From: an alpha proteobacterium AAP38
GTDB lineage: Bacteria; Pseudomonadota; Alphaproteobacteria; Azospirillales; Azospirillaceae
Direction of reading: 5' to 3'
DNA: 64,000 nucleotides
NCBI GenBank assembly: GCA_001296005.1
Contig: LJHR01000035.1
Coordinates: 124,001 to 188,000 of the forward strand
The notes beneath the pieces are model-generated. The model saw nothing but the letters and a program-made list of their open reading frames with translations, ran no database searches and was not told the origin of the DNA. Positions within the stretch are counted from its first letter, which is position 1; each line of letters begins with the position of its first letter. A program made the translations under genes and the position numbers. Below, piece by piece: positions 1-64,000 of the stretch.

Positions 1-160
1 GGCGTGCCAGCAGGTCAAAGGCGCTGAAAGTCCTGGCATTGCCGATATGGGCATAGTCGTAAACGGTGGGGCCGCAGACATAGAGCTTCACATGAGCCGG
101 GTCGATGGGCGCGAACGCTTCCTTGGTCCGCAGCAGCGTGTTGTAAAGCGACAGGGTCAT
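1..160 (-). CDS. cysS: Cysteinyl-tRNA synthetase, N-terminal fragment cut by the window edge
   Basis: The frame starts at an ATG at 160 and runs off the left edge, leaving about 53 residues. They read as the class I synthetase start: a segment [19 protein letters not shown], in which CGPTVYD carries the zinc-binding cysteine typical of CysRS and HIGN is the HIGH ATP-binding motif. The enzyme charges tRNA-Cys in the cytoplasm. It lies 54 bp downstream of gltX on the same strand, so a gltX-cysS transcript is likely. Identity is secure from the motifs; the rest of the gene is outside the window. Confidence 0.93.
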
Positions 161-214
161 GGGAGCAGGCTTTCCGTCAGCAGAAAGGTCATGGTTAGAG
201 ATAGCGGGCAAGCG

Positions 215-1573
215 TCAGGCCGTACAGCCCGACAGCCGCGCCAGGGCGCGGTCCCGCCCGATCAGCGGCAGCAGGGTCTTCAGCTCCGGCCCATGATCAT
301 GGGCGGTCAGCGCCCGGCGCAGCGGCAGGAACAGGGCCTTGCCCTTGGCCCCCGTGGCCGCCGCAACGGCCTTGGTCCACACACCCCAGGTCGTATCATC
401 CCAGGCCCCCTCGGGCAGCAGTTCCGCCGCCTTGGCCAGGAAACCGGCATCATCGACCAGCGGCGTCACCGCCTGCTTGGTCACGGCCCACCATTCCTTC
501 GCGTCCGACAGGCGGGACAGGTTGGGCCGCACGGCCAGCCAGAACGCCTCGTCCGCGCCCTCCATGCCCAGCGCGACCAGACGGTCGGCAACGGCACTGA
601 AAGCGGCAGCATGCAGCACCTGCGCGTTCAGCCGCATCAGCTCATCGGCATCGAACTTCGGCGTGCCCCGTCCGAACTTGGCAAAGTCGAAAGCTTCTGC
701 CAATTCGGACAGGCTGCCGGCGGCGGCAATGGCGTCGGACGTGCCTAAGCGCGCCAGATAGGCGGTGAGCGCCAGCGGCTCCACCCCCTCCTCGGTGCGC
801 AGCGACCGTACGGACAGGGAGCCTAAGCGCTTGGAAAGCCCCTCCCCCTCCGACCCTGCGACCAAGGGCAGGTGGGCGAAACTGGGGACGGTCCCCTTGC
901 CTTCGACGCCGATCATCGCCTCGAACAGCTGCACCTGCACCGCCGTGTTGGTGACATGGTCCTCACCGCGCACGATATGGGTGATGGCGAAGTCCAGATC
1001 ATCCACAACGGAGGTGAGCGTATAGAGCGGGCGCCCATCCTCCCGGATCAGCACAGGGTCCGACAGGTCGGCACCCCGGAAATGCTTGTGACCCTGCACC
1101 AGATCGTCCCAGATGATATCGGCATGGTTCAGCTTGAACCGCCAATGCGGACGCCGTCCTTCGCCTTCCAGCCGCGCGCGGTCAGCCTCGCTCAGGCGCA
1201 GGGCGGAGCGGTCATAGATGGGCGGGCGATGTTGCGCCAGCATGGCCTTGCGCTTCAGGCCCAGTTCCTCCGGCGTCTCATAGCAGGGGTAAAGACGCCC
1301 GGCGGCCTTCAACGCTTCCGCCGCCTCAGCATAGCGACCATACCGGTCGGACTCGCGGGCAAAGCGGTCCCAGGTAAGGCCCAGCCAGGTCAGATCCTCG
1401 GCAATCGCATCGGCGAAGGCCTGGGTGGACCGTTCCTCGTCGGTATCATCCAGACGGAACATGAAGCTGCCGCCATGCCGGGCCGCGAACAGCCAGTTCA
1501 TGATGGCGGTGCGGACATTGCCGATATGCAGATGGCCGGTCGGGCTGGGCGCGAAGCGGACGGCGACGTTCAT
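215..1573 (-). CDS. gltX: Glutamyl-tRNA synthetase
   Basis: A 452-aa class Ib aminoacyl-tRNA synthetase that attaches glutamate to tRNA-Glu, and possibly to tRNA-Gln in organisms that use the transamidation route. The HIGH motif is HIGN at residues 16-19, just after the [10 protein letters not shown] segment typical of GluRS. The KMSKS-type loop appears as SKRLGS near residue 246. Length is normal for the shorter alphaproteobacterial GluRS copies. Many alphaproteobacteria carry two gltX paralogues and I cannot tell which this is. The ATG at 1573 is followed directly by the conserved N-terminus. cysS follows on the same strand. Confidence 0.93.
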
Positions 1574-1632
1574 GGCTCGGGATCAGGCTGGTCAGGGGAA
1601 AAGATGGGCGTGCAGCGATAGCATGGGCGCCA

Positions 1633-2799
1633 TCAACAGGGCACGAAAATCTCTTCCGGCTGATCCAATCCCCGCACCTCATGCACGCCGACCGACCGCA
1701 TCGTGCGACCGGAGCATCCGGCAAAGGCGGTGGAGACCACGAAATGGCTGTCCAGTTCCTTTGCCACCTCCAGCAGACGGCTGGCAAGATTGACGGCGGG
1801 GCCGACAACCGTGAAATCCAGCCGGCGCTTGCCGCCGATATTGCCAAAGGCGACATGGCCCAGATGCAGCGACAGGCCATAATCGATCCGGGTCTGCCCA
1901 TTGGGGCAGGCCTCATTCCAGGCGGTGACAGCATTATCCAGGGTCGCGGCGGCGGCCAGCGCGTGGCCGCATGCTTCCCGCGGGTTCATCATGTCGGCGG
2001 GAAAGATGGCCAGCATGCCATCGCCCATGAATTTCAGCACCTCGCCGCCATGCGCCTCCACCGCGTCCACGGACAGATCGAACCAATGGTTCAGCCGTTC
2101 CAGGACGGTGGTGGACAGGTTATCAGCGGTGAAGCGGGTGAAGCCGCGCAGGTCAGCGAACAGGATGGCGGCAAAGATATGGTCGGAATCACCGCGCGAA
2201 ATCTGCCCCGCATAGACCCGATCACCGGCCCCCGCCCCCAAATATGTGGCCAGCAGGTCGCGCGCGATATTGCGCACCACGCGGGCCTCCAGAATGGGCG
2301 ACACGGCGGCCACAATATGGGTCAGGTCGATAATGTCCTGATCGCTGAAGGCTACGCGCTTAGCGGCAAACGACATGGCCGCCGACCGGTGCTTGTCCTG
2401 CACCTGGATGGGCGCGATGAAATAATCCTGGAACCCTTCCCGCTTTAACCGGGCCAGCAGCGGCAACGCCGTCTCTTCCAGTGCAAGGCGGACACGGTAC
2501 GGCTCCCCCGTTTCATCCACGCGATGGACGGGGGAGTTCAGATATTCCGACATGTCGGTATCGACACGGTTCAGCCGGTGCGTGCCCGTGGCCTGACCGC
2601 ACAGCCAGACACGCCCCTCCCCCACCACTTCCGGGTGGAGAAGCTCCAGGTTCAGCGAGACGCGACCGATGGGAATGCCGGACTTGGCAATCCGGTCGAC
2701 CAGTTGTGCGAACAGCAGGTCGATGTCGAACAGCTGGTTGCCTTCAAGCAGCAACCAGTCGGCGATGGAACGGACGCGGTCGGACAGGAAGGCGTTCAA
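1633..2799 (-). CDS. Class III adenylate/guanylate cyclase domain protein
   Basis: A 388-aa protein whose C-terminal third is a class III nucleotidyl cyclase domain. FADLRGFT at residues 214-221 supplies the first metal-binding Asp (D216), GDG at 259-261 the second (D260), and KRRLDFTVVG at 324-333 leads into the transition-state Asn/Arg helix (VNLASRL). The first ~195 residues look like a cytoplasmic sensory or dimerisation region that I do not recognise; there is no transmembrane segment. The probable start is a TTG at 2799, supported by GGAGAG eight bases upstream. It makes cAMP or cGMP from the matching nucleotide; which one is not decided by sequence alone. Confidence 0.85.
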   Translation of the reverse strand: MNAFLSDRVRSIADWLLLEGNQLFDIDLLFAQLVDRIAKSGIPIGRVSLNLELLHPEVVGEGRVWLCGQATGTHRLNRVDTDMSEYLNSPVHRVDETGEPYRVRLALEETALPLLARLKREGFQDYFIAPIQVQDKHRSAAMSFAAKRVAFSDQDIIDLTHIVAAVSPILEARVVRNIARDLLATYLGAGAGDRVYAGQISRGDSDHIFAAILFADLRGFTRFTADNLSTTVLERLNHWFDLSVDAVEAHGGEVLKFMGDGMLAIFPADMMNPREACGHALAAAATLDNAVTAWNEACPNGQTRIDYGLSLHLGHVAFGNIGGKRRLDFTVVGPAVNLASRLLEVAKELDSHFVVSTAFAGCSGRTMRSVGVHEVRGLDQPEEIFVPC

Positions 2800-2890
2800 G
2801 GGGTGGGCTCTCCGGCATCGGGCGTCCTAAGATTGGGGCGGCAACCCATTCGGCGCAAGTACCGGTTAACGCAGGCGTGGCCTGACCAAA

Positions 2891-3604
2891 TCAGATGTAA
2901 CCGGCCCGATACACACGGAAATTCCGCACCCGAAGATGGCTCTGCGTCGTGCGCAGCGCGAAATGGCCGCTGGTCAGGGGCGCCGGGTCCTCAAAATCGA
3001 AAAGCAGCCGGTCATCCCGCCAATACCGGATGCGCGCCCCGACAGCGGCCAGGGTCACCGTCTGCCAGACATTGCCGACCAACATATCCGCCGGCAGCCG
3101 CCGGTCATTCTCCGGCAGAAGGGGCCGATCACCCGCCCGCCCCGTATAACGGCGAAAGCGCGTGGTGCTGTTGGAATTGCCGCCCTGGCCCACATAATAA
3201 AGGACCAGATCGTCATAATCTTCGAACTTGCCCGTTCGGTCCTTGGCCATCGCATCGCCATCCGGTACCACAGGATCGTTGGCCATCCAGAAGGCGTTCA
3301 GGTCCGACAACCGGTCATTAGGGCCCCCTTCCGCCACCATCAACGCCTCATACCGGATGGCGATGGGCCCGGACAGGCGGGGCTTGAACCACAGCGACGT
3401 TCCTGCCGGCACATCGATATCCAGGACACCATCGGCAGCGGTTACGGTGCCGGGCCGGTGGGCCTGCAACAGCCACTGGCCCAGACCGTCACGGAAGTCA
3501 TCTTCATGCAGGACCTCCCCCAGCGACAGGCCGGAGGGTGCAGCGATGGCCGGGCGCAGGGCGGACAGGGCGGCGGCGGAAAGGAGGAAGGTGCGGCGGT
3601 GCAT
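2891..3604 (-). CDS. Exported DUF6250-type beta-sandwich protein
   Basis: About 237 aa from the ATG at 3604; a GTG twelve bases upstream would overlap the antitoxin gene. It starts MHRRTFLLSAAALSALRPA, a signal peptide ending near AIAAP, possibly Tat-like with its twin Arg at residues 3-4. The mature part resembles the DUF6250 family: a DDF start, SDLNAFWMANDP, YYVGQGGNSNSTTRFRRY, and the C-terminal FALRTTQSHLRVRNFRVYRA. This concanavalin-like fold is usually found with polysaccharide-degrading enzymes, so a sugar-binding or lyase-linked role is inferred. No carbohydrate genes lie nearby. Family assignment is from memory of the motif pattern. Confidence 0.65.
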   Translation of the reverse strand: MHRRTFLLSAAALSALRPAIAAPSGLSLGEVLHEDDFRDGLGQWLLQAHRPGTVTAADGVLDIDVPAGTSLWFKPRLSGPIAIRYEALMVAEGGPNDRLSDLNAFWMANDPVVPDGDAMAKDRTGKFEDYDDLVLYYVGQGGNSNSTTRFRRYTGRAGDRPLLPENDRRLPADMLVGNVWQTVTLAAVGARIRYWRDDRLLFDFEDPAPLTSGHFALRTTQSHLRVRNFRVYRAGYI

Positions 3605-3608
3605 CAGA

Positions 3609-3917
3609 TCAATCACCCGCTACCACCGATGCCACCATCTCCGGCGATTTCTCAATAACCTGTAACAGAATGCGGGCCGCCGGATCGGGCTTTCGGCGCC
3701 CCTGTTCCCAATTGTTCATCGTGGCCGCAGGGATTCCGAAACGCCGCTCGAACTCGCGTGTGGATTTGGCGACCGCATGGCGGATCGCGCGCACCCGCTC
3801 CGGTGGCATGGCATCAACGTCAACAACCTCAAGCGCCATCTCGCCTTTCTTCCAGGCTACAACCTCGGCCAAACTCTCCAGCAGAGCCTCGCCGAATCCC
3901 TGCTTTTCCGCTGTCAT
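3609..3917 (-). CDS. HigA/XRE-type antitoxin
   Basis: A 102-aa cytoplasmic DNA-binding protein. A helix-turn-helix lies in the C-terminal half: IRHAVAKSTREFERRFGIP, followed by the recognition-helix segment NNWEQGRRKPDP, which is typical of the HigA/NadS antitoxin class. Its ATG overlaps the TGA of the upstream toxin by four bases (ATGA), so translation is coupled. The toxin-first order fits higBA-type modules. It should neutralise the toxin and repress the operon at the palindrome at 4253-4271. Confidence 0.85.
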   Translation of the reverse strand: MTAEKQGFGEALLESLAEVVAWKKGEMALEVVDVDAMPPERVRAIRHAVAKSTREFERRFGIPAATMNNWEQGRRKPDPAARILLQVIEKSPEMVASVVAGD

Positions 3918-4234
3918 CGCTTCAACTCCTGCAAAAGCGCCAGGGCCATGCGGCGCTGATCCTCGGTCAAATCGGTCTGGCTGGCCTTTTCATAAGCGAA
4001 AAGCATGACGGCCAGTTCATCCGTAACCATGAGGAAGTAAATGGCGCGGCCACCGCCCCGCTTACCCTTGTTGCCCAGTCTGAAACGCACCTTACGGATG
4101 CCGCCCAGGCCGGGAATGACATCGCCAACTGTCGGGTTGGATGCCACCATCAGTTCCAGCCGATCAATATCGGCTTGGGTCGCACCAATCCGTTTGAGAT
4201 CGCGCTGATAGCGCTGGGTTCTTACGATCTTCAC
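3914..4234 (-). CDS. RelE/HigB-family mRNA interferase toxin
   Basis: A 106-aa RelE/ParE-superfamily toxin of the kind paired with HigA antitoxins. Visible marks are the N-terminal segment RYQRDLKRIG, the middle GLGGIRKVRFRLGNKGKRGG, the strand AIYFLMVTDELAVMLFAYEK and the C-terminal helix DLTEDQRRMALALLQELK. Members cut mRNA on ribosomes. The start is a GTG at 4234 only ~19 bp from the operator palindrome, so the leader must be very short. The gene is first in the operon with the antitoxin after it, the reverse of most type II systems but normal for higBA. Confidence 0.85.
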   Translation of the reverse strand: MKIVRTQRYQRDLKRIGATQADIDRLELMVASNPTVGDVIPGLGGIRKVRFRLGNKGKRGGGRAIYFLMVTDELAVMLFAYEKASQTDLTEDQRRMALALLQELKR

Positions 4235-4252
4235 AAGGGGACACTAGCATAA

Positions 4253-4271
4253 ATTGCGCCAATGGCGCAAT
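4253..4271. promoter_or_regulatory. Operator palindrome of the toxin-antitoxin operon
   Basis: A perfect inverted repeat ATTGCGCC-AAT-GGCGCAAT lies just upstream of the toxin GTG. On the minus strand it is followed closely by TATGCT, a reasonable -10 box. An operator overlapping the promoter is what HigA-type autorepression needs. It also touches the stop codon of rarA at 4271. Function is inferred from position and symmetry. Confidence 0.6.
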
Positions 4272-5563
4272 CACCCCCCACCCTTCTCCGCCCGGAGCCG
4301 CGCCCAGTAATCCTGGCGTTTCTTGATCTCCCGCTCGAACCCACGTTCGACGGGGCGATAGAATTCGCGCCGTCCCATCTCGTCTGGGAAATAGTTCTGG
4401 CCGCTGAACCCCTCTGCCGTGTCATGGTCGTAATTGTAGCCGTGACCATAGCCCAATTGCTTCATCAGCTTGGTCGGTGCGTTCAGGATATGTTTGGGCG
4501 GGGACAGGCTGCCTGTCTCCTTGGCCGCCCGCACGGCATCCTTATAGGCGGTATAGGCGGCGTTGGATTTGGGCGCCGTACCCAGATAGATGACAAGCTG
4601 CGCGATGGCCAGCTCACCCTCCGGGCTGCCTAGCCGTTCATAGGCTTCCCACGCCGCCGTCGCCTGGGTCAGGGCTGCCGGGTCGGCCATGCCGATATCC
4701 TCGACCGCAAAGCGGGTCAGGCGCCGCGCGATGTAGCGCGGGTCCTCGCCCCCGGCCAGCATGCGGGCGTACCAGTACAAGGCCGCATCCGTGTCCGACC
4801 CGCGCAGGGATTTATGCAGGGCGGAGATCAGGTTGTAATGCCCCTCCTGCGCCTTGTCATAAAGCGGCATGCGCCGCTGCACCGCCGCAGCCAGGGCGTT
4901 GGTGTCCAGAACTTTGTCTGCCGGAAGGGCGAACAGTTCCTCGCACAGGTTCAGGCAATAACGCCCGTCACCATCGGCCAGCGCCTTGACCGACGCCCTT
5001 GCATCCGCGTCCAGCGGCAGGGGCCGCCCCTCCTCCGCCTCCGCCCGGGCCAACAGATTTTCCAGGGCGGCATCGTCCAGACGGTTCAGGACGAATACCT
5101 GTGCCCGCGACAGCAAGGCGGCGTTCAGTTCGAAACTGGGATTCTCCGTCGTGGCCCCCACCAGCGTGACGGTCCCATCCTCCACATAAGGCAGGAACCC
5201 GTCCTGCTGCGACCGGTTGAACCGGTGGATTTCGTCGATGAACAGCAAGGTGCCCTGCCCCGCCTGCCGGCGCGACTTCGCCGCCTCGAACACTTTGCGC
5301 AGGTCGGCCACACCGCTGAAAATCGCCGATAGCGGTTCGAAATGCAGGTCCGTGGTCTGGGCCAGCAGGCGGGCCAGCGTGGTCTTGCCGCATCCGGGTG
5401 GCCCCCAGAGGATCATGGAAACCAGCCGGCGCGCGCGGATCATGCGGCCAATGGGGCCGTCAGGGCGCAACAGGTGATCCTGCCCCACCATCTGATCCAG
5501 GCTTTGTGGCCGCAACCGGTCGGCCAGCGGCCTTGGCGCCTGTGCTTCAAACAAACCCGACAC
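4271..5563 (-). CDS. rarA: Replication-associated recombination protein A (AAA+ ATPase)
   Basis: A 430-aa AAA+ clamp-loader-like ATPase that acts at stalled replication forks. The N-terminus (PLADRLRPQSLDQMVGQDHL), Walker A GPPGCGKTTLA near residues 54-64, Walker B LLFIDEIHRFNRSQQD and sensor ATTENPSFELN match the RarA/MgsA/WRNIP1 family. The C-terminal half contains the tetramerisation region (GEDPRYIARRLTRFAVEDIG). Length is normal. The start is a GTG at 5563 with no clear ribosome-binding site. The gene lies upstream of the toxin-antitoxin operon on the same strand and ends at its operator. Confidence 0.93.
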   Translation of the reverse strand: MSGLFEAQAPRPLADRLRPQSLDQMVGQDHLLRPDGPIGRMIRARRLVSMILWGPPGCGKTTLARLLAQTTDLHFEPLSAIFSGVADLRKVFEAAKSRRQAGQGTLLFIDEIHRFNRSQQDGFLPYVEDGTVTLVGATTENPSFELNAALLSRAQVFVLNRLDDAALENLLARAEAEEGRPLPLDADARASVKALADGDGRYCLNLCEELFALPADKVLDTNALAAAVQRRMPLYDKAQEGHYNLISALHKSLRGSDTDAALYWYARMLAGGEDPRYIARRLTRFAVEDIGMADPAALTQATAAWEAYERLGSPEGELAIAQLVIYLGTAPKSNAAYTAYKDAVRAAKETGSLSPPKHILNAPTKLMKQLGYGHGYNYDHDTAEGFSGQNYFPDEMGRREFYRPVERGFEREIKKRQDYWARLRAEKGGG

Positions 5564-5642
5564 GTGGCAAATCCCTGATCAGCCGATCCCGCTATGGCCC
5601 CACTATTTCAGATGGGCGGCGGCAGAAGCAATGTCCATGGGT

Positions 5643-8600
5643 TTACGATGGCGGCGTCGCTGGTGGTGTGGCCGGGGCGGCGGCGGGCGGCGGGGTAGCC
5701 GCTTCCTGCCGGGTAGCACGATATTTTTCCAGGAAATTGCGGAACAGGTCGATCTCTGTGATGCGTTGGCGGATGGTGTTGGCATCGGCCAGACCCGCCG
5801 ACTCCTCCGGTCGGGTCAGCAGGCGGAAGAAGGTCGCATCCTTTGACTTTTCCATCGCCGCCCCGAAATCACGGCGCAAGGCGTCCAGCCCGGCATTGTC
5901 GCCGGCCAGCGACAATGCCGTCGCGCGGTTGACGACCAGACTGGATATCTCCGGGTCCAGTGTGGCACCGGGTGCGGGCGGCGGGCCGATGACATCGGCC
6001 ATGGCCTGTGCCGCTGCCTTCCATTGCTTGTCGCGCATGGCGATACCGATACGCAGCAGATTGGCGTCACGCGACTGGTCGGCAGCCAGCAACTGAACCG
6101 CTTCGGCCCCCTTGTTGATCTGCGACAGGGCGCGGGCGCGTAGCAGCTTGCGCTCCTCCGCCAGCTCCGGCGTGATCTCCGGCACCTCGCTTTTGTCCAG
6201 TGCCGCCACCGCCAGTTCCGGCGTGCCATCCAGCAGACGGATGCCGGCCAGCCGCGTGCCGACCTGCGCCTTTTCCAGGCCCTGCAACCGATACTGCACC
6301 TGATGGTCCAGCAGTTGGCCGGCACGGTCCAGCAGGTCGATCTCGACCAGCCGTTCGGCCAGCTTGCGGATGATGCGGTCACCATCGGGGCCGGGGGGCG
6401 TCAATTCCCGGTATTGCTCATAAAGCCCCATCGCCTCCAGCGGCGACATCTTCGCAGCCCCGTCCGTGGCGAACAGGTCCGTGAAGGTCCGGGTCATGTC
6501 CGCCGCAATCTCCTTGGCCTCCGGCGTGTCCGGGAAGGCGGAGATGGTCTGGCGCATACTGTCGAAGGCCTGGGGATAGTTGCCGGCAATGGCATGCACC
6601 TCCCCTATACGGCGCAGGTTGGACAGTTCCAGCGCATCGCCACGCCAGGCAAAGCGCATCTCCTCCATCTTCTTGGCCGCCTCCTTGGGCGGCATCTTGC
6701 CGGCGGCAAGGGCCGTGTCGATATAGTCGCGCTTGGCCCGCATGGAATAAAGCCGGTCACGCCCGCCCTGCGCCTGCTTGAAATAGGACAGGGCCTTGTC
6801 ATTGTCGCCCAGGGCGCGGAACACGGCACCCCGGAAATACTGTACCGCGGGTGCCTGGTCGCCGCTTTCGCCGCCACGCTTGGCGACACGGTCCATGATC
6901 AGGGCCGCCGCTTCCGGCTGTCCGGCGCGCAAGGATGCATCGGCGGCAGAAAGGGCCAGACCGGTGTAGAAAGGTTCCGGATAGCGGTCCAGCAGGTCCT
7001 TGGAGGCCTGGAAGGCGGCATGCGCCCCGGCATAATCGCCCTGCCCCGCCAGAGCCGCCGCCCGCCACAGGGCCGCGTCGGGTTCATTGGCCAGCTGCCG
7101 GTTCGACAGGTCGGCCATGCCGCCCGCAAAATCACCGGTCAACACCCGGCCAATACCGCGCACGGCCAGGAATTCAGGCCGGCGGTCCACATCGGGCTGC
7201 AAGGATTGCACGCGGCTCAGCATGCCCAGCGCCTCATACCCCATGCCATTGGCCAGATAGAAGCGGGCGATATCCAGGCGGCCACGCGTCTTTTCCGCAT
7301 CCGGCAGGGCCGTCAGACGGTCCCATTTCGCCTGCCGCGTCTTGTTGTAATCGCGCGCCGCCACCTGGCCCCAGCGCTTGAAATCGAATAGCTTATCCTG
7401 CTCCACGGGTGGCGGGGGCGGCGGAATGGCAACCTGGACATCTGCTGGCGGCGACAGACGCAGGCCGCCCGGCACCGTCACCTCCACCCCCTCACGCACT
7501 GGCTGTACCGCCAGCCGGTCATCCAGGGGGCGCATGACAAGGCCCTGCAGGGTGGGCAGGAACTGCACCTCGGTATAACGCAGCGGCGCGTCCACATGCT
7601 GGCCCGGCAGCGGCAGCGGCACCACGGACAGGGTGTCGCCCACCACGGGGTCCTTGAAGGCGATGACCTTTTCCGCCTCTGCCGCCGGCACAACCAGCCG
7701 GGGCCCCAGCGCGAAATCCGGGTCCGGTCGGGGTATGATGGAACTGTTGGTGGCCTTGACGCCCGTGGCCGGTGCCAGGGTCACCTGCCAGACGGTGCCG
7801 TCACGCCCGACGGATGCCTGCATCAGAGCCGGCATGGACAGGCGGAAGCCGGCCCCACCCTGCACCGCCACGGGTTCGATGACCGATTGCAGACCGGCAG
7901 GCACCGGCGGCGCCGTCTCGGGCGGCACCGTGTCATCGAACAGAATATAGAGATAGCCGGCCCGTTCGAAAATCGCTGCCGCCCGCGCCGCCTTGGGATC
8001 AAAGGGCAGGGTCACGGGCGCAATGGCAATCTCCCCTGCCGGCGCGTCTGACGTGCTGGCAGCAGGCGTGGCCGCCGGAGGCGGCGCTGCTGCCGTCGAT
8101 GCGGGGGGCGGTGGCGGCGCAACCGCCGTGGGTGCCGCCGTGGCTGTCACGGCGGGGGCCGGCGTCGGCGCAGGCGCAGCGGCGGCAGGGGCCGGATTGG
8201 TCGCCGCAGGCGGTGGTGGCGGGCTGACGGTCAGCGGGGTCGGGGCACCGGATGCGGTGGCGGCGCCATTGGGTGCGGCATTGCCACGTAACTGATAAAG
8301 CGGTGCCCCCTCACGCGGTGCGCGGGGATCGGCGGGACGGGGTGTCGCCTGTGCGGTGGCCGTCTGGGCGGGCGTTGCTGGCGCCGGGGTGGGCGCCGCC
8401 GCTGCCTGCTGCTGCTGCGCTGCCGGGGGTGGTGGCGGACTGGCGGGGGCGGGGGTGCTGCCGGGCGGCGGCTTGTCCAGCACATCGACGATAATGCGGG
8501 CGCCGGCCCGGCTATGCTTGATGCCGGCCCCGGCGGGAATATCGAACCGCACCGTCACTGACCCGTCCGCCGCCGCCTGGGTCAGGCCGTTGATGCGCGA

Positions 8601-8888
8601 GGGCCGGGCGCGCAGAACACCGGCCAGATCGACCTGTGCCGCGACGGGAAAGCGGATGCTGACCCCTGCCCCGTTCTGTTCAACGGTATAGGGAACCTCG
8701 CGCGGCCAGTCGAAGACCAGACGGCTGTAATCGGGATGCACGCCGCTGCGCACCGGCACACGCGGTGCCGTATTGCTGCTGGCGGCGGCAGGGGCCGGTG
8801 GCTGCTGTGCACGGACGGGGGCAGGCAGCAACGCGGTGGCGGCCACCGACAGGGCCAGGGTCCCGGCCAGGATGCGGGCCGCCCTCAT
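5643..8888 (-). CDS. Large periplasmic TPR protein with AMIN-like N-terminus, last gene of the flagellar motor operon
   Basis: A 1081-aa exported protein. A signal peptide spans residues 1-27 (ending PVRAQ). Residues ~46-140 look like an AMIN-type beta domain (HPDYSRLVFDWPREVPYTV, later RIIVDVLDKPP). A Pro/Ala-rich linker follows (~140-300), then a second beta-rich region, and from about residue 540 a long alpha-helical part with TPR-like repeats. It ends in another Ala/Pro tail. AMIN domains bind peptidoglycan or localise envelope machines, so a periplasmic scaffold around the motor is inferred. The ATG overlaps the preceding MotB-like gene by four bases, so the two are co-translated. I know no named homologue. 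Confidence 0.8.
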   Translation of the reverse strand: MRAARILAGTLALSVAATALLPAPVRAQQPPAPAAASSNTAPRVPVRSGVHPDYSRLVFDWPREVPYTVEQNGAGVSIRFPVAAQVDLAGVLRARPSRINGLTQAAADGSVTVRFDIPAGAGIKHSRAGARIIVDVLDKPPPGSTPAPASPPPPPAAQQQQAAAAPTPAPATPAQTATAQATPRPADPRAPREGAPLYQLRGNAAPNGAATASGAPTPLTVSPPPPPAATNPAPAAAAPAPTPAPAVTATAAPTAVAPPPPPASTAAAPPPAATPAASTSDAPAGEIAIAPVTLPFDPKAARAAAIFERAGYLYILFDDTVPPETAPPVPAGLQSVIEPVAVQGGAGFRLSMPALMQASVGRDGTVWQVTLAPATGVKATNSSIIPRPDPDFALGPRLVVPAAEAEKVIAFKDPVVGDTLSVVPLPLPGQHVDAPLRYTEVQFLPTLQGLVMRPLDDRLAVQPVREGVEVTVPGGLRLSPPADVQVAIPPPPPPVEQDKLFDFKRWGQVAARDYNKTRQAKWDRLTALPDAEKTRGRLDIARFYLANGMGYEALGMLSRVQSLQPDVDRRPEFLAVRGIGRVLTGDFAGGMADLSNRQLANEPDAALWRAAALAGQGDYAGAHAAFQASKDLLDRYPEPFYTGLALSAADASLRAGQPEAAALIMDRVAKRGGESGDQAPAVQYFRGAVFRALGDNDKALSYFKQAQGGRDRLYSMRAKRDYIDTALAAGKMPPKEAAKKMEEMRFAWRGDALELSNLRRIGEVHAIAGNYPQAFDSMRQTISAFPDTPEAKEIAADMTRTFTDLFATDGAAKMSPLEAMGLYEQYRELTPPGPDGDRIIRKLAERLVEIDLLDRAGQLLDHQVQYRLQGLEKAQVGTRLAGIRLLDGTPELAVAALDKSEVPEITPELAEERKLLRARALSQINKGAEAVQLLAADQSRDANLLRIGIAMRDKQWKAAAQAMADVIGPPPAPGATLDPEISSLVVNRATALSLAGDNAGLDALRRDFGAAMEKSKDATFFRLLTRPEESAGLADANTIRQRITEIDLFRNFLEKYRATRQEAATPPPAAAPATPPATPPS

Positions 8889-9580
8889 GGCGTCACCCCA
8901 TGTTCACGCACCACCAGGTCGACGCGGCGCGCATCGGTCTTCACCTCGCCCCCCGATTGACCATCGCCATGGCCACGCACGGTGATGTCCCGCAAATATC
9001 CCGCCTCCCGCAGGGCATGCGCCACCGCCTGCGCACGGGCCAGCGACAATTCCCAATTGCTGGGCCAACGGCGGCCCGTGGGCGACGCGTCGGCATGGCC
9101 CACGACATCCACGGCATTGCCGATATTGGCCGCCACACCGCCCATCACGAACAGGGCCTTCTTGCCCCCCTCCGACAGGGTAGCGTCACCGGGTGAGAAC
9201 AGCAGGTCGGAAGGCAGCGACAGGATCAAGGTGCCGTCGATACGGTTGATACGCACATCGGCCAGTTCCGGGTTGCGCGCCATCTGGCTTTCGAACACCC
9301 GGCCCAGATAACCGAGGTCAATGGCCTTGCCCCGGTCCAGGCTGGCGGCGGAAAAGGCGGTTTCGGGCCGTTCTTCGCCCACCTGATCGGGTTTCGCCCC
9401 CGGCACGCCCGCCGCCAGCGCCTTGTACCGGGCAGGATCGGGATCGGACATGGCATAGAGCATGACGAAAAAGGTCAGCAGCAGGCAGATCAGGTCAGTG
9501 AAGGTCACCAACCAGGCCTTGCCCGCCGGCGTATCCGGCTTTGCAAAGCTGAAGGGGGAGAAATGGGCCTGCGGGCGCAT
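8885..9580 (-). CDS. MotB-like stator paralogue with OmpA domain
   Basis: A 231-aa inner-membrane protein with the MotB plan. Its one transmembrane helix at ~21-43 contains TFTDLICLLLTFF, with D29 in the position of the proton-binding Asp of MotB. A C-terminal OmpA/peptidoglycan-binding domain follows, with DVVGHADASP, NWELSLARAQAVAHAL and VRGHGDGQ. Unlike most MotB proteins there is little plug or linker. The start ATG overlaps the upstream stop as TGATG and its stop overlaps the next gene. The canonical motB of this genome is more likely the one at 25272, so this could be an alternative stator B subunit or a structural part. No motA-like partner is in the window. Confidence 0.8.
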   Translation of the reverse strand: MRPQAHFSPFSFAKPDTPAGKAWLVTFTDLICLLLTFFVMLYAMSDPDPARYKALAAGVPGAKPDQVGEERPETAFSAASLDRGKAIDLGYLGRVFESQMARNPELADVRINRIDGTLILSLPSDLLFSPGDATLSEGGKKALFVMGGVAANIGNAVDVVGHADASPTGRRWPSNWELSLARAQAVAHALREAGYLRDITVRGHGDGQSGGEVKTDARRVDLVVREHGVTP

Positions 9581-10257
9581 CAGGCACCCTCCTCATGCAC
9601 GCGGAACAGCAGGCGCAGTTGCCCCGCCTCCATCCCCTTCTCCAACCCGACCGACAGCCAGGCGGGATTGGCACCCAGCGCCGATACGGCACGGGCCAGG
9701 GCACCGGCGCGCGCCACCAGCGGCGCCGTATCCTCCACACCCTTCGTGGCGAACAGAAACTCCGCCCGTACCGAGACGCCGCGCGGCCGGTTCTCCAGCG
9801 CGCGGGCGATGCGGTCCATCATTCCCTGCTGGCTGGGCCGGATCGCCAGACCATCGCCCGCAAACAGGTTGGAGGCCGGCATGGTGACGTGCAGGGTACC
9901 CGTCTCGGTTCCCGCCTCCACCTTGGCCAGCGGCAGTTCGGCGCGGATCAGATCGCCCAGATCCTGGACGGCGCGCGCCGCCTCGCGCCGGGCCTGCTGC
10001 CGGTCGCCGGGGGAGCCTGTCAGCAGCGCCTGGGTGGAAAAAGCGTCATCCACGCTGCGGATGACAGCGCCCACCTTCTCGTCATGGAAATGAGAGATGC
10101 TGTTCAACAGGATGAAAAAGGCCAGCAGCAGGATGAAGACGCCGAGATAAAGAAGCGTCGCCCCTTCCCCGCCCTCGCCACGGTCACCGGACGCGCCGAA
10201 CCGCAGGGGAACCGCCATATCAGGTTCGGTGCTGCCGGATGTGTGCGTCTCGGGCAT
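9580..10257 (-). CDS. MotB/OmpA-like membrane protein lacking the channel Asp
   Basis: A 225-aa protein with a Gly-rich cytoplasmic N-terminus, one transmembrane helix at ~34-53 (LLYLGVFILLLAFFILLNS) and a periplasmic part. The periplasmic part is weakly like the MotB/OmpA fold (AIRPSQQGMMDRIARALENR, ARAGALARAVSALG). The membrane helix has no Asp, so it cannot serve as a MotB proton site. It sits between cheZ and the MotB-like gene that has the Asp, with stops and starts touching. A structural partner of that protein is inferred. Homology is distant and I give no gene name. Confidence 0.7.
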   Translation of the reverse strand: MPETHTSGSTEPDMAVPLRFGASGDRGEGGEGATLLYLGVFILLLAFFILLNSISHFHDEKVGAVIRSVDDAFSTQALLTGSPGDRQQARREAARAVQDLGDLIRAELPLAKVEAGTETGTLHVTMPASNLFAGDGLAIRPSQQGMMDRIARALENRPRGVSVRAEFLFATKGVEDTAPLVARAGALARAVSALGANPAWLSVGLEKGMEAGQLRLLFRVHEEGA

Positions 10258-10263
10258 TCAACC

Positions 10264-10911
10264 TCAATCAAACAGGCTGTCGATGAAGGCCTGGTCGATG
10301 CCGGCGCCCGGCATCGACGGACCGTTCAGCAGCTTGGCATCAGACGGCGCCTCGGGGGCGGCTTTCTCCATGGTGGGATGGCGGCGCTGCACTTCCTCAC
10401 CCAGGGCGACCAGCAGGACTTCCACCTTCTGTTCGATATGTTTCAGGGCGCGGACCACCTTGGTGATGCGCTGGCCGGTAATGTCCTGGAAGTTGCAGGC
10501 CTCATAGATGCCGGTGGTGATGTCCATAAGCTTGTTGGACACTTCCGCCGGCACGTCACCGGCCAGGGCCATCATCTGGTCACAGGCATCCATGATGCGG
10601 TTCGTGGCATCTTCCGTGGCGCCGACAACGGCGTCCAACTCGTCGGTAGCCAGCGGAATATGCTCTGAATGGATGTCCGCCGGCTGAATGCTGGCGATTT
10701 CCTTCTTGGCGTTATTGATGAACCGGGCCAGCCCCTCCAGTTCTGCATAGAGATGCAGGTCATGCTGGCCCATGTCGCCGCCCATGGAGGACAGGACGGA
10801 TGCGACGATGGTCGCCACTTCTTCGCGCGACAGCGGCTGCCGCGCCTCAGCGCGGGCATTATCCAGCCGTTCCTGGAGCACGGGATCGGCGGCGGTGGCG
10901 GTGCGGAACAT
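10264..10911 (-). CDS. cheZ: Chemotaxis phosphatase CheZ (flagellar-operon copy)
   Basis: About 215 aa from the ATG at 10911, preceded by AAGGTG at good spacing; an upstream TTG at 10950 would add 13 residues but has no ribosome-binding site. The long helical hairpin ends in NFQDITGQRITKVV. From the ATG start the catalytic Asp and Gln fall at D143 and Q147, as in E. coli CheZ. The extreme C-terminus (IDQAFIDSLFD) looks like the CheY-docking helix. It removes phosphate from CheY-P to set motor switching. It lies between motE and the MotB-like genes. A second CheZ is encoded at 39773-40663. Confidence 0.9.
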   Translation of the reverse strand: MFRTATAADPVLQERLDNARAEARQPLSREEVATIVASVLSSMGGDMGQHDLHLYAELEGLARFINNAKKEIASIQPADIHSEHIPLATDELDAVVGATEDATNRIMDACDQMMALAGDVPAEVSNKLMDITTGIYEACNFQDITGQRITKVVRALKHIEQKVEVLLVALGEEVQRRHPTMEKAAPEAPSDAKLLNGPSMPGAGIDQAFIDSLFD

Positions 10912-10998
10912 CAGGACACCTTCAAAGCGCGAGTACTTCGGGGCCGGCAAGGGCCGGGGTCAGACGGGGGATGGGCTCCCCTGGGGGCCTTCATACAA

Positions 10999-11976
10999 TC
11001 ATTCGGGCACTGTTGGCAGCCTCTTCCGTGCAGCCAGAAGGATGGTGACCTCTTGCGCCCGTTTCTCGTCCATGGCGGCGAATACAGGGGCAACCTTGGC
11101 TTCCTTCATGCGGCTGATCACGTTCAACAGCACGTCGTTTTCCAGATTGTTGAAAATCTTGGCGGCGTCGGCGGGCTTCATCGTCTCGTAAATCTTCACA
11201 AGACTGTCCAGCTGCGCCTGCTGTTCGGCGTTGGCCTGAGTCAGAAGACCCTGGATTTCCTTCTTCAGGTTCTGAAGCTCGGTGATTTTCTGGTCGAATC
11301 GCGTCTCGGCGGCGGTCAGCATCGCCTCGCGCTGATCCAGTTCCCGTCCACGGCTATCCAGCTGCTCCCGCCGTTCCTGCAGCCGTTGCAGGATTTCAAC
11401 CTCGGTGGGGGTGAAGCCCTGGCCGGGCGCGCCGGACGGGGCCGGGCTGTTGGGATCGGCGGCGGGCGCTGTGGCGGGGGTCTTCTGGGCATGATCACCC
11501 GCCGCTGCCGGCTGCGCATGTTCCCCCCCGGCGGCGGGCGGGGTCTGGGCCTGCTGCTGCTCCGCCTCCGCCACTTGAACCGGTGCTGCCGGCCCCCCTG
11601 CGGAGGCGACAGCGGGCTTGGCGGGTGCCACAGCGACGGCATTGGCCTGCTTGGTTTCCGGCAAACCCTGTGGTGCTGCCTCTTCTGCAATCGAAGTGGG
11701 GATCAGCGACAGGCCCTTGCCCGTCGTTACCGTCAGCCAGATATCCCCAACCTTGAAGCCCAGAACCAGCGTCGCAACAAAGATCGTGGCCGGCAGCAGA
11801 CCGGGCCGCATCAGGGCGCGGCGCGCCTTGGGCGGCTTGGGTGCCGGCTTGCCCCGTGCGGCGGGGCGCGCGCCGGGTTTCGCAGCGGGCTTGGCACCGG
11901 CCTTCACGGCTTGTTTGGCCGCCGGTTTGGCGGGGCCGGGGGCGGCCCCGGCGGCTGGCGTGGGAGCGTCGGTCAT
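10999..11976 (-). CDS. motE: MotE-family flagellar motor protein
   Basis: A 325-aa protein with a Lys/Ala/Pro-rich cytoplasmic N-terminus (1-55), a transmembrane helix at ~58-76 and a Pro/Ala-rich linker. A coiled coil follows (EILQRLQERREQLDSRGREL, then AETRFDQKITELQNLKKEI). The C-terminal domain of the MgtE-N/MotE type contains KIYETMKPADAAKIFNNLE. In rhizobia MotE is a periplasmic chaperone for the MotC motility protein. The ATGA overlap with the upstream DUF6468 gene and the cheZ downstream place it in the motor operon. No motC is visible here, so the exact partner is unknown. Confidence 0.8.
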   Translation of the reverse strand: MTDAPTPAAGAAPGPAKPAAKQAVKAGAKPAAKPGARPAARGKPAPKPPKARRALMRPGLLPATIFVATLVLGFKVGDIWLTVTTGKGLSLIPTSIAEEAAPQGLPETKQANAVAVAPAKPAVASAGGPAAPVQVAEAEQQQAQTPPAAGGEHAQPAAAGDHAQKTPATAPAADPNSPAPSGAPGQGFTPTEVEILQRLQERREQLDSRGRELDQREAMLTAAETRFDQKITELQNLKKEIQGLLTQANAEQQAQLDSLVKIYETMKPADAAKIFNNLENDVLLNVISRMKEAKVAPVFAAMDEKRAQEVTILLAARKRLPTVPE

Positions 11977-12512
11977 TGCCGCAGATTCTCCAGCGCCTGC
12001 AACAATTCCTTCTCCGCCCGCGACCGGGGCTCAGCGCCACCGGGGGTCGGGGCCGCAGCCTGCTGCTGGGGCGGCGGTGCTGCTGCGGGTGCGGGGCGCG
12101 GCGATGGGGCGGCAGCCGGGCGCGGGGCGGCGGGTGATGCGGTCAGGGGGGCACCCCCGCCCTGGCCCGGCATCACGGCGGCACGCGCCTTGCCCGACGC
12201 GGCTTCCAGCCGGTTGGCCAACCCATCGGCGGCCTGCACGATCAACTCCATCTCCTCTTTCAGGGTCTGGGCGCGGTTGATCAGGTTGGAAAGGGTTTCG
12301 CCAGACTCATGCGCTGCCCTGCGCATGCCCTTCACGGAACTGTCGGCCTGGGCCGTGGCCTCGGCGAAGCCCTTGACCAGTTCCTCCAGCTCCGCGCGGC
12401 TTTCCTTGACCGCCGACAGCTGCTTGTTCAGGCGCAGGGCGTAAATGATGGTGGCCACCAGCAGGCCGACAATGGCCACGTCCAGCAACAGGGACAGGAT
12501 GGAGGCGATCAT
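11973..12512 (-). CDS. DUF6468-type single-pass membrane protein
   Basis: A 179-aa protein starting at the ATG at 12512, which overlaps the fliM stop by four bases. It begins with an uncleaved membrane anchor (IASILSLLLDVAIVGLLVAT). A helical coiled-coil region follows (residues ~28-105, including SRAELEELVKGFAEATAQ and LINRAQTLKEEMELIVQA), then a Pro/Ala-rich tail. This matches the DUF6468 family found beside fliM and motE in Rhodospirillales. Function is unknown; by position it is likely a motor accessory protein anchored in the inner membrane. Confidence 0.75.
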   Translation of the reverse strand: MIASILSLLLDVAIVGLLVATIIYALRLNKQLSAVKESRAELEELVKGFAEATAQADSSVKGMRRAAHESGETLSNLINRAQTLKEEMELIVQAADGLANRLEAASGKARAAVMPGQGGGAPLTASPAAPRPAAAPSPRPAPAAAPPPQQQAAAPTPGGAEPRSRAEKELLQALENLRQ

Positions 12513-13594
12513 GGCTGCGACTCCGGCTTGGGGGCTTCCTTGTCGATACGCACCGCGATATTGCCGCCCTTGCGGCCCATGCGGCCCAGGAACATCGGCA
12601 CGTCGCCGCACCGAAGCTCAATCGTTTCATCCGGCGCGACATTCAGCAGAACACGGCTGCCCACGCGCCAGGAAAGGACCTCGTTCAGCGGCAGGACAAT
12701 CTCGTCCAACACCGCCGACAGATGCACATCCGTCTGCCACAGCTCCGACGCCAGGTGGGTTTCCCAGATACTGTCGCGACCGAACTTTTCACCCATGAAC
12801 ATCTGCAACAGCAGTTCGCGCACAGGTTCCAGGGTGGCGTAGGGGATCAGCAGTTCCAGGCGCCCGCCACGGTCTTCCATGTCGATGCGCAGCTTGACCA
12901 GCACGGCGGCATTGGCCTGGCGCGCGATGGTGGCAAAACGCGGATTTGTTTCCAGACGGTCGAAGCGGAAGGTCACGGGCGACAGCGGATCGAACGCCGC
13001 CGACAGGTCCGACAGGACCACATGCACCATACGTTCCACGAGGTTGCGTTCGATGGTCGTATAGGGGCGGCCTTCGATACGCATGGCCGCCGTACCACGG
13101 CGGCCACCCAGCAGCACGTCCACGATGGAGTAGATCAGCGCCGAATCGATGACCATCAGGCCGTAATTGTCCCATTCCTCCGCCTTGAACACGGCCAGCA
13201 TGGCGGGCAGCGGGATGGAGTTCAGGTAATCACCGAACCGGACCGAGCTGATCTGATCCAGCGAGACTTCGACGTTGTCGGAGGTGAAGTTACGCAACGA
13301 TGTCGACATCATGCGGACGAGGCGGTCAAACACCACCTCCAGCATCGGCAGACGTTCGTAATTAACCAGCGCCGAGTTCACCAGCGCCATAACGCCGGTA
13401 TTGTCGCCGTCGCCGGCCCCGTCCTTGTCGAAGCCCAGCAGGCTGTCGATTTCGTCCTGGTTCAGAACGCGCGTGGCACCGCCGCCACCGCCGCCGCCCA
13501 TGTCGCCAAAGGCGTCGCCAGCCCCTTCATCCGCCATGGCGGCCCATTCGGCCGCCATGCGTTCTTCTTCACTAAGCTCCTCGGGCCCGGCCAT
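12509..13594 (-). CDS. fliM: Flagellar motor switch protein FliM
   Basis: A 361-aa C-ring component. After an acidic, Gly-rich N-terminal extension, the CheY-P binding peptide LNQDEIDSLLG sits at residues 44-54. The middle CheC-like domain (FDRLVRMMSTSLRNFTSDNV, MVIDSALIYSIVDVLLGG, ERNLVERMV) and the C-terminal SpoA domain (ELRCGDVPMFLGRMGRKGG) complete the protein. The ATG at 13594 has GAGAGG seven bases upstream; a GTG one codon earlier is less well placed. It lies 16 bp downstream of fliL and overlaps the DUF6468 gene. It transmits CheY-P binding into a change of rotation. Confidence 0.96.
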   Translation of the reverse strand: MAGPEELSEEERMAAEWAAMADEGAGDAFGDMGGGGGGGATRVLNQDEIDSLLGFDKDGAGDGDNTGVMALVNSALVNYERLPMLEVVFDRLVRMMSTSLRNFTSDNVEVSLDQISSVRFGDYLNSIPLPAMLAVFKAEEWDNYGLMVIDSALIYSIVDVLLGGRRGTAAMRIEGRPYTTIERNLVERMVHVVLSDLSAAFDPLSPVTFRFDRLETNPRFATIARQANAAVLVKLRIDMEDRGGRLELLIPYATLEPVRELLLQMFMGEKFGRDSIWETHLASELWQTDVHLSAVLDEIVLPLNEVLSWRVGSRVLLNVAPDETIELRCGDVPMFLGRMGRKGGNIAVRIDKEAPKPESQP

Positions 13595-13610
13595 CACGCA
13601 TCCTCTCGCA

Positions 13611-14159
13611 TCATTGCTGGACCAGGAATTCCTTGATCAACACGTCCTTCACCTTCACCGGTGCCGCCGCGGCATTCACCCGCATCAGCAATTCCTCCCG
13701 CAGGCGATACATGCCCGCCGACCCGCGCAGGTCATCGACCTTCAATTCGCGCAGGTAAACCTGGAACGCGTCCGTGATGCGGGGCATGGCCTGATCGATG
13801 GCCGGCACCTCCTGCGGGTGCCCGATCTCCAGCGTGATGCCCAGCTTCAAAAGCGTCGCCCGCCGCTCACCCGTATTCAGGTTGACCAGCATGTCGGGCA
13901 TGTCCTTGAAAATCGGCGGCCCCTTATATTCGGGTAGTTCGGGCTCCTTATGCTCTTCCTCCACATGCTCCTCGCCCTCGGCCGGGGGCTTCTTGCCCAA
14001 AAGCCCGTCGAGAGCGCCCATGAAGTATGCGCCCGCCGCACCCGCCACGATCAGAAGGATGGGCAGAACAATGAACAGCACGATTTTCTTGCCGCTCAGT
14101 TTCTTGCGCGGCAAATCGGCTTCGGTCGAACCGCCGCCATCGGTCTCCATCGACGTCAT
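13611..14159 (-). CDS. fliL: Flagellar basal body-associated protein FliL
   Basis: A 182-aa inner-membrane protein starting at the ATG at 14159, preceded by GGGGTGG. It has a short basic N-terminus, a transmembrane helix at ~26-47 (IVLFIVLPILLIVAGAAGAY), a Glu-rich linker (EGEEHVEEEHKEPELPEY) and a periplasmic stomatin-like FliL domain ending LREELLMRVN..VKDVLIKEFLVQ. FliL surrounds and stabilises the stator units. It is the first gene of the operon that runs through fliM to the TPR protein. Confidence 0.93.
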   Translation of the reverse strand: MTSMETDGGGSTEADLPRKKLSGKKIVLFIVLPILLIVAGAAGAYFMGALDGLLGKKPPAEGEEHVEEEHKEPELPEYKGPPIFKDMPDMLVNLNTGERRATLLKLGITLEIGHPQEVPAIDQAMPRITDAFQVYLRELKVDDLRGSAGMYRLREELLMRVNAAAAPVKVKDVLIKEFLVQQ

Positions 14160-14466
14160 ACTGTACCACCCCTGACCCCGGCCAGCATCCGGCCCCAAGC
14201 CCCCCGGGCACACCCAAGGGATTCCGGCATCGCTGTCGAACCGGAATGATACCAAGCCGATTCAACGCTTTCCACGCATTTACGGTGGTTCAGGAAGAAA
14301 TTCCGTATAATTCGATGCATCGCCGCCGCTCTGGCCCTCGCGCCCCGCATCCATTGCCGGACATGCCTTGTCCTTTTCCGTCCGTTCCTGGTCCGGCGCG
14401 TGCCTTTCGGCTACACTGACCGCCACGTATTGTGCCGGTCATCGCAACCCGGAACCGGAGCATGAA
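14160..14466. promoter_or_regulatory. Divergent intergenic region between the fliL operon and the isochorismatase gene
   Basis: This 307-bp gene-free stretch must hold the start of the fliL operon and of the rightward gene. A perfect TATAAT lies on the plus strand at 14306-14311, with no good -35 at normal spacing. A small inverted repeat GGAA-GAAA-TTCC sits just before it. I find no sigma-54 or sigma-28 consensus, and no open frame with a convincing start. Confidence 0.4.
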
Positions 14467-15045
14467 ATGTCCGCCCGTGATACTGCCCTGCTGGTCATCG
14501 ATGTACAGGAAAGCTTCCGTCAGCGCCCCTACTGGCAGGAAGCAGAGGCAGCCCCCTTCTTTGACCGTGTGCAGGCCCTGATCGATGGCGCCAGGGCCGC
14601 CGGCATCCCCATCGCCCAGATTTTCCACGTCGATCCCGATGGCCCGTTTTCCAAGGCGTCCGGCCATGTGAAGTTGCTGGCGCCGGTGCGGATCACCCCC
14701 GACGCGGTGTTCGAAAAGCCGCGCCACAGCGCCCTGGTGGGCAGCGGGCTGGATGTCTGGCTGGTGGCAAAGGGCGTGCGCCGGGTCATCATCTGCGGCA
14801 TCCGTACCGAACAATGCTGTGAGACGACGACGCGCCACGCATCCGACCTGGGGTACGAGGTCGATTACGTGACGGAGGCCACCCTGACCTTCGCGATGAC
14901 CGACACCAAGGGCCGCACATGGTCCGCCGATGACATCCGGGCACGCACCGAACTGGTGCTGGCGGGTCGTTTCGCGACCATCACCAGCGTGGAAAAGGCG
15001 CTGGCCCGCGCTTTGGATGATACCGGGAAACGGGAGGCGGCCTGA
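14467..15045 (+). CDS. Isochorismatase-family cysteine hydrolase
   Basis: A 192-aa cytoplasmic enzyme of the isochorismatase/nicotinamidase superfamily. The catalytic triad is visible: D12 in LLVIDVQESF, K84 in FEKPRHSAL, and C117 in CGIRTEQCCETTTRHA. The start ATG at 14467 gives the conserved N-terminus at once. Members hydrolyse amides or vinyl ethers (nicotinamide, isochorismate, N-carbamoyl amines); the substrate here cannot be told. It is two bases from a GlxA-like regulator on the same strand, and an aminotransferase follows, which suggests a small catabolic unit for a nitrogen compound. Confidence 0.85.
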   Translation: MSARDTALLVIDVQESFRQRPYWQEAEAAPFFDRVQALIDGARAAGIPIAQIFHVDPDGPFSKASGHVKLLAPVRITPDAVFEKPRHSALVGSGLDVWLVAKGVRRVIICGIRTEQCCETTTRHASDLGYEVDYVTEATLTFAMTDTKGRTWSADDIRARTELVLAGRFATITSVEKALARALDDTGKREAA

Positions 15046-15047
15046 CC

Positions 15048-16043
15048 ATGAACGAGGGGGCGAACCAGAACCGGCAGATCATTCCCGTGCATGTCGTGCT
15101 GCCGCCGCGCGCCATGCTGCTGGACGTGGCCGGCCCGACAGAGGTGCTGCGCCGCGCCGGGGTGGAGCAGGACCGGCTGCGGTTCGAGTTGAACTTCGTC
15201 GGTCCCGACCCGGAAATGTCCAGTTCGGTTGGCCTCGTCCTCTCCCACATCGCGCCCCTGCCCGACCGGTTGCCCGACGACGCCATCATCATGCTGTCGG
15301 GCAATATCGATCCACTGCCGGGACAGGATGTACGGGCCGATAATGTGCAGGAACAGGTGATCGTCGATTGGTTGCGCCGTATGGTGCGGCCCGGCCATCT
15401 GATTCTGTGCATCTGTTCAGGTGCCGTGCTTGCCGCCCGCGCCGGTCTGATGGAGGGCCGGGCCTGCACCACACATCATAGTTCGTATGAGGAGCTGCGG
15501 CAGGCGGCACCCAGTTGCCGCGTCATGGAAAACCGGCTGTTCGTGGAGGATGGCAATTGCTGGAGCAGTGCCGGCATCACCGCAGGCATTGATCTGGCCC
15601 TGCATTTCATCGGGCAGCGCTGCGGCCCCGGCGTGGCGGCGGCGGTCGCCCGTTATCTGGTCGTCTATATGCGCCGCGCCGGGGCCGATCCGCAGCTTTC
15701 ACCCTGGCTGGAGGGGCGCAACCATCTACATCCCGCCATCCACCGGGTTCAGGATGCCATTTCCGCCGATCCGGCGCGGGAATGGTCACTGGCCACCCTG
15801 GCCGACATCGCCCATGCCAGCCCCCGACACCTGTCCCGCCTGTTCCGCGAACATGCCGGCATGACGGTGCCGGATTATGTGAACCGGCTGCGTGTCGGCC
15901 TGGCCCGCCGCATGATAGAAAATTCGCGCCTGGATATGGAGGCGGTGGCCGAACGGGCAGGCTTTGGCTCCACACGACAGCTGCGCCGCGCCTGGGGCCG
16001 CCTGCATGACGCCCCACCCAGCGCGGCACGGCGGATAGGGTAA
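15048..16043 (+). CDS. GlxA-type transcription regulator (DJ-1/PfpI plus AraC HTH)
   Basis: A 331-aa regulator in two parts. Residues ~12-190 form a DJ-1/PfpI amidase-like domain (LLDVAGPTEVLRRAG, then ICSGAVLAARAGLMEGRACT with a Cys at the nucleophile elbow). Residues ~225-325 carry an AraC double helix-turn-helix (WSLATLADIAHASPRHLSRL, VNRLRVGLARRMIENSRLDM). Such proteins often control arginine, glycine-betaine or other amine catabolism. It directly follows the isochorismatase-like gene, so it probably controls that gene and the aminotransferase downstream. Confidence 0.88.
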   Translation: MNEGANQNRQIIPVHVVLPPRAMLLDVAGPTEVLRRAGVEQDRLRFELNFVGPDPEMSSSVGLVLSHIAPLPDRLPDDAIIMLSGNIDPLPGQDVRADNVQEQVIVDWLRRMVRPGHLILCICSGAVLAARAGLMEGRACTTHHSSYEELRQAAPSCRVMENRLFVEDGNCWSSAGITAGIDLALHFIGQRCGPGVAAAVARYLVVYMRRAGADPQLSPWLEGRNHLHPAIHRVQDAISADPAREWSLATLADIAHASPRHLSRLFREHAGMTVPDYVNRLRVGLARRMIENSRLDMEAVAERAGFGSTRQLRRAWGRLHDAPPSAARRIG

Positions 16044-16107
16044 GGGGTTGCCATCCGGCACCTGCCCGCTTCACCATGGTGGCAACCCGCAACAGGACGC
16101 CACCATC

Positions 16108-17496
16108 ATGACGCATCTGGGAAATTCCGCCGGCAGCCGTGACATCGCCTATCACCTGCACCCCTATACCAACCTGAAGGCCCATGAAACGACGGGGCCG
16201 CTGGTGATCGCCTCGGGCAAGGGCGTGACCGTTACGGATGAGGCGGGCAAGGAATATATCGAGGGCGTGGCCGGCCTCTGGTGCACCAGCCTGGGCTTTG
16301 ACGAACCGCGCCTTGTCGACGCCGCCATCCGCCAGATGCGCACCCTGCCCTTCTACCATGCCTTCGCTCATAAATCGCATGAACCGGCGATTGATCTTGC
16401 CGAACGGCTGATTGCCCTGGCGCCTGTGCCGATGAGCAAGGTGTTCTTCGCCTGCTCCGGGTCAGAGGCCAATGACACGGCGGTAAAGCTGGTCTGGTAC
16501 TATAACAACGCCCTGGGCCGGCCCCAGAAGAAGAAGATCATCGCGCGACAGAAGGCCTATCACGGCGTCACCGTTGCGGCGGCCAGCCTGACGGGCCTGC
16601 CGAACTGCCACCGCGATTTCGACCTGCCGATCCAGGGCATCCTGCATACCGACTGCCCGCATTACTACCGTTTCGGGCAGGAGGGGGAGAGCGAGACGGA
16701 TTTCGCCACCCGGCTGGCCGACAATCTGGAGGCGCTGATCCTGCGCGAAGGACCCGACACGGTGGCCGCCTTCTTCGCCGAACCCGTCATGGGGGCCGGC
16801 GGCGTCATCCTGCCGCCCGTCACATATTTTGACAAAATCCAGGCCGTCCTCAAAAAGTATGACGTGCTGCTGGTCGCGGATGAGGTCATCTGCGGTTATG
16901 GCCGCACCGGCAACATGTGGGGCAGCCAGACCTATGGCATGAAGCCGGATATCCTGACCTCGGCCAAGGCGCTGACCTCGGCCTATCTGCCCCTGTCCGC
17001 CGTGCTGGTGTCGGACGCCATCTATCAGGCCTGCGTGGCCGAAAGTGCCAAGATCGGGACCTTCGGCCATGGCTACACCTATTCCGGCCACCCGGTCAGC
17101 TGTGCCGTGGCCCTGGAAACCCTCAAGATTTATGAAGAGCGGGACATAATCGGCCATGTCCGCACCATGGCGCCGCGGCTGCAACAGGGGCTGCGCGCCT
17201 TCCGCGACCACCCGTTGGTGGGGGAGGTGCGGGGCATCGGCCTGATCGGCGGCGTGGAACTGGTGGCCGACAAGGCGACGAAACGGCCCTTCGATCCAGC
17301 CCTGGCCGTGGGTGCCAAACTCGTCTCTTTCAGCCACCAACACGGGGCCATCCTGCGCCCCATCGGCGACAGCATCGGCTTTTCTCCGCCCCTGATCATC
17401 AATCAGGAAGAGATCGAAACGCTGCTGTTCAGGTTTGAAAAGTCGCTGGCGGATACGACGGACTGGCTGGTGCGGGAGGGGGTGAGGCTGGGATAA
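16108..17496 (+). CDS. Class III (omega) aminotransferase, PLP-dependent
   Basis: A 462-aa fold-type I aminotransferase. Key features are FFACSGSEANDTAVKLVWYY (PLP phosphate site), AYHGVTVAAASLTG, ADEVICGYGRTG with D258, and the Schiff-base lysine K287 in TSAKALTSAYLPLSAV. The GLWCTSLG and YHAFAHKSHEP segments are typical of pyruvate-linked omega-transaminases acting on putrescine, taurine or beta-alanine. The start at ATG 16108 is favoured; a longer frame opens at 16048. The GlxA-type regulator immediately upstream suggests inducible amine catabolism. The exact amine is not decidable. Confidence 0.85.
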   Translation: MTHLGNSAGSRDIAYHLHPYTNLKAHETTGPLVIASGKGVTVTDEAGKEYIEGVAGLWCTSLGFDEPRLVDAAIRQMRTLPFYHAFAHKSHEPAIDLAERLIALAPVPMSKVFFACSGSEANDTAVKLVWYYNNALGRPQKKKIIARQKAYHGVTVAAASLTGLPNCHRDFDLPIQGILHTDCPHYYRFGQEGESETDFATRLADNLEALILREGPDTVAAFFAEPVMGAGGVILPPVTYFDKIQAVLKKYDVLLVADEVICGYGRTGNMWGSQTYGMKPDILTSAKALTSAYLPLSAVLVSDAIYQACVAESAKIGTFGHGYTYSGHPVSCAVALETLKIYEERDIIGHVRTMAPRLQQGLRAFRDHPLVGEVRGIGLIGGVELVADKATKRPFDPALAVGAKLVSFSHQHGAILRPIGDSIGFSPPLIINQEEIETLLFRFEKSLADTTDWLVREGVRLG

Positions 17497-17645
17497 GGGC
17501 GGCGGCATGATCATCGCCGGACGTCCGGCATTGCCCGTCATTGCTGACTTTCTGCCCAGCTCGTGTTACATTTTCTTCCATTAGCGCACCTCTATATCCA
17601 CCCGAATTCGCCGCTTTCGGCTTTCGAAGAGGGATCGCCGCGAAC

Positions 17646-17688
17646 TCTGAAACATAGGCGTATTTTGTGTTTCACAGCGTTGCGCAGG
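17646..17688 (+). repeat. 43-bp palindromic intergenic repeat, copy 1
   Basis: The core is TGAAACA at 17648-17654 and TGTTTCA at 17668-17674 (13-bp spacer), followed by CAGCGTTGCGCAGG. It matches copy 2 at 36 of 43 positions by eye, with most differences in the spacer, and the reverse complements of copies 3 and 4 in the same register. Confidence 0.75.
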
Positions 17689-17722
17689 ACGGCGCGCCGG
17701 TGGATGTGAGAGAGGCACGACT

Positions 17723-17765
17723 TCTGAAACATCGGCCCGTTCCGTGTTTCACAGCGTTACGCAGG
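17723..17765 (+). repeat. 43-bp palindromic intergenic repeat, copy 2
   Basis: It has TGAAACA at 17725-17731 and TGTTTCA at 17745-17751, then CAGCGTTACGCAGG. It starts 77 bp after copy 1 in the same orientation. The half-sites and the CGTT(G/A)CGCAGG tail are conserved while the spacer varies, which points to selection on the arms. Confidence 0.75.
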
Positions 17766-18085
17766 GCAGCATGCCTGTTGGATCGACTTGGCTCGCCCTG
17801 CGCCTGCGGCAAGCCGTCATATCCAGTCTACCACGTCGCGCATCAGCACCCGAGCCATGCGCAGAAAGCCTCTTGGACAGAATGATGAATTGACCGAAAT
17901 CAAAGCGGAGATGTCCAATCGCGACCATGCTGCGGGCCTGTCGCCCGTCCGCATTGTCGGGAGCCGGCGCGACAAGCCGTCGCGCGGGGTTTTGCTGGCG
18001 ATACCTTTGCAGTAATAAACAAGGGTAGACAAAAGGCACGGTCGGCGTGACATTCCTTTAAGTGGTGCAGACGGGACAGCGGCCC

Positions 18086-19300
18086 ATGGATTACGAGAAT
18101 TTTTTCAAGAGCCAGATTGACGGTCTGAAGCGTGAAGGCCGTTACCGCGTGTTTGCCGATCTGGAACGCCGCGTGGGCGAATTCCCGACCGCCACGTTCC
18201 ATGGGGAAGATGCGCCGCCCAAGGATGTCACCGTCTGGTGCTCCAACGATTATCTGGGAATGGGGCAGCATCCCGTCGTCATCGGCTCCATGGTCGACAG
18301 CCTGCACAAGTGCGGGGCCGGCGCCGGCGGGACCCGCAACATCTCCGGCACCAATCACTATCATGTGATGCTGGAGAAGGAGCTGGCCGACCTGCACGGT
18401 AAGGAAGCGTCCTTGCTCTTCACCTCAGGCTATATCAGCAACGAGGCCACGCTTTCGACCCTGCCGCGCATCCTGCCCAACTGCGTCGTCTTCTCCGACG
18501 CGCTGAACCACAATTCGATGATTGAGGGCATCCGTCACTCCGGCGCTGAAAAGCATATTTTCCGCCATAATGACGTGGCCCACCTGGACGCCCTGCTGTC
18601 CCGCTATCCGAAGAACCAGCCCAAGCTGGTGGCGTTTGAAAGCGTCTATTCCATGGATGGCGACATCGCCCCGATCAAGGAACTGTGCGACGTCGCCGAC
18701 AAGCATGGCGCCATGACCTATCTGGACGAAGTGCATGCCGTCGGTATGTACGGCGTGCGCGGTGCCGGCGTGGCGGAACGCGAAGGCGTGATGGACCGCC
18801 TGACCGTGATCGAAGGCACGCTGGGCAAGGCCTTCGGTGTCATGGGTGGCTATATCACCGGCTCCACGGCCCTGGTCGATTGCGTGCGCAGCTTCGCGCC
18901 GTCCTTCATCTTCACCACCTCGCTGGCCCCGGTGCTGGCCGCCGGTGCCCTGGCGTCGGTCATGTTCCTGAAGGAACATAACGAAATCCGCATCCGCCAT
19001 CAGGAGCGTGCGGCGACGCTGAAGCGCCGGTTGGCCCAGGCCGGCCTGCCCGTCATGCCGTCGGTCAGCCATATCGTGCCGCTGTTGGTGGGCGACGCGC
19101 ATCTGTGCAAGCAGGCCAGCGACGACCTGCTGCGCTATCACGACATCTATGTACAGCCGATCAACTACCCGACCGTGCCGCGCGGTACCGAACGGCTGCG
19201 TCTGACCCCCACCCCCTTCCATGATGACCGCAAGATGGACCATCTGGTCGATGCCCTGCTGTCGGTCTGGAAGAACCTGGAACTGAAGCGCGCGGCCTGA
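18086..19300 (+). CDS. hemA: 5-aminolevulinate synthase
   Basis: A 404-aa PLP enzyme that condenses glycine and succinyl-CoA to 5-aminolevulinate, the first step of tetrapyrrole synthesis by the C4 (Shemin) route of alphaproteobacteria. It starts [20 protein letters not shown]. It carries [13 protein letters not shown], the glycine-rich [29 protein letters not shown], and the Schiff-base lysine K248 in [12 protein letters not shown], the same number as in Rhodobacter ALAS. The ATG at 18086 is chosen over an in-frame GTG 24 bp upstream. A strong terminator follows. hemB lies 1.8 kb downstream. Confidence 0.97.
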
Positions 19301-19328
19301 TCCGGTCGTTTGGCACCGTCGTTTCATG

Positions 19329-19365
19329 AAGGCCCGGATGCAGCCAGCATCCGGGCCTTCGGCTT
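19329..19365 (+). terminator. Rho-independent terminator after hemA
   Basis: A perfect 13-bp stem (AAGGCCCGGATGC / GCATCCGGGCCTT) with a 5-nt loop is followed by a short T-rich tail (CGGCTTTT), 28 bp after the hemA stop. Confidence 0.85.
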
Positions 19366-19381
19366 TTCCGGCATGGCGGCT

Positions 19382-19397
19382 GTAACCCATCGGTTAC
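19382..19397. promoter_or_regulatory. Inverted repeat upstream of the Hpt/pseudo-receiver gene
   Basis: GTAACC-CATC-GGTTAC is a perfect 6-bp inverted repeat located 72 bp before the next start codon. It could be an operator. Related GTAACCC..GGGGT sequences lie upstream of exoD (20303-20320) and cheY (39242-39259). No binding protein is known to me. Confidence 0.35.
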
Positions 19398-19468
19398 CCC
19401 GCCGCACTTGATGCGGACAGGCCCGACAGGGTACAGGGATATGTCTTGCGGATAGAAGGAATAACAGG

Positions 19469-20236
19469 ATGGCCGAAGTCGATATGGATGAGTTGCTTGA
19501 GCAGCTCAAGTCAGAGTTCAGCGACTATATCAGCGACCGGTTGTCCTCCATCTACGCCACGCTGGATCAGGCGAAAACAGGCGAGGTCAAGGGCGGTGAC
19601 GCGCTGCGCGAACTGCGCCGCGAAATCCACTCGCTGAAGGGCTCCGGCTCCACCTTCGGCTATCCCATCGTCTCCCTGATCGCACAGCGTCTGGAGACCT
19701 ATTGCTCCGATCTGAAGGATCTGGACGAGAAGCAGATTGCCGCCATCCAGACCTTCGCCGACCGCATCGCGGAGATGGCGGAGCTGGAAGAACAGCCGGA
19801 CATCGCAGCGACCAATCAGATCATCCGCCGCCTGCCCACACGTTTTGAATTCGACATCACCGATGTCGAGGTGCGCGACGTCGAAATCATGCTGGTCACA
19901 CCCAATAAGCTGGTGGCACGCAAGGCAGCGGGCGAGCTGGCGGCCTGTGGCTTCCGCGTGAACATCGTGTCTGACCCGATTGAGGCCATTTCCATCGCGG
20001 TACGCATGCCGCCCGATATGATCATCGCATCTGCCGTCATGGACGGTCTGGGCGGCATCGACCTGATCCGCGGTCTGCGCGCCATGTCGGTGACAAGCCA
20101 TGTGCCCGCCGCCCTGATGACCAGCATGGGTGCCGATCAGTTGAAGGGCGTGCCCGCCGATGCCGGCGTCATCCGACTGGGCGCGACATTTGGTGACGAC
20201 ATTGCTGCGACGATTACCCGTTTCAATCTGGGATGA
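19469..20236 (+). CDS. Hpt domain protein with degenerate receiver domain
   Basis: A 255-aa cytoplasmic signalling protein. Residues 1-115 form a histidine phosphotransfer helix bundle with the phospho-accepting H54 in REIHSLKGSGSTFG. Residues ~135-255 have the fold pattern of a response-regulator receiver, but the acidic pocket is lost (IMLVTPN instead of a double Asp) and the phospho-Asp position is S188 in MIIASAVMDGLGGIDL. It is probably a phosphorelay intermediate with a protein-binding pseudo-receiver. It has a good ribosome-binding site (AGGAATAACAGG) and stands alone between hemA and exoD. Confidence 0.8.
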   Translation: MAEVDMDELLEQLKSEFSDYISDRLSSIYATLDQAKTGEVKGGDALRELRREIHSLKGSGSTFGYPIVSLIAQRLETYCSDLKDLDEKQIAAIQTFADRIAEMAELEEQPDIAATNQIIRRLPTRFEFDITDVEVRDVEIMLVTPNKLVARKAAGELAACGFRVNIVSDPIEAISIAVRMPPDMIIASAVMDGLGGIDLIRGLRAMSVTSHVPAALMTSMGADQLKGVPADAGVIRLGATFGDDIAATITRFNLG

Positions 20237-20365
20237 AGAACCCCATATCCCGCGTTGGTATGATGAAGGGGACATTGCGATGCAATGCCTCTTCATATTC
20301 CGGTAACCCGCGCGGGGTATAGAGGGCCGGCGGACAGGCTGTTCCGTCGGCATAAAGGTTGATCC

Positions 20366-21052
20366 GTGGATACACAATTGCCGCCCGAACCCGATGGTCT
20401 GGAACAGGTCAGCCGCTTTCAGAACGCAGGTCCCGACAAGCCGGAACCGAAGCGCACGACGGATGTGCTTCTTGAAACAATTGAAAAGGTTGAGGGCGAG
20501 CGGGTCAGCATCGGTCAGTTGATCGACGGCCTGGGGGAACGCGCCTATGGCATCCTGATGCTGTTGTTCGCCCTACCCACCATCCTGCCGGCCCCGCCCG
20601 GCATGTCGGCTGTGACCGGCATGCCCATCGTCGTCTTCTCCATGCAATTGATGATCGGGCACCCGCATCCCTGGCTGCCGGCCTTCCTGCGCCGCCGCAG
20701 CATTCTGCGCACCGACCTGATGGCCGTCCTGACCAAGGCCGAACCCTGGCTGCGCCGGGTGGAGCGGGTGACGCGACCGCGCCTGACCCATCTGGTCGAC
20801 GGACAGATGGAGCGGCTGGCCGGTGTCGTGGTCTTCTTCCTGTCCATCGTGCTGATCCTGCCCATCTTCATGGGCAATATCTTTCCCTCCATCGCCATCG
20901 CCCTGATCGCGTTGGCGCTGATGGAGCGGGACGGTGTGGCGCTGATTGCCGGCTACATTTCCGCCGTGGCCAGCACGGTCATCGCCTTCGGCTTCATCGT
21001 ATTGACATTCAAGATCATGCTGTACGCCATCCATCAGTTCCTGGGGCTGTAG
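20366..21052 (+). CDS. exoD: ExoD-family exopolysaccharide synthesis membrane protein
   Basis: A 228-aa integral membrane protein of the ExoD family, known in rhizobia for effects on exopolysaccharide production and alkaline tolerance. Visible features are the cytoplasmic start (TTDVLLETIEKVEGERVSIG), the conserved GERAYGILMLLFALPTILPA, the turn PGMSAVTGMPIVVFSMQL, and hydrophobic segments VVVFFLSIVLILPIFMG and SVASTVIAFG-like helices at the C-terminus. The start is a GTG at 20366. The reaction is unknown. Neighbours are unrelated. Confidence 0.85.
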   Translation: MDTQLPPEPDGLEQVSRFQNAGPDKPEPKRTTDVLLETIEKVEGERVSIGQLIDGLGERAYGILMLLFALPTILPAPPGMSAVTGMPIVVFSMQLMIGHPHPWLPAFLRRRSILRTDLMAVLTKAEPWLRRVERVTRPRLTHLVDGQMERLAGVVVFFLSIVLILPIFMGNIFPSIAIALIALALMERDGVALIAGYISAVASTVIAFGFIVLTFKIMLYAIHQFLGL

Positions 21053-21095
21053 GCCGCAGGGGTTACTGTTGCCGCCAGGGGCTGGGCGGGCGTAG

Positions 21096-22121
<1,026 letters not shown>

Positions 22122-22124
22122 GCC

Positions 22125-22715
22125 TTATCCCGGCGGGCGCCAGGGCGGCACCGCCGCCGCTTCCTCCTGATCCAGGCGACCTGCACAGGTGATCTTGGGC
22201 GGGCCGTTGCCGAAGGCGTCGGCCTCGGGCACACGCAGGGTCACCTCCAGCAGGACCATGTTGGTCAGCATCTCTGCGAACGGTTCCGGCCTGCCCCCGC
22301 CGGGGCCGCGCGTGTCGGACCCGAAGATGCGCTGCAGGTACCAGCCCGCCGCCGACATGCCGCCCGGCGCCCCGGCCAGCAGGTGATCGCGCAGCAGCGT
22401 ATAAAGCTCCCGACAACGCGGCAGGCTGCGTTCCCGCACCGTCATGGGCAATGAGAGATAGGCCAGGACACGGCGGTCGAAGGGGCGATAGAGGGTACCG
22501 ACCTTCACCGGCCCATCCCGTCCATCCTTCAGGCCAAGCGCCGTCACCGCCTGCCGCACCTCCCGGTCCAGCCGCAGCATGCCCCAGTCCAGCAGCGTGA
22601 CGGGCGTGGTGGAGAGCCAGCCGGTCAGTGCCGGGTCCACCGGCTTCTCCTGGGCGTTCGCCAAGGGAGCAGCCGACAGCAGGCAGCACAGCAGCAAGGC
22701 CCGCGATACTTGCAT
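22125..22715 (-). CDS. Small exported protein of unknown function
   Basis: A 196-aa protein from the ATG at 22715, preceded by GGAGAGGGGG. A signal peptide (MQVSRALLLCCLLSAAPLANAQ) is followed by a mostly helical mature part with several Arg/Leu-rich segments, such as RSLPRCRELYTLLRDHLLAG. Two cysteines (in PRCREL and ITCAGRL) might form a disulfide. I do not recognise the family. It is convergent with hemB and 56 bp downstream of the YheT-like hydrolase, so it may share that transcript. Confidence 0.7.
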   Translation of the reverse strand: MQVSRALLLCCLLSAAPLANAQEKPVDPALTGWLSTTPVTLLDWGMLRLDREVRQAVTALGLKDGRDGPVKVGTLYRPFDRRVLAYLSLPMTVRERSLPRCRELYTLLRDHLLAGAPGGMSAAGWYLQRIFGSDTRGPGGGRPEPFAEMLTNMVLLEVTLRVPEADAFGNGPPKITCAGRLDQEEAAAVPPWRPPG

Positions 22716-22771
22716 CCGATCCCCCTCTCCGCGTTGGGCGGACAGGGTAGCGGCGGCGCATGACAAACGCG

Positions 22772-23746
22772 TTACAGCCTGTCCAGAAACAGGCCCAGGC
22801 ACAGGTCCGACCAGACGCCGCCCACCCCGTGGAAGCCGACATGGCCGCCCGTCCGGCTGATCGCCGGGGACAGCCAGGGATTGGCGCTCCACGGGAAATC
22901 CTGATAGGCGGCGGACGGTATCCAGGGATCGTCCAGGGCATGGACAACCAGGGTCGGGACCCTGATCCGGGGCAGAAAGGACAGGGCCGAATTGACCCGG
23001 TAATATTCCGGCGCGTCGGCCCAGCCATTCCAGGGCGCCACGACCTTGTCGTCGAAATCCCACAGGTCATGAGCGGCAAGTGCCGCGTCGGCCCAGCGGT
23101 TACCGACCAGAGCCCGGTTGGCCTCCATATCCGCCTTCATCTGACCCAGCAGGCGGCGATGGTAAAGCCGGTTGGGGGGCGAGCCGAACAGCCGGCTGCT
23201 GGCCGCAAGATCAATAGGCGCGGAGATGGCGGCACCGGCGATCACGGGCACGGGGAAATCCCCCTCGCCCAGGAACTTCAAGGTGCAGTTCCCGCCCAGC
23301 GACCAGCCCACCATGATGACGCCATTGGCCGCCAGATCGGCTGGCAGGGCCGCCAGCACGGCCCGGACATCGCCCGTGCGCCCGGCATGATAGCGACGCG
23401 AACAGGTCGCCGCCGACGGCCCCGCCCCGCGCAGGTTCAGGCGCAGGACGGGATGGCCCCGGTCCAGCAGCAGGCGGGTGGTGGCGCGGACGTAAAAGCT
23501 GTCTTCACTGCCCGTCAGGCCGTGCATCAGCAAGGCCAGAGGCTTCGCGGCATCAGCCGGCAGGTTGAGGCGGCCCCGCAGCACGTCACCACTGCCATCG
23601 GGCATGGCAAACCGCATCTCCTGCCCCAGCGGCAGGGGATAGGCCGGCTTCACGATGGTATTGCGGATGGTCTGCAGGTGCCGGCCCCACCAGGGAAAGC
23701 GGGGCCGGAAGGGGGGCGGCGTGAACGACGGCGCACCGTCAGCCAT
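22772..23746 (-). CDS. YheT-like alpha/beta hydrolase
   Basis: A 324-aa cytoplasmic alpha/beta hydrolase of the YheT/Embryogenesis-associated EMB8 group. N-terminal RPRFPWWGRHLQTI is typical. The nucleophile elbow is GWSLGGN, the acid lies in VHALDDPWIP and the His in RTGGHVGFHG. HGLTGSEDSFY forms the oxyanion region. Family members are esterases of unclear substrate. Its start overlaps the end of the next upstream hydrolase gene by 8 bp, so the two are co-expressed. Confidence 0.85.
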   Translation of the reverse strand: MADGAPSFTPPPFRPRFPWWGRHLQTIRNTIVKPAYPLPLGQEMRFAMPDGSGDVLRGRLNLPADAAKPLALLMHGLTGSEDSFYVRATTRLLLDRGHPVLRLNLRGAGPSAATCSRRYHAGRTGDVRAVLAALPADLAANGVIMVGWSLGGNCTLKFLGEGDFPVPVIAGAAISAPIDLAASSRLFGSPPNRLYHRRLLGQMKADMEANRALVGNRWADAALAAHDLWDFDDKVVAPWNGWADAPEYYRVNSALSFLPRIRVPTLVVHALDDPWIPSAAYQDFPWSANPWLSPAISRTGGHVGFHGVGGVWSDLCLGLFLDRL

Positions 23747-24590
23747 GGGCCAGGAAATCCCGCACCGCCGCCACCTGATCCGCCGCCATCAGGGCCGGGG
23801 CATGACCGGCATCGGGCACGGTATAGAGGCTGGCGCGGGGGCCTTCCTTCGTCATCCGATCCGCCGTATCGGCCAGCAGCAAGTCCGACTGCGCGCCACG
23901 CACGACCAGCACCGGCTGGCGGATCAGGGACCAGAGCGGCCACATATCCAGATCATCGATGGCGCTGGTCTTGAAGATACGGGAGATGCCGGGATCAAAG
24001 GCCAGACGATAACCACCATCGCGCGCATCAGCACTGGTTTCCGCCATATGCCGCCATTGGGCATCAGTCAGGGCGCCGAAACCGGCATAGCGACGCCGCA
24101 GATAGGCCTCAACAGCGTCCAGATCGGCGAAGAACGGGTCCAGCCCGACATAATCGCCGATCCGCTCCAGCGCCGCCTTCGGGATAAAGGGACCGACATC
24201 ATTGATGACCAGTCGGCGGATGGGGCTGTTCGGCTGTGCCGCCACCATCATGCCGATCAGGCCACCCATGGAGGTGCCGACCCAATCCACCTGCGGCACA
24301 TCCAGGCGAGCCAGCAATACCGCCATGTCGGCCAGATATTGCGCATAGCTGTAATTGTCGGGATTGGCCAGCCGGCCCGACCGGCCACGGCCCACGACGT
24401 CCGGACAGATCACTCGCGCCTTCAGGCTCTCGGCCAGATCGGCGGCCAGGACATCGAAATCCCGGCCATTGCGCGTCAGCCCATGCACACAGACGATGGC
24501 GCGGTCACCCGTACCCCATTCCCGGTAGGCGATACGGTGGAACCCGGTCGCCGACAGGCCCTGGCAGGATTTCTCGACAAAGCTGGACAT
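23739..24590 (-). CDS. Alpha/beta hydrolase
   Basis: A 283-aa hydrolase with VCVHGLTRNGRDFD (oxyanion), the elbow GTSMGGLIGM with the nucleophile Ser, a cap region (FFADLDAVEAYLRRRYAGFG), the acid in VVRGAQSDLLL and the His in PDAGHAPAL. It resembles MhpC/haloperoxidase-like enzymes; the substrate is unknown. It overlaps the following YheT-like gene by 8 bp. A 21-bp near-perfect palindrome lies 41 bp upstream of the start and may be its operator. Confidence 0.85.
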   Translation of the reverse strand: MSSFVEKSCQGLSATGFHRIAYREWGTGDRAIVCVHGLTRNGRDFDVLAADLAESLKARVICPDVVGRGRSGRLANPDNYSYAQYLADMAVLLARLDVPQVDWVGTSMGGLIGMMVAAQPNSPIRRLVINDVGPFIPKAALERIGDYVGLDPFFADLDAVEAYLRRRYAGFGALTDAQWRHMAETSADARDGGYRLAFDPGISRIFKTSAIDDLDMWPLWSLIRQPVLVVRGAQSDLLLADTADRMTKEGPRASLYTVPDAGHAPALMAADQVAAVRDFLAHG

Positions 24591-24630
24591 GGGAAACGCA
24601 CTCCGGCGGGCTGACGGGTCTGTAAGTTAC

Positions 24631-24651
24631 TGAAACATGAATCAGGTTTCA
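24631..24651. promoter_or_regulatory. 21-bp near-perfect palindrome
   Basis: TGAAAC-A-TGA-A-TCA-G-GTTTCA is symmetric apart from one pair. It lies between the end of the flavin reductase gene, whose stop codon it includes, and the start of the alpha/beta hydrolase gene, and has no T-tract, so an operator is more likely than a terminator. Its outer half-sites resemble the TGAAACA..TGTTTCA arms of the intergenic repeats. Confidence 0.5.
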
Positions 24652-25137
24652 ACCCCGACCATCATTCAGCGTGGCGTAGCCACCCCGGTAATAGAGCAGC
24701 GGCGCGCCGGGCTGGCTTGCAAAGCCCAGTACGCGGCCGACCAGGATCGTGTGGTCCCCGCCTTCATGGATGGCATGACGGGTACAGTCCAGCACGGCCA
24801 ACGCGCCCTGGATCAGGGGCGCGCCCCCCTGCCCGATCACTGCGGCCACACCATCCCAGCGCGCGGCATGCGGGGCGCGGGCGAAGGTGTTGGACAAGCC
24901 CTGCTGTTCGGCGGACAGGATGGACAGGGCGAAGCCCGGCGCCTCCAGAAAGGCCGACAGGCTTTCCGACCGGTTATCCAGGCAGAACAGAACCAGGGGC
25001 GGATCAAGCGACACCGAGGTGAAGGAATTCACCGTCAGGCCCACGGGCCTGCCATCGGCCCCGGCCGCCGACGCAATACAGACACCGGTGGCGAAGCAGC
25101 CCAGGGTGTCACGAAAGGCACGATGGTCGAAACTCAT
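24649..25137 (-). CDS. Flavin reductase-like FMN-binding protein
   Basis: A 162-aa protein from the ATG at 25137. It has the flavin reductase (RutF/HpaC-like) pattern: FRDTLGCFATGVCIASAAG, VGLTVNSFTSVSLDPPLVLF with the FMN-binding Ser/Thr, LSILSAEQQGLSNTFA, and the C-terminal HTILVGRVLGF and PLLYYRGGYATL. Such enzymes supply reduced FMN to a partner monooxygenase; no monooxygenase is present nearby. It is divergent from motB and followed by the alpha/beta hydrolase pair. Confidence 0.88.
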   Translation of the reverse strand: MSFDHRAFRDTLGCFATGVCIASAAGADGRPVGLTVNSFTSVSLDPPLVLFCLDNRSESLSAFLEAPGFALSILSAEQQGLSNTFARAPHAARWDGVAAVIGQGGAPLIQGALAVLDCTRHAIHEGGDHTILVGRVLGFASQPGAPLLYYRGGYATLNDGRG

Positions 25138-25168
25138 ACCGGGCAAGCTCCTGTCCTTACATAAATAG

Positions 25169-25178
25169 GGGTTAACCC
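25169..25178. promoter_or_regulatory. Short palindrome between flavin reductase and motB
   Basis: GGGTTAACCC is a perfect 10-bp palindrome in the 134-bp divergent region. It contains a TTAAC half of the kind seen in CtrA sites, but the second half-site is absent. Only a weak regulatory suggestion. Confidence 0.25.
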
Positions 25179-25271
25179 GAGGTAGGGCATGCGCGCAAGG
25201 CCGCAAGGGCCGTGACCCACGCCAAACAGCTTGCTACACTGCACCATCGATCAGCGTACCGGGATGGCATC

Positions 25272-26429
25272 GTGGCAGGCGGCGAAGAAAAGGCCCCCAT
25301 TGTTATCAAGAAGATCAACAAGGGCGGCGAAGGGCATCATGGCGGTGCCTGGAAGGTGGCCTATGCCGACTTCGTGACCGCGATGATGGCCTTCTTCCTG
25401 CTGCTGTGGCTTCTGAACGTGACCACAGCCGAACAGAAGATGGGCATCGCCGATTATTTCAGCCCAGCCAGCGCGTCGAAACAGACAAGCGGGTCCGGCG
25501 GCATTCTGGGCGGCCAGACCATCCGCGTGGATGGCGCCATGGTCAATGCCAGCAGCCCGCCCGGCGTCACCGTCCCCACCCCCACCATGCCCGCCGCCGC
25601 CAATTCGGATGAGCAGACGGACGACATGCAGGAAAGCTCCAGCGGGCGTCCGACGGAGAAGGACTCCACCGGCAAGGGGGCCGGCGACAAGGAAGGTGGC
25701 TGGACCCGTGGCGATGTGGTGAACGGTCTGGCCGTCCTGGAACGCGCCGGGGAGAAGGATGCCGCCGACAAGAACAAGGACGGTCAGGTAGACGAGCAGG
25801 AACTGAAAGAAGCCCTGGCCAAGCATGAGGACGCACAGTTCGCCAAGGCCGAAGCAGAGCTGCGCCAAGCCATCCAACAGATCCCCGAACTGCGCAACCT
25901 GGCCCAGAACCTGATCATCGACAAGACACCGGAAGGCCTGCGTATCCAGTTGGTCGATCAGGAAGGCTATTCCATGTTCCCGTCGGGCAGCGCCAAGATG
26001 CAGCCACAGACGGCCCAGCTTATGTCTCAGGTGGCGCAGGCGGTTTCCAGCCTGCCCAACAAATTGTCCATCAGCGGCCATACTGACAGCATCCCGTTCG
26101 GCGCCGGCGCGTCCTACACCAACTGGGAACTGTCCTCCGACCGGGCCAATGCCACTCGCCGCGCGCTGGAAGCCATGGGCATCAGCGACACCAGAATCGA
26201 GACCGTGGTGGGACGCGGGGACCGCGATCACCTTTTCAAGGATGATCCCAACTCTCCCCGTAACCGCCGCATCTCCATCGTGCTGCTGCGCGACAGCCTG
26301 ATGGCGGGCAACCGCCCTGCCAACGCGCCGACGCCGGCCCCCGACGGCGCCGGCAGCACCAACCCGCCCGCCGCCGCCCCACGTGCAGCGGTACAGCCGG
26401 CACCGGCAGTCGTGGGGACGTCGCGGTAA
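25272..26429 (+). CDS. motB: Flagellar stator protein MotB with an EF-hand in its linker
   Basis: About 385 aa from a GTG at 25272, where the text reads GGEEKAPIVIKKINKGG as usual for alphaproteobacterial MotB; an in-frame GTG at 25212 is possible. The membrane helix AYADFVTAMMAFFLLLWLL carries the proton-binding Asp, and TAEQKMGIADYFSP is the plug region. A long Ser/Pro-rich linker includes DKNKDGQVDEQE (residues 166-177), a perfect EF-hand loop. The OmpA domain follows (LSISGHTDSIPFGAG, NWELSSDRANATRRALE, NRRISIVLL). It anchors the stator to peptidoglycan. No motA is adjacent, which is unusual. Confidence 0.93.
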   Translation: MAGGEEKAPIVIKKINKGGEGHHGGAWKVAYADFVTAMMAFFLLLWLLNVTTAEQKMGIADYFSPASASKQTSGSGGILGGQTIRVDGAMVNASSPPGVTVPTPTMPAAANSDEQTDDMQESSSGRPTEKDSTGKGAGDKEGGWTRGDVVNGLAVLERAGEKDAADKNKDGQVDEQELKEALAKHEDAQFAKAEAELRQAIQQIPELRNLAQNLIIDKTPEGLRIQLVDQEGYSMFPSGSAKMQPQTAQLMSQVAQAVSSLPNKLSISGHTDSIPFGAGASYTNWELSSDRANATRRALEAMGISDTRIETVVGRGDRDHLFKDDPNSPRNRRISIVLLRDSLMAGNRPANAPTPAPDGAGSTNPPAAAPRAAVQPAPAVVGTSR

Positions 26430-26449
26430 GCAGGCCTGTTTTGCGACAT

Positions 26450-26492
26450 CCTACGCAACCGAGTGAAACACGAACGTGATCCGTGTTTCATA
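26450..26492 (-). repeat. 43-bp palindromic intergenic repeat, copy 3
   Basis: Read on the plus strand: CCTACGCAACCGAG, then TGAAACA at 26464-26470 and TGTTTCA at 26484-26490. This is the reverse complement arrangement of copies 1 and 2, with the same 43-bp register and the same 13-bp spacer length. Confidence 0.75.
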
Positions 26493-26547
26493 GTTCAAAG
26501 ATGACACTTCCGAACGACAATCCGGTCAGCCTGACCTATGGCTGCTT

Positions 26548-26590
26548 CGCACGCAACCAAGTGAAACACAAAAACGATGTTGGTTTCACA
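26548..26590 (-). repeat. 43-bp palindromic intergenic repeat, copy 4
   Basis: CGCACGCAACCAAG, then TGAAACA at 26562-26568 and GGTTTCA at 26582-26588. One arm base differs from the other copies. It starts 98 bp from copy 3 in the same orientation. Confidence 0.7.
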
Positions 26591-26742
26591 GTCCGTGGCT
26601 CACCCGCGCCGCAAGCCGGTGGCTGCGGATGTACGGACGTAGGTGTGGCGTTGATAGGGTGATGATAGCGCAAAGGGGACGGGAAGTCAGCAATCCCGCT
26701 ATGGGGCCAGCCCTCATCCCCACCCGGTCAGGCCCAACCCGG

Positions 26743-27720
26743 TCAGGCGTTGTAGTCCAGGCCCCAGGGTTCGTACTGGTCGCGTTCTTCGGCCCAGTTT
26801 TCCCGCAGCTTCACGAACAGCATCAGGTGAACGGGGCGGCCCAGGAATTCGGCCATCTCGACACGGGCAGCCGTGCTGATCTGTTTGATACGGGCGCCAC
26901 CCTTGCCCAGGATGATGGCCTTCTGCGTGTCACGCTGGACATAGATGACCTGACCGATGCGGACGGAGCCGTTCTCAAACTCCTCCCACGTCTCGGTCTC
27001 CACCGATGTCGCGTAGGGCACTTCCTGATGCAGTTGCAAGAACAGCTTCTCACGCGTGATTTCGGCGGCCAGCAGGCGTTCGGGCATGTCCGACAACTGA
27101 TCGGGCGGATAGAGCCAGGGGCCTTCCGGCACGGACGCGGCGAAGAACTTCAACAGCCCTTCCAGACCGTCGCCGGTCAGGGCGGAAACCATGAAGGTCT
27201 CCGTGAACACGTCGAATTCGGCAAATTCCGCAGCGAGCGCCAGCAGGCGTTCCCGCTTGATCAGGTCGATCTTGTTCAAGACCAGCACGGCCTTGCGACC
27301 CGCTTCCTTAAGCCGTTCCACGATGCCGCGCGTATCGTCATCGATGCGCTTCTGCGCGGCGTCGAACAGCACGGCCACCTGATCGGCATCGGTCGCACCC
27401 TGCCAGGCGGCGGCGACCATGGCGCGTTCCAGACGCTTTTTCGGTGTGAAGATGCCGGGCGTGTCGACATAGAGAATCTGGCTGTCGCCGGCCATGCCGA
27501 TACCCAGCACACGGCTCCGCGTGGTCTGGACCTTGGGGCTGACGATGGAGATCTTGGACCCGACAAGCGCGTTCAGCAGGGTGGACTTGCCCGCGTTGGG
27601 CGCCCCCACCAGGGCCACGAAGCCGCAGCGCGGATGGGTGGGGGCCGGCCGGGCCGGCGCGTCGCCGTTGGTGTCCTGGCCTGAAAGAAAACGGGAAACG
27701 ATATCGTCGCTGTCGGTCAT
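26743..27720 (-). CDS. era: GTPase Era
   Basis: A 325-aa essential GTPase that binds the 3' end of 16S rRNA in small-subunit assembly. It has G1 GAPNAGKSTL, G3 DTPGIF, G4 LNKIDLI and a C-terminal KH domain (KAIILGKGGARIKQISTAAR). It directly follows rnc on the minus strand with adjacent stop and start. In many alphaproteobacteria recO comes next; here the neighbour is the convergent motB and no recO is present in the window. The N-terminus has a ~25-residue extension. Confidence 0.96.
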   Translation of the reverse strand: MTDSDDIVSRFLSGQDTNGDAPARPAPTHPRCGFVALVGAPNAGKSTLLNALVGSKISIVSPKVQTTRSRVLGIGMAGDSQILYVDTPGIFTPKKRLERAMVAAAWQGATDADQVAVLFDAAQKRIDDDTRGIVERLKEAGRKAVLVLNKIDLIKRERLLALAAEFAEFDVFTETFMVSALTGDGLEGLLKFFAASVPEGPWLYPPDQLSDMPERLLAAEITREKLFLQLHQEVPYATSVETETWEEFENGSVRIGQVIYVQRDTQKAIILGKGGARIKQISTAARVEMAEFLGRPVHLMLFVKLRENWAEERDQYEPWGLDYNA

Positions 27721-28398
27721 TTACGTCCTGATCCGGGAAAGCAGTGCTTCGGCGGCGATCTTTTCCGCCGCGCGTTTTGAGGGGCCGGTTGCCACCACCG
27801 GTTCAAACCCCTCCACAGTCACGCTGACCTGGAAAATGGGGGCATGGTCCGGGCCGGTACGACCGATATCCGTATAAAGCGGCAGTTTGCGCCCGCGCGC
27901 CAGCGCCCATTCCTGAAGGCCGGTCTTCGGGTCCTGCGGGGGTGCCGCCTTCGCCCCCTCCAATGCCGCATCCCAATGCCGGCGGATGAAGCCAGCCGCC
28001 GCCGGCAGACCGCCATCCAGATACAGCGCGCCGATCACCGCCTCGCACGCATCGGCCAGGATCGCCGGCTTCACATCGCCCGCCTGTTCACCGGGCGCCA
28101 GGCGCAGATACTGCCCCAACCCGATGCGACCGGCCACGACCACCAGGGCCTCGGCCCGGACCAGCGCCGTCAGGCGGCGGGCCAGGGCGCCTTCCTGTTC
28201 CTTGGGGAACCGTTCCAGCAGCCATTCGGCCACGACCAGACCCAGGACGCGGTCGCCCAGGAATTCCAGCCGTTCATAACCCTTGCCCACCTTGGCCCGG
28301 TTGACCCCGCCCACCGACGGATGGGTCAAGGCCTCGTTCAGGCGGGAGACATCCTTGAAACGATGGCCCAGGACCTCCTGCAACGCATCCAGTTCCAT
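27721..28398 (-). CDS. rnc: Ribonuclease III
   Basis: A 225-aa double-strand-specific endonuclease that processes rRNA precursors and some mRNAs. The catalytic signature ERLEFLGDRVLGLVVAEWLL is followed by DACEAVIGALYLDGG, and the C-terminal dsRNA-binding domain spans about residues 155-225 (TGLQEWALARGRKLPLY, ATGPSKRAAEKIAAEALL). The ATG at 28398 overlaps the lepB stop as TGATG; the codon before it is a TTG. It sits in the lepB-rnc-era order typical of the class. Confidence 0.96.
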   Translation of the reverse strand: MELDALQEVLGHRFKDVSRLNEALTHPSVGGVNRAKVGKGYERLEFLGDRVLGLVVAEWLLERFPKEQEGALARRLTALVRAEALVVVAGRIGLGQYLRLAPGEQAGDVKPAILADACEAVIGALYLDGGLPAAAGFIRRHWDAALEGAKAAPPQDPKTGLQEWALARGRKLPLYTDIGRTGPDHAPIFQVSVTVEGFEPVVATGPSKRAAEKIAAEALLSRIRT

Positions 28399-29249
28399 CA
28401 ATCAACCCTTTCCCAGAACCGTTCGGTGCGGATGGCCGAACCCCAGCGCCAGAAGCGCCAGAGGCTTTCCTCCTCCTTCACCGACAGGAAGATAGTGGTG
28501 GCACGGCCCACCAAATTCTCGACAGGGATGAAGCCCACCACCTCCGGCACGCGGCTGTCCTGTGAGTTATCGCGGCTGTCGCCCATGCCGAAGATATAGC
28601 CGGGCGGGACCGTGAAGACCGGCGTGTCATCCAGCAGTCCCTGGTCGCCCGACATCTCGATCACCGGATGCTGACGCCCGCCGGGCAGGGTTTCGATATA
28701 TTGCGGGGCCGTGAAGGCGCCGCCGAACCCTTCATGCAGCACGAAATCCGGCACCCGGATGCGGGCCGCCATCTCCCCGTTCACATAGAGGGCGCCGCCA
28801 ATCATCTGCAACCGGTCGCAGGGCAGACCCACGATGCGCTTGATATAATCGACGCTGGTATCCTTGGGCAGCTTGAACACGGCCACGTCGCCGCGTTCGG
28901 GCAGGCTGCCGAACAGGCGGCCAGGGGCGGCCTTGCAGTCCTTGGTTACCGGCGGGGCCGCATCACCAAAGCGCAGGAACCCCGGCAGCGAAAAGCGGCT
29001 GTAGCCGTAAGAGGCCTTGTTCACGAACAGATAGTCGCCCACCAGCAGGGTGGGGACCATCGATCCGCTGGGGATGTTGAACGCCTCAAATGTCAGGGTC
29101 CGAACGCCCACGACCACCAGGATGGTGGCCAGGATGATGCGCAACGTCTCGCCCCAGCCGCTGCTGATATGGTGCGGATGCGTTTCCACCAGCGGGGGCA
29201 GCGGGTCGGGGGCAGGACGGGACGGAGGCGGCTGCCGGCGTAGATTCAT
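28398..29249 (-). CDS. lepB: Signal peptidase I
   Basis: A 283-aa inner-membrane serine protease that cleaves signal peptides after export. One N-terminal transmembrane segment (TLRIILATILVVVGVRTLTF) is followed by the catalytic Ser in FNIPSGSMVPTLLVGDYLFV. The general-base Lys is in VDYIKRIVGLPCDR, and the GDSRDNSQDSR box lies near the C-terminus. It has a Pro-rich cytoplasmic leader of ~30 residues. It lies between acpS and rnc. Confidence 0.95.
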   Translation of the reverse strand: MNLRRQPPPSRPAPDPLPPLVETHPHHISSGWGETLRIILATILVVVGVRTLTFEAFNIPSGSMVPTLLVGDYLFVNKASYGYSRFSLPGFLRFGDAAPPVTKDCKAAPGRLFGSLPERGDVAVFKLPKDTSVDYIKRIVGLPCDRLQMIGGALYVNGEMAARIRVPDFVLHEGFGGAFTAPQYIETLPGGRQHPVIEMSGDQGLLDDTPVFTVPPGYIFGMGDSRDNSQDSRVPEVVGFIPVENLVGRATTIFLSVKEEESLWRFWRWGSAIRTERFWERVD

Positions 29250-29252
29250 GCG

Positions 29253-29666
29253 TCACATCCCCGCCGGTTGGGCCGAAATGACGACGAAGGCCTGGGCATA
29301 GGGCAGTTCATCCGTCATCGACAGATCGATGCGGGGCACCATGCCGGCAGGAACCATGGCGTGAAGGCGATCCAGCGCGCCACCGGACAGGCTCAGGATC
29401 GGGCGGGCCTTACCGTTGGACAGGACCTCGATATCCTTGAAATGCACGCCGTCAGCATAGCCGGTACCCAGCGCCTTGGTCGCCGCCTCCTTAGCCGCGA
29501 AACGCTTGGCATAGGTGGCGGCGCGGACAGTGGCATTTCCCGCACCATCGGCACGGGCGCGTTCGGCCTCGGTAAAGACACGGGCAGCAAAACGGTCGCC
29601 GAAACGATCCAGGCTGGCCTGGATGCGGCGGATATCGACCAGATCGCTGCCGATGCCAAGGATCAT
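29253..29666 (-). CDS. acpS: Holo-[acyl-carrier-protein] synthase
   Basis: A 137-aa phosphopantetheinyl transferase that converts apo-ACP to holo-ACP. The start [15 protein letters not shown] contains the Mg-binding Asp, and [14 protein letters not shown] holds the second metal site; both define the AcpS family. It overlaps the pdxJ stop by four bases and is three bases from lepB. Its substrate AcpP is encoded at 44746-44982. Confidence 0.95.
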
Positions 29667-30415
29667 GCAGCCCCCGCGCGGCGGCCCGCATCCATCCGGG
29701 CGCGCATTTCAGCGATGGTGGCGGGCAGGCCGATGAACATCGCCTCGCCCATCATGAAATGCCCGATATTCAGCTCCACGACCGATTGGATGGCGGCGAC
29801 GGGAGCGACATTGTCAAAGGTCAGGCCATGGCCAGCATGGCATTCAAGGCCGATGGCGGCGGCATACGCCGCGCCCTTGACCAGACGGGCCAGTTCGCCG
29901 TCACGGGCCGGGCCCTTGGCGGCGTCGGCATAGGCGCCCGTATGCAGTTCGACCACGGGGGCACTCAGGTCACGCGCGGCATCCAGCTGATTCACATCCG
30001 CCCCGATGAAGATGGAGACGCGGATGCCGGCATCGGCCAGACGCGCGATATAGGGCTTCAGATGCGCGCGGTTGCCGATGACATCCAGCCCGCCCTCCGT
30101 CGTGCGCTCCTCCCGCTTTTCGGGAACCAGGCAGACGGCGTGGGGACGGTGGCGCAGGGCGATGGCCAGCATCTCTTCCGTCGCGGCCATTTCCAGGTTC
30201 AACGGCTTGTACAACTCGGCCATCAGCCGGTCGATATCCTCGTCCCTTATATGGCGGCGGTCCTCGCGCAGATGGGCGGTGATGCCGTCGGCACCGGCAT
30301 GGACGGCCAGAAGGGCAGCGCGCACCGGACAGGGGTTGTCCCCGCCGCGCGCATTCCGCACGGTGGCCACATGGTCGATATTCACGCCCAGACGCAACGG
30401 CTTGGCACCCATCAT
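29663..30415 (-). CDS. pdxJ: Pyridoxine 5'-phosphate synthase
   Basis: About 250 aa. It condenses 1-deoxyxylulose 5-phosphate with 3-amino-2-oxopropyl phosphate in vitamin B6 synthesis. Family marks are [53 protein letters not shown] and [14 protein letters not shown]. Two ATGs lie back to back at 30415 and 30412; the second is better spaced from GGTGGA. The ATGA overlap with acpS implies coupled translation. PLP made here is used by HemA, Alr and the aminotransferase in this window. Confidence 0.95.
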
Positions 30416-30422
30416 TCCACCC

Positions 30423-30971
30423 TCAAATACCCTTGCCCACAAGCACACGACCGGCCCGACGCCGATCCCGCCGCTTTTCCTGATAGAACCGGATCAGGGG
30501 CTTGGCAATCACGTATGCGATGATGCCCGCCGCAACCCCCATCACGGCGCCACCGGCCAGCATGGGCGCGAACACCTGCCAGGGATGGTCGATCAGGAAG
30601 GCCAGCGTCAGGCGCGCCTGATCCTCATGCCCCGGCGCCATGCCCAGCAACGAACAGCCCAGCCGGTAGCTCGAATACCAGATTGCCGGAAAGGTCCAGG
30701 GGTTGGCTGTGATGGTGCCCACCATGGCGCCCATGATGGAGGCGCGGGTGACCCAGGCCAGAAGGAAGGCGATAGGGAAATGCAGACCCAGCAGCGGCGT
30801 CATGGCCAGCGCCACGCCCAACGCGATCCCCAGTGCGATGGCATGCGGCGACCCCTGAATGCGGGCGATCCGATAGGCCACATAGCGCCCGGACCGCACC
30901 AGCCCCATGGAGGGCCAGAGCAGCCGCCGCAAACGCCCCGCCGGGGTCAACGGTTCACGCCGCCTGAACAT
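30423..30971 (-). CDS. DUF2062 membrane protein
   Basis: A 182-aa integral membrane protein of the DUF2062 family. The conserved stretch [20 protein letters not shown] is followed by hydrophobic helices ([20 protein letters not shown]) and the motif [22 protein letters not shown]-terminal helix precedes a basic tail. The function is unknown, although the family often sits beside lipid or stringent-response genes. It is placed between rsh and pdxJ on the same strand. Confidence 0.85.
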
Positions 30972-31009
30972 GATACCCTATGGTTCCTTCCCGGTCCCCA
31001 GATGGACCG

Positions 31010-33223
31010 TCAGCGGCCACGTTCGACCGAATGGATCACCGGAGTGGCCCGCAACGCCGCCATGATGTTGGTCAGATGCTTGACGTCCTTCACGTCCACA
31101 TCGATCAGCATCTCGAAATAGTCGTTCGTGCGGTTGGTGATCTTAAGGTTTGTGATGTTGCCGCCATTCTTGCCGATGACCGTGGACAAGGTACCCAGCG
31201 CCCCCGTCTCATTCGCCACCACCACTGACAGGCGCCCCACCAGATCGTTGGGCGTGTCGGCATCCGGGTCCCAGGAGACGTCGATCCAGCGTTCCGGACT
31301 GTCATGGAAGCTTTCCAGCGTCTCACAGTCGATCGTATGGATGGTCACACCCTTGCCCGTGGTGACGATACCGACAATGCGGTCACCCACGATCGGATGG
31401 CAGCAGCGGGCATAATGAACCGCCATGCCGGGGATCAGACCCCGGATGGCCAGCGGCGTGGTGCCCTTGCCCCTCGTCGCCGGCTTCGGCTTGGTGGCGA
31501 TGGCCACCACCTTCTCGTCCGCCACAACGGGATTGACGTTGCGGTGACCGGGGAAGATGGAGTTGAAGACATCTCGCTGGCCCTCGGTACCGGCACCGAT
31601 GGCGGCCAGCAGGTCATCCACACTGGGCTGCTGATAAATCTTCAGAACGCCGTCGAAGGCCTTTTCCGAATATTCATAGCCTTCCTGCTTGAACAGCCGC
31701 TCCATCAGGCCGCGGCCAAGCTTGATATGCTCGCCCCGCTGCTGGGTGCGGATGAAGCGGCGGATGCGGGCGCGGGCCTTGCCGGTGATGACGAAGTTTT
31801 CCCAGTCCGGCGAGGGCGAGGAATTCTTTGAGGTCAGCACCTCCACCTGATCGCCATTCTGCAAATGGCTGCGCAGCGGCTGCATGCGGCCATTGATCTT
31901 GGCACCGACACAGGTGTCGCCCACCTGGCTGTGGACGGCATAGGCGAAATCGACGGGCGTGGCCCCACGCGGCAGGGCGATCAGGTCGCCCTTGGGCGTA
32001 AAGCAGAAGACCTGATCCTGGAACAGTTCCAGCTTGGTATGTTCCAGGAACTCTTCCGGCCGCGTCGCATGCTCCAGAATGTCCAGCAGTTCGCGCAGCC
32101 AGCGATATTGCCGCCCCTCGGTCTTGGGCTGCGCCGCCTCGGGCGCGCCCTGCTTGTAGGACCAGTGGGCCGCGACGCCCATATCGGCCACTTCATGCAT
32201 GTCGCGGGTGCGGATCTGCACCTCGATGCGCTGCTTTTCCGGGCCGATGACAGTGGTGTGGATCGACTGATAGCCGTTGGGCTTGGGCGTGGAGATGTAA
32301 TCCTTGAACCGCCCCGGCACGACCGGGTAGCGAGCATGGATGATGCCCAGTGCCTGATAGCATTCGCCCAGCGTGTCGACCACGATGCGGAAGGCCATCA
32401 CGTCGGAAAGCTGTTCGAACGCCACATTCTTGGCGTGCATCTTGCGCCAGATCGAATAGGGCGATTTCAGGCGCCCATAGATCTCGGCATTGGCGACCGC
32501 CGATTCGTTGTTGAAACGGACAGTCTTGTCCAACTCCTCGATGATGCGATCAACGCGGGCCTTGCCCGTGGATTGCAGATCATCCAGGCGGATGCGGATG
32601 CTGTCATAGGCGTCCGGGTTCAATTCCTTGAACGCCAGATCCTCCAACTCGTCCTTCCAGCGCTGGATACCGATGCGTTCGGCCAGCGGGACATAGATTT
32701 CCAGCGTCTCGCGCGCGATGCGGCGGCGCTTCTCCGGCTTCAGGAACTGAATCGTCCCCATATTGTGCAGCCGGTCGGCCAGCTTCACCAGAAGGACGCG
32801 GATATCCTCCGACATGGCCAGCACCAGCTTGCGGAAATTCTCCGCCTGCTTGGTGCTTTCGCTCTGCTCACCGATATTCTGCAGCTCGATACGCGACAGC
32901 TTGGTGACGCCATCGACCAGACGCGCGACCTCCGGCCCGAACAGACGCTGGATTTCCTCCAGCGTCGTCAGGGTGTCTTCGACCGTGTCGTGCAGCAGTG
33001 CGGTGATAATGCTGTTGGCGTCGAGCTTCAGCTCGGTCAACAGCCAAGCCACCCAGATCGGGTGGACATAATAGGGATCGCCACTGGCCCGCGTCTGCGA
33101 GCCATGCGCCTTCATCGTGAAGACGTAGGCGCGGTTGAGCGCGTCTTCATCGGCGTTGGGGTCGTACCCCATCACGCGCTCAACCAGCTCGTACTGGCGG
33201 ATGATCTTGGTCTGGCGGCTCAT
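31010..33223 (-). CDS. rsh: Bifunctional (p)ppGpp synthetase/hydrolase (RelA/SpoT)
   Basis: A 737-aa Rsh enzyme that makes and degrades the stringent-response alarmone. The hydrolase domain has HDTVEDT and VLLVKLADRLHNM, so hydrolase is probably active. The synthetase domain has AFRIVVDTLGECYQALGIIH and PKPNGYQSIHTTV. TGS (VFCFTPKGDLIALPRGATPV), a helical/zinc-finger region (HYARCCHPIVGDRI) and a C-terminal ACT domain follow in normal order. It is the single long Rsh usual for alphaproteobacteria, directly downstream of rpoZ. Confidence 0.96.
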   Translation of the reverse strand: MSRQTKIIRQYELVERVMGYDPNADEDALNRAYVFTMKAHGSQTRASGDPYYVHPIWVAWLLTELKLDANSIITALLHDTVEDTLTTLEEIQRLFGPEVARLVDGVTKLSRIELQNIGEQSESTKQAENFRKLVLAMSEDIRVLLVKLADRLHNMGTIQFLKPEKRRRIARETLEIYVPLAERIGIQRWKDELEDLAFKELNPDAYDSIRIRLDDLQSTGKARVDRIIEELDKTVRFNNESAVANAEIYGRLKSPYSIWRKMHAKNVAFEQLSDVMAFRIVVDTLGECYQALGIIHARYPVVPGRFKDYISTPKPNGYQSIHTTVIGPEKQRIEVQIRTRDMHEVADMGVAAHWSYKQGAPEAAQPKTEGRQYRWLRELLDILEHATRPEEFLEHTKLELFQDQVFCFTPKGDLIALPRGATPVDFAYAVHSQVGDTCVGAKINGRMQPLRSHLQNGDQVEVLTSKNSSPSPDWENFVITGKARARIRRFIRTQQRGEHIKLGRGLMERLFKQEGYEYSEKAFDGVLKIYQQPSVDDLLAAIGAGTEGQRDVFNSIFPGHRNVNPVVADEKVVAIATKPKPATRGKGTTPLAIRGLIPGMAVHYARCCHPIVGDRIVGIVTTGKGVTIHTIDCETLESFHDSPERWIDVSWDPDADTPNDLVGRLSVVVANETGALGTLSTVIGKNGGNITNLKITNRTNDYFEMLIDVDVKDVKHLTNIMAALRATPVIHSVERGR

Positions 33224-33289
33224 GCTACACCGCCAATCCGGGTCTTATCGCGCCAACACGGGCCTTCCATTTGCACGATCCCGTTGGCC

Positions 33290-33676
33290 TTACATGTCCT
33301 CGTCGGCCAGATCGGCCGAGCCGACATCACCTTCGGAGAAGTCCATCTCCCCGCCCAGCTCGTCCTCGGCCTCGGCACGGGCGGCATCGGCACCCCAGGC
33401 GGTCTCGCCGGCCATCAGCTCGACAATCTCTTCCTCGGGCTCATCCTGCTCCGGCACGCGCTGGTGACCCTTGATCAGGCTGTTCTTCAGGTGATCCAGC
33501 ACCACCGTCTCATCCGCGATTTCGCGCAAAGCGACGACGGGGTTCTTGTCATTGTCCCGGTCGATCGACAGCGGCGAACCGGAAGCGATATCACGGGCGC
33601 GCTGGGCAGCCATCATCACCAGTTCGAAACGGTTCGGAATCTTCAGGACGCAATCTTCAACGGTAACGCGGGCCAT
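33290..33676 (-). CDS. rpoZ: RNA polymerase omega subunit
   Basis: A 128-aa protein starting [20 protein letters not shown], the omega signature, with [11 protein letters not shown] and [15 protein letters not shown]. The C-terminal ~50 residues are acidic ([14 protein letters not shown]). Omega helps assemble and stabilise RNA polymerase and forms part of the ppGpp site in proteobacteria, which fits its position next to rsh. The ATG at 33676 is chosen because an upstream in-frame extension lacks homology. Confidence 0.95.
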
Positions 33677-33761
33677 ATCCAGATACTCTCCAGCGACGGA
33701 TAAGCTTTGATTTATAGGGGGCTGTATTCCGCATTGCAAGGACGCCCGCCCTTCGCGGAAA

Positions 33762-34259
33762 TCATTCCAGCCCCGACAGCGGGCGGATGGCCTGATCCGG
33801 GGGCAAGGCGGCGATCAGATCACCGATGCCGCGACCGTCGGCGGGATGGGTCCAGTCTGGCGCCACATCAGCCAGGGGTAGAAGGACAAAGGCGCGATCC
33901 GCCATACGCGGGTGCGGCAGAATGGGCGGGCCGGCATCAACCATACGCTTGTAATCGATCAGATCGAGATCCAGAACCCGCGCCTCGTTCCGCTCGCGCC
34001 GCACCCGCCCGAATTCCTGTTCCACCTGATGCAGGCGATCCAGCAGGGCGGCGGCGTCCAGATCACACTCGACCCGCGCCACGGCATTCACGAACCAGGG
34101 CTGGTCAGAAACCGGCACAGGTGCGGTTTCGTAGAACCGCGAGAGGGTGGCAACGGTGATTCCCATGGAGTCGAGCCGGGCCAAGGCCTTTCGGCAGATA
34201 TCCAGGGGTTTGCCCAGACCGGGAACATGGAGATTGGAGCCGACGGCAATGAAAATCAC
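33762..34259 (-). CDS. folK: 2-amino-4-hydroxy-6-hydroxymethyldihydropteridine pyrophosphokinase
   Basis: About 165 aa from the GTG at 34259, which gives [10 protein letters not shown] at the N-terminus and has AGGA eight bases upstream; another GTG at 34289 would add ten residues. Signature residues include [27 protein letters not shown] and [19 protein letters not shown] with the metal-binding Asp pair, and [19 protein letters not shown]. It pyrophosphorylates the pterin precursor of folate. No other fol genes are nearby. Confidence 0.92.
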
Positions 34260-34498
34260 GGGTGTTTTCCTGGAAATCGCAAGGGCCACACCCTATCTCG
34301 ATAGATGCAGTGTTACGGCGCTTGCTGCCAACCATGTGATGGCATACCGTGCCGGAAATCATCCGTCACCTGCCGTGTGGTCCGGGCACCTTAGATTGGT
34401 GCAATGGCGTCACGGTACCCGGCTTGCCCTTCCCGGTGGGGCGTCCGGTGCAAATATTCCGGGGTAAACCATTTTTGACAACGTGATTAGAGGAAGCA

Positions 34499-35131
34499 AT
34501 GGCACGCAAGATATTTTACCAGCAAGAACGGCTGGCAATGTTCATCGATGGCGCCAATCTGTATGCAGCGGCGCGATCCCTGGGTTTCGACATCGATTAC
34601 AAGCGATTGCTGGAACTTTTCGCGGCTGAGGGCCGGCTAATCCGCGCCTTCTACTACACCGCCTTGGTCGAAGATCAGGAATATTCGCCGATCCGTCCGC
34701 TGGTCGACTGGCTGGACTATAACGGCTACACCATGGTCACCAAGCCGACCAAGGAATTCACCGACGCGTCGGGCCGGCGCAAGATCAAAGGCAACATGGA
34801 TATCGAACTCGCCATCGACGTGATGGAGATGGCGGACCATGTCGACCATATCCTGCTGTTCTCCGGCGATGGCGATTTCCGCAGGCTGGTGGAAGCGGTG
34901 CAGCGCAAGGGCGTGCGCGTCACGGTGATCAGCACGGTGCGGTCCACCCCGCCGATGGTTGCCGACGAGTTGCGCCGTCAAGCCGACAATTTCCTGGAAC
35001 TCCAGGATCTGGCCAACTCCATCCAGCGCAGCCATTCCAACCGGTACCAGCAGCCCCCGCTGGCCCATGAACATTCCGGCACCGACGATCACGCGGTGCA
35101 GCCTGACCATCATACGGAACAGGGCGAGTAA
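34499..35131 (+). CDS. NYN-domain (LabA/DUF88-like) protein
   Basis: A 210-aa protein of the PIN-like NYN family, putative metal-dependent RNases. Acidic active-site positions are visible in AMFIDGANLYAAA, GNMDIELAIDVMEMA and LLFSGDGDFRRLVEAVQRKG. The C-terminal ~40 residues are His/Gln-rich and likely disordered. The ATG at 34499 follows GAGGAAGC. The gene is alone, divergent from folK, and ends in a strong terminator. The RNA target is unknown. Confidence 0.88.
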   Translation: MARKIFYQQERLAMFIDGANLYAAARSLGFDIDYKRLLELFAAEGRLIRAFYYTALVEDQEYSPIRPLVDWLDYNGYTMVTKPTKEFTDASGRRKIKGNMDIELAIDVMEMADHVDHILLFSGDGDFRRLVEAVQRKGVRVTVISTVRSTPPMVADELRRQADNFLELQDLANSIQRSHSNRYQQPPLAHEHSGTDDHAVQPDHHTEQGE

Positions 35132-35155
35132 ACAACGCCCCCGTCCGACATTGAC

Positions 35156-35190
35156 AAAGGCCGCAGCGGTTGTCCGCTGCGGCCTTTTTT
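35156..35190 (+). terminator. Strong Rho-independent terminator
   Basis: A 14-bp perfect stem AAAGGCCGCAGCGG / CCGCTGCGGCCTTT with a TTGT loop runs into a T-tract. It follows the NYN gene by 24 bp; on the minus strand the symmetric A-run makes it possibly bidirectional. Confidence 0.92.
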
Positions 35191-35218
35191 CATGGCATTG
35201 AGCACCGGTCAGGCGGCA

Positions 35219-35419
35219 TCAGGCGATGATGTCGGGCACCATCTGGCTTTCCAGACGGGCAATCATGTCCTTGAGCAGAAGCTTGCGCTTCTTCAGACGC
35301 TGGATCTGAAGCTGGTCAACGGGGAACTGCTCCGTCAGCCGCTGGATGATATCATCCATGTCGCGATGCTCTGTCTTCAGAGCCGCGAGTTTTTCTTTCA
35401 AAACGAGCTGGTCGGTCAT
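35219..35419 (-). CDS. YdcH-family (DUF465) small coiled-coil protein
   Basis: A 66-aa all-helical protein: LKEKLAALKTEHRDMDDIIQ followed by LKKRKLLLKDMIARLES. This matches the DUF465/YdcH pattern of a helical hairpin ending in the KKRKL.LKD.I segment. Its function is not established. The ATG is at 35419. It is downstream of the FKBP gene cluster on the same strand, about 100 bp away. Confidence 0.85.
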   Translation of the reverse strand: MTDQLVLKEKLAALKTEHRDMDDIIQRLTEQFPVDQLQIQRLKKRKLLLKDMIARLESQMVPDIIA

Positions 35420-35525
35420 TGGGTTCCGCGTCGCACACCTTGTCCCAGGCGCTGCAACGCCCGGCGCATCCATACCACAAATCGCATCCCCTGTGGGGCA
35501 CGCAATTTTCGTAAACGTGGGTTGG

Positions 35526-36092
35526 TCAGCGAATGGTACCGGGCTTGGCCAGTAGATTGGTGGTGTCCGGCTTGCGGATGCCCAGCAGTTCAACCGTGAA
35601 CAACAGGGTCGCATTGGGCGGGATGCCGCCATCGGGCTGCCCGCGCAGGCCATAGCCCAGATTGCCAGGCACGGCCAGTTCCCACTGCTCCCCCACCCGC
35701 ATCATGACCAACGCTTCCTGCCAGCCGCGCACCAGCCGGTTCACGGGGAAGGTAGCGGGACGGCCCCGACCGTAGGAACTGTCGAATTCCTTGCCGTCGA
35801 TCAGCACGCCCCGGTAATTCACCGTCACCTCGTCCGACAGAAGCGGGCGCGGCGGATTGCCGGCCACACGGCGGACGACGCGATATTGCAGGCCGGACGG
35901 CGTAACCTGCCAGCCGGGCTTCTTCTGATTTTCCACCAGATACTGCAATTGCGGATCGACACGCGGCATCGACAGCACATCATTGACGCCCCCCGCCGGC
36001 GGCGCTGCCGGCGCCTGCTGCGCACCGGCCGGGGCGGCCAGCGCCAGGGTCAGGGCGATCAGAGAGGCGGCATTCTTCAGGCGGCCGGTCAT
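35526..36092 (-). CDS. Secreted FKBP-type peptidyl-prolyl isomerase
   Basis: About 188 aa from the ATG at 36092, which has GGAG well placed; an ATG 15 bp upstream has none. A signal peptide (ending APAGAQQ) precedes an FKBP domain at ~75-180: VTVNYRGVLIDGKEFDSSYG, VRGWQEALVMMRVGEQWELA, YGLRGQPDGGIPPNATLLFT. It speeds prolyl isomerisation of periplasmic proteins. It lies in tandem with a second exported FKBP 90 bp upstream, only moderately similar. Confidence 0.9.
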   Translation of the reverse strand: MTGRLKNAASLIALTLALAAPAGAQQAPAAPPAGGVNDVLSMPRVDPQLQYLVENQKKPGWQVTPSGLQYRVVRRVAGNPPRPLLSDEVTVNYRGVLIDGKEFDSSYGRGRPATFPVNRLVRGWQEALVMMRVGEQWELAVPGNLGYGLRGQPDGGIPPNATLLFTVELLGIRKPDTTNLLAKPGTIR

Positions 36093-36182
36093 GTCAACGC
36101 TCCGCATTGCACAGGATAAGGGAGAGACAGCGGGTTACCATGGATCGGGCTGCGGGTCACGCAATGCGTGCCCCTGCCCGCC

Positions 36183-36668
36183 CTATAATCCGCTGCTGAG
36201 CTTGGGCTTCACAAAACCCAACACCTCGATCGTGAAGAACAGGTTGGCATTGGCCGGCACCTTGCCACTGGCAGAACCGGACGGGCCATAGCCGGCGCTG
36301 GCCGGGATAGCCAATTCCCAGACATCGCCCTTGCGCATCAGCGGCAGCACCTGCTTCCAACCGGGAATGGCGCGGGTCAGCATCAGCTGCGCCGGCTGGC
36401 CCATCTCGCGCGTATCCTCGAACACCTTCCCGTTTTCCAGCCGCCCCTGATAATGCAGGGTGGCGGTGGAGACCAGCGGTACCAGCGGCCCGGTGGCCGG
36501 ACCCGATTTCAAGATGCGATAGCGCGTGGGGCCATTGGTCACGGCCTGCCAGTCAGGACCCAGTTTTGCCAGGAACGCCTGTTCAGCGCTGCTCAACACC
36601 TGTGCCCGCGCGGTGGTGGGCAGCAGGATGGCCGGCAGTGCGGCCAGCAACAGCTCGCGACGTTTCAT
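36183..36668 (-). CDS. Secreted FKBP-type peptidyl-prolyl isomerase
   Basis: A 161-aa protein with a signal peptide (MKRRELLLAALPAILLPTTA, then RAQ) and an FKBP domain: ATLHYQGRLENGKVFEDTRE, IPGWKQVLPLMRKGDVWELA, GYGPSGSASGKVPANANLFF. It is shorter than its tandem neighbour. Its ATG overlaps the stop of the exported protein gene upstream, so these two are translationally coupled. It is probably a periplasmic folding factor. Confidence 0.9.
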   Translation of the reverse strand: MKRRELLLAALPAILLPTTARAQVLSSAEQAFLAKLGPDWQAVTNGPTRYRILKSGPATGPLVPLVSTATLHYQGRLENGKVFEDTREMGQPAQLMLTRAIPGWKQVLPLMRKGDVWELAIPASAGYGPSGSASGKVPANANLFFTIEVLGFVKPKLSSGL

Positions 36669-37324
36669 TTCGGCGCCCTTTCCTTCGCCGCCTTCTCCTT
36701 GTCGGCCTGGAAGGCGGGCGGCATGCGACCTTCCATCGGGTCCAGCGTCATGACCGAGAGGCCGGCGGGCGGCGTGAACAGGGCCGGGTCCTGGGGCCCA
36801 CGCCGGATATCCGTCAGGGTCATGGCGATGCTGGCCGCCCCCTCCCCGCCGGTCCTTCCCTCCATCTTTACATAGATGCCGTCGCGGGTGGCCCAGACGC
36901 GGCCATCGAATCCGGCGCCATCGGGCGTGATATCCTGCACCCGGTAACGGGTCACAGTCTCGCCGGACAGGGTTTCGTTGCCCTCCCTGGTACCCGACAG
37001 CTGCGCGATGCTGCTGGCCACCATCCCGACCTCCGGATCGGTCAAAGGCAGCTTCATGCCCATGTTGCTTTCGGGTTGCACCACCAGCGCCTCACCCTGA
37101 TCGGGACGGATGATCAGCAGGTTGTTCAGGCCATCCACCCGGCTTTCCCGGCGTTCCAGCCCCTTATCATGGAAGATGCGGGCCGACAGGGCCACGCCAT
37201 CCACGGTCAGATTCTGGGAAGCGGAGAAGGCGGCAGCGGGGACCGGCAGCTTTTCCGCCCAGGCCGGCATGGCGGTGAGCAACAGGCCGAGCCCCAGCAG
37301 GGCCGAACGGGAAAGGGCCATCAT
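36665..37324 (-). CDS. Exported protein, DUF4412-like
   Basis: About 219 aa from an ATG at 37324 (a second ATG follows at once). A signal peptide (MALSRSALLGLGLLLTAMPA, then WAEK) is followed by a beta-rich mature domain resembling outer-membrane lipoprotein-sorting or DUF4412-type folds: SQNLTVDGVALSARIFHDKG, NLLIIRPDQGEALVVQPESN, RVWATRDGIYVKMEGR. It overlaps the FKBP gene by four bases, suggesting a periplasmic partner or substrate of that isomerase. The family call is tentative. Confidence 0.65.
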   Translation of the reverse strand: MMALSRSALLGLGLLLTAMPAWAEKLPVPAAAFSASQNLTVDGVALSARIFHDKGLERRESRVDGLNNLLIIRPDQGEALVVQPESNMGMKLPLTDPEVGMVASSIAQLSGTREGNETLSGETVTRYRVQDITPDGAGFDGRVWATRDGIYVKMEGRTGGEGAASIAMTLTDIRRGPQDPALFTPPAGLSVMTLDPMEGRMPPAFQADKEKAAKERAPK

Positions 37325-37509
37325 CAGGCTCCACAAGGATTCGTTGGCGGCACGTTACGGATGCCGGGACAGCGCCGCAAGCCGGGAGAAGCAAGGCCGC
37401 CATGCCCACACCACCACCGGAGGGCGGCTTGACCCCTTATACTCAGCAAGAGCATATGAAGAGCGAACCACGCCGCATCCAGGCAGAAGTTCCGGCAGGA
37501 CAAGGTATC

Positions 37510-39180
37510 ATGACCGATCAATTGACCATCGCGCTGGCCCAGATCAACCCCACCGTGGGTTCCCTGGACCATAATGCCGCCCTGATCCGCGCCGCCCGTG
37601 CCGAGGCCGCCACCGCCGGTGCCGACCTTGTCGTCTATCCCGAACTTTCCATCTGCGGCTATCCGCCCGAAGATCTGGTGCTGAAGCCCTTCTTCCTGGA
37701 CAAGGTCGAGGATGCGGTGCGCGCGCTGGCGGCGGAAACCGCCGATGGCGGCCCAGCCCTGCTGGTTGGCGCCCCCTGGCGCGTTGATGGGCACCGGCAC
37801 AATGCCGCCCTGCTGCTGGATGGTGGCGCCATCGCGGCGGTGCGGTTGAAGCATGACCTGCCCAATTACGGCCCCTTCGATGAAAAGCGGGTTTTCACCG
37901 CAGGCCCCCTGCCCGGCCCCGTCAATTTCCGGGGTGTGCGGCTGGGTGTGCTGATCTGTGAGGATATGTGGAAGCCCGACGTGGCCGAGACCTTGGCAGA
38001 GACGGGCGCCGAACTGCTGGTCGCTCCCAATGGCAGCCCGTTTGAGATCGACAAGGCCGACCGCCGTCTGGAACTGGCCGTATCGCGCGTGGTGGAGACG
38101 GGTCTGCCCTTGATCTACCTGAATCAGGTCGGCGGTCAGGATGAGCTGGTTTTTGACGGCGCGTCCTTTGTGCTGAACCGCGACCGGTCGCTGGTGGCGC
38201 AATTGCCGGCCTTTGCCAGCCGCGTCGCCATCACGCGCTGGGTACGCGGTGCCGATGGCTGGACGGGGGCGTCGGACGAAAAGGTGGCGCCGCCGGATGC
38301 GCTGGGCGCGCTGTACGGTGCCATGGTGCTGGGCCTGCGTGACTATGTGGGCAAGAACCGGTTTCCAGGCGTCATTCTGGGCATGTCGGGCGGCATCGAT
38401 TCGGCCATTTCCGCCGCCGTGGCCGTCGATGCGCTGGGGGCCGACAAGGTCCATTGCGTGATGATGCCCAGCCCCTATACCAGCCAGGATAGCCTGGATG
38501 ATGCCGCCGAATGTGCCGGCCTGCTGGGTTGCCGCATCGACACCATCTCCATCCGTCCGGCCATGGATGCGTTCGCAGAGATGCTGGCCCCGTCCTTCGC
38601 AGATACCAAGCCCGACATTACGGAAGAGAATCTGCAAAGCCGGTCGCGCGGCCTGACCCTGATGGCCCTGTCGAACAAGTTTGGCAGCATGGTCCTGTCC
38701 ACGGGCAACAAGTCGGAAATGTCCGTTGGCTATGCCACGCTGTATGGCGACATGTGCGGCGGGTACAATGTGCTGAAGGATGTCTACAAGACGACCGTCT
38801 ACAAGCTGTCGCACTGGCGCAATCAGAACCACCCGGAGGGGGTGATGGGGCCGGCAGGCCGGGTGATTCCCGAACGGATCATCACCAAGGCCCCGACGGC
38901 AGAGTTGAAACCCGATCAGAAGGACCAGGACACGCTGCCCGAATATCCGGTGCTGGACGACATCCTGGAATGCCTGGTCGAGCGCGACCTTTCGTTGCAC
39001 GACATCGTGGCGCGCGGGCATGACGCAGAAACGGTGAACCGGGTCTGGCGCATGCTGGACCGGGCCGAATATAAGCGCCGTCAGGCGCCGCCGGGCGTGA
39101 AGATCACCTCGCGCAGCTTTGGCCGCGACCGCCGCTATCCCATCACCAGCGGGCTTCTGTCCCTGGTTCGTGGTGCATAA
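37510..39180 (+). CDS. nadE: Glutamine-dependent NAD+ synthetase
   Basis: A 556-aa two-domain enzyme. The N-terminal nitrilase-like amidase has the Glu in VVYPELSICGYPPEDLV, the Lys in LKHDLPNYGPFDEKR and the Cys in GVLICEDMW; it releases ammonia from glutamine. The C-terminal NAD synthase domain has the P-loop LGMSGGIDSAISAAV and STGNKSEMSVGYATLYGDMC. It converts deamido-NAD to NAD. The ATG at 37510, preceded by AAGGT, is chosen over earlier in-frame ATGs because conserved sequence begins there. Confidence 0.96.
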   Translation: MTDQLTIALAQINPTVGSLDHNAALIRAARAEAATAGADLVVYPELSICGYPPEDLVLKPFFLDKVEDAVRALAAETADGGPALLVGAPWRVDGHRHNAALLLDGGAIAAVRLKHDLPNYGPFDEKRVFTAGPLPGPVNFRGVRLGVLICEDMWKPDVAETLAETGAELLVAPNGSPFEIDKADRRLELAVSRVVETGLPLIYLNQVGGQDELVFDGASFVLNRDRSLVAQLPAFASRVAITRWVRGADGWTGASDEKVAPPDALGALYGAMVLGLRDYVGKNRFPGVILGMSGGIDSAISAAVAVDALGADKVHCVMMPSPYTSQDSLDDAAECAGLLGCRIDTISIRPAMDAFAEMLAPSFADTKPDITEENLQSRSRGLTLMALSNKFGSMVLSTGNKSEMSVGYATLYGDMCGGYNVLKDVYKTTVYKLSHWRNQNHPEGVMGPAGRVIPERIITKAPTAELKPDQKDQDTLPEYPVLDDILECLVERDLSLHDIVARGHDAETVNRVWRMLDRAEYKRRQAPPGVKITSRSFGRDRRYPITSGLLSLVRGA

Positions 39181-39200
39181 GCATAGATTGCCGGGGGTCA

Positions 39201-39215
39201 TGGCTTGACAAGCCA
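39201..39215. promoter_or_regulatory. 15-bp palindrome between nadE and cheY
   Basis: TGGCTTGACAAGCCA has perfect 7-bp arms around one base. It is 21 bp after the nadE stop and 168 bp before cheY. It lacks a T-tract, so a protein-binding site is more likely than a terminator. Function unknown. Confidence 0.35.
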
Positions 39216-39382
39216 GGGACTGCCTACCAAAGTGCGGCGCTGTAACCCGGAGCGGGGTGAACTTGATTGGCTTGCGAGGCCGGATCGGGTAACCTGAAAG
39301 GGTAGTCGGCGCCCGTTATGGACGCCGGGCAAATATTCGGTAGATTTCCTTTGGTGCAACACGTTCAGGTGGGGGTTCCGCA

Positions 39383-39766
39383 GTGTCCTTGAACATTCAG
39401 GTGCTGGTTGTCGACGATTACGCGACGATGCGGCGTATCATCAGGAACCTGCTCACCCAGATCGGGTTCACGAAGATCGATGAAGCCGCCGATGGTGCGG
39501 AAGCGCTGTCGAAGCTGCGTTCTGCAGCCTTTGGTCTGGTGATTTCCGACTGGAACATGGAGCCGATGACCGGCCTGCAGCTTCTGAAGGAAGTGCGCGC
39601 CGATGTCCGTCTGAAGGCCACGCCTTTCATCATGGTGACCGCCGAATCGAAGACGGAAAACGTCATCGCGGCCAAGGAAGCCGGCGTGAATAACTACATC
39701 GTCAAGCCCTTCAACGCTGATACGCTGAAGAAGAAGATCGAAAGCGTTCTGGGCGCTCTGGGCTGA
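39383..39766 (+). CDS. cheY: Single-domain response regulator CheY
   Basis: A 127-aa stand-alone receiver. The acidic pair D11/D12 (VLVVDDYATMRRIIRN), phospho-acceptor D56 (VISDWNMEPMTGLQLL), T86 (MVTAES) and K108 (YIVKPFNA) are all present. The sequence is very close to E. coli-type CheY. Phosphorylated CheY binds FliM to alter rotation. The start is a GTG at 39383. It is six bases upstream of a cheZ gene, so kinase output and its phosphatase are made together. No cheA, cheW or receptor gene is nearby. Confidence 0.95.
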   Translation: MSLNIQVLVVDDYATMRRIIRNLLTQIGFTKIDEAADGAEALSKLRSAAFGLVISDWNMEPMTGLQLLKEVRADVRLKATPFIMVTAESKTENVIAAKEAGVNNYIVKPFNADTLKKKIESVLGALG

Positions 39767-39772
39767 TCCGCC

Positions 39773-40663
39773 GTGTCCGAACCGATCTTCGATCTGTCCG
39801 ATCAGGATTACGACGAGATCGAGGACGCGTTGATGTCCAGTCCGCGCGGTCGCGCCTTTCTGCGCGCCCGCGACCGGCGTAATCGGGTGGTGGCGGTGGA
39901 CGATGTCCGCCGCCTTATCCGCGATCAGCGTGATCACCCGGAAGTTGACCCGAAATCACACATCAAGGTTCTGCGGCGTGAGCTGCAGGACCTTTCTTCG
40001 CATATAGCGGAGACGCGGCGTGAAATCGCCGCTCTGAAGCCCGACGACCCGTCAGCCGACCGCATCATGCGCGCGACGGAGGAGTTGGACGCCATCCTGC
40101 AATCCACCGAGCACGCGACGACCGAAATTCTGAACGGGTCGGAACGTATCCAGTCGGTGGCGGACCGGTTGCGCAAAGATCGCCCTGACCTTGCCCAAAC
40201 CCTGGACAATGAAGTCACGGAGATCATGACGGCCTGTTCGTTCCAGGACATCACGGGCCAGCGCATGACCAAGGTGGTGAATACCTTGCGTTATATTGAG
40301 CGTCGCGTGCATGCCATGATCCAGATCTGGGGTCTGGAGAATCTGGACGCGGACGAGATGGCGGCGGCCCTTGCCGATGAACCCAAGGATACACGCCCCG
40401 ACGCCCATCTGATGAACGGCCCATCCCTGAAAGGTGCCATCAATCAGGATGCGGTCGACATGCTGCTGACCGGCGCTGCCGCAGCCCGTGCCGCCGGTGC
40501 CGATCCGCTGGCACCGCAGCCGGTTGCCGCCACCCCAGCGGCTGCTCCTTCCCCGCCGCCACCTCCCCCGGCGGCAAAGCCTGCCGCGAAGGCGGTAGAG
40601 GATGAACCGGCCAGCAGCGGCCCTGCCCTGTCGCAGTCCGCTGTGGACGATTTGTTCCCGTAA
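39773..40663 (+). CDS. cheZ: Chemotaxis phosphatase CheZ, second copy with two docking motifs
   Basis: A 296-aa CheZ. The N-terminal ~60 residues carry SSPRGRAFLRARDRRNR, a motif I associate with alphaproteobacterial N-termini. The helical hairpin contains CSFQDITGQRMTKVV with catalytic D159 and Q163. Two FliM-like CheY-docking peptides follow: INQDAVDMLL at 223-232 and LSQSAVDDLF at 286-295, joined by an Ala/Pro linker. The start is a GTG six bases after cheY, indicating co-translation. It is longer than the flagellar-operon CheZ and differs at both ends, so the two are not recent duplicates. Confidence 0.9.
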   Translation: MSEPIFDLSDQDYDEIEDALMSSPRGRAFLRARDRRNRVVAVDDVRRLIRDQRDHPEVDPKSHIKVLRRELQDLSSHIAETRREIAALKPDDPSADRIMRATEELDAILQSTEHATTEILNGSERIQSVADRLRKDRPDLAQTLDNEVTEIMTACSFQDITGQRMTKVVNTLRYIERRVHAMIQIWGLENLDADEMAAALADEPKDTRPDAHLMNGPSLKGAINQDAVDMLLTGAAAARAAGADPLAPQPVAATPAAAPSPPPPPPAAKPAAKAVEDEPASSGPALSQSAVDDLFP

Positions 40664-40672
40664 CCGACGGGA

Positions 40673-41365
40673 TCAGCAGTTTTCCCCCCGATCCAGGCTT
40701 TTGCGCCAGCGTGCCCGCAATGTTGCGGGGCGTTCCGGATAGCGTTCGCCCGTGAATTCCGCCCTGACCACGCGGTCGGTGCGGAAATGCCGGAAGTCGG
40801 CCCGCATCTCGCACCAGGCGGCCAGCGTGCGGGCATTGTCGAAATAGGCGATCAGGACGGGCCAGACCGACCGTACCGTTTCCCGCCCCTGCTCATCGCG
40901 GTAGGTGAGATAGAGCCGGTGCCCGGCATGGATGGCGGCGCGCAGGGCCACCATGTCAATCGTATCCTCAACGGCGCGCAGGCGCGGTGGGGCAACACTG
41001 GCCGGGCGCTGCACCACGGGGCGCAGATCCTCTGGCACCGCCGCCTCGATCTTGGCCATCAGATCGGCGGCGGCCCGCGCCAGGACGGGATCGCCATGGC
41101 GCGACACCCATTGCGCGCCCAGCATCGCCACTTCGATCTCGTCCGGTGTCAGCATCAGGGGCGGCATATCGAACCCGCCCTCCAGCATATAGCCGACCCC
41201 GGCCTCCCCCCGGATGGGCACACGCTGCCCGATCAGGGTGGCGATGTCGCGGTAGATGGAGCGTTTAGAGGTTTCCAGTTCCGCCGCGATGGCATCCGCC
41301 GTGATCGGGCGCGGGGCGCGGCGCAGAATCTGGATGATCTGAAACAACCGATCCGCACGCCGCAT
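40673..41365 (-). CDS. YafY-type transcription regulator (HTH plus WYL)
   Basis: A 230-aa regulator from the ATG at 41365. A winged helix-turn-helix occupies residues 1-55 (RLFQIIQILRRAPRPITADA, LETSKRSIYRDIATLIGQRV). A WYL ligand-sensing domain follows at ~125-205 (HRLYLTYRDEQGRETVRSVW, YFDNARTLAAWCEMRADFRH). The family responds to nucleic acids or small ligands and often represses a divergent gene. The divergent neighbour is a GST-like gene, separated by a region with three hairpins. Confidence 0.88.
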   Translation of the reverse strand: MRRADRLFQIIQILRRAPRPITADAIAAELETSKRSIYRDIATLIGQRVPIRGEAGVGYMLEGGFDMPPLMLTPDEIEVAMLGAQWVSRHGDPVLARAAADLMAKIEAAVPEDLRPVVQRPASVAPPRLRAVEDTIDMVALRAAIHAGHRLYLTYRDEQGRETVRSVWPVLIAYFDNARTLAAWCEMRADFRHFRTDRVVRAEFTGERYPERPATLRARWRKSLDRGENC

Positions 41366-41416
41366 TATGTCATCTCCCTCAGTCGCCGGGCGGGCGCATC
41401 CGCGCCCTTGGCTCAC

Positions 41417-41484
41417 GGCGCATGAGCGCCGGGCTGGCAGTCGCCAGCCTCCAAACCGTCAAGGGTAAACCCTTGACGGTTTGG
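41417..41484. repeat. Three consecutive perfect tetraloop hairpins
   Basis: 41417-41430: GGCGC-ATGA-GCGCC. 41432-41449: GGCTGGC-AGTC-GCCAGCC. 41451-41484: a 15-bp arm (CCAAACCGTCAAGGG), TAAA, then its perfect complement. Each stem is perfect with a 4-nt loop, and gaps between hairpins are one base. None is followed by a T-tract. They lie between the WYL regulator start (41365) and the GST start (41585). Operator array, attenuator or structured RNA are all possible. Confidence 0.7.
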
Positions 41485-41584
41485 CAATCTCTGCCCTTCT
41501 GTCAGGATGCTGACAGTAGGGTGGCAGCAGGGGTGCTGTAAACCATCCCCATCACAGCAACCGACGCGACGATGGAGCACCCCG

Positions 41585-42319
41585 ATGATCAAGCTGCATG
41601 CTTTCGGCCCCGCCTTCAGCCTTCCCGAACCCAGCCCCTATGTCACCAAGACGGAAGTGCAACTGCGCATGGCGGGGCTGGCTTTCGAGAAGGTGAAGGG
41701 CGATCTGGAGAATACGCCCAAGCACAAGCTGCCGATCATCGAGGATAATGGCGTGATCGTTGCCGACAGCACCTTCATCCGCGTCCATATCGAACGCACG
41801 CGCGGCATCGACCTGGACGAAGGCCTGACGGTGCGGCAGCGGGCGGAAGCCTGGGCCATCGAGCGCATGCTGGAGGATCATTTCTGCTGGACGCTGGTTC
41901 ATGAGCGCTGGATGGATGAGGGCAATTTCCAGAAGGGCCCCGCCCAGTTCTTTCAGGCCGCCCCCGAACATCTGCGCGCCGGCATCATCAAGGATGTGCG
42001 GGCGCGGGTGGCCGCCAACATGCATGCCCACGGCATCGGCCGGCACAGCGATGCCGAACGGCTGGAACTGGCCAACCGGTCATTAGCGGCGCTGGCGGCC
42101 CTGCTGGGGGACAAGCCCTTCCTGATGGGCGACCGTCCCACCGGTGTCGATGCCTTTGCCTTCGCAGTCCTGGCCGGTGCACTGGCGCCGCTGTTCGACA
42201 CGCCGCTGCGCAGCGCTGTGGAAGCGCATGGCGCCTTCACCCCCTATGTGCAGCGCATGGCGGCGCGGTTCTATCCTGACCATGCCTGGTGGTGGAGGCA
42301 GGTCCGGCAGGCGGCGTGA
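41585..42319 (+). CDS. Glutathione S-transferase family protein
   Basis: A 244-aa protein. The N-terminal thioredoxin-like domain contains SPYVTKTEVQLRMAGLAFEK, HKLPIIEDNGVIVADSTFIR with the cis-Pro and the glutathione-binding Asp-Ser. The C-terminal helical domain has LGDKPFLMGDRPTGVDAFAF. It belongs to the metaxin-like/GST group; its substrate is unknown. The ATG at 41585 is followed at once by conserved sequence. It is divergent from the WYL regulator, which probably controls it. Confidence 0.87.
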   Translation: MIKLHAFGPAFSLPEPSPYVTKTEVQLRMAGLAFEKVKGDLENTPKHKLPIIEDNGVIVADSTFIRVHIERTRGIDLDEGLTVRQRAEAWAIERMLEDHFCWTLVHERWMDEGNFQKGPAQFFQAAPEHLRAGIIKDVRARVAANMHAHGIGRHSDAERLELANRSLAALAALLGDKPFLMGDRPTGVDAFAFAVLAGALAPLFDTPLRSAVEAHGAFTPYVQRMAARFYPDHAWWWRQVRQAA

Positions 42320-43330
42320 TCAATCCCCATCCCGCACCCGCCGCCATTTCACGACGTTGCGGTTATGCTCTTCCAGCGTTTCCGCAAAGGCGTGCCCGCC
42401 GGTGCCGTCGGCCACAAAGTAGAGATATTTGTGCGCTTCCGGTTTCAGCACGGCCTGCAAGGACAGCAGGCCGGGATTGGCGATGGGGCCGGGAGGCAGG
42501 CCCGGAACGACATAGGTGTTGTAAGGGCTTTCCAGCTTCCAGTCGGCGCGGGTCAGGTCACGGTCGATCTGTCCACGCCGGTCCGACAGGGCATAGATGA
42601 TGGTCGGGTCGGATTGCAGGCGCATGCCGATGCGCAGGCGGTTCACGAACACGCCCGCCACACGGGGCCGCTCGGACGCCACACCCGTCTCCTTCTCCAC
42701 GATGGAGGCCAGGATCACGGCCTCCTGCTTGGATTTGAGCGGCAGGTTGGGGTCGCGGTCGGCCCAGAGCCGGTCCAGCGCCTTTTCCATATCATCCGAC
42801 ATGCGCGACAGGATGTCGGCGCGGGCATCGTCGCGCAGATATTGATAGGTTTCGGGCAGAAGGGTGCCATCGGCGGGTATGTCGGTGACATCACCCGACA
42901 GCGCCTGTTCGTTGCGCAGCCGTTCAACGATCTGCCAGCTGGTCAGGCCTTCCGGCACTGTCACGCGGTGGACGATGACCTTGCCGGAGATGATCAGGTC
43001 CAGCGCATCCTTCACGCTGATCCCAGCAGGGAAGAGATATTCCCCCGCCCGCAGTCTGGCCCCATCACCGCGCAGGCGTGAGGCGATGACGAGTTCCAGA
43101 GGGTGACCCACCACACCGGCATCGACGAGACGCTGGGCAATGCCCTGCACGCCCGTGCCGCGCGGAATGACCACGGGAGTATCGGCGGTCAGCGGACCCG
43201 GCCCCACATAGCGCTGCCAGCCCAGCCAGGCGCCACCGGCACCCGCCGCCGCAAGGACAAAAAGCGACGCCGCCGTCGGCAGGAGCCAACGGCGGCGCGG
43301 TTTCGTCTGGTTTTCCGGCGTCTCGCTCAC
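42320..43330 (-). CDS. mltG: Endolytic murein transglycosylase MltG
   Basis: A 336-aa inner-membrane enzyme that cuts nascent glycan strands. After a basic start, one transmembrane helix (LLPTAASLFVLAAAGAGGAW) is followed by a LysM-like region (GVQGIAQRLVDAGVVGHPLE) and the YceG catalytic domain with ASIVEKETGVASERPRVAGV, holding the catalytic Glu, and VFVNRLRIGMRLQSDPT. It starts at a GTG. It follows fabF by 8 bp on the same strand, an arrangement seen in many proteobacteria. Confidence 0.94.
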   Translation of the reverse strand: MSETPENQTKPRRRWLLPTAASLFVLAAAGAGGAWLGWQRYVGPGPLTADTPVVIPRGTGVQGIAQRLVDAGVVGHPLELVIASRLRGDGARLRAGEYLFPAGISVKDALDLIISGKVIVHRVTVPEGLTSWQIVERLRNEQALSGDVTDIPADGTLLPETYQYLRDDARADILSRMSDDMEKALDRLWADRDPNLPLKSKQEAVILASIVEKETGVASERPRVAGVFVNRLRIGMRLQSDPTIIYALSDRRGQIDRDLTRADWKLESPYNTYVVPGLPPGPIANPGLLSLQAVLKPEAHKYLYFVADGTGGHAFAETLEEHNRNVVKWRRVRDGD

Positions 43331-43338
43331 GCTGGTGA

Positions 43339-44604
43339 TCAGGACACAGCCTTGAACACCAGCGAGGCGTTGGTGCCGCCAAAGCCGAAGCTGTTGGACA
43401 GGGCGGCGCGGACCTTGCGTTCCTTTGCCACCTTCGGCACCAGATCGGCGCCCGCCGTGCCTTCGTCCGGGTTATCCAGGTTCAGGGTCGGGGGAACGAT
43501 CTGATCGCGGATCGACAGGACGGAATAGATGGCTTCCACCGCACCGGCGGCCCCCAGCAGGTGACCGATGGCCGATTTGGTCGAGGACATGGAGGCACCG
43601 GCCAGATCGTTGCCGAACAGACGCTTCACAGCCCCCAGTTCGATCATGTCGCCCAGCGGCGTGGAGGTGCCGTGCGCGTTGATATAGTCGATATCGCCGG
43701 GGTTCAGGCCTGCCCGCTTCATGGCCATGCGCATGGAACGGAAGCCACCATTGCCATCTTCCGACGGCGAGGTGATGTGATAGGCATCGCCCGACAGGCC
43801 ATAACCGATCACTTCGGCGTAAATCTTGGCCCCACGCTTCTTGGCGTGTTCCAACTCCTCCAGAACCACGACGCCGGCCCCTTCGCCCATGACGAAACCG
43901 TCGCGGTCCTTGTCATAGGGGCGGCTGCCGCGTTCGGGCGTGTCGTTGAAGCCGGTGGACAGCGCGCGGGCGGCGGCAAAGCCGGCAATGCCCAGACGCG
44001 AACAGGCCCCTTCGGCACCACCGGCAACCATGACGTCGGCATCGTCCAGCGCGATCATGCGCGCGGCATCGCCGATGGAATGGGCACCCGTGGAGCAGGC
44101 CGTGACCACAGCGTGGTTCGGGCCCTTGTAGCCATGGTTGATGGAGATATGGCCCGACGCCAGATTGATCAGGCAGGAGGGGATGAAGAAGGGCGAAACG
44201 CGGCGGGGACCCTTTTCGGCCAGCACCAGCGACGTTTCATAAATGCCGGGCAGGCCACCGATACCGGAGCCCACGGACACGCCCGTGCGTTCGAATTCCT
44301 CGTCATTGGACGGCTTCCAGCCGCTGTCCTTGATGGCTTCCTCTGCCGCCGCGATGGCGAACATGATGAAGTCATCCATCTTCTTCTGTTCCTTGGGCGG
44401 AATGAAGAGATCGAGGTTCAGCGTGCCGTCGCTGCCGTCACCGCGCGGCACCTGGCCCGCGATGCGACAGGGAAGATCGGAGACATCGAAGCCCTGGATG
44501 GTGCGAATGCCCGACTGACCTTTGATCAGCCGATCCCAGTTGGTTTGCACCCCGACCCCGAGCGGAGTCACGAGACCCATACCGGTGATAACGACGCGGC
44601 GCAT
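43339..44604 (-). CDS. fabF: 3-oxoacyl-[ACP] synthase II
   Basis: A 421-aa condensing enzyme that elongates acyl-ACP with malonyl-ACP. It starts MRRVVITGMGLVTPLGVGV. The Cys-His-His triad is in VVTACSTGAHSIGDA, INAHGTSTPLGD and KSAIGHLLGAAGAVE. The ATG at 44604 is chosen since the open frame upstream has no homology. It is downstream of acpP with a hairpin between. The acpP-fabF-mltG order is conserved in proteobacteria. Confidence 0.97.
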   Translation of the reverse strand: MRRVVITGMGLVTPLGVGVQTNWDRLIKGQSGIRTIQGFDVSDLPCRIAGQVPRGDGSDGTLNLDLFIPPKEQKKMDDFIMFAIAAAEEAIKDSGWKPSNDEEFERTGVSVGSGIGGLPGIYETSLVLAEKGPRRVSPFFIPSCLINLASGHISINHGYKGPNHAVVTACSTGAHSIGDAARMIALDDADVMVAGGAEGACSRLGIAGFAAARALSTGFNDTPERGSRPYDKDRDGFVMGEGAGVVVLEELEHAKKRGAKIYAEVIGYGLSGDAYHITSPSEDGNGGFRSMRMAMKRAGLNPGDIDYINAHGTSTPLGDMIELGAVKRLFGNDLAGASMSSTKSAIGHLLGAAGAVEAIYSVLSIRDQIVPPTLNLDNPDEGTAGADLVPKVAKERKVRAALSNSFGFGGTNASLVFKAVS

Positions 44605-44698
44605 GTATCCGACCTTAAGAAGTGAAGACGATAACCGGAACGGCCAAGGCCGCTGCCCGGGTAAACATGGTGCAGAGCAAGAGGGATTGCCAGGACCA

Positions 44699-44722
44699 GG
44701 GGCGGCCACGCATGGCCGCCCC
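44699..44722 (-). terminator. GC-rich hairpin between acpP and fabF
   Basis: A perfect 10-bp stem GGGGCGGCCA / TGGCCGCCCC with a 4-nt loop lies 24 bp after the acpP stop. There is no T-tract, so it may be a partial terminator or an RNA-stabilising hairpin. It could let acpP be expressed more strongly than fabF. Confidence 0.45.
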
Positions 44723-44745
44723 CCGCCCTTGTCCCACCTTCGCTA

Positions 44746-44982
44746 TCAGTCCTTGGCGGAGCTGATGAAGGAAATGGCGTCCTTGACGGTCAGGATCTTC
44801 TCAGCGGCGTCGTCCGGGATCTCGATGCCGAACTCTTCCTCGAAGGCCATGACCAGCTCGACGGTGTCCAGGCTGTCGGCGCCCAGATCGTCGATGAAGC
44901 TGGCTTCGTCGGTGACCTTGGCCTCGTCGACGCCCAGGTGCTCGACAACGATCTTCTTCACGCGTTCAGCAACATCGCTCAT
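44746..44982 (-). CDS. acpP: Acyl carrier protein
   Basis: A 78-aa acidic helical protein. Ser37 in [19 protein letters not shown] receives the phosphopantetheine arm from AcpS. The N-terminus [18 protein letters not shown] is standard. It carries acyl intermediates in fatty-acid synthesis. It sits in the cluster fabD-fabG-acpP-fabF. The 211-bp gap before it probably contains its own promoter. Confidence 0.98.
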
Positions 44983-45146
44983 TTATTTGACCTTTCAGGA
45001 TCTTCCGGTGGGACCGGCCGGAGCCGGTTGTTAAGGGCCATCGCGGGAAACGAACAAGCAGTCTCCTTGCCCGGCCCGCGACGCCGGTCAGGAAAGAGCC
45101 GTCATCTAACATGAACAGCGGCCCCTGACCAGCATTCGCAGCAAGT

Positions 45147-45186
45147 GGTGCCGAGGGAGCCTTTTCGAAAGCCCCCGAACGGCACC
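45147..45186 (-). terminator. Long imperfect hairpin after fabG
   Basis: Outer arms GGTGCCG / CGGCACC and an inner GC-rich stem form a 40-nt hairpin 7 bp beyond the fabG stop. It is not followed by a T-run on the minus strand. It may attenuate read-through from fabG into acpP. Inferred from symmetry only. Confidence 0.4.
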
Positions 45187-45193
45187 GCCCGCA

Positions 45194-45934
45194 TCAGATC
45201 ATCGCCATGCCGCCATTCACATGCAGCGTCTGACCCGTCACATAAGCAGCCTCACTGGAGGCCAGATACAGCACGGCGGCGGCGATATCATCAGGAGTGC
45301 CCAGACGGCCAGCCGGAATACGGCTGTTCATCGCTTCCTTCTGGGCGTTGTTCAGCACGTCGGTCATGGCGGTGGCGATCATGCCGGGCGCCACCGTATT
45401 CACGGTGATGCCGCGCGTCGCCACTTCCTGGGCCAGTGCCTTGGACATACCGATCATGCCGGCCTTGGAGGCGGCATAGTTGACTTGCCCCGGATTGCCG
45501 GTGACACCGACCACCGAGGTGATGCCGATGATGCGGCCCCAGCGGCGCTTCATCATGCCCTTCACGGCGGCGCGCGACAGGCGGAAACCGGCGGTCAGGT
45601 TGACATTGATGACGCTGTCCCAGTCATCATCCTTCATGCGGAGGATCAGGCCATCGCGCGTCAGGCCGGCATTGTTGACCAGGATATCGACGGCACCGCC
45701 CAGGGCGGCCTCAGCCTTCTTGAACAGTTCCTCCACCTGCGCCGGATCGGACAGGTTGGCGGGCACCACGACGGCATTATCCCCCAGTTCGGCGGCCAGC
45801 GCGTCCAGCGCCTCTACCTTGGTGCCGTGCAGGGCGACCTTGGCGCCCTTGGCATGCAGGGTGCGGGCGATGGCAGCACCAATGCCGCCCGATGCACCCG
45901 TGACCAGGGCCGTCTTGCCGCTCAGGTCGAACAT
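45194..45934 (-). CDS. fabG: 3-oxoacyl-[ACP] reductase
   Basis: A 246-aa short-chain dehydrogenase that reduces beta-ketoacyl-ACP with NADPH. The cofactor motif is TGASGGIGAAIA near residues 12-23. NNAGLTRDGLILRM is typical of FabG, and the catalytic set is Ser in ITSVVG with Tyr/Lys in NYAASKAGMIGM. It ends VTGQTLHVNGGMAMI, the standard C-terminus. It lies downstream of fabD. Confidence 0.97.
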   Translation of the reverse strand: MFDLSGKTALVTGASGGIGAAIARTLHAKGAKVALHGTKVEALDALAAELGDNAVVVPANLSDPAQVEELFKKAEAALGGAVDILVNNAGLTRDGLILRMKDDDWDSVINVNLTAGFRLSRAAVKGMMKRRWGRIIGITSVVGVTGNPGQVNYAASKAGMIGMSKALAQEVATRGITVNTVAPGMIATAMTDVLNNAQKEAMNSRIPAGRLGTPDDIAAAVLYLASSEAAYVTGQTLHVNGGMAMI

Positions 45935-45961
45935 GGAAAACCTCCAGAGATAAAAAGCGGA

Positions 45962-46897
45962 TCAGGCCAGGGAGAATGCGTCGATATCGGCGGGCAGACC
46001 GACGGAACTGGCGACCAGTTCCTTGTCGATGCGCTTCACCAGGCCGGCCAGAACCTTGCCGGCGCCCAGTTCCACCAGTTCCGTCACGCCCTGTTCCTTC
46101 ATGAACAGCACGCTTTCACGCCAGCGCACAGCACCCGTGACCTGTTCCACCAGCAGACGGCGGATGGTTTCCGGGTCGGTGATGGCCGACGCGGTGACAT
46201 TGGCGACCAGCGGGGCCGCCGGCGACACGATGGCAGTACCGGCCAGCGCCTCTGCCATGGCGTCGGCGGCGGGCTGCATCAGCGGGCAATGGAAGGGGGC
46301 GGACACGGGCAGCAGCATGGCACGCTTGAAACCGCGTTCCGCCGCGATCTTGATGGCGCGCTCCACGGCTTGCCTGTGCCCCGACACCACCACCTGACCG
46401 GGGGCATTGTCGTTGGCGGCGGTGCAGACCTGGCCCTGGGCTGCCTCTGCCGCGATCTCACGCGCCGCATCCAGATCGGCACCCAGGATGGCGGCCATGG
46501 CGCCGACACCCACCGGCACAGCCTTCTGCATCGAGCGTCCGCGCAGCTTCAGCAGGCGGGCCGTGTCGCCCAGGGTGATGGCGCCGGCGGCACACAAGGC
46601 CGAATATTCACCCAGGCTGTGCCCTGCCACAAAGGCGGCCTTGGACAGGTCCAGGCCCTTCTCGGCCTGCAACACGCGGGTAACGGCAACCGACACCGCC
46701 ATCAAGGCAGGCTGGGCATTCTCTGTGAGGGTCAGGTCATCACCGGGCCCGTCAAACATCAGGGCCGAGAGCTTCTGGCCCAGGGCCTCATCCACTTCGG
46801 CAAAGGTATCGCGGGCGATGGCGAACCGCTCGGCCAGCTCACGGCCCATGCCGACGGCCTGGCTGCCCTGACCGGGAAAGACGAATGCGCGGGTCAT
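45962..46897 (-). CDS. fabD: Malonyl-CoA:ACP transacylase
   Basis: A 311-aa enzyme that loads malonyl onto ACP. It starts MTRAFVFPGQGSQAVGMGRE. The nucleophile elbow is VAGHSLGEYSALCAAGA and the conserved Arg lies in LLKLRGRSMQKAVP; the His is in VSAPFHCPLMQP. The ATG at 46897 is chosen over longer frames. It is the first gene of the fabD-fabG-acpP-fabF-mltG series. The 299 bp upstream (46898-47196) hold no gene that I can support. Confidence 0.97.
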   Translation of the reverse strand: MTRAFVFPGQGSQAVGMGRELAERFAIARDTFAEVDEALGQKLSALMFDGPGDDLTLTENAQPALMAVSVAVTRVLQAEKGLDLSKAAFVAGHSLGEYSALCAAGAITLGDTARLLKLRGRSMQKAVPVGVGAMAAILGADLDAAREIAAEAAQGQVCTAANDNAPGQVVVSGHRQAVERAIKIAAERGFKRAMLLPVSAPFHCPLMQPAADAMAEALAGTAIVSPAAPLVANVTASAITDPETIRRLLVEQVTGAVRWRESVLFMKEQGVTELVELGAGKVLAGLVKRIDKELVASSVGLPADIDAFSLA

Positions 46898-47196
46898 AGA
46901 TAGGTCCTGCAATAAATCTTGTGCGGCCTTGATACAGCGGCAAATGGCCCTGTCAAGCCATCCGGTCCCGCAGAACAAGCGCAGAAGCCCGTGACGATTA
47001 CGGAAGGTGACACTAAGCCGATGGAAATACTGACAGCGCCGGACCTCATCCACTTCGCCCTGCAGTTTGCATCATTGGCCCCTTCCCTACGCTGGAATGC
47101 GGTTCTGGATGGTACCGCTCGACTCCGTTGAGTGTCCTTTGCGGCGAGGGGCAATGGGCTTACACTGCTTGCCAACCACAAGTCGGGACCCGCCCC

Positions 47197-48009
47197 ATGG
47201 CAAGCCCGCGTCGCCACCCGGTCCTGTTGCTGCCCATCCTGGCGCTGTCGCTGGCCCTGGCCTGTATCTGGGCGCCCGCAAAGGCGCTGGATGAGGAGAT
47301 CGGGCCGGAAGGGGCGCCGCGCATTACCCTGATGGTGCCGCTGACACCGCTTCTGGTGGACGAATATCAACAATTGCTGCCGGCGGTGCGCCGCTGGCTG
47401 GCCCATGTCGCGGACCGCAGCGGAATGCGGATGCGCATGCAGCCCGGCAGTTTCAACCGGCGCCTGGCGGAGATCACCCGATATCCCGACAGTTGCACCC
47501 TGGGCATGGCGCGCCTTCCGGAGCGGGAAAAGCTTACAAACTGGTTGAGCGTGATCCGCCGTGACCGGGTGATCTTCATCGCGCAGAGCGGTGATCCGTT
47601 CCAGGGCGGGATGGCCGACCTGCTGCGGGAGGCCGACAACCGCATCGCCGCACCATCCGGTCTTTACCGCCCCATTCTGGAAAAGCAGGGTGTGCGTTAC
47701 GCGCCGGTGGACGATCAGCGCGCGCTGGCCCGGATGGTGGCGCTGGGCCGCATCCGGTTTGGCATCGTCCTGGCCGGCACATTGGAGTCGCCCGACATCC
47801 GACCGTTAGGGCTGCGCACCGTCGCGGAAATGGAGCCGCTGGAATATTGGTTCACCTGCAGCCGCGAACTGCCGGCCAGCCTGACCCTGCGCCTTGCCCA
47901 GGTGCTGCGGGGGACGGAGGCGGAGGCGCTGCGCCGGGTGGCCCTTGGTGACGCACAGCAGCCCAGCCAAGAGGCGCCGTTCAACAATGACGGACCGCCC
48001 ACACAGTAG
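47197..48009 (+). CDS. Orphan periplasmic solute-binding-like protein, copy 1
   Basis: A 270-aa exported protein with a signal peptide (LLLPILALSLALACIWAPAK). The mature part resembles family 3 solute-binding folds: an early strand ITLMVPLTPLLVDEYQQLLP, CTLGMARLPEREKLTNWLSV, RDRVIFIAQSGDPFQGGMAD, APSGLYRPILEKQGVRYAPV and a DDQRALARMVALGRIRFGIV segment. No transporter or kinase gene accompanies it. A paralogue follows 79 bp downstream with the same motif order. I know no named function. Confidence 0.75.
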   Translation: MASPRRHPVLLLPILALSLALACIWAPAKALDEEIGPEGAPRITLMVPLTPLLVDEYQQLLPAVRRWLAHVADRSGMRMRMQPGSFNRRLAEITRYPDSCTLGMARLPEREKLTNWLSVIRRDRVIFIAQSGDPFQGGMADLLREADNRIAAPSGLYRPILEKQGVRYAPVDDQRALARMVALGRIRFGIVLAGTLESPDIRPLGLRTVAEMEPLEYWFTCSRELPASLTLRLAQVLRGTEAEALRRVALGDAQQPSQEAPFNNDGPPTQ

Positions 48010-48088
48010 CCCCGGCGCTGTGACAAGCGGTCTTTGCCGGTAACCGCAGGTGACGTATAGTGGCGCCTGTCGTTCAACGGGGTGCTGC

Positions 48089-48865
48089 ATGGCGACCCTT
48101 AACCGCATCGTCCGGTTCCTGTGCGTCGGCATCGTCGTGCTGATGGCGCCCATGTGTGCGGCGGCAGGTGAAATTGCCAGTTATGGCGCCGCCGACGATC
48201 CTCCGGTGTCGGTAATGATCTCCATCGCGCCAACCACCGTCGACGCAATGGGCACACCCCGTCCCGCCCTGGGCCGCTGGCTGGCCCATATCGCGGAGAA
48301 GGCGCGAATCCATCTGTCGCTGCGGGCACTGACCAATGACCAGCGGCTGGACGAGGTGATGCGGCAGCCTGACGGATGCTCGCTTGGCTATGCCCGGCTG
48401 CCCGCCCGGGAAAAGGATGTGCATTGGTTGATGGAGGTGAAGCGGGACCGGATGGTGTTCGTGGGACGGCAGGATGACCTGTTCGGCGGTAACCTGTCTG
48501 ACTTTCTGCGGCTGGCCGATGGCAAGCTGGGGGCGCCCAGCGGCATCTACCGCACCGTCCTGGAGAACCGGAACATCCGGCATATTGCCGTGGACGACCA
48601 GCGGCAGCTGGCCCATATGGTGGTGGATGGCACGCTGCGTTTCGGGCTGCTGATCGGTGGTTCGATGAACACGCCGGAGATCAAGGCCCTGCCCCTGCGT
48701 ATCGTGGCCGAACTGCCGGAACTGGGCTTCTGGTTCGCCTGTTCACAGGCGATGCCGCAGCCCGTGGTGACGCGCATCGCGCAGACGCTGAAGACACCGG
48801 CGTCGCAGCAGCTTCACCGCGAGGCGTTGAGCAATCTGCTGCCGGGCATCGCGGCAAGCCTTTAG
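48089..48865 (+). CDS. Orphan periplasmic solute-binding-like protein, copy 2
   Basis: A 258-aa exported paralogue of the preceding gene. A signal peptide (RIVRFLCVGIVVLMAPMCAA) is followed by the same landmarks: RWLAHIAEKARIHLSLRAL, CSLGYARLPAREKDVHWLME, KRDRMVFVGRQDDLFGGNLS, APSGIYRTVLENRNIRHIAV, DDQRQLAHMVVDGTLRFGLL and a late WFACSQAMPQP with a conserved Cys. Copies are far diverged, so the duplication is old. It precedes the rpsF promoter. The ligand is unknown. Confidence 0.75.
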   Translation: MATLNRIVRFLCVGIVVLMAPMCAAAGEIASYGAADDPPVSVMISIAPTTVDAMGTPRPALGRWLAHIAEKARIHLSLRALTNDQRLDEVMRQPDGCSLGYARLPAREKDVHWLMEVKRDRMVFVGRQDDLFGGNLSDFLRLADGKLGAPSGIYRTVLENRNIRHIAVDDQRQLAHMVVDGTLRFGLLIGGSMNTPEIKALPLRIVAELPELGFWFACSQAMPQPVVTRIAQTLKTPASQQLHREALSNLLPGIAASL

Positions 48866-48920
48866 GAGCCCCATGCGGCAGGGTCACCCCGCCCATGCCG
48901 GGCCAGAGCCGCACCGGGCC

Positions 48921-48948
48921 TTGCGTGTACCCGCCCATTCTGTATAGT
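48921..48948 (+). promoter_or_regulatory. Sigma-70 type promoter of the rpsF operon
   Basis: TTGCGT at 48921-48926 and TATAGT at 48943-48948 are separated by 16 bp. Transcription would start near 48955, giving a leader of ~110 nt before rpsF. Confidence 0.6.
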
Positions 48949-48967
48949 GCGCGCCTTCCGAAACCCC

Positions 48968-48992
48968 GCCGGTGCTTTGCCAAGGCGCCGGC
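48968..48992 (+). promoter_or_regulatory. Leader hairpin, possible S6:S18 autoregulatory site
   Basis: GCCGGTGC and GCGCCGGC pair around a 9-nt loop in the rpsF leader, with CCG-containing sequence nearby. Leaders of rpsF in many bacteria hold an S6:S18-binding stem with a CCG bulge. Here the match is suggestive, not proven. Confidence 0.35.
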
Positions 48993-49063
48993 TAGGACCG
49001 TGCGGCTGATCCAGAACCCGTTCTGGCCACAGCGGCGGACCATCAATAGCCATGGGGAGTTAT

Positions 49064-49531
49064 ATGGCACTGTATGAAACCATCCTGATTTTCCGTCAGG
49101 ACATCTCCTCGACTCAGGTTGAAACCCTGACCGAGACCTTCAGCAACATCCTGAAGGAACAAGGCGGCTCCGTCGTCAAGACCGAGCAGTGGGGTCTGAA
49201 GACCCTGACCTACCGGATCAAGAAGAACCGCAAGGGTCATTACGTCTATCTCGGCCTGGACGCCTCTGCGGCGGCCGTTGCCGAAATGGAGCGTAACCTG
49301 TCGATCAACGAAGACGTGCTGCGCGTCATGACCGTCAAGGTCGAGAAGATCGAAGAAGGCCAGACCGCCATGCTCGCCAACAAGGGTGAGCGCGCGGAGC
49401 GTGGCCCCCGCGGTGGCTTCGGCGACCGTGGCCCGCGTCGTGAATTCGGCGACCGTGGTCCGCGCGAGGGCGGCTTCAGCCGTGGCCCGCGTCGTGACGC
49501 CGCCGTTGAAGGTGAAGGAGATCGCGCATGA
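49064..49531 (+). CDS. rpsF: 30S ribosomal protein S6 with RG-rich tail
   Basis: A 155-aa S6. The first ~105 residues are a normal S6 ([53 protein letters not shown]). The last ~45 are a basic Arg/Gly-rich tail with repeated GDRGPR units. S6 binds S18 in the platform of the small subunit. The ATG at 49064 has GGGGAG upstream; an ATG twelve bases earlier overlaps that site. It overlaps rpsR by four bases. Confidence 0.97.
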
Positions 49532-49809
49532 CCACCGAACGTCCCCAGGGCGCTCCCACGGGTGGCGCTCCCCGCTCCGGCGGTGGCCGTCGTCCGTTCT
49601 TCCGTCGCCGGAAGACCTGCCCGTTCTCCGGCCCGAACGCGCCGGTGATCGATTATAAGGACATCAAGCTGCTGTCCCGGTTCATCTCCGAGCGTGGCAA
49701 GATCGTCCCGTCCCGTATCACCGCCGTTTCAGCGAAGAAGCAGCGTGAGCTGGCCCGTGCTATCAAGCGCGCCCGCTTCCTGGCTCTTCTGCCCTACGTC
49801 GTCAAGTAA
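49528..49809 (+). CDS. rpsR: 30S ribosomal protein S18
   Basis: A 93-aa protein with the S18 core [24 protein letters not shown]-type pattern (written here in part), then [20 protein letters not shown] and the C-terminal [13 protein letters not shown]. It has a Gly/Pro/Arg-rich N-terminal extension. Its start overlaps the rpsF stop (ATGA), so S6 and S18, which bind as a pair, are made in a 1:1 ratio. Confidence 0.97.
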
Positions 49810-49824
49810 GCCAGGAGAAAAGAC

Positions 49825-50379
49825 ATGGACGTCATTCTGCTGGAACGCGTCGAAAAGCTGGGTCAGCTCGGTCAGGTGGTCAAGGTGAAGCCGGGCTATG
49901 CCCGTAACTTCCTGCTGCCGAAGAAGAAGGCCCTCCGTGCAACCAAGGAAAACCTCGCCTATTTCGAAGGCCAGAAGGCGCAGATCGAAGCGCGCAATCT
50001 GGAACTGAAGAAAGAAGCCGAGGTTGTGGCCAAGAAGGTCGATGGCGTTGCCGTCGTCGTCGTTCGTCAGGCTGCCGAGTCCGGCGTGCTGTACGGTTCG
50101 GTCACCTCGCGCGATATCGCCGAGGCCGTGACCGCAACCGGCACCACGATCGCTCGCGCTCAGGTCGCCATTGCCGATCCGATCAAGACCCTGGGCCTGT
50201 TCAAGGTCAAGGTTGTTCTGCACCCGGAAGTGGCCGTGAGCGTCACCGTGAACGTGGCTCGTTCGGTCGAAGAAGCCGCCGTCCAGGCCGCCCGTGGCGG
50301 TATGGTCGTCGGTAACGACCAGGACGACGAGGACGAGACGGTTGAAGAGACCGAAGCCACCGAGGAGACCGAGGCCTGA
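49825..50379 (+). CDS. rplI: 50S ribosomal protein L9 with acidic tail
   Basis: A 184-aa L9. The N-domain begins [20 protein letters not shown] with [21 protein letters not shown] central helix ([18 protein letters not shown]) and the C-domain ([36 protein letters not shown]) follow. The last ~25 residues are almost all acidic or Thr ([17 protein letters not shown]), longer than in typical ~150-aa L9. It lies 15 bp after rpsR and ends in a terminator. Confidence 0.97.
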
Positions 50380-50428
50380 TCAAGGCCCCGGACGCCGCAT
50401 GGAAACATCCGGCACCTCAGGTAGCGAT

Positions 50429-50465
50429 AAAGGGCGGTTCCTTTCGGGGGACCGCCCTTTTTCTT
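50429..50465 (+). terminator. Rho-independent terminator of the rpsF-rpsR-rplI operon
   Basis: A stem AAAGGGCGGT / ACCGCCCTTT with a 12-nt GC-rich loop is followed by TTTCTTTT, about 50 bp after rplI. Confidence 0.88.
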
Positions 50466-50537
50466 TTGGCCATCTTTGCGGCGATCCGCAGCGTGACTAC
50501 ATCTCCAAGACGTATCAGCGGCTTGGGGTATACCGAC

Positions 50538-51773
50538 ATGCTGTTGTTCCGTTTTCTTCGCTCCATCATCCGCCAGGGCAGCCTGACCGTCGTCGACGCG
50601 CGCGGCCAGCCCCATCATTTCGGTTCGGAAACCGATGGTATAAGGCCTGTCAGGATACGGCTGACCGATCCTGCACTGGAATGGAAGCTGGGCCTGCATC
50701 CCGGCCTTTATGCCGGCGAGGCCTATATGGACGGCACGCTGCAGATGGTGGATGGTAGTCTCTATGACTTCATTGATCTGGTGACCCACAATGCCGGGTA
50801 CAGCCATCTGGGACCCGCTGGCGCCTTTGCCCAGCGGATCGGGGCGGGGATGCAGCGCTTCATCCAGCAGCGCAACCCGCTGGACCGGTCCCAGCGGAAC
50901 GTGGCCCATCATTACGATCTGTCGCGGCAATTCTACGATCTGTTCCTGGATGCCGACCGGCAATATTCCTGCGCCTATTTCCCCCGACCGGGCATGAGCC
51001 TGGATCAGGCGCAGGAGGCCAAGAAGCGGCATATCGCGGCCAAGCTGCTGCTGAAACCCGGCCTTCGCGTCCTGGATATCGGCTGCGGCTGGGGCGGCAT
51101 GGCCCTGACACTGGCAAAGCTGGCCGATATACAGGTCACGGGCATAACCCTGTCCAAGGAACAACTGGCCGTGGCGCGGGAACGGGCGGACGCGGCGGGC
51201 CTGTCGGACCGGGTGCGGTTCGAACTGTGTGATTACCGTGAACTGCCGGGGCGGTTCGACCGGATCGTCAGCGTCGGCATGTTCGAACATGTCGGCGTCC
51301 CGCAATATCCCACCTTCTTCGCGCGGGTGCACGACCTGTTGACCGATGACGGGGTGGCCCTACTGCATGCCATCGGGCGGTCAGAGGGGCCGGGCACCAC
51401 CAATCCCTGGATTCGCAAATATATCTTCCCCGGCGGTTACTCTCCCGCCCTGTCGGAGGTGACGCCGGCGGTAGAGAGGGCGGGCCTGTGGCTGACCGAC
51501 ATGGAAATCTGGCGCCTGCATTATGCCGAAACCCTGCGGCACTGGCGTGAACGGTTCCTGGCGCGGCGGGAGCAGGCGAAAGCGCTCTATGACGAACGCT
51601 TCTGCCGCATGTGGGAGTTTTATCTGGTGGGGGCGGAATGTGCCTTCCGTTACCAGGGTCATATGGTGTTCCAGATGCAGTTGGCCCGCGATATCGGGGC
51701 AGTGCCGCTGGCCCGTGATTATATGTTGGTCGATGAAAAGCGGAATGCCCATAACCAGACACGGGCGGCCTGA
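50538..51773 (+). CDS. Cyclopropane-fatty-acyl-phospholipid synthase family methyltransferase
   Basis: A 411-aa CFA synthase-like enzyme from the ATG at 50538. An N-terminal lipid-binding region (GLHPGLYAGEAYMDGTLQMV) is followed by HHYDLSRQFYDLFLDADRQY, the SAM site VLDIGCGWGGMALTLA, the CFA signature VSVGMFEHVGVPQYPTFF and YIFPGGYSPALSEV. It would methylenate unsaturated acyl chains of membrane lipids. Alphaproteobacteria often have several such homologues, not all making cyclopropanes. Confidence 0.88.
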   Translation: MLLFRFLRSIIRQGSLTVVDARGQPHHFGSETDGIRPVRIRLTDPALEWKLGLHPGLYAGEAYMDGTLQMVDGSLYDFIDLVTHNAGYSHLGPAGAFAQRIGAGMQRFIQQRNPLDRSQRNVAHHYDLSRQFYDLFLDADRQYSCAYFPRPGMSLDQAQEAKKRHIAAKLLLKPGLRVLDIGCGWGGMALTLAKLADIQVTGITLSKEQLAVARERADAAGLSDRVRFELCDYRELPGRFDRIVSVGMFEHVGVPQYPTFFARVHDLLTDDGVALLHAIGRSEGPGTTNPWIRKYIFPGGYSPALSEVTPAVERAGLWLTDMEIWRLHYAETLRHWRERFLARREQAKALYDERFCRMWEFYLVGAECAFRYQGHMVFQMQLARDIGAVPLARDYMLVDEKRNAHNQTRAA

Positions 51774-51815
51774 GCGCATGCCGGTGGACCGTCATGCCGG
51801 TTGGAGAAATGTTCC

Positions 51816-52763
51816 ATGCCGCTAAATCCGCCTGTATCAGCCATCGGCCCCCTCTATCTCTGCACCATCGTCCGCGACGAAGAAGACGGTCTGGCGGAAT
51901 GGATCGCCTATCACCACCTGATCGGCGTCGACCATTTCGTCATCTATTACAATGGTAGCACGGACGGTACGGCCACCCTCTTGGACCGGTTTGCCGCTGC
52001 CGGCATCGTCACACGGATCGACTGGCCCGACCGTCCGCCGCCCCAGTGGCTGACCTATGGCGGCATGCTGCGGCTGCTGGATGCGGTTCCTGATCCGCGC
52101 ACGGCGTCATGGGACAGCCTTGGCGCGCTCGGCCCCCAAATCAGCGCCTATAATGACGCCTTGTCCCGGTTTGGTGACCGGACGGCCTGGATGCTGTTCA
52201 TCGATGCCGATGAATTCCTGCTGCTGCCCGAAGATGGTCACCTCAACCGTTTAGTGGATCGCTTCCCCAGCCCGGATATCGGGGCCATCGGTCTCCACTG
52301 GCGCTATTTCGGGTCAGCGGGGCAGATTGAGCCGGATGGACGGCTGGTGGTTGAACGTTTTGCCCGCTGCGCAGAAGCGGCGTTTCCCGGTCATGCCCAT
52401 ATCAAGACCTTGGCACGCCCGGTCGCCCTGGACCGGATGGCTGTTCATGCCGGAATGTTACGGCCTGGGTACAGCTACGTGAATGATTGCGGGATTGCGT
52501 TCACCCCCCGGCACTTGGCCTTCAACGACCCGATCTCCCATCGATACAGTCAGCTAAACCACTATTCAGTAAAGTCCCGGGCCGAGTTTGAGCGTAAGCG
52601 CGCCAAGGGCAACGCAACGCTGGGCAGTCGCCATCCCCAGGGGGCGATTGAAGCCGAGTATTTCAAGCACCAAGACCTGAATGACGCTGAGGATCGGCGA
52701 TTGGCCATGTGGGCGGCGACCGTGCGCGATCATGCGGCCCGGCTGCTCTCCGGCCCGCCCTGA
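51816..52763 (+). CDS. Glycosyltransferase family 92/GT2-like protein
   Basis: A 315-aa protein from the ATG at 51816 (GGAGAAA eight bases upstream). It has LYLCTIVRDEEDGLAEWIAY, then HFVIYYNGSTDGTATLL, and a DxD-like metal site in WMLFIDADEFLLLPEDG. A late HYSVKSRAEFERKRAKG is typical of Glyco_tranf_2_4/GT92 proteins. It probably adds a sugar to a cell-surface glycan; donor and acceptor are unknown. It stands alone between the CFA-like gene and dnaB. Confidence 0.85.
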   Translation: MPLNPPVSAIGPLYLCTIVRDEEDGLAEWIAYHHLIGVDHFVIYYNGSTDGTATLLDRFAAAGIVTRIDWPDRPPPQWLTYGGMLRLLDAVPDPRTASWDSLGALGPQISAYNDALSRFGDRTAWMLFIDADEFLLLPEDGHLNRLVDRFPSPDIGAIGLHWRYFGSAGQIEPDGRLVVERFARCAEAAFPGHAHIKTLARPVALDRMAVHAGMLRPGYSYVNDCGIAFTPRHLAFNDPISHRYSQLNHYSVKSRAEFERKRAKGNATLGSRHPQGAIEAEYFKHQDLNDAEDRRLAMWAATVRDHAARLLSGPP

Positions 52764-52765
52764 AG

Positions 52766-52785
52766 ATACCCACAGCTTATCCACA
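52766..52785 (+). promoter_or_regulatory. Tandem DnaA-box-like sites upstream of dnaB
   Basis: TTATCCACA at 52777-52785 is a perfect DnaA box. ATACCCACA at 52766-52774 matches at seven of nine positions. The two are in the same orientation, 11 bp apart start to start (one helical turn), and 82 bp or more before the dnaB ATG. This suggests DnaA control of helicase expression. Established: the consensus; inferred: the role here. Confidence 0.6.
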
Positions 52786-52866
52786 GGTTTCATCCCCTGC
52801 CATTCTGGACCCGTACCCGCCTGATCAGGTGACGCCGACAAAACAGGCCGCTAGAATGCCGCCGCC

Positions 52867-54372
52867 ATGGATACCAAGCTGATCGACCCGTCCGGCTTTG
52901 CCGGTGCCGCCCCCGTTGCCTACCGCACGCCGCCGCACAATGAGGAGGCGGAGCAGACGGTGCTGGGCGCCATCCTTGTGAACAACAAGGCCTTTGAAAA
53001 GGTTGGCGAATTCCTGCGGCCTGAGCATTTCTTCGACCCGGCCAACCAGAAAATCTATCAGGCCGTCCTGAAGATGATCGACCGGGGCCAGGTGGCGAAC
53101 CCGATCACCCTGAAGGCCTATTTCGAACAGGACCGCGACCTGTCGGAAATTGGCGGGCCGGAATATCTGGCGCGCCTGGCTGCCGCCATCGTCACCGTCC
53201 ATAATCTGGAGGATTACGGGCGGATTATCCACGACGCCTATCTGCGTCGGCAGTTGATCGAAGTCGGCGAGGATATGGTCAATCAGGCTTACAAGCACGA
53301 TATCGACATCGTGGCCAACGACCAGATCGAGGATGCGGAAAAGAAGCTGTTCGAACTGGCGGCGACAGGCGACATCAAGGGCGATTTCATCCCCTTCGAC
53401 CGGGCGCTGACCGCCGCCATTGCCAGTGCCGAGGCCGCCTTCCGCCGCTCCAGCCATGTCACGGGCGTCACCTCGGGCTTGCGCGATCTGGACGCCAAGC
53501 TGGGCGGGTTGCATCCCAGCGATCTGCTGATCCTGGCTGGACGCCCCTCCATGGGTAAGACGGCGTTGGCCACCAACATCGCCTTCAATGCAGCCAAGGC
53601 CTATATGCTGTCGGGCGGCAAGGAAGGGGCACCGGTCGGTTTCTTCTCCCTGGAAATGTCGGCAGAACAGCTGGCGCTGCGTATCCTGGCCGATCAGGCG
53701 GAAGTGTCGGGCGATAAGATCCGCCGTGGCGAGATCACGGCCACCGATTTCCCGAAATTCGTGGAGGCCAGCCAGTATCTGGCGCGCGTGCCCTTCTTCG
53801 TGGACGACACACCGGCCCTGACCATCACCGCCGTCCGCACCCGCGCCCGCCGGCTGAAGCGCACCCATGGGCTTGGCCTTTTGGTGGTCGATTATTTGCA
53901 GCTGCTGCGCGGCGGCGGGTCGAGCCGGGGCGAGCAGAACCGTGTGCAGGAAATCTCCGAGATCACGCGCGGCCTGAAGGCCATCGCCAAGGAACTGCAC
54001 CTGCCCGTCATCGCCCTGTCGCAGTTGTCGCGTTCGGTGGAAAACCGCGAGGACAAACGCCCGCAGCTGTCGGACCTGCGTGAATCCGGCTCGATCGAGC
54101 AGGATTCCGACGTCGTGATGTTCGTGTTCCGTGAACAATATTATCTGGAACGTGCGGAGCCCGGCCGCCGCCCCGACGAGTCGGAAGACAAGTATAATGA
54201 CCGTTACGCGCAGTGGCAGGACCGGCTGGCCCAGGTCCACAACACCGCCGACGTGATTATCGGCAAGCAGCGTCACGGTCCCGTTGGCACCGTGCGCCTG
54301 TATTTCGACGGCAATTACACCCGCTTCGGCGATCTCGACACGCAGCATGGCGGCGGATCGTATGACGAGTGA
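52867..54372 (+). CDS. dnaB: Replicative DNA helicase DnaB
   Basis: A 501-aa hexameric helicase. The N-terminal domain begins TPPHNEEAEQTVLGAILVNN, and the RecA-like C-terminal domain has Walker A LAGRPSMGKTALATNIA, FFSLEMSAEQLALRI, Walker B LLVVDYLQLLRGGG, IALSQLSRSVENREDKRPQL and the Arg-rich end KQRHGPVGTVRLYFDG. It unwinds DNA at the fork. Its last codons overlap the alr start by 11 bp. Possible DnaA boxes lie upstream. Confidence 0.97.
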   Translation: MDTKLIDPSGFAGAAPVAYRTPPHNEEAEQTVLGAILVNNKAFEKVGEFLRPEHFFDPANQKIYQAVLKMIDRGQVANPITLKAYFEQDRDLSEIGGPEYLARLAAAIVTVHNLEDYGRIIHDAYLRRQLIEVGEDMVNQAYKHDIDIVANDQIEDAEKKLFELAATGDIKGDFIPFDRALTAAIASAEAAFRRSSHVTGVTSGLRDLDAKLGGLHPSDLLILAGRPSMGKTALATNIAFNAAKAYMLSGGKEGAPVGFFSLEMSAEQLALRILADQAEVSGDKIRRGEITATDFPKFVEASQYLARVPFFVDDTPALTITAVRTRARRLKRTHGLGLLVVDYLQLLRGGGSSRGEQNRVQEISEITRGLKAIAKELHLPVIALSQLSRSVENREDKRPQLSDLRESGSIEQDSDVVMFVFREQYYLERAEPGRRPDESEDKYNDRYAQWQDRLAQVHNTADVIIGKQRHGPVGTVRLYFDGNYTRFGDLDTQHGGGSYDE

Positions 54373-55495
54373 TCTGACGGGGCTGTTGAACAGCCCCGAG
54401 GCGGCGCGTGTTGGCGCCGTGCTGGTCATTGATCTGGCCGCCCTGGTCGCCAATTGGCGTGCCATGGCGGCCCGGGCACCGGGGGCGGAATGCGCCGCCG
54501 TGGTCAAGGCCAATGGCTATGGTCTTGGTGACGTCGCCGTGGCATCGGCCCTTTGGCAAGCGGGCGCCCGCAGCTTCTTCGTGGCGGATATCGAAGCCGG
54601 GGTGCGGGTGAAGACCGCCCTGCCCCAGTCCCGCACCCTGGTCCTGCATGGTGTGCCGGCCGGGACGGAGGCGGAACTGTCGGCGCGTGGTCTGGTGCCG
54701 GTGCTCAGCAGCCTGTGCGAGATTGAACGCTGGGGCGCCTATGCCCGCAAGCTCGGGCGCAAACTGCCCGCCTTTATTCATATCGATACCGGAATGAACA
54801 GGCTGGGCCTGCCACCCGCTGAATTGGATCGGTTACGCAATGATCCAGCCAAGCTGCTGGATGGGATCGATCTGCAAGCCTGGATGAGCCATCTGGCCTG
54901 CGCCGATGATCCGACCAATCCCTTGACGGCGGAACAGTTGCGGCGGGTGCGGGCGGCGTTGACCCGGCTGCCCAAGGCGCCGGTCAGCCTGTCGAACTCC
55001 GCCGGTATCTTCCACGGGGCCGATTATCATTTCGATCTGGTGCGACCCGGTATCGGGCTTTACGGCCCCAACCCCGCCCCTTGGGCGCCCAATCCGATGC
55101 GGCCCGTCATCCAGCTGCTGGCCCGTATCCTGCAAATTCGCGATGTTACCCCGCCCGACACGGTCGGATATGACGCGACACACCGCGTGGCGGCGCCAGG
55201 CAAGGTGGCGGCCCTGGGCATGGGCTATGCCGATGGCTATCCCTGGTCGCTCGCTGGTAAGGGTGTGGCGATGGTGGCGGGCCACGCCGCCCCCCTGATC
55301 GGGCGGGTGTCAATGGACCTGCTGACCGCCGATGTCACGGGAGTAGCCGACGGGCTGTTGCAGGTCGGCGGCTGGGCCGAGATTATCGGCCCACACCGCG
55401 ATATCGATCAGGTCGCCAAAGAGGCCGGCACCATCGGGTATGAGGTGCTGACGCGATTGGGATCTCGGTACCACCGGCTTTACATCAACGGCTGA
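54362..55495 (+). CDS. alr: Alanine racemase
   Basis: A 377-aa PLP enzyme that makes D-alanine for peptidoglycan. The Schiff-base Lys is K49 in AAVVKANGYGLGDVAVA. HIDTGMNRLGLP, SNSAGIF, DLVRPGIGLYG and the second-base region GYDATHRVAAPGKVAALGMG match the family. The ATG at 54362 lies inside the end of dnaB in another frame, so the two are probably translationally coupled. The dnaB-alr order is common in proteobacteria. It ends adjacent to a convergent gene. Confidence 0.96.
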   Translation: MTSDLTGLLNSPEAARVGAVLVIDLAALVANWRAMAARAPGAECAAVVKANGYGLGDVAVASALWQAGARSFFVADIEAGVRVKTALPQSRTLVLHGVPAGTEAELSARGLVPVLSSLCEIERWGAYARKLGRKLPAFIHIDTGMNRLGLPPAELDRLRNDPAKLLDGIDLQAWMSHLACADDPTNPLTAEQLRRVRAALTRLPKAPVSLSNSAGIFHGADYHFDLVRPGIGLYGPNPAPWAPNPMRPVIQLLARILQIRDVTPPDTVGYDATHRVAAPGKVAALGMGYADGYPWSLAGKGVAMVAGHAAPLIGRVSMDLLTADVTGVADGLLQVGGWAEIIGPHRDIDQVAKEAGTIGYEVLTRLGSRYHRLYING

Positions 55496-56389
55496 TCACG
55501 CTGTGATCGACACGAACGATTCCGTTGTCTGGATGGCGATGGTCAGCGTCTCGGTATAGGTGCTGGTGTAGGTCATATCCATGACCGTCCCGGTGCTGGT
55601 GCTGGCGGCGTCCGCCGCCCCGCCGGGGTCGATGGTTTCCAGGGTGCCGTTCAGCCGTTCCAGGGTTTCTCCTGCCGCCGCCAGATCATCGCGCGACGCT
55701 TTCAGGCTTTCCTCGAACTTCTGCTTCTCCTCCTCGCTCATCCACAGGGTGTTGCCCTTGTTGGCTTCTGCCTGGGTCAGCAGAGTGCGCGCGCGACCCG
55801 CAAAATCACGGACTTCCTGCACATAGGCGCGGGCATAGGAGACGGGAACGCCACCGGCGGTCATGCCGGGCTGCGGCTCCACCGGCTTGGCCGGATCGGG
55901 TTCGCCGCGCGCGATGGCGGCAGCGCGTTCAGCGGGATCGACATTGCGTCCCTCCACCAAGCTCTTAGCCTCTTCGGCCAGCTTGCGGGTCATGCCGGTG
56001 GCTTCGCGCGCAATCTGTGCCAGCTTGCGGGCATCGCCGCGCGCAGCGGCCTGACGCGCCTCCTGCTCCAGCTCGCCCATGCGGCGCTTGGACTGGGTCA
56101 ATTTCTCATTGGCGGCCTTGCGGTCAATCTCCGACCGGGCCTGATCCATGTATTTGCCCAGTTCCTCGACGCGCGCAGCGCTTTTGGCGGCTTCCTCGAA
56201 CCCGCCACCGGTGACGCCGATTTCCATCAGGCGCTTATAGATATCTTGCTGCGACCGGCCCTGATATTGCGGGTCGCTGGTCTTTTTGAATCGTTCCTCG
56301 ACCGCCTTATCGACATGGCGGTCGATAGCCGTCTTCATCGCCATGGAATTCGTGGCGCTGAAGAGCGGACTCGCGTTTAGCGAGATCAT
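55496..56389 (-). CDS. Coiled-coil protein of unknown function
   Basis: A 297-aa protein from the ATG at 56389, preceded by GGGGGAG. No signal peptide or transmembrane segment. The middle is strongly helical and charged (ARSEIDRKAANEKLTQSKRR, GELEQEARQAAARGDARKL, KFEESLKASRDDLAAAGETL). The end is Ser/Thr-rich (STSTGTVMDMTYTSTYTETL). The Ser/Thr-rich C-terminus with a helical body recalls secreted or flagellum-associated filament proteins, but I find no clear family. It is isolated and convergent with alr. Confidence 0.7.
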   Translation of the reverse strand: MISLNASPLFSATNSMAMKTAIDRHVDKAVEERFKKTSDPQYQGRSQQDIYKRLMEIGVTGGGFEEAAKSAARVEELGKYMDQARSEIDRKAANEKLTQSKRRMGELEQEARQAAARGDARKLAQIAREATGMTRKLAEEAKSLVEGRNVDPAERAAAIARGEPDPAKPVEPQPGMTAGGVPVSYARAYVQEVRDFAGRARTLLTQAEANKGNTLWMSEEEKQKFEESLKASRDDLAAAGETLERLNGTLETIDPGGAADAASTSTGTVMDMTYTSTYTETLTIAIQTTESFVSITA

Positions 56390-56497
56390 GGGCTCCCCCA
56401 AAGGCGATCATTTTGATCCACCCAAAGGGTAAGACACTCGCGTGATAGGAGCAAGTCCGTAAAATTGTATCTTTAGTGATAGTCGCCAAAACGGAAA

Positions 56498-56525
56498 CCG
56501 CCCGGCGGATTGCTCCACCGGGCGG
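56498..56525 (-). terminator. Rho-independent terminator of the ilv operon
   Basis: On the minus strand, CCGCCCGGTGGA and TCCGCCGGGCGG form a 12-bp stem with one mismatch, followed by TTTCCGTTTT, 28 bp after ilvC. Confidence 0.8.
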
Positions 56526-56553
56526 CATCAGCATAACTAAGCTTCTGAAAAAC

Positions 56554-57657
<1,104 letters not shown>

Positions 57658-58170
57658 TTACAGGGTCGAAGTGCCGCGCGACAGGGCGGCAGCGCCTGTC
57701 CGGCTGATATCGACCTCGCCCAGCTGCTGCATCAGGTCGATGAAGCGGTTCAGGTCCTCGGCTGTGCCGGTGATTTCGAACACGAAACTGTTGATGGTGG
57801 CGTCCACGACGCGGGCCTTGAACACATCACCGATGCGCAAGGACTCCACCCGCTTCTCGCCATTGGCCACGACCTTGACCAGGGCCATCTCCCGCTCGAT
57901 AAACGGGCCTTCCAGGGTCAGGTCCTTGACCTTGTGGACAGGGACCAGACGGTCCAACTGCACCTTAATCTGTTCGATGATCATGGGCGTGCCGGAGGTG
58001 ACGACGGTGATGCGGGACAGGCTGTCACCGGCATCGATCTCCGCCACGGTCAGGCTTTCGATATTATAGCCACGGCCAGAGAACAGGCCGATAACGCGCG
58101 CCAGCACGCCCGGCTCGTTATCGACGAGCACGGAAATGGTGTGGCGACGGATGCTGGTATCTTGGGTCAC
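57658..58170 (-). CDS. ilvN: Acetolactate synthase small regulatory subunit
   Basis: A 170-aa subunit with an N-terminal ACT domain (HTISVLVDNEPGVLARVIGL, FSGRGYNIESLTVAEID) that senses branched-chain amino acids. The C-terminal domain includes REMALVKVVANGEKRVESL and FEITGTAEDLNRFIDLMQQL. It activates the catalytic subunit and confers valine feedback. The start is a GTG at 58170, 57 bp after ilvB. The length matches the IlvH/IlvN class. Confidence 0.96.
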   Translation of the reverse strand: MTQDTSIRRHTISVLVDNEPGVLARVIGLFSGRGYNIESLTVAEIDAGDSLSRITVVTSGTPMIIEQIKVQLDRLVPVHKVKDLTLEGPFIEREMALVKVVANGEKRVESLRIGDVFKARVVDATINSFVFEITGTAEDLNRFIDLMQQLGEVDISRTGAAALSRGTSTL

Positions 58171-58227
58171 GGGGCGAGGCTCCGGGAAATCTGGTCTTTA
58201 TCGGGCGAAAGGGATGGGACGGCTGGC

Positions 58228-59994
58228 TTACACCAGCACCATCCCCTCCTCCGGCGTGGCTTCGGAAACCTTATCCGCCGGACCCAGCAGCATTTCATTA
58301 TGTGCCTTGCCACCGGGGATCATGGGGAAGCAGTTTTCCTTCTGGTCCACGCACATATCGACGATGACGGCGCGCGGGGTGGCGATCATCTCGGCGATAA
58401 CGTCGTCCACTTCCGACACTTTGGTGGCGCGCAGGCCCACGCCGCCGAAGGCGTCCGCCAGCTTCACGAAGTCGGGCAGCGCCTCCGAATAGCTTTCGGA
58501 ATAGCGTGAACCGTGCAGCAGTTCCTGCCACTGACGGACCATGCCCATCCACTGATTGTTCAGGATGAAGACCTTGACCGGCAGACGGTACTGCAGGGCC
58601 GTCGACATTTCCTGGATGTTCATCTGGATCGACGCTTCACCGGCGACATCGATACAGAGCGCGCCAGGATTGGCGATCTGCGCACCGATGGCGGCGGGCA
58701 GGCCATAGCCCATGGTGCCGAGGCCACCCGAGGTCAGCCAACGGTTCGGCTTGTTGAAGGGCAGGAACTGTGCGGCCCACATCTGATGCTGGCCCACCTC
58801 GGTGGAGATGAACACATCGTCGCGGCCCTGGATGGCGGCGCGCAGACGCTCCAGCGCGTATTGCGGCTTGATGACCTTGTCGGTCTTCTCGTACTTCAGG
58901 CAGTCCTTGGACCGCCAGACGGCGATCTGGTCCCACCAGGACTTCAAGGCGGCCTGATCGGCGCGCTTGTTGCGGGCCTTCCAGATGCGGATCATGTCTT
59001 CCAAGACATAGGCCGCGTCGCCGACGATGGGCAGATCAACGCGAACATTCTTGTTGATGTTCGACGGGTCGATATCGATGTGGATCTTCTTGGAATTCGG
59101 GCTGAATTCGCTGACCTTGCCCGTCACACGGTCATCGAACCGGGCGCCGACGCAGACCATCAGGTCGCAGCCATGCATGGCCAGATTGGCCTCGTAGGTC
59201 CCGTGCATGCCCAGCATGCCCAGCCACTGCTGATCATGGGCCGGATAGGCGCCCAGGCCCATCAGGGTGGTGGTGCAGGGATAGCCGGTCATGCGCACCA
59301 GCTGCGTCAGCAACTGGCTGGCCACCGGGCCGGCATTGATGACGCCGCCGCCGACATAGAAGATGGGACGCTTGGCATTGGCCAGCATCTCCACCGCCTC
59401 CTCAACCTTGTTCAGGTCGGGCTTCACCTGCGGGCGATAGCTCTTGGGCTGGCTTTCGCCCGGCGTGCGATAGACGCCGTCGGCGAACTGCACATCCTTG
59501 GGGATGTCGATGACGACGGGGCCGGGACGGCCATTCTTGGCCACATAGAACGCTTCATGCAGCGTGCGGGCCAGATTGTTGACGTCCTTGACCAGATAAT
59601 TGTGCTTGGTCGCGGGCCGGGTGATGCCGGTCGTGTCGCATTCCTGGAACGCGTCATTGCCGATCAGGTGCGTCGGCACCTGCCCCGTCAGGCAGACGAT
59701 CGGAATGCTGTCCATCAGCGCATCGACCAGGCCGGTGACGGCATTGGTGGCGCCGGGGCCGGAGGTGACCAGAACGACACCGACCTTGCCGGACGAACGG
59801 GCATAGCCCTCTGCGGCATGGACGGCGGCCTGTTCGTGGCGGACCAGGATGTGCTTGATCTGGTTCTGCTTGAACAGCGCGTCATAGATGGGTAGTACCG
59901 CCCCACCCGGATAGCCGAAGATCGTATCTACACCTTGGTCCCGAAGGGCCTTGATGACGATTTCCGCACCGGAGAGGATGGTTCCCGAAGACAT
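58228..59994 (-). CDS. ilvB: Acetolactate synthase large catalytic subunit
   Basis: A 588-aa ThDP enzyme. It has FGYPGGAVLPIYDALF, the catalytic Glu in VRHEQAAVHAAEGYAR, SGPGATNAVTGLVDALMDS, and the ThDP/Mg site DVAGEASIQMNIQEMSTALQ with NNQWMGMVRQWQELL. It condenses two pyruvates, or pyruvate and 2-ketobutyrate. The ATG at 59994 is preferred over a TTG 15 bp earlier. It heads the ilvB-ilvN-ilvC cluster, about 100 bp downstream of miaA. I see no leader peptide. Confidence 0.97.
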   Translation of the reverse strand: MSSGTILSGAEIVIKALRDQGVDTIFGYPGGAVLPIYDALFKQNQIKHILVRHEQAAVHAAEGYARSSGKVGVVLVTSGPGATNAVTGLVDALMDSIPIVCLTGQVPTHLIGNDAFQECDTTGITRPATKHNYLVKDVNNLARTLHEAFYVAKNGRPGPVVIDIPKDVQFADGVYRTPGESQPKSYRPQVKPDLNKVEEAVEMLANAKRPIFYVGGGVINAGPVASQLLTQLVRMTGYPCTTTLMGLGAYPAHDQQWLGMLGMHGTYEANLAMHGCDLMVCVGARFDDRVTGKVSEFSPNSKKIHIDIDPSNINKNVRVDLPIVGDAAYVLEDMIRIWKARNKRADQAALKSWWDQIAVWRSKDCLKYEKTDKVIKPQYALERLRAAIQGRDDVFISTEVGQHQMWAAQFLPFNKPNRWLTSGGLGTMGYGLPAAIGAQIANPGALCIDVAGEASIQMNIQEMSTALQYRLPVKVFILNNQWMGMVRQWQELLHGSRYSESYSEALPDFVKLADAFGGVGLRATKVSEVDDVIAEMIATPRAVIVDMCVDQKENCFPMIPGGKAHNEMLLGPADKVSEATPEEGMVLV

Positions 59995-60094
59995 GGCAGA
60001 CGCTTTCAAACAGTTCCAACAGGGTTGAAAAACGCCGCATCTCGCAGGGGCGAAAGGCGACGTGGCGGCACCCTAGACGGAACCGGAAAGATGG

Positions 60095-61081
60095 TCAACC
60101 GGTTTTGGCAATGATCTTAGTCATGCCTGTCATGATACGGTCATAAAATTTCGCGAACGCCACCTCGGATGCAAGTTCCGTCGAATCCAACCGCACTGCG
60201 GCAGGCATCTGGTTACGAAACCATGTCAATTGCCGCTTGGCATAATTGCGGGTCAACTGCTGTGCCCTGGCAATCGCCGTTTCCCGGTCCAGCGTGCCGG
60301 ACAGGATGGCGGCGATTTCGGGCACGCCCAGCGCCTTGCATGCCGGCAGGGCCGGGTCGAGGCCCTGGGCCATCAGGGCCGCCACTTCTTCCTCCGCCCC
60401 CTGTTCCAGCATGGTCAGAAAGCGCTTGTCGCATTGCGCATAAAGGCGCGGGCGCGGCGGCTCCACGACCAGGGTGGTGAAGGACAGGTGTGTGGGCACA
60501 TCGGTGGGCGGAGCCGCCTGCCAGTCGCTGATCGACCGGCCCGTGGTCTGGATCACCTCCCAGGCGCGGATCAGGCGCTGACTGTCGGTCGGGTGAAGAC
60601 GGGCGGCGGTGGCGGGATCGATTTCCGCCAGACGGGCATGCAGGGCGGGGCTGCCGATCTCCGCCTGCAAATCCATCGCGGCCTGACGGATGTCCGCCGG
60701 GATGTCGGGAATGTCGGACAGGCCCTGCATCAGGGATCGCAGATAGAGCCCGGTGCCGCCAACCACGATGGGCAGACGCCCCTGCCCGTGCGCCCGGTCA
60801 ATCTCCGCCAGCGCCAGTTCGCGCCAACGCGCCGCGCTCATCCGCACCGAGGCGGGCACGATACCATATAGTATATGTGGGGCTTCCGCCTCATCCGCCT
60901 CTGATGGGCGGGCCGTGACGATCGCCAAGTCAGCATAGACCTGCATGCTGTCCGCATTGATCACCACCCCGCCGGCCCGCTTTGCAAGGGCGAGAGCCAA
61001 ACCGGACTTTCCCGAGGCAGTGGGGCCGCCAATGACGAGGACTGGGCGCGGTTCGGTCATGAGGACGGGAATTGGATTCAT
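60095..61081 (-). CDS. miaA: tRNA dimethylallyltransferase
   Basis: A 328-aa enzyme that adds a dimethylallyl group to A37 of tRNAs reading UNN codons. The P-loop is VIGGPTASGKSGLALALA, followed by VINADSMQVYADLAIVTARP and VVGGTGLYLRSLMQGL. Later regions include DSQRLIRAWEVIQTTGRS and NYAKRQLTWFRNQ. An internal ATG seven codons in is an alternative start; neither has a strong ribosome-binding site. It is upstream of ilvB on the same strand. Confidence 0.95.
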   Translation of the reverse strand: MNPIPVLMTEPRPVLVIGGPTASGKSGLALALAKRAGGVVINADSMQVYADLAIVTARPSEADEAEAPHILYGIVPASVRMSAARWRELALAEIDRAHGQGRLPIVVGGTGLYLRSLMQGLSDIPDIPADIRQAAMDLQAEIGSPALHARLAEIDPATAARLHPTDSQRLIRAWEVIQTTGRSISDWQAAPPTDVPTHLSFTTLVVEPPRPRLYAQCDKRFLTMLEQGAEEEVAALMAQGLDPALPACKALGVPEIAAILSGTLDRETAIARAQQLTRNYAKRQLTWFRNQMPAAVRLDSTELASEVAFAKFYDRIMTGMTKIIAKTG

Positions 61082-61124
61082 TGGTTGGTGTTAACCCCCG
61101 CCCCGGGATTTCGCAAGCAGGCCT

Positions 61125-62663
61125 TCAGCGTGGCATCGTGCTGACGCCCAACCCTGTAAGCCGCTGCAACTCACCAGCTCGGAACTGCTCCACACGCCGG
61201 GCCAATTCATCGCGGTTTTCCGCTTCAGTAAGCAAAGACCGGCTCTCATGCACCAGGCGCTGCCCATTGTCACACAGCCGGGTCCACGCCAAATCCACGG
61301 GATCGATTCCACGTTCCAGAGCGCCGAGGATAGTGACATTCAGCCAATCAGTGAGAATACCGCTGCCGAGCAGCGGCGAGGCCCAATAGAGATTACATCC
61401 CATAACCGGCTCGTTAAACAGCGCCTCGTTAAGGGCTGACGCCCGAACCCGGCGGACATCGTAACCCTCATCCGGCAGGCAAAGCGAAGCCTGTTCAGTG
61501 GCAACGAGGACAATAAGCATGTGCATCAGGCTGGTCGCGCCAAATTTGCTGCAATTTGTATCCTCAATCAGGTCCAAGAGCCTAGTCGGGCCCTTGGCCA
61601 TGCGCTGTAGTACAGGCCCGTAAAGCTCCAAGGGCAGCTGCGCTTTCCCGTTCAATGCATCCAGGTTGGAGATGAAAGAGTCCGGAGTGATGGTAAGCGC
61701 AAAGCGATAGTTGGACAAAATCTGTGCCCGGCGCGCGACGCTGAGTTTTCGAGGACCACGCACAAAAATGTCGCGCCGAAATCCCTGGCTAACCATAATG
61801 TCGCGCAGGCTTTCTTTACGATTTGGGTCCTTGATCTTGTTCAACAATGCCAGTTGTTCATTGGATAGATTAACCTGGTCAACATGGTCCCTTAGATATG
61901 CCGATGCCGCAAAGCTGAGCTTGACGCTCCAGAGTTCCTCGGCCATGTCGGCGAAGTAGGACGGGTGCCATTCCTGCCCAAGAAATTCATGGACGATATA
62001 GCCTAGGGCCTTCTGGTCCATGGCCTTGATCTGACCTACCGCCCCAGGGACATGCTTGAAATAATGCGCATTGGTTTCAATCAATTCCCTTGCAAGCGCC
62101 AACGCCTGGCTGACCTGCTCCTGCCGCCCTCCCGCTGATGCCTCTGCATGCTCTTGAATGAGTTTTCGCAATGGCGCCAATGGCAGCCAACCAACAGAAC
62201 AGTTATATGAAATATAAACAATTCCACCGGAACGCAGCTTTCTCTTAATGAAGTTTAATATAAAATTTCTATTCTCAAACGAAACCCAACTGTGAATTCC
62301 ATGGAGACTTATAATATCATATTCAGGCAAGTCCGATTCGTCCAGGAATTCCTGAAAACTACGCTCATGAAAACGAATATTATGCAATCCGGCGGACTCA
62401 GCTGCTGCTCTCGCCGCAACGATCTGGCTAGGATTGAAATCAACAGCATCAAAAGTAATGTGCGGATAGGCCATAGCCATGATGTTGGCCGTCACCCCAT
62501 ACCCGCACCCAAGTTCGCAGTAGCGCAGGGGCTGGTTGGCATCGGGTGCTTCGAAGCCTTTGAGGGTCATGCAGAATTGCAATGAATGGGGCAAAAGCTC
62601 CCCATAGAAATTATTCGTGTAGTTAATGTCGGCAATATAGCCGTCAGTCCAATTCTCCGGCAT
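61125..62663 (-). CDS. SAM methyltransferase with regulatory domain
   Basis: A 512-aa protein. An N-terminal class I methyltransferase domain has motif I RYCELGCGYGVTANIMAMAY, then ITFDAVDFNPSQIVAA and YDIISLHGIHSWVSFENR. A helical regulatory domain follows (EHAEASAGGRQEQVSQALAL, HYFKHVPGAVGQIKAMDQ). The C-terminal part has SALNEALFNEPVMGCNL. This is the MethyTransf_Reg architecture. Base composition is noticeably more AT-rich than its neighbours, especially near 62150-62500, so recent transfer is possible. The substrate is unknown. Confidence 0.82.
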   Translation of the reverse strand: MPENWTDGYIADINYTNNFYGELLPHSLQFCMTLKGFEAPDANQPLRYCELGCGYGVTANIMAMAYPHITFDAVDFNPSQIVAARAAAESAGLHNIRFHERSFQEFLDESDLPEYDIISLHGIHSWVSFENRNFILNFIKRKLRSGGIVYISYNCSVGWLPLAPLRKLIQEHAEASAGGRQEQVSQALALARELIETNAHYFKHVPGAVGQIKAMDQKALGYIVHEFLGQEWHPSYFADMAEELWSVKLSFAASAYLRDHVDQVNLSNEQLALLNKIKDPNRKESLRDIMVSQGFRRDIFVRGPRKLSVARRAQILSNYRFALTITPDSFISNLDALNGKAQLPLELYGPVLQRMAKGPTRLLDLIEDTNCSKFGATSLMHMLIVLVATEQASLCLPDEGYDVRRVRASALNEALFNEPVMGCNLYWASPLLGSGILTDWLNVTILGALERGIDPVDLAWTRLCDNGQRLVHESRSLLTEAENRDELARRVEQFRAGELQRLTGLGVSTMPR

Positions 62664-62920
62664 CACGCGTCACCCAACTTATGAGTTTGAAGCGGTACCA
62701 TGGTAAGCGCAAGATTGTCCAGACGCAGTCCAGCTACGGAGGGCTGGACTTGCAACAGGGTATTCGAAATCTCTATTTCGTTCTCCGGGGTATATTCAAT
62801 ATGTTGCTGGCGGGGTGATATGTATGTATCGCGGTCGAACCGGGGCGTGATCCTGCCCGTTGCTGCGTACAGTTTCCTTCCCTTCGTGGCGACTTGATAT
62901 TTCTGGATGGCTTCCCCCAC
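62663..62920 (-). CDS. Possible small protein coupled to the methyltransferase
   Basis: An 85-codon frame opening at a GTG at 62920 and ending in a TGA that overlaps the methyltransferase ATG (TGATG). The text is protein-like: EAIQKYQVATKGRKLYAATG, then DTYISPRQQHIEYTPENEIE and LLQVQPSVAGLRLDNLAL. There is no ATG at a good position and the frame stays open into the serB start, so it may be a gene remnant. It fills what would otherwise be a 330-bp gap. Confidence 0.35.
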   Translation of the reverse strand: MGEAIQKYQVATKGRKLYAATGRITPRFDRDTYISPRQQHIEYTPENEIEISNTLLQVQPSVAGLRLDNLALTMVPLQTHKLGDA

Positions 62921-62996
62921 AGACGATTGATTGCCAGCGGTTCCATAGGGGGCGATAAGGGCGGCAATCGACCACCCAATCTGGACGGGATATAAG

Positions 62997-63899
62997 ATGC
63001 TGCGCCAAGTCTTGACCCTGATCGCCGATCCGGCTGCCTTCACGCTGGATGATGCCGTCGCCAAGCTGGCCCGTGCCGCCCTGGCCGATCTGGGGGCGCA
63101 GACGGCGCCGGCGGACTGGCTGGTGCCGGGGATCGCCTGCGATATCGGCTTTGACGGGCTGAATGACGATCAGGCGCAGGCCGCCGTGGCCAAGGCGCTG
63201 GCCGGCAAGCCGGTGGACATCGTAGCGCAGGGCGTGGAAGGCCGGCGCAAGTCGGTTCTGGTGGCCGATATGGAATCGACCATCATCCAGCAGGAGATGC
63301 TGGACGAACTGGGTGATCTGGTGGGGGCCCGCGACCGCATTGCCGCCATCACCCACCGCGCCATGAATGGCGAGATCGACTTCAAGGGCGCGCTGCGGGA
63401 GCGGGTGGCGCTGCTGGCGGGACTGGATGCCGGCGTGCTGACCCAGATGATCGGGCGCATCACCTATATGCCGGGGGCATCCACCCTGATCGCCACCTTG
63501 AAGAAGCATGGCGTCTATTGCGCCCTGGTGTCGGGCGGGTTCAAGACCTTCACGGCCCATGTGCGCGGAGAGCTGGGCTTTGACGAGGATCAGGCCAATG
63601 ACCTGATTGTGGAGGGGGGCAAGCTGGCCGGGACGGTGTTCGAGCCGATCCTGGACAAGGATGCCAAGCATCAGGCCCTGATCCGCATCACGTCCGCCCA
63701 CCGCGTGCCGGTGGCGGCCAGCATCACCGTGGGTGACGGGGCCAACGATTTGCCCATGCTGATGGCTGCCGGGATGGGTGTCGCCTATCACGCCAAGCCC
63801 AGCGTGGCGGCCCAGGCCCGCGCCCGCATCGACCATGGCGACCTGACGGCCCTTCTCTATATTCAGGGATACAGGGCTGAAGAAATCGTGGTGGCGTGA
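62997..63899 (+). CDS. serB: Phosphoserine phosphatase
   Basis: A 300-aa HAD-superfamily enzyme, last step of serine synthesis. The catalytic motif is VADMESTIIQQEMLDELG: the nucleophile Asp is followed by Glu in place of the usual second Asp, as in SerB proteins. Motif II is VSGGFKTFTAHV and motif III GDGANDLPMLMAAGMGVAYH. An N-terminal ~75 residues form an ACT-like region. The ATG at 62997 follows a TATAAG sequence. It diverges from the methyltransferase region. Confidence 0.95.
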   Translation: MLRQVLTLIADPAAFTLDDAVAKLARAALADLGAQTAPADWLVPGIACDIGFDGLNDDQAQAAVAKALAGKPVDIVAQGVEGRRKSVLVADMESTIIQQEMLDELGDLVGARDRIAAITHRAMNGEIDFKGALRERVALLAGLDAGVLTQMIGRITYMPGASTLIATLKKHGVYCALVSGGFKTFTAHVRGELGFDEDQANDLIVEGGKLAGTVFEPILDKDAKHQALIRITSAHRVPVAASITVGDGANDLPMLMAAGMGVAYHAKPSVAAQARARIDHGDLTALLYIQGYRAEEIVVA

Positions 63900-63952
63900 G
63901 GGCGCCACCACCGGCAGCATAGGCATATCCACGGTGATGGAGTGCCCTGCCC

Positions 63953-64000
63953 ATGCCTGCCTTCCCCATCGAAACATTGTTGCTGTTCATGGCCGCGGCC
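63953..64000 (+). CDS. LysE/RhtB-family exporter, N-terminal fragment
   Basis: A 16-codon start, MPAFPIETLLLFMAAA, at the right edge. The pattern of a short polar start followed directly by a hydrophobic helix is typical of LysE/RhtB amino-acid exporters. It lies 53 bp after serB in the same direction. Too little is present for a firm call. Confidence 0.45.
   Translation, partial: MPAFPIETLLLFMAAA

What the first reader, a model, noticed from the sequence alone, without database searches (positions are those of the whole stretch)
25767..25802. Perfect EF-hand calcium loop inserted in the MotB linker
The codons read DKNKDGQVDEQE, which satisfies every EF-hand loop position (D1, N3, D5, G6, hydrophobic 8, D9, E12). 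A helix follows it (LKEALAKHEDA). It sits between the plug and the OmpA domain of the canonical stator protein, on the periplasmic side. Ca2+ in the periplasm could stiffen or shorten the linker and so gate stator anchoring or torque. I do not recall this in well-studied MotB proteins.
Basis: partly seen in the sequence, partly recalled or inferred. Interest (0 to 1): 0.7.

Follow-up and report, generated by a model that had tools for sequence, protein, structure and literature searches.

The report
Calcium-type loop on flagellar stator switch
In a small group of bacteria, the protein that anchors the flagellar motor to the cell wall carries a conserved calcium-binding-type loop joined directly to the helix thought to switch the motor unit on, which suggests that calcium outside the cell could tune swimming; metal binding itself is untested.

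Summary
In detail: window 25767-25802 encodes DKNKDGQVDEQE inside the only MotB found in this genome. It is not a chance run. In at least 20 of the 82 family genomes searched the orthologous MotB carries the loop. Ligand positions 1, 3, 5, 6, 9, 12 hardly change (pN 0.014, pS 0.87) while the positions between them vary (pN 0.32), almost as freely as the linker in front (pN 0.41). A MotB from another alphaproteobacterial order has a similar loop at the same place; grouping it with the others is rejected, so two gains are likely. The loop keeps a fixed 20-residue distance to the RQAIQ motif in 20 of 21 loci. Its exit helix matches Salmonella MotB alpha-1, whose ordered-to-disordered change is the proposed activation switch (PMC9093738). 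Best reading: a periplasmic Ca2+ site that caps and stiffens alpha-1 and so biases stator activation and wall anchoring. Metal binding is inferred from sequence; regulation is a hypothesis. Of 142 distinct MotBs parsed, 122 lack the loop. The loop scores below Pfam's EF-hand cut-offs and some members seem to lack an entering helix, so I call it an EF-hand-type loop, not an EF-hand domain.

The parts
25212..26429 (+). motB, flagellar stator B subunit (405 aa; GTG start as listed; a GTG at 25272 is also possible, since matches to the less close relatives begin near residue 20)
   Evidence: only MotB found in the genome
25311..25466 (+). MotB_plug segment: transmembrane helix and plug, residues 34-85
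   Evidence: 67 bits
25470..25697 (+). variable, predicted disordered linker (model residues 65-140, pLDDT under 50)
25707..25766 (+). entering helices (model 144-156 and 160-163); sequence not conserved across the loop-bearing clade
   Evidence: Nitrospirillum rows differ in sequence here
25767..25802 (+). EF-hand-type loop DKNKDGQVDEQE, residues 186-197
25794..25880 (+). exit helix = helix alpha-1 of the peptidoglycan-binding region (model 173-201)
   Evidence: model 174-337 aligns with Salmonella MotB 102-266 (2zvy_B)
25974..26267 (+). OmpA-like peptidoglycan-binding domain, residues 255-352

Best explanation
This MotB carries one EF-hand-type loop that binds a periplasmic divalent cation, most likely Ca2+, and whose exit helix is the same continuous helix as alpha-1 of the peptidoglycan-binding region. 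Ca2+ ties the loop's Asp/Asn/Glu side chains together and so caps and stabilises the N-terminal part of alpha-1. In Salmonella and Vibrio, rearrangement of alpha-1 is the proposed switch between the compact, closed stator and the extended, wall-bound, ion-conducting one. Ca2+ would therefore bias when, and how firmly, a stator unit engages the wall and the motor. Shown: sequence, conservation, selection, position on alpha-1, a separate second occurrence. Inferred: metal binding, choice of Ca2+, effect on alpha-1, effect on motility.
For: Ligand positions are nearly invariant (1, 5, 6 and 12 in 20 of 20; 3 is N in 19 and D in 1; 9 is D in 19 and S in 1) while the positions between them vary. 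Codons at ligand positions do change synonymously (pS 0.87, pN 0.014, 19 rows), so the residues are being held. Pfam EF-hand_1 matches 20 of 20 clade members at E up to 0.1; in a control of five it matches L192 (16.1 bits, E 0.008) and none of four loop-less MotBs. A second, phylogenetically separate loop lies at the same 20-residue distance from RQAIQ. The model has helix - loop 164-172 - helix 173-201 at block pLDDT 80-88 over 151-200, and its exit helix aligns with Salmonella alpha-1. Alpha-1 as activation switch: PMC9093738 passages.
Against: No metal is modelled and no binding was measured. The loop is single and unpaired within the chain; lone EF loops can be weak (recalled). Pfam scores stay under the curated cut-offs for the window protein and for L192. 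A fragment folded from one sequence gave only pLDDT 60 and no PDB match. Most relatives read, including Azospirillum, work without the loop, and five same-genus genomes carry a second MotB without it.
Confidence: 0.5

Rival explanations
1. Static structural metal site: the loop binds Ca2+ permanently and only gives the linker a firm joint; at natural Ca2+ levels it is always full, so nothing is sensed or gated.
For: Same sequence evidence; many secreted EF-type loops (such as dockerins) are structural (recalled).
Against: It does not explain why a lineage would need a metal joint at the switch helix when relatives do without; but nothing here separates it from the regulatory reading.
Confidence: 0.27
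2. The site prefers another cation: Mg2+, or a lanthanide as in lanmodulin, whose loops also carry D at position 9 (recalled).
For: Position 9 is D in 19 of 20 rows, S in L026; lanmodulin is among the weak PDB sequence matches of the fragment (E 0.097).
Against: The best sequence matches are ordinary Ca2+ proteins (SCaMC-1, CDPK-type kinase, troponin C), themselves weak (best E 4e-4). Lanmodulin's Pro at position 2 (recalled) is absent from all 20 rows.
Confidence: 0.1
3. No metal: DGx(V/I/L)DExEL is simply a good acidic N-cap for alpha-1 that resembles an EF loop by convergence.
For: Some loop-less MotBs have a similar half-motif just before alpha-1 (L090 DDGTIDESA, L074 MDGQISDGEL).
Against: Capping does not need D at 1, N/D at 3 and D at 5, yet these are as fixed as the cap half, with synonymous change at the same codons; the outlier L192 has all of them too.
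Confidence: 0.1
4. Chance or neutral linker sequence shared by descent.
For: The linker just before the loop is loose and fast evolving (pN/pS 0.84).
Against: Ligand positions pN 0.014 against pS 0.87; shuffled linkers give the pattern in 18 of 42,600; a separate second occurrence.
Confidence: 0.02

Closest known systems
Canonical MotB/PomB stator B subunit (Salmonella MotB, 2ZVY; L119P form 5Y3Z/5Y40)
   Same: Plug, alpha-1 helix and OmpA-like domain; alpha-1 aligns with the exit helix here
   Different: Salmonella MotB has no calcium-type loop in front of alpha-1 in the stretch aligned
Single EF-hand-type loops with only an exit helix (dockerin type) and lanmodulin loops
   Same: 12-residue D-x-[DN]-x-DG-x-hydrophobic-D-x-x-E loop followed by a helix
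   Different: One copy joined to a stator switch helix, not a repeat or a binding module; the dockerin comparison is recalled, not run
PilY1 of type IV pili (Pseudomonas aeruginosa)
   Same: An EF-hand Ca2+ site in an envelope motility protein that modulates pilus extension and retraction; Ca2+ raises mechanical stability (PMC11891296, passages)
   Different: Unrelated fold (beta-propeller) and machine
Paenibacillus sp. TCA20 MotA1/MotB1
   Same: A stator once linked to Ca2+ (PMC11940548, abstract and passages)
   Different: There Ca2+ was proposed as the driving ion, later reported as H+-driven in a chimera; here the site is in the periplasmic linker, outside the channel

Membership tests
MotB stator subunit | MotB_plug / transmembrane segment | tested here: met
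   PF13677 67 bits, cut-off 24
MotB stator subunit | C-terminal OmpA-like domain with a MotB fold | tested here: met
   PF00691 56.2 bits, cut-off 27.2; best Foldseek match 2zvy_A, E 5.7e-14
NCBIfam NF006548 (PRK09041) MotB equivalog, a narrower group than MotB | Curated cut-off score | tested here: not met
   270.5 bits against a cut-off of 277, the best NCBIfam hit; just short, so I file it as MotB by Pfam and fold, not under this equivalog
MotB stator subunit | Partner MotA in the genome | tested here: met
   TIGR03818 347 bits over its cut-off, on contig C56, not adjacent; a second hit of 52 bits is below the cut-off
EF-hand | 12-residue loop with ligand residues at 1, 3, 5, 9, 12, Gly at 6 and a hydrophobic residue at 8 | tested here: met
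   (patterns from memory)
EF-hand | Pfam EF-hand curated cut-off | tested here: not met
   Window protein: EF-hand_1 22 bits against 25.4; EF-hand_5 18.1 against 25.9. For this reason I do not file it as an EF-hand domain
EF-hand | Exit (F) helix starting inside the loop end | tested here: met
   helix 173-201 starts at loop position 10
EF-hand | Entering (E) helix | tested here: inconclusive
   Predicted here (144-156, 160-163), but the Nitrospirillum rows have a Gly/Ser-rich stretch instead
EF-hand | Ca2+ binding | not testable with these tools
   needs protein
EF-hand | Pairing with a second EF loop | not tested
   One loop per chain; pairing across the MotB dimer is possible but only single chains were modelled

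The most novel reading that the evidence does not exclude
The flagellar stator itself is a direct sensor of extracellular Ca2+: two EF-type loops, one on each MotB of the dimer, pair on the periplasmic side and lock or release alpha-1, so that external Ca2+ sets how many stator units engage the wall. This input was invented at least twice at the same joint.
Probability: 0.3. Interest if true: 0.82.

Novelty: new variant of a known kind. Interest (0 to 1): 0.63.

Why it matters
[quoted passage not shown] A natural metal loop joined to alpha-1 would give an external handle: add or remove Ca2+ and watch stator engagement. It would also be a further case, beside PilY1, of Ca2+ acting on a bacterial motility machine through an EF-type site, here on the flagellum.

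Tried and rejected
Chance match: rejected by shuffles and by codon analysis. Horizontal transfer of one loop-bearing MotB into the outlier G173: not favoured, since L192 groups with its own order's MotBs when the linker is left out. A single origin with many losses is not formally excluded; the AU test rejects only a common clade. General alphaproteobacterial feature: rejected, 20 of 142 distinct parsed MotBs carry the loop. In the phylum-wide profile search 25 of 398 genomes matched, 24 besides the window's own. Of these 24, only two cover loop columns from the start: G187 (columns 4-51, a MotB without the loop; L232) and G616 (columns 2-30, a small 144-aa protein with several EF loops, not a MotB; L237). 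The rest start at column 8 or later; I did not read each of them. Nine loci were not parsed by my motif script (L002-L004, L014, L015, L165, L181, L184, L189); L014 and L015 were read and lack the loop, L002-L004 are hits to the OmpA part only, and L165, L181, L184 and L189 stay unread. I did not read every Azospirillum MotB among the 82 family genomes. The fragment folded alone was too weak and gave no PDB match; it was folded without an alignment, a poor choice on my part. The structural second look spans mainly model residues 182-337, so it says little on the loop itself; no EF-hand protein appears among its 50 rows. One scan of viral contigs with a window fragment matched nothing. Literature on Niveispirillum and calcium gave nothing relevant (listing only).

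Full report
What is there. The codons at 25767-25802 (+) read DKNKDGQVDEQE, residues 186-197 of a 405-aa MotB (ORF 25212-26429). Pfam gives MotB_plug 34-85 and OmpA 255-352, with weak EF-hand matches over the loop (EF-hand_1 22 bits, E 1e-4, cut-off 25.4). NCBIfam's best hit is MotB PRK09041, 270.5 bits against a cut-off of 277. It is the only MotB found in the genome: the other three hits cover the OmpA part only. The genome has one MotA over the family cut-off, on another contig, and a second, weaker hit below it, so this is the stator B subunit as far as the assembly shows. EF-hand_5 matches three places in the genome at E 0.001 or better, none of them this gene, so EF-type motifs are not common there.

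Conservation. In the same genus 10 of 11 genomes gave a MotB match at E 1e-40; in the family 80 of 82. Reading the linkers shows the loop in 20 loci from 20 of the 82 genomes: ten of genus g1, seven of g11 and one each of g6, g7 and g12. The MotBs read from other genera (g2, g3, g4, g5, g9, g10, g13) lack it; not every g3 (Azospirillum) genome was read, and g8 gave no match. The second MotB type in five same-genus genomes (L014-L018) lacks it as well.

Selection. In the 20-row alignment loop positions 1, 5, 6 and 12 are invariant, 3 is N with one D, and 9 is D with one S, while 2, 4, 7 and 11 take many residues, 8 is V, I or L, and 10 is E in 18 of 20. L025 is misaligned by MAFFT at positions 10-12; read directly it is DKDGDGRLDAEE. 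I dropped L025 and computed pN and pS over 19 rows: ligand positions pS 0.868, pN 0.014; the other six loop positions pS 0.520, pN 0.316; variable linker before the loop pS 0.486, pN 0.407; alpha-1 pS 0.527, pN 0.173. So inside a fast-evolving linker the would-be ligands are frozen.

Chance and census. A strict EF pattern occurs in 20 of 142 distinct MotBs parsed from all loci then held, and in 18 of 42,600 shuffled linkers; for the window linker alone, in 48 of 100,000 shuffles. A PROSITE-like pattern (from memory) hits 19 of 156 distinct MotBs, once each, just before alpha-1. L025 does not match it because its residue 13 is Q. Pfam EF-hand_1 matches 20 of 20 clade members at E up to 0.1; in a five-member control L192 matches, weakly (16.1 bits), and four loop-less MotBs do not.

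A second occurrence. L192 (genome G173, a different alphaproteobacterial order by the search tool's grouping) has DKDKDGSLDEEE. Of the nine MotB loci read from that order, L207 is the same gene and the other eight, L208 of the same genus among them, lack the loop. In a tree of 141 MotBs without the linker, the 19 distinct Azospirillaceae loop rows form one group (SH-aLRT 96) and L192 sits with its own order next to L208 (SH-aLRT 95); two changes are needed and are forced by well supported branches. In a 61-row tree, holding all 20 together is rejected (p-AU 2.6e-8). Two gains in the same place is the simplest account; one gain with many losses is possible. From loop position 12 to the RQAIQ motif of alpha-1 the gap is 20 residues in 20 of 21 loci, L192 among them, and 23 in L025, whereas the length of the linker before the loop varies.

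Structure. AlphaFold2 with the 20-row alignment gives mean pLDDT 61 and pTM 0.49, with low confidence at 1-29 and 50-140, but block means of 79.5 or more (80, 82, 85, 86, 88) across 151-200. It shows helices 144-156 and 160-163, a gap over 164-172 and a helix 173-201 (window residue = model residue plus 22). Foldseek's best match is the periplasmic domain of Salmonella MotB, 2zvy_A, E 5.7e-14. VIA-align puts model 174-337 on 2zvy_B 102-266 (Z 16.6, rmsd 3.6, 162 aligned), so the exit helix is alpha-1, and by that offset Salmonella L119 falls near window residue 212-213, about 16 residues after the loop; the sequence alignment fits this.

How it may work. The review PMC9093738 (abstract, section list and passages seen) states that alpha-1 is a long helix in the compact MotB dimer, is disordered in the L119P form that binds peptidoglycan, that this mutant stator conducts protons strongly, and that cross-linking alpha-1 to the core reversibly blocks motility; how the signal reaches this region is given as an open question. 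A Ca2+ loop whose last ligand, Glu 12, is already part of that helix would stabilise its first turns when metal is bound. The simplest prediction is that Ca2+ favours an ordered alpha-1 and shifts the balance between compact and extended stators; the sign of the effect on swimming cannot be predicted with confidence. A permanently filled structural site is the main rival.

Known or new. No paper in the open-licence library holds MotB, EF-hand and stator together, nor EF-hand, stator, flagella and peptidoglycan. Listings for EF-hand with flagellar motor (6 papers), EF-hand with OmpA and flagell* (1 paper), EF-hand with dockerin and periplasm (1 paper), MotB with calcium-binding (15 of 24 listed) and five stator and calcium terms (20 of 27 listed) show no such report by title or abstract start. 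Of these papers I opened only PMC11940548 (abstract and passages) and PMC11891296 (passages). Subscription papers and preprints were not searched. PilY1 is a precedent for a Ca2+ EF-type site in a motility machine (PMC11891296). I rate this a new variant of a known kind: an ordinary MotB with a conserved, apparently twice-gained calcium-type loop on its switch helix.

Noticed in passing
window 26453-26494 and 26551-26592: Two 42-nt direct repeats 98 bases apart just after motB (76% alike), each with an imperfect palindrome GTGAAACAC...GTTTCA. A pattern fitted to the first copy occurs only there in the genome. Possibly an operator or terminator pair.
   Followed up: partly
window 24649-28401: motB stands alone: a flavin-reductase-like ORF before it and Era-, RNase III- and LepB-like ORFs after it on the other strand (named by eye); motA lies on another contig.
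   Followed up: partly
L090, L091, L074, L126 (linker just before alpha-1): Some other alphaproteobacterial MotBs show an acidic half-motif before alpha-1 (DDGTIDES, SGELDEGAL, MDGQISDGEL and similar), a possible stepping stone from which a full loop could evolve.
   Followed up: no
L126: A contig labelled as an Anaerolineae MAG carries a MotB whose linker is nearly identical to that of the alphaproteobacterial L074: probably mis-binned.
   Followed up: no
L128, L143, L148-L150, L153 and Azospirillum-type MotBs: These carry GIPGQxxGExLxDFAxRV-like segments in the linker instead of the loop, in some of them more than once: another lineage-specific linker module.
   Followed up: no
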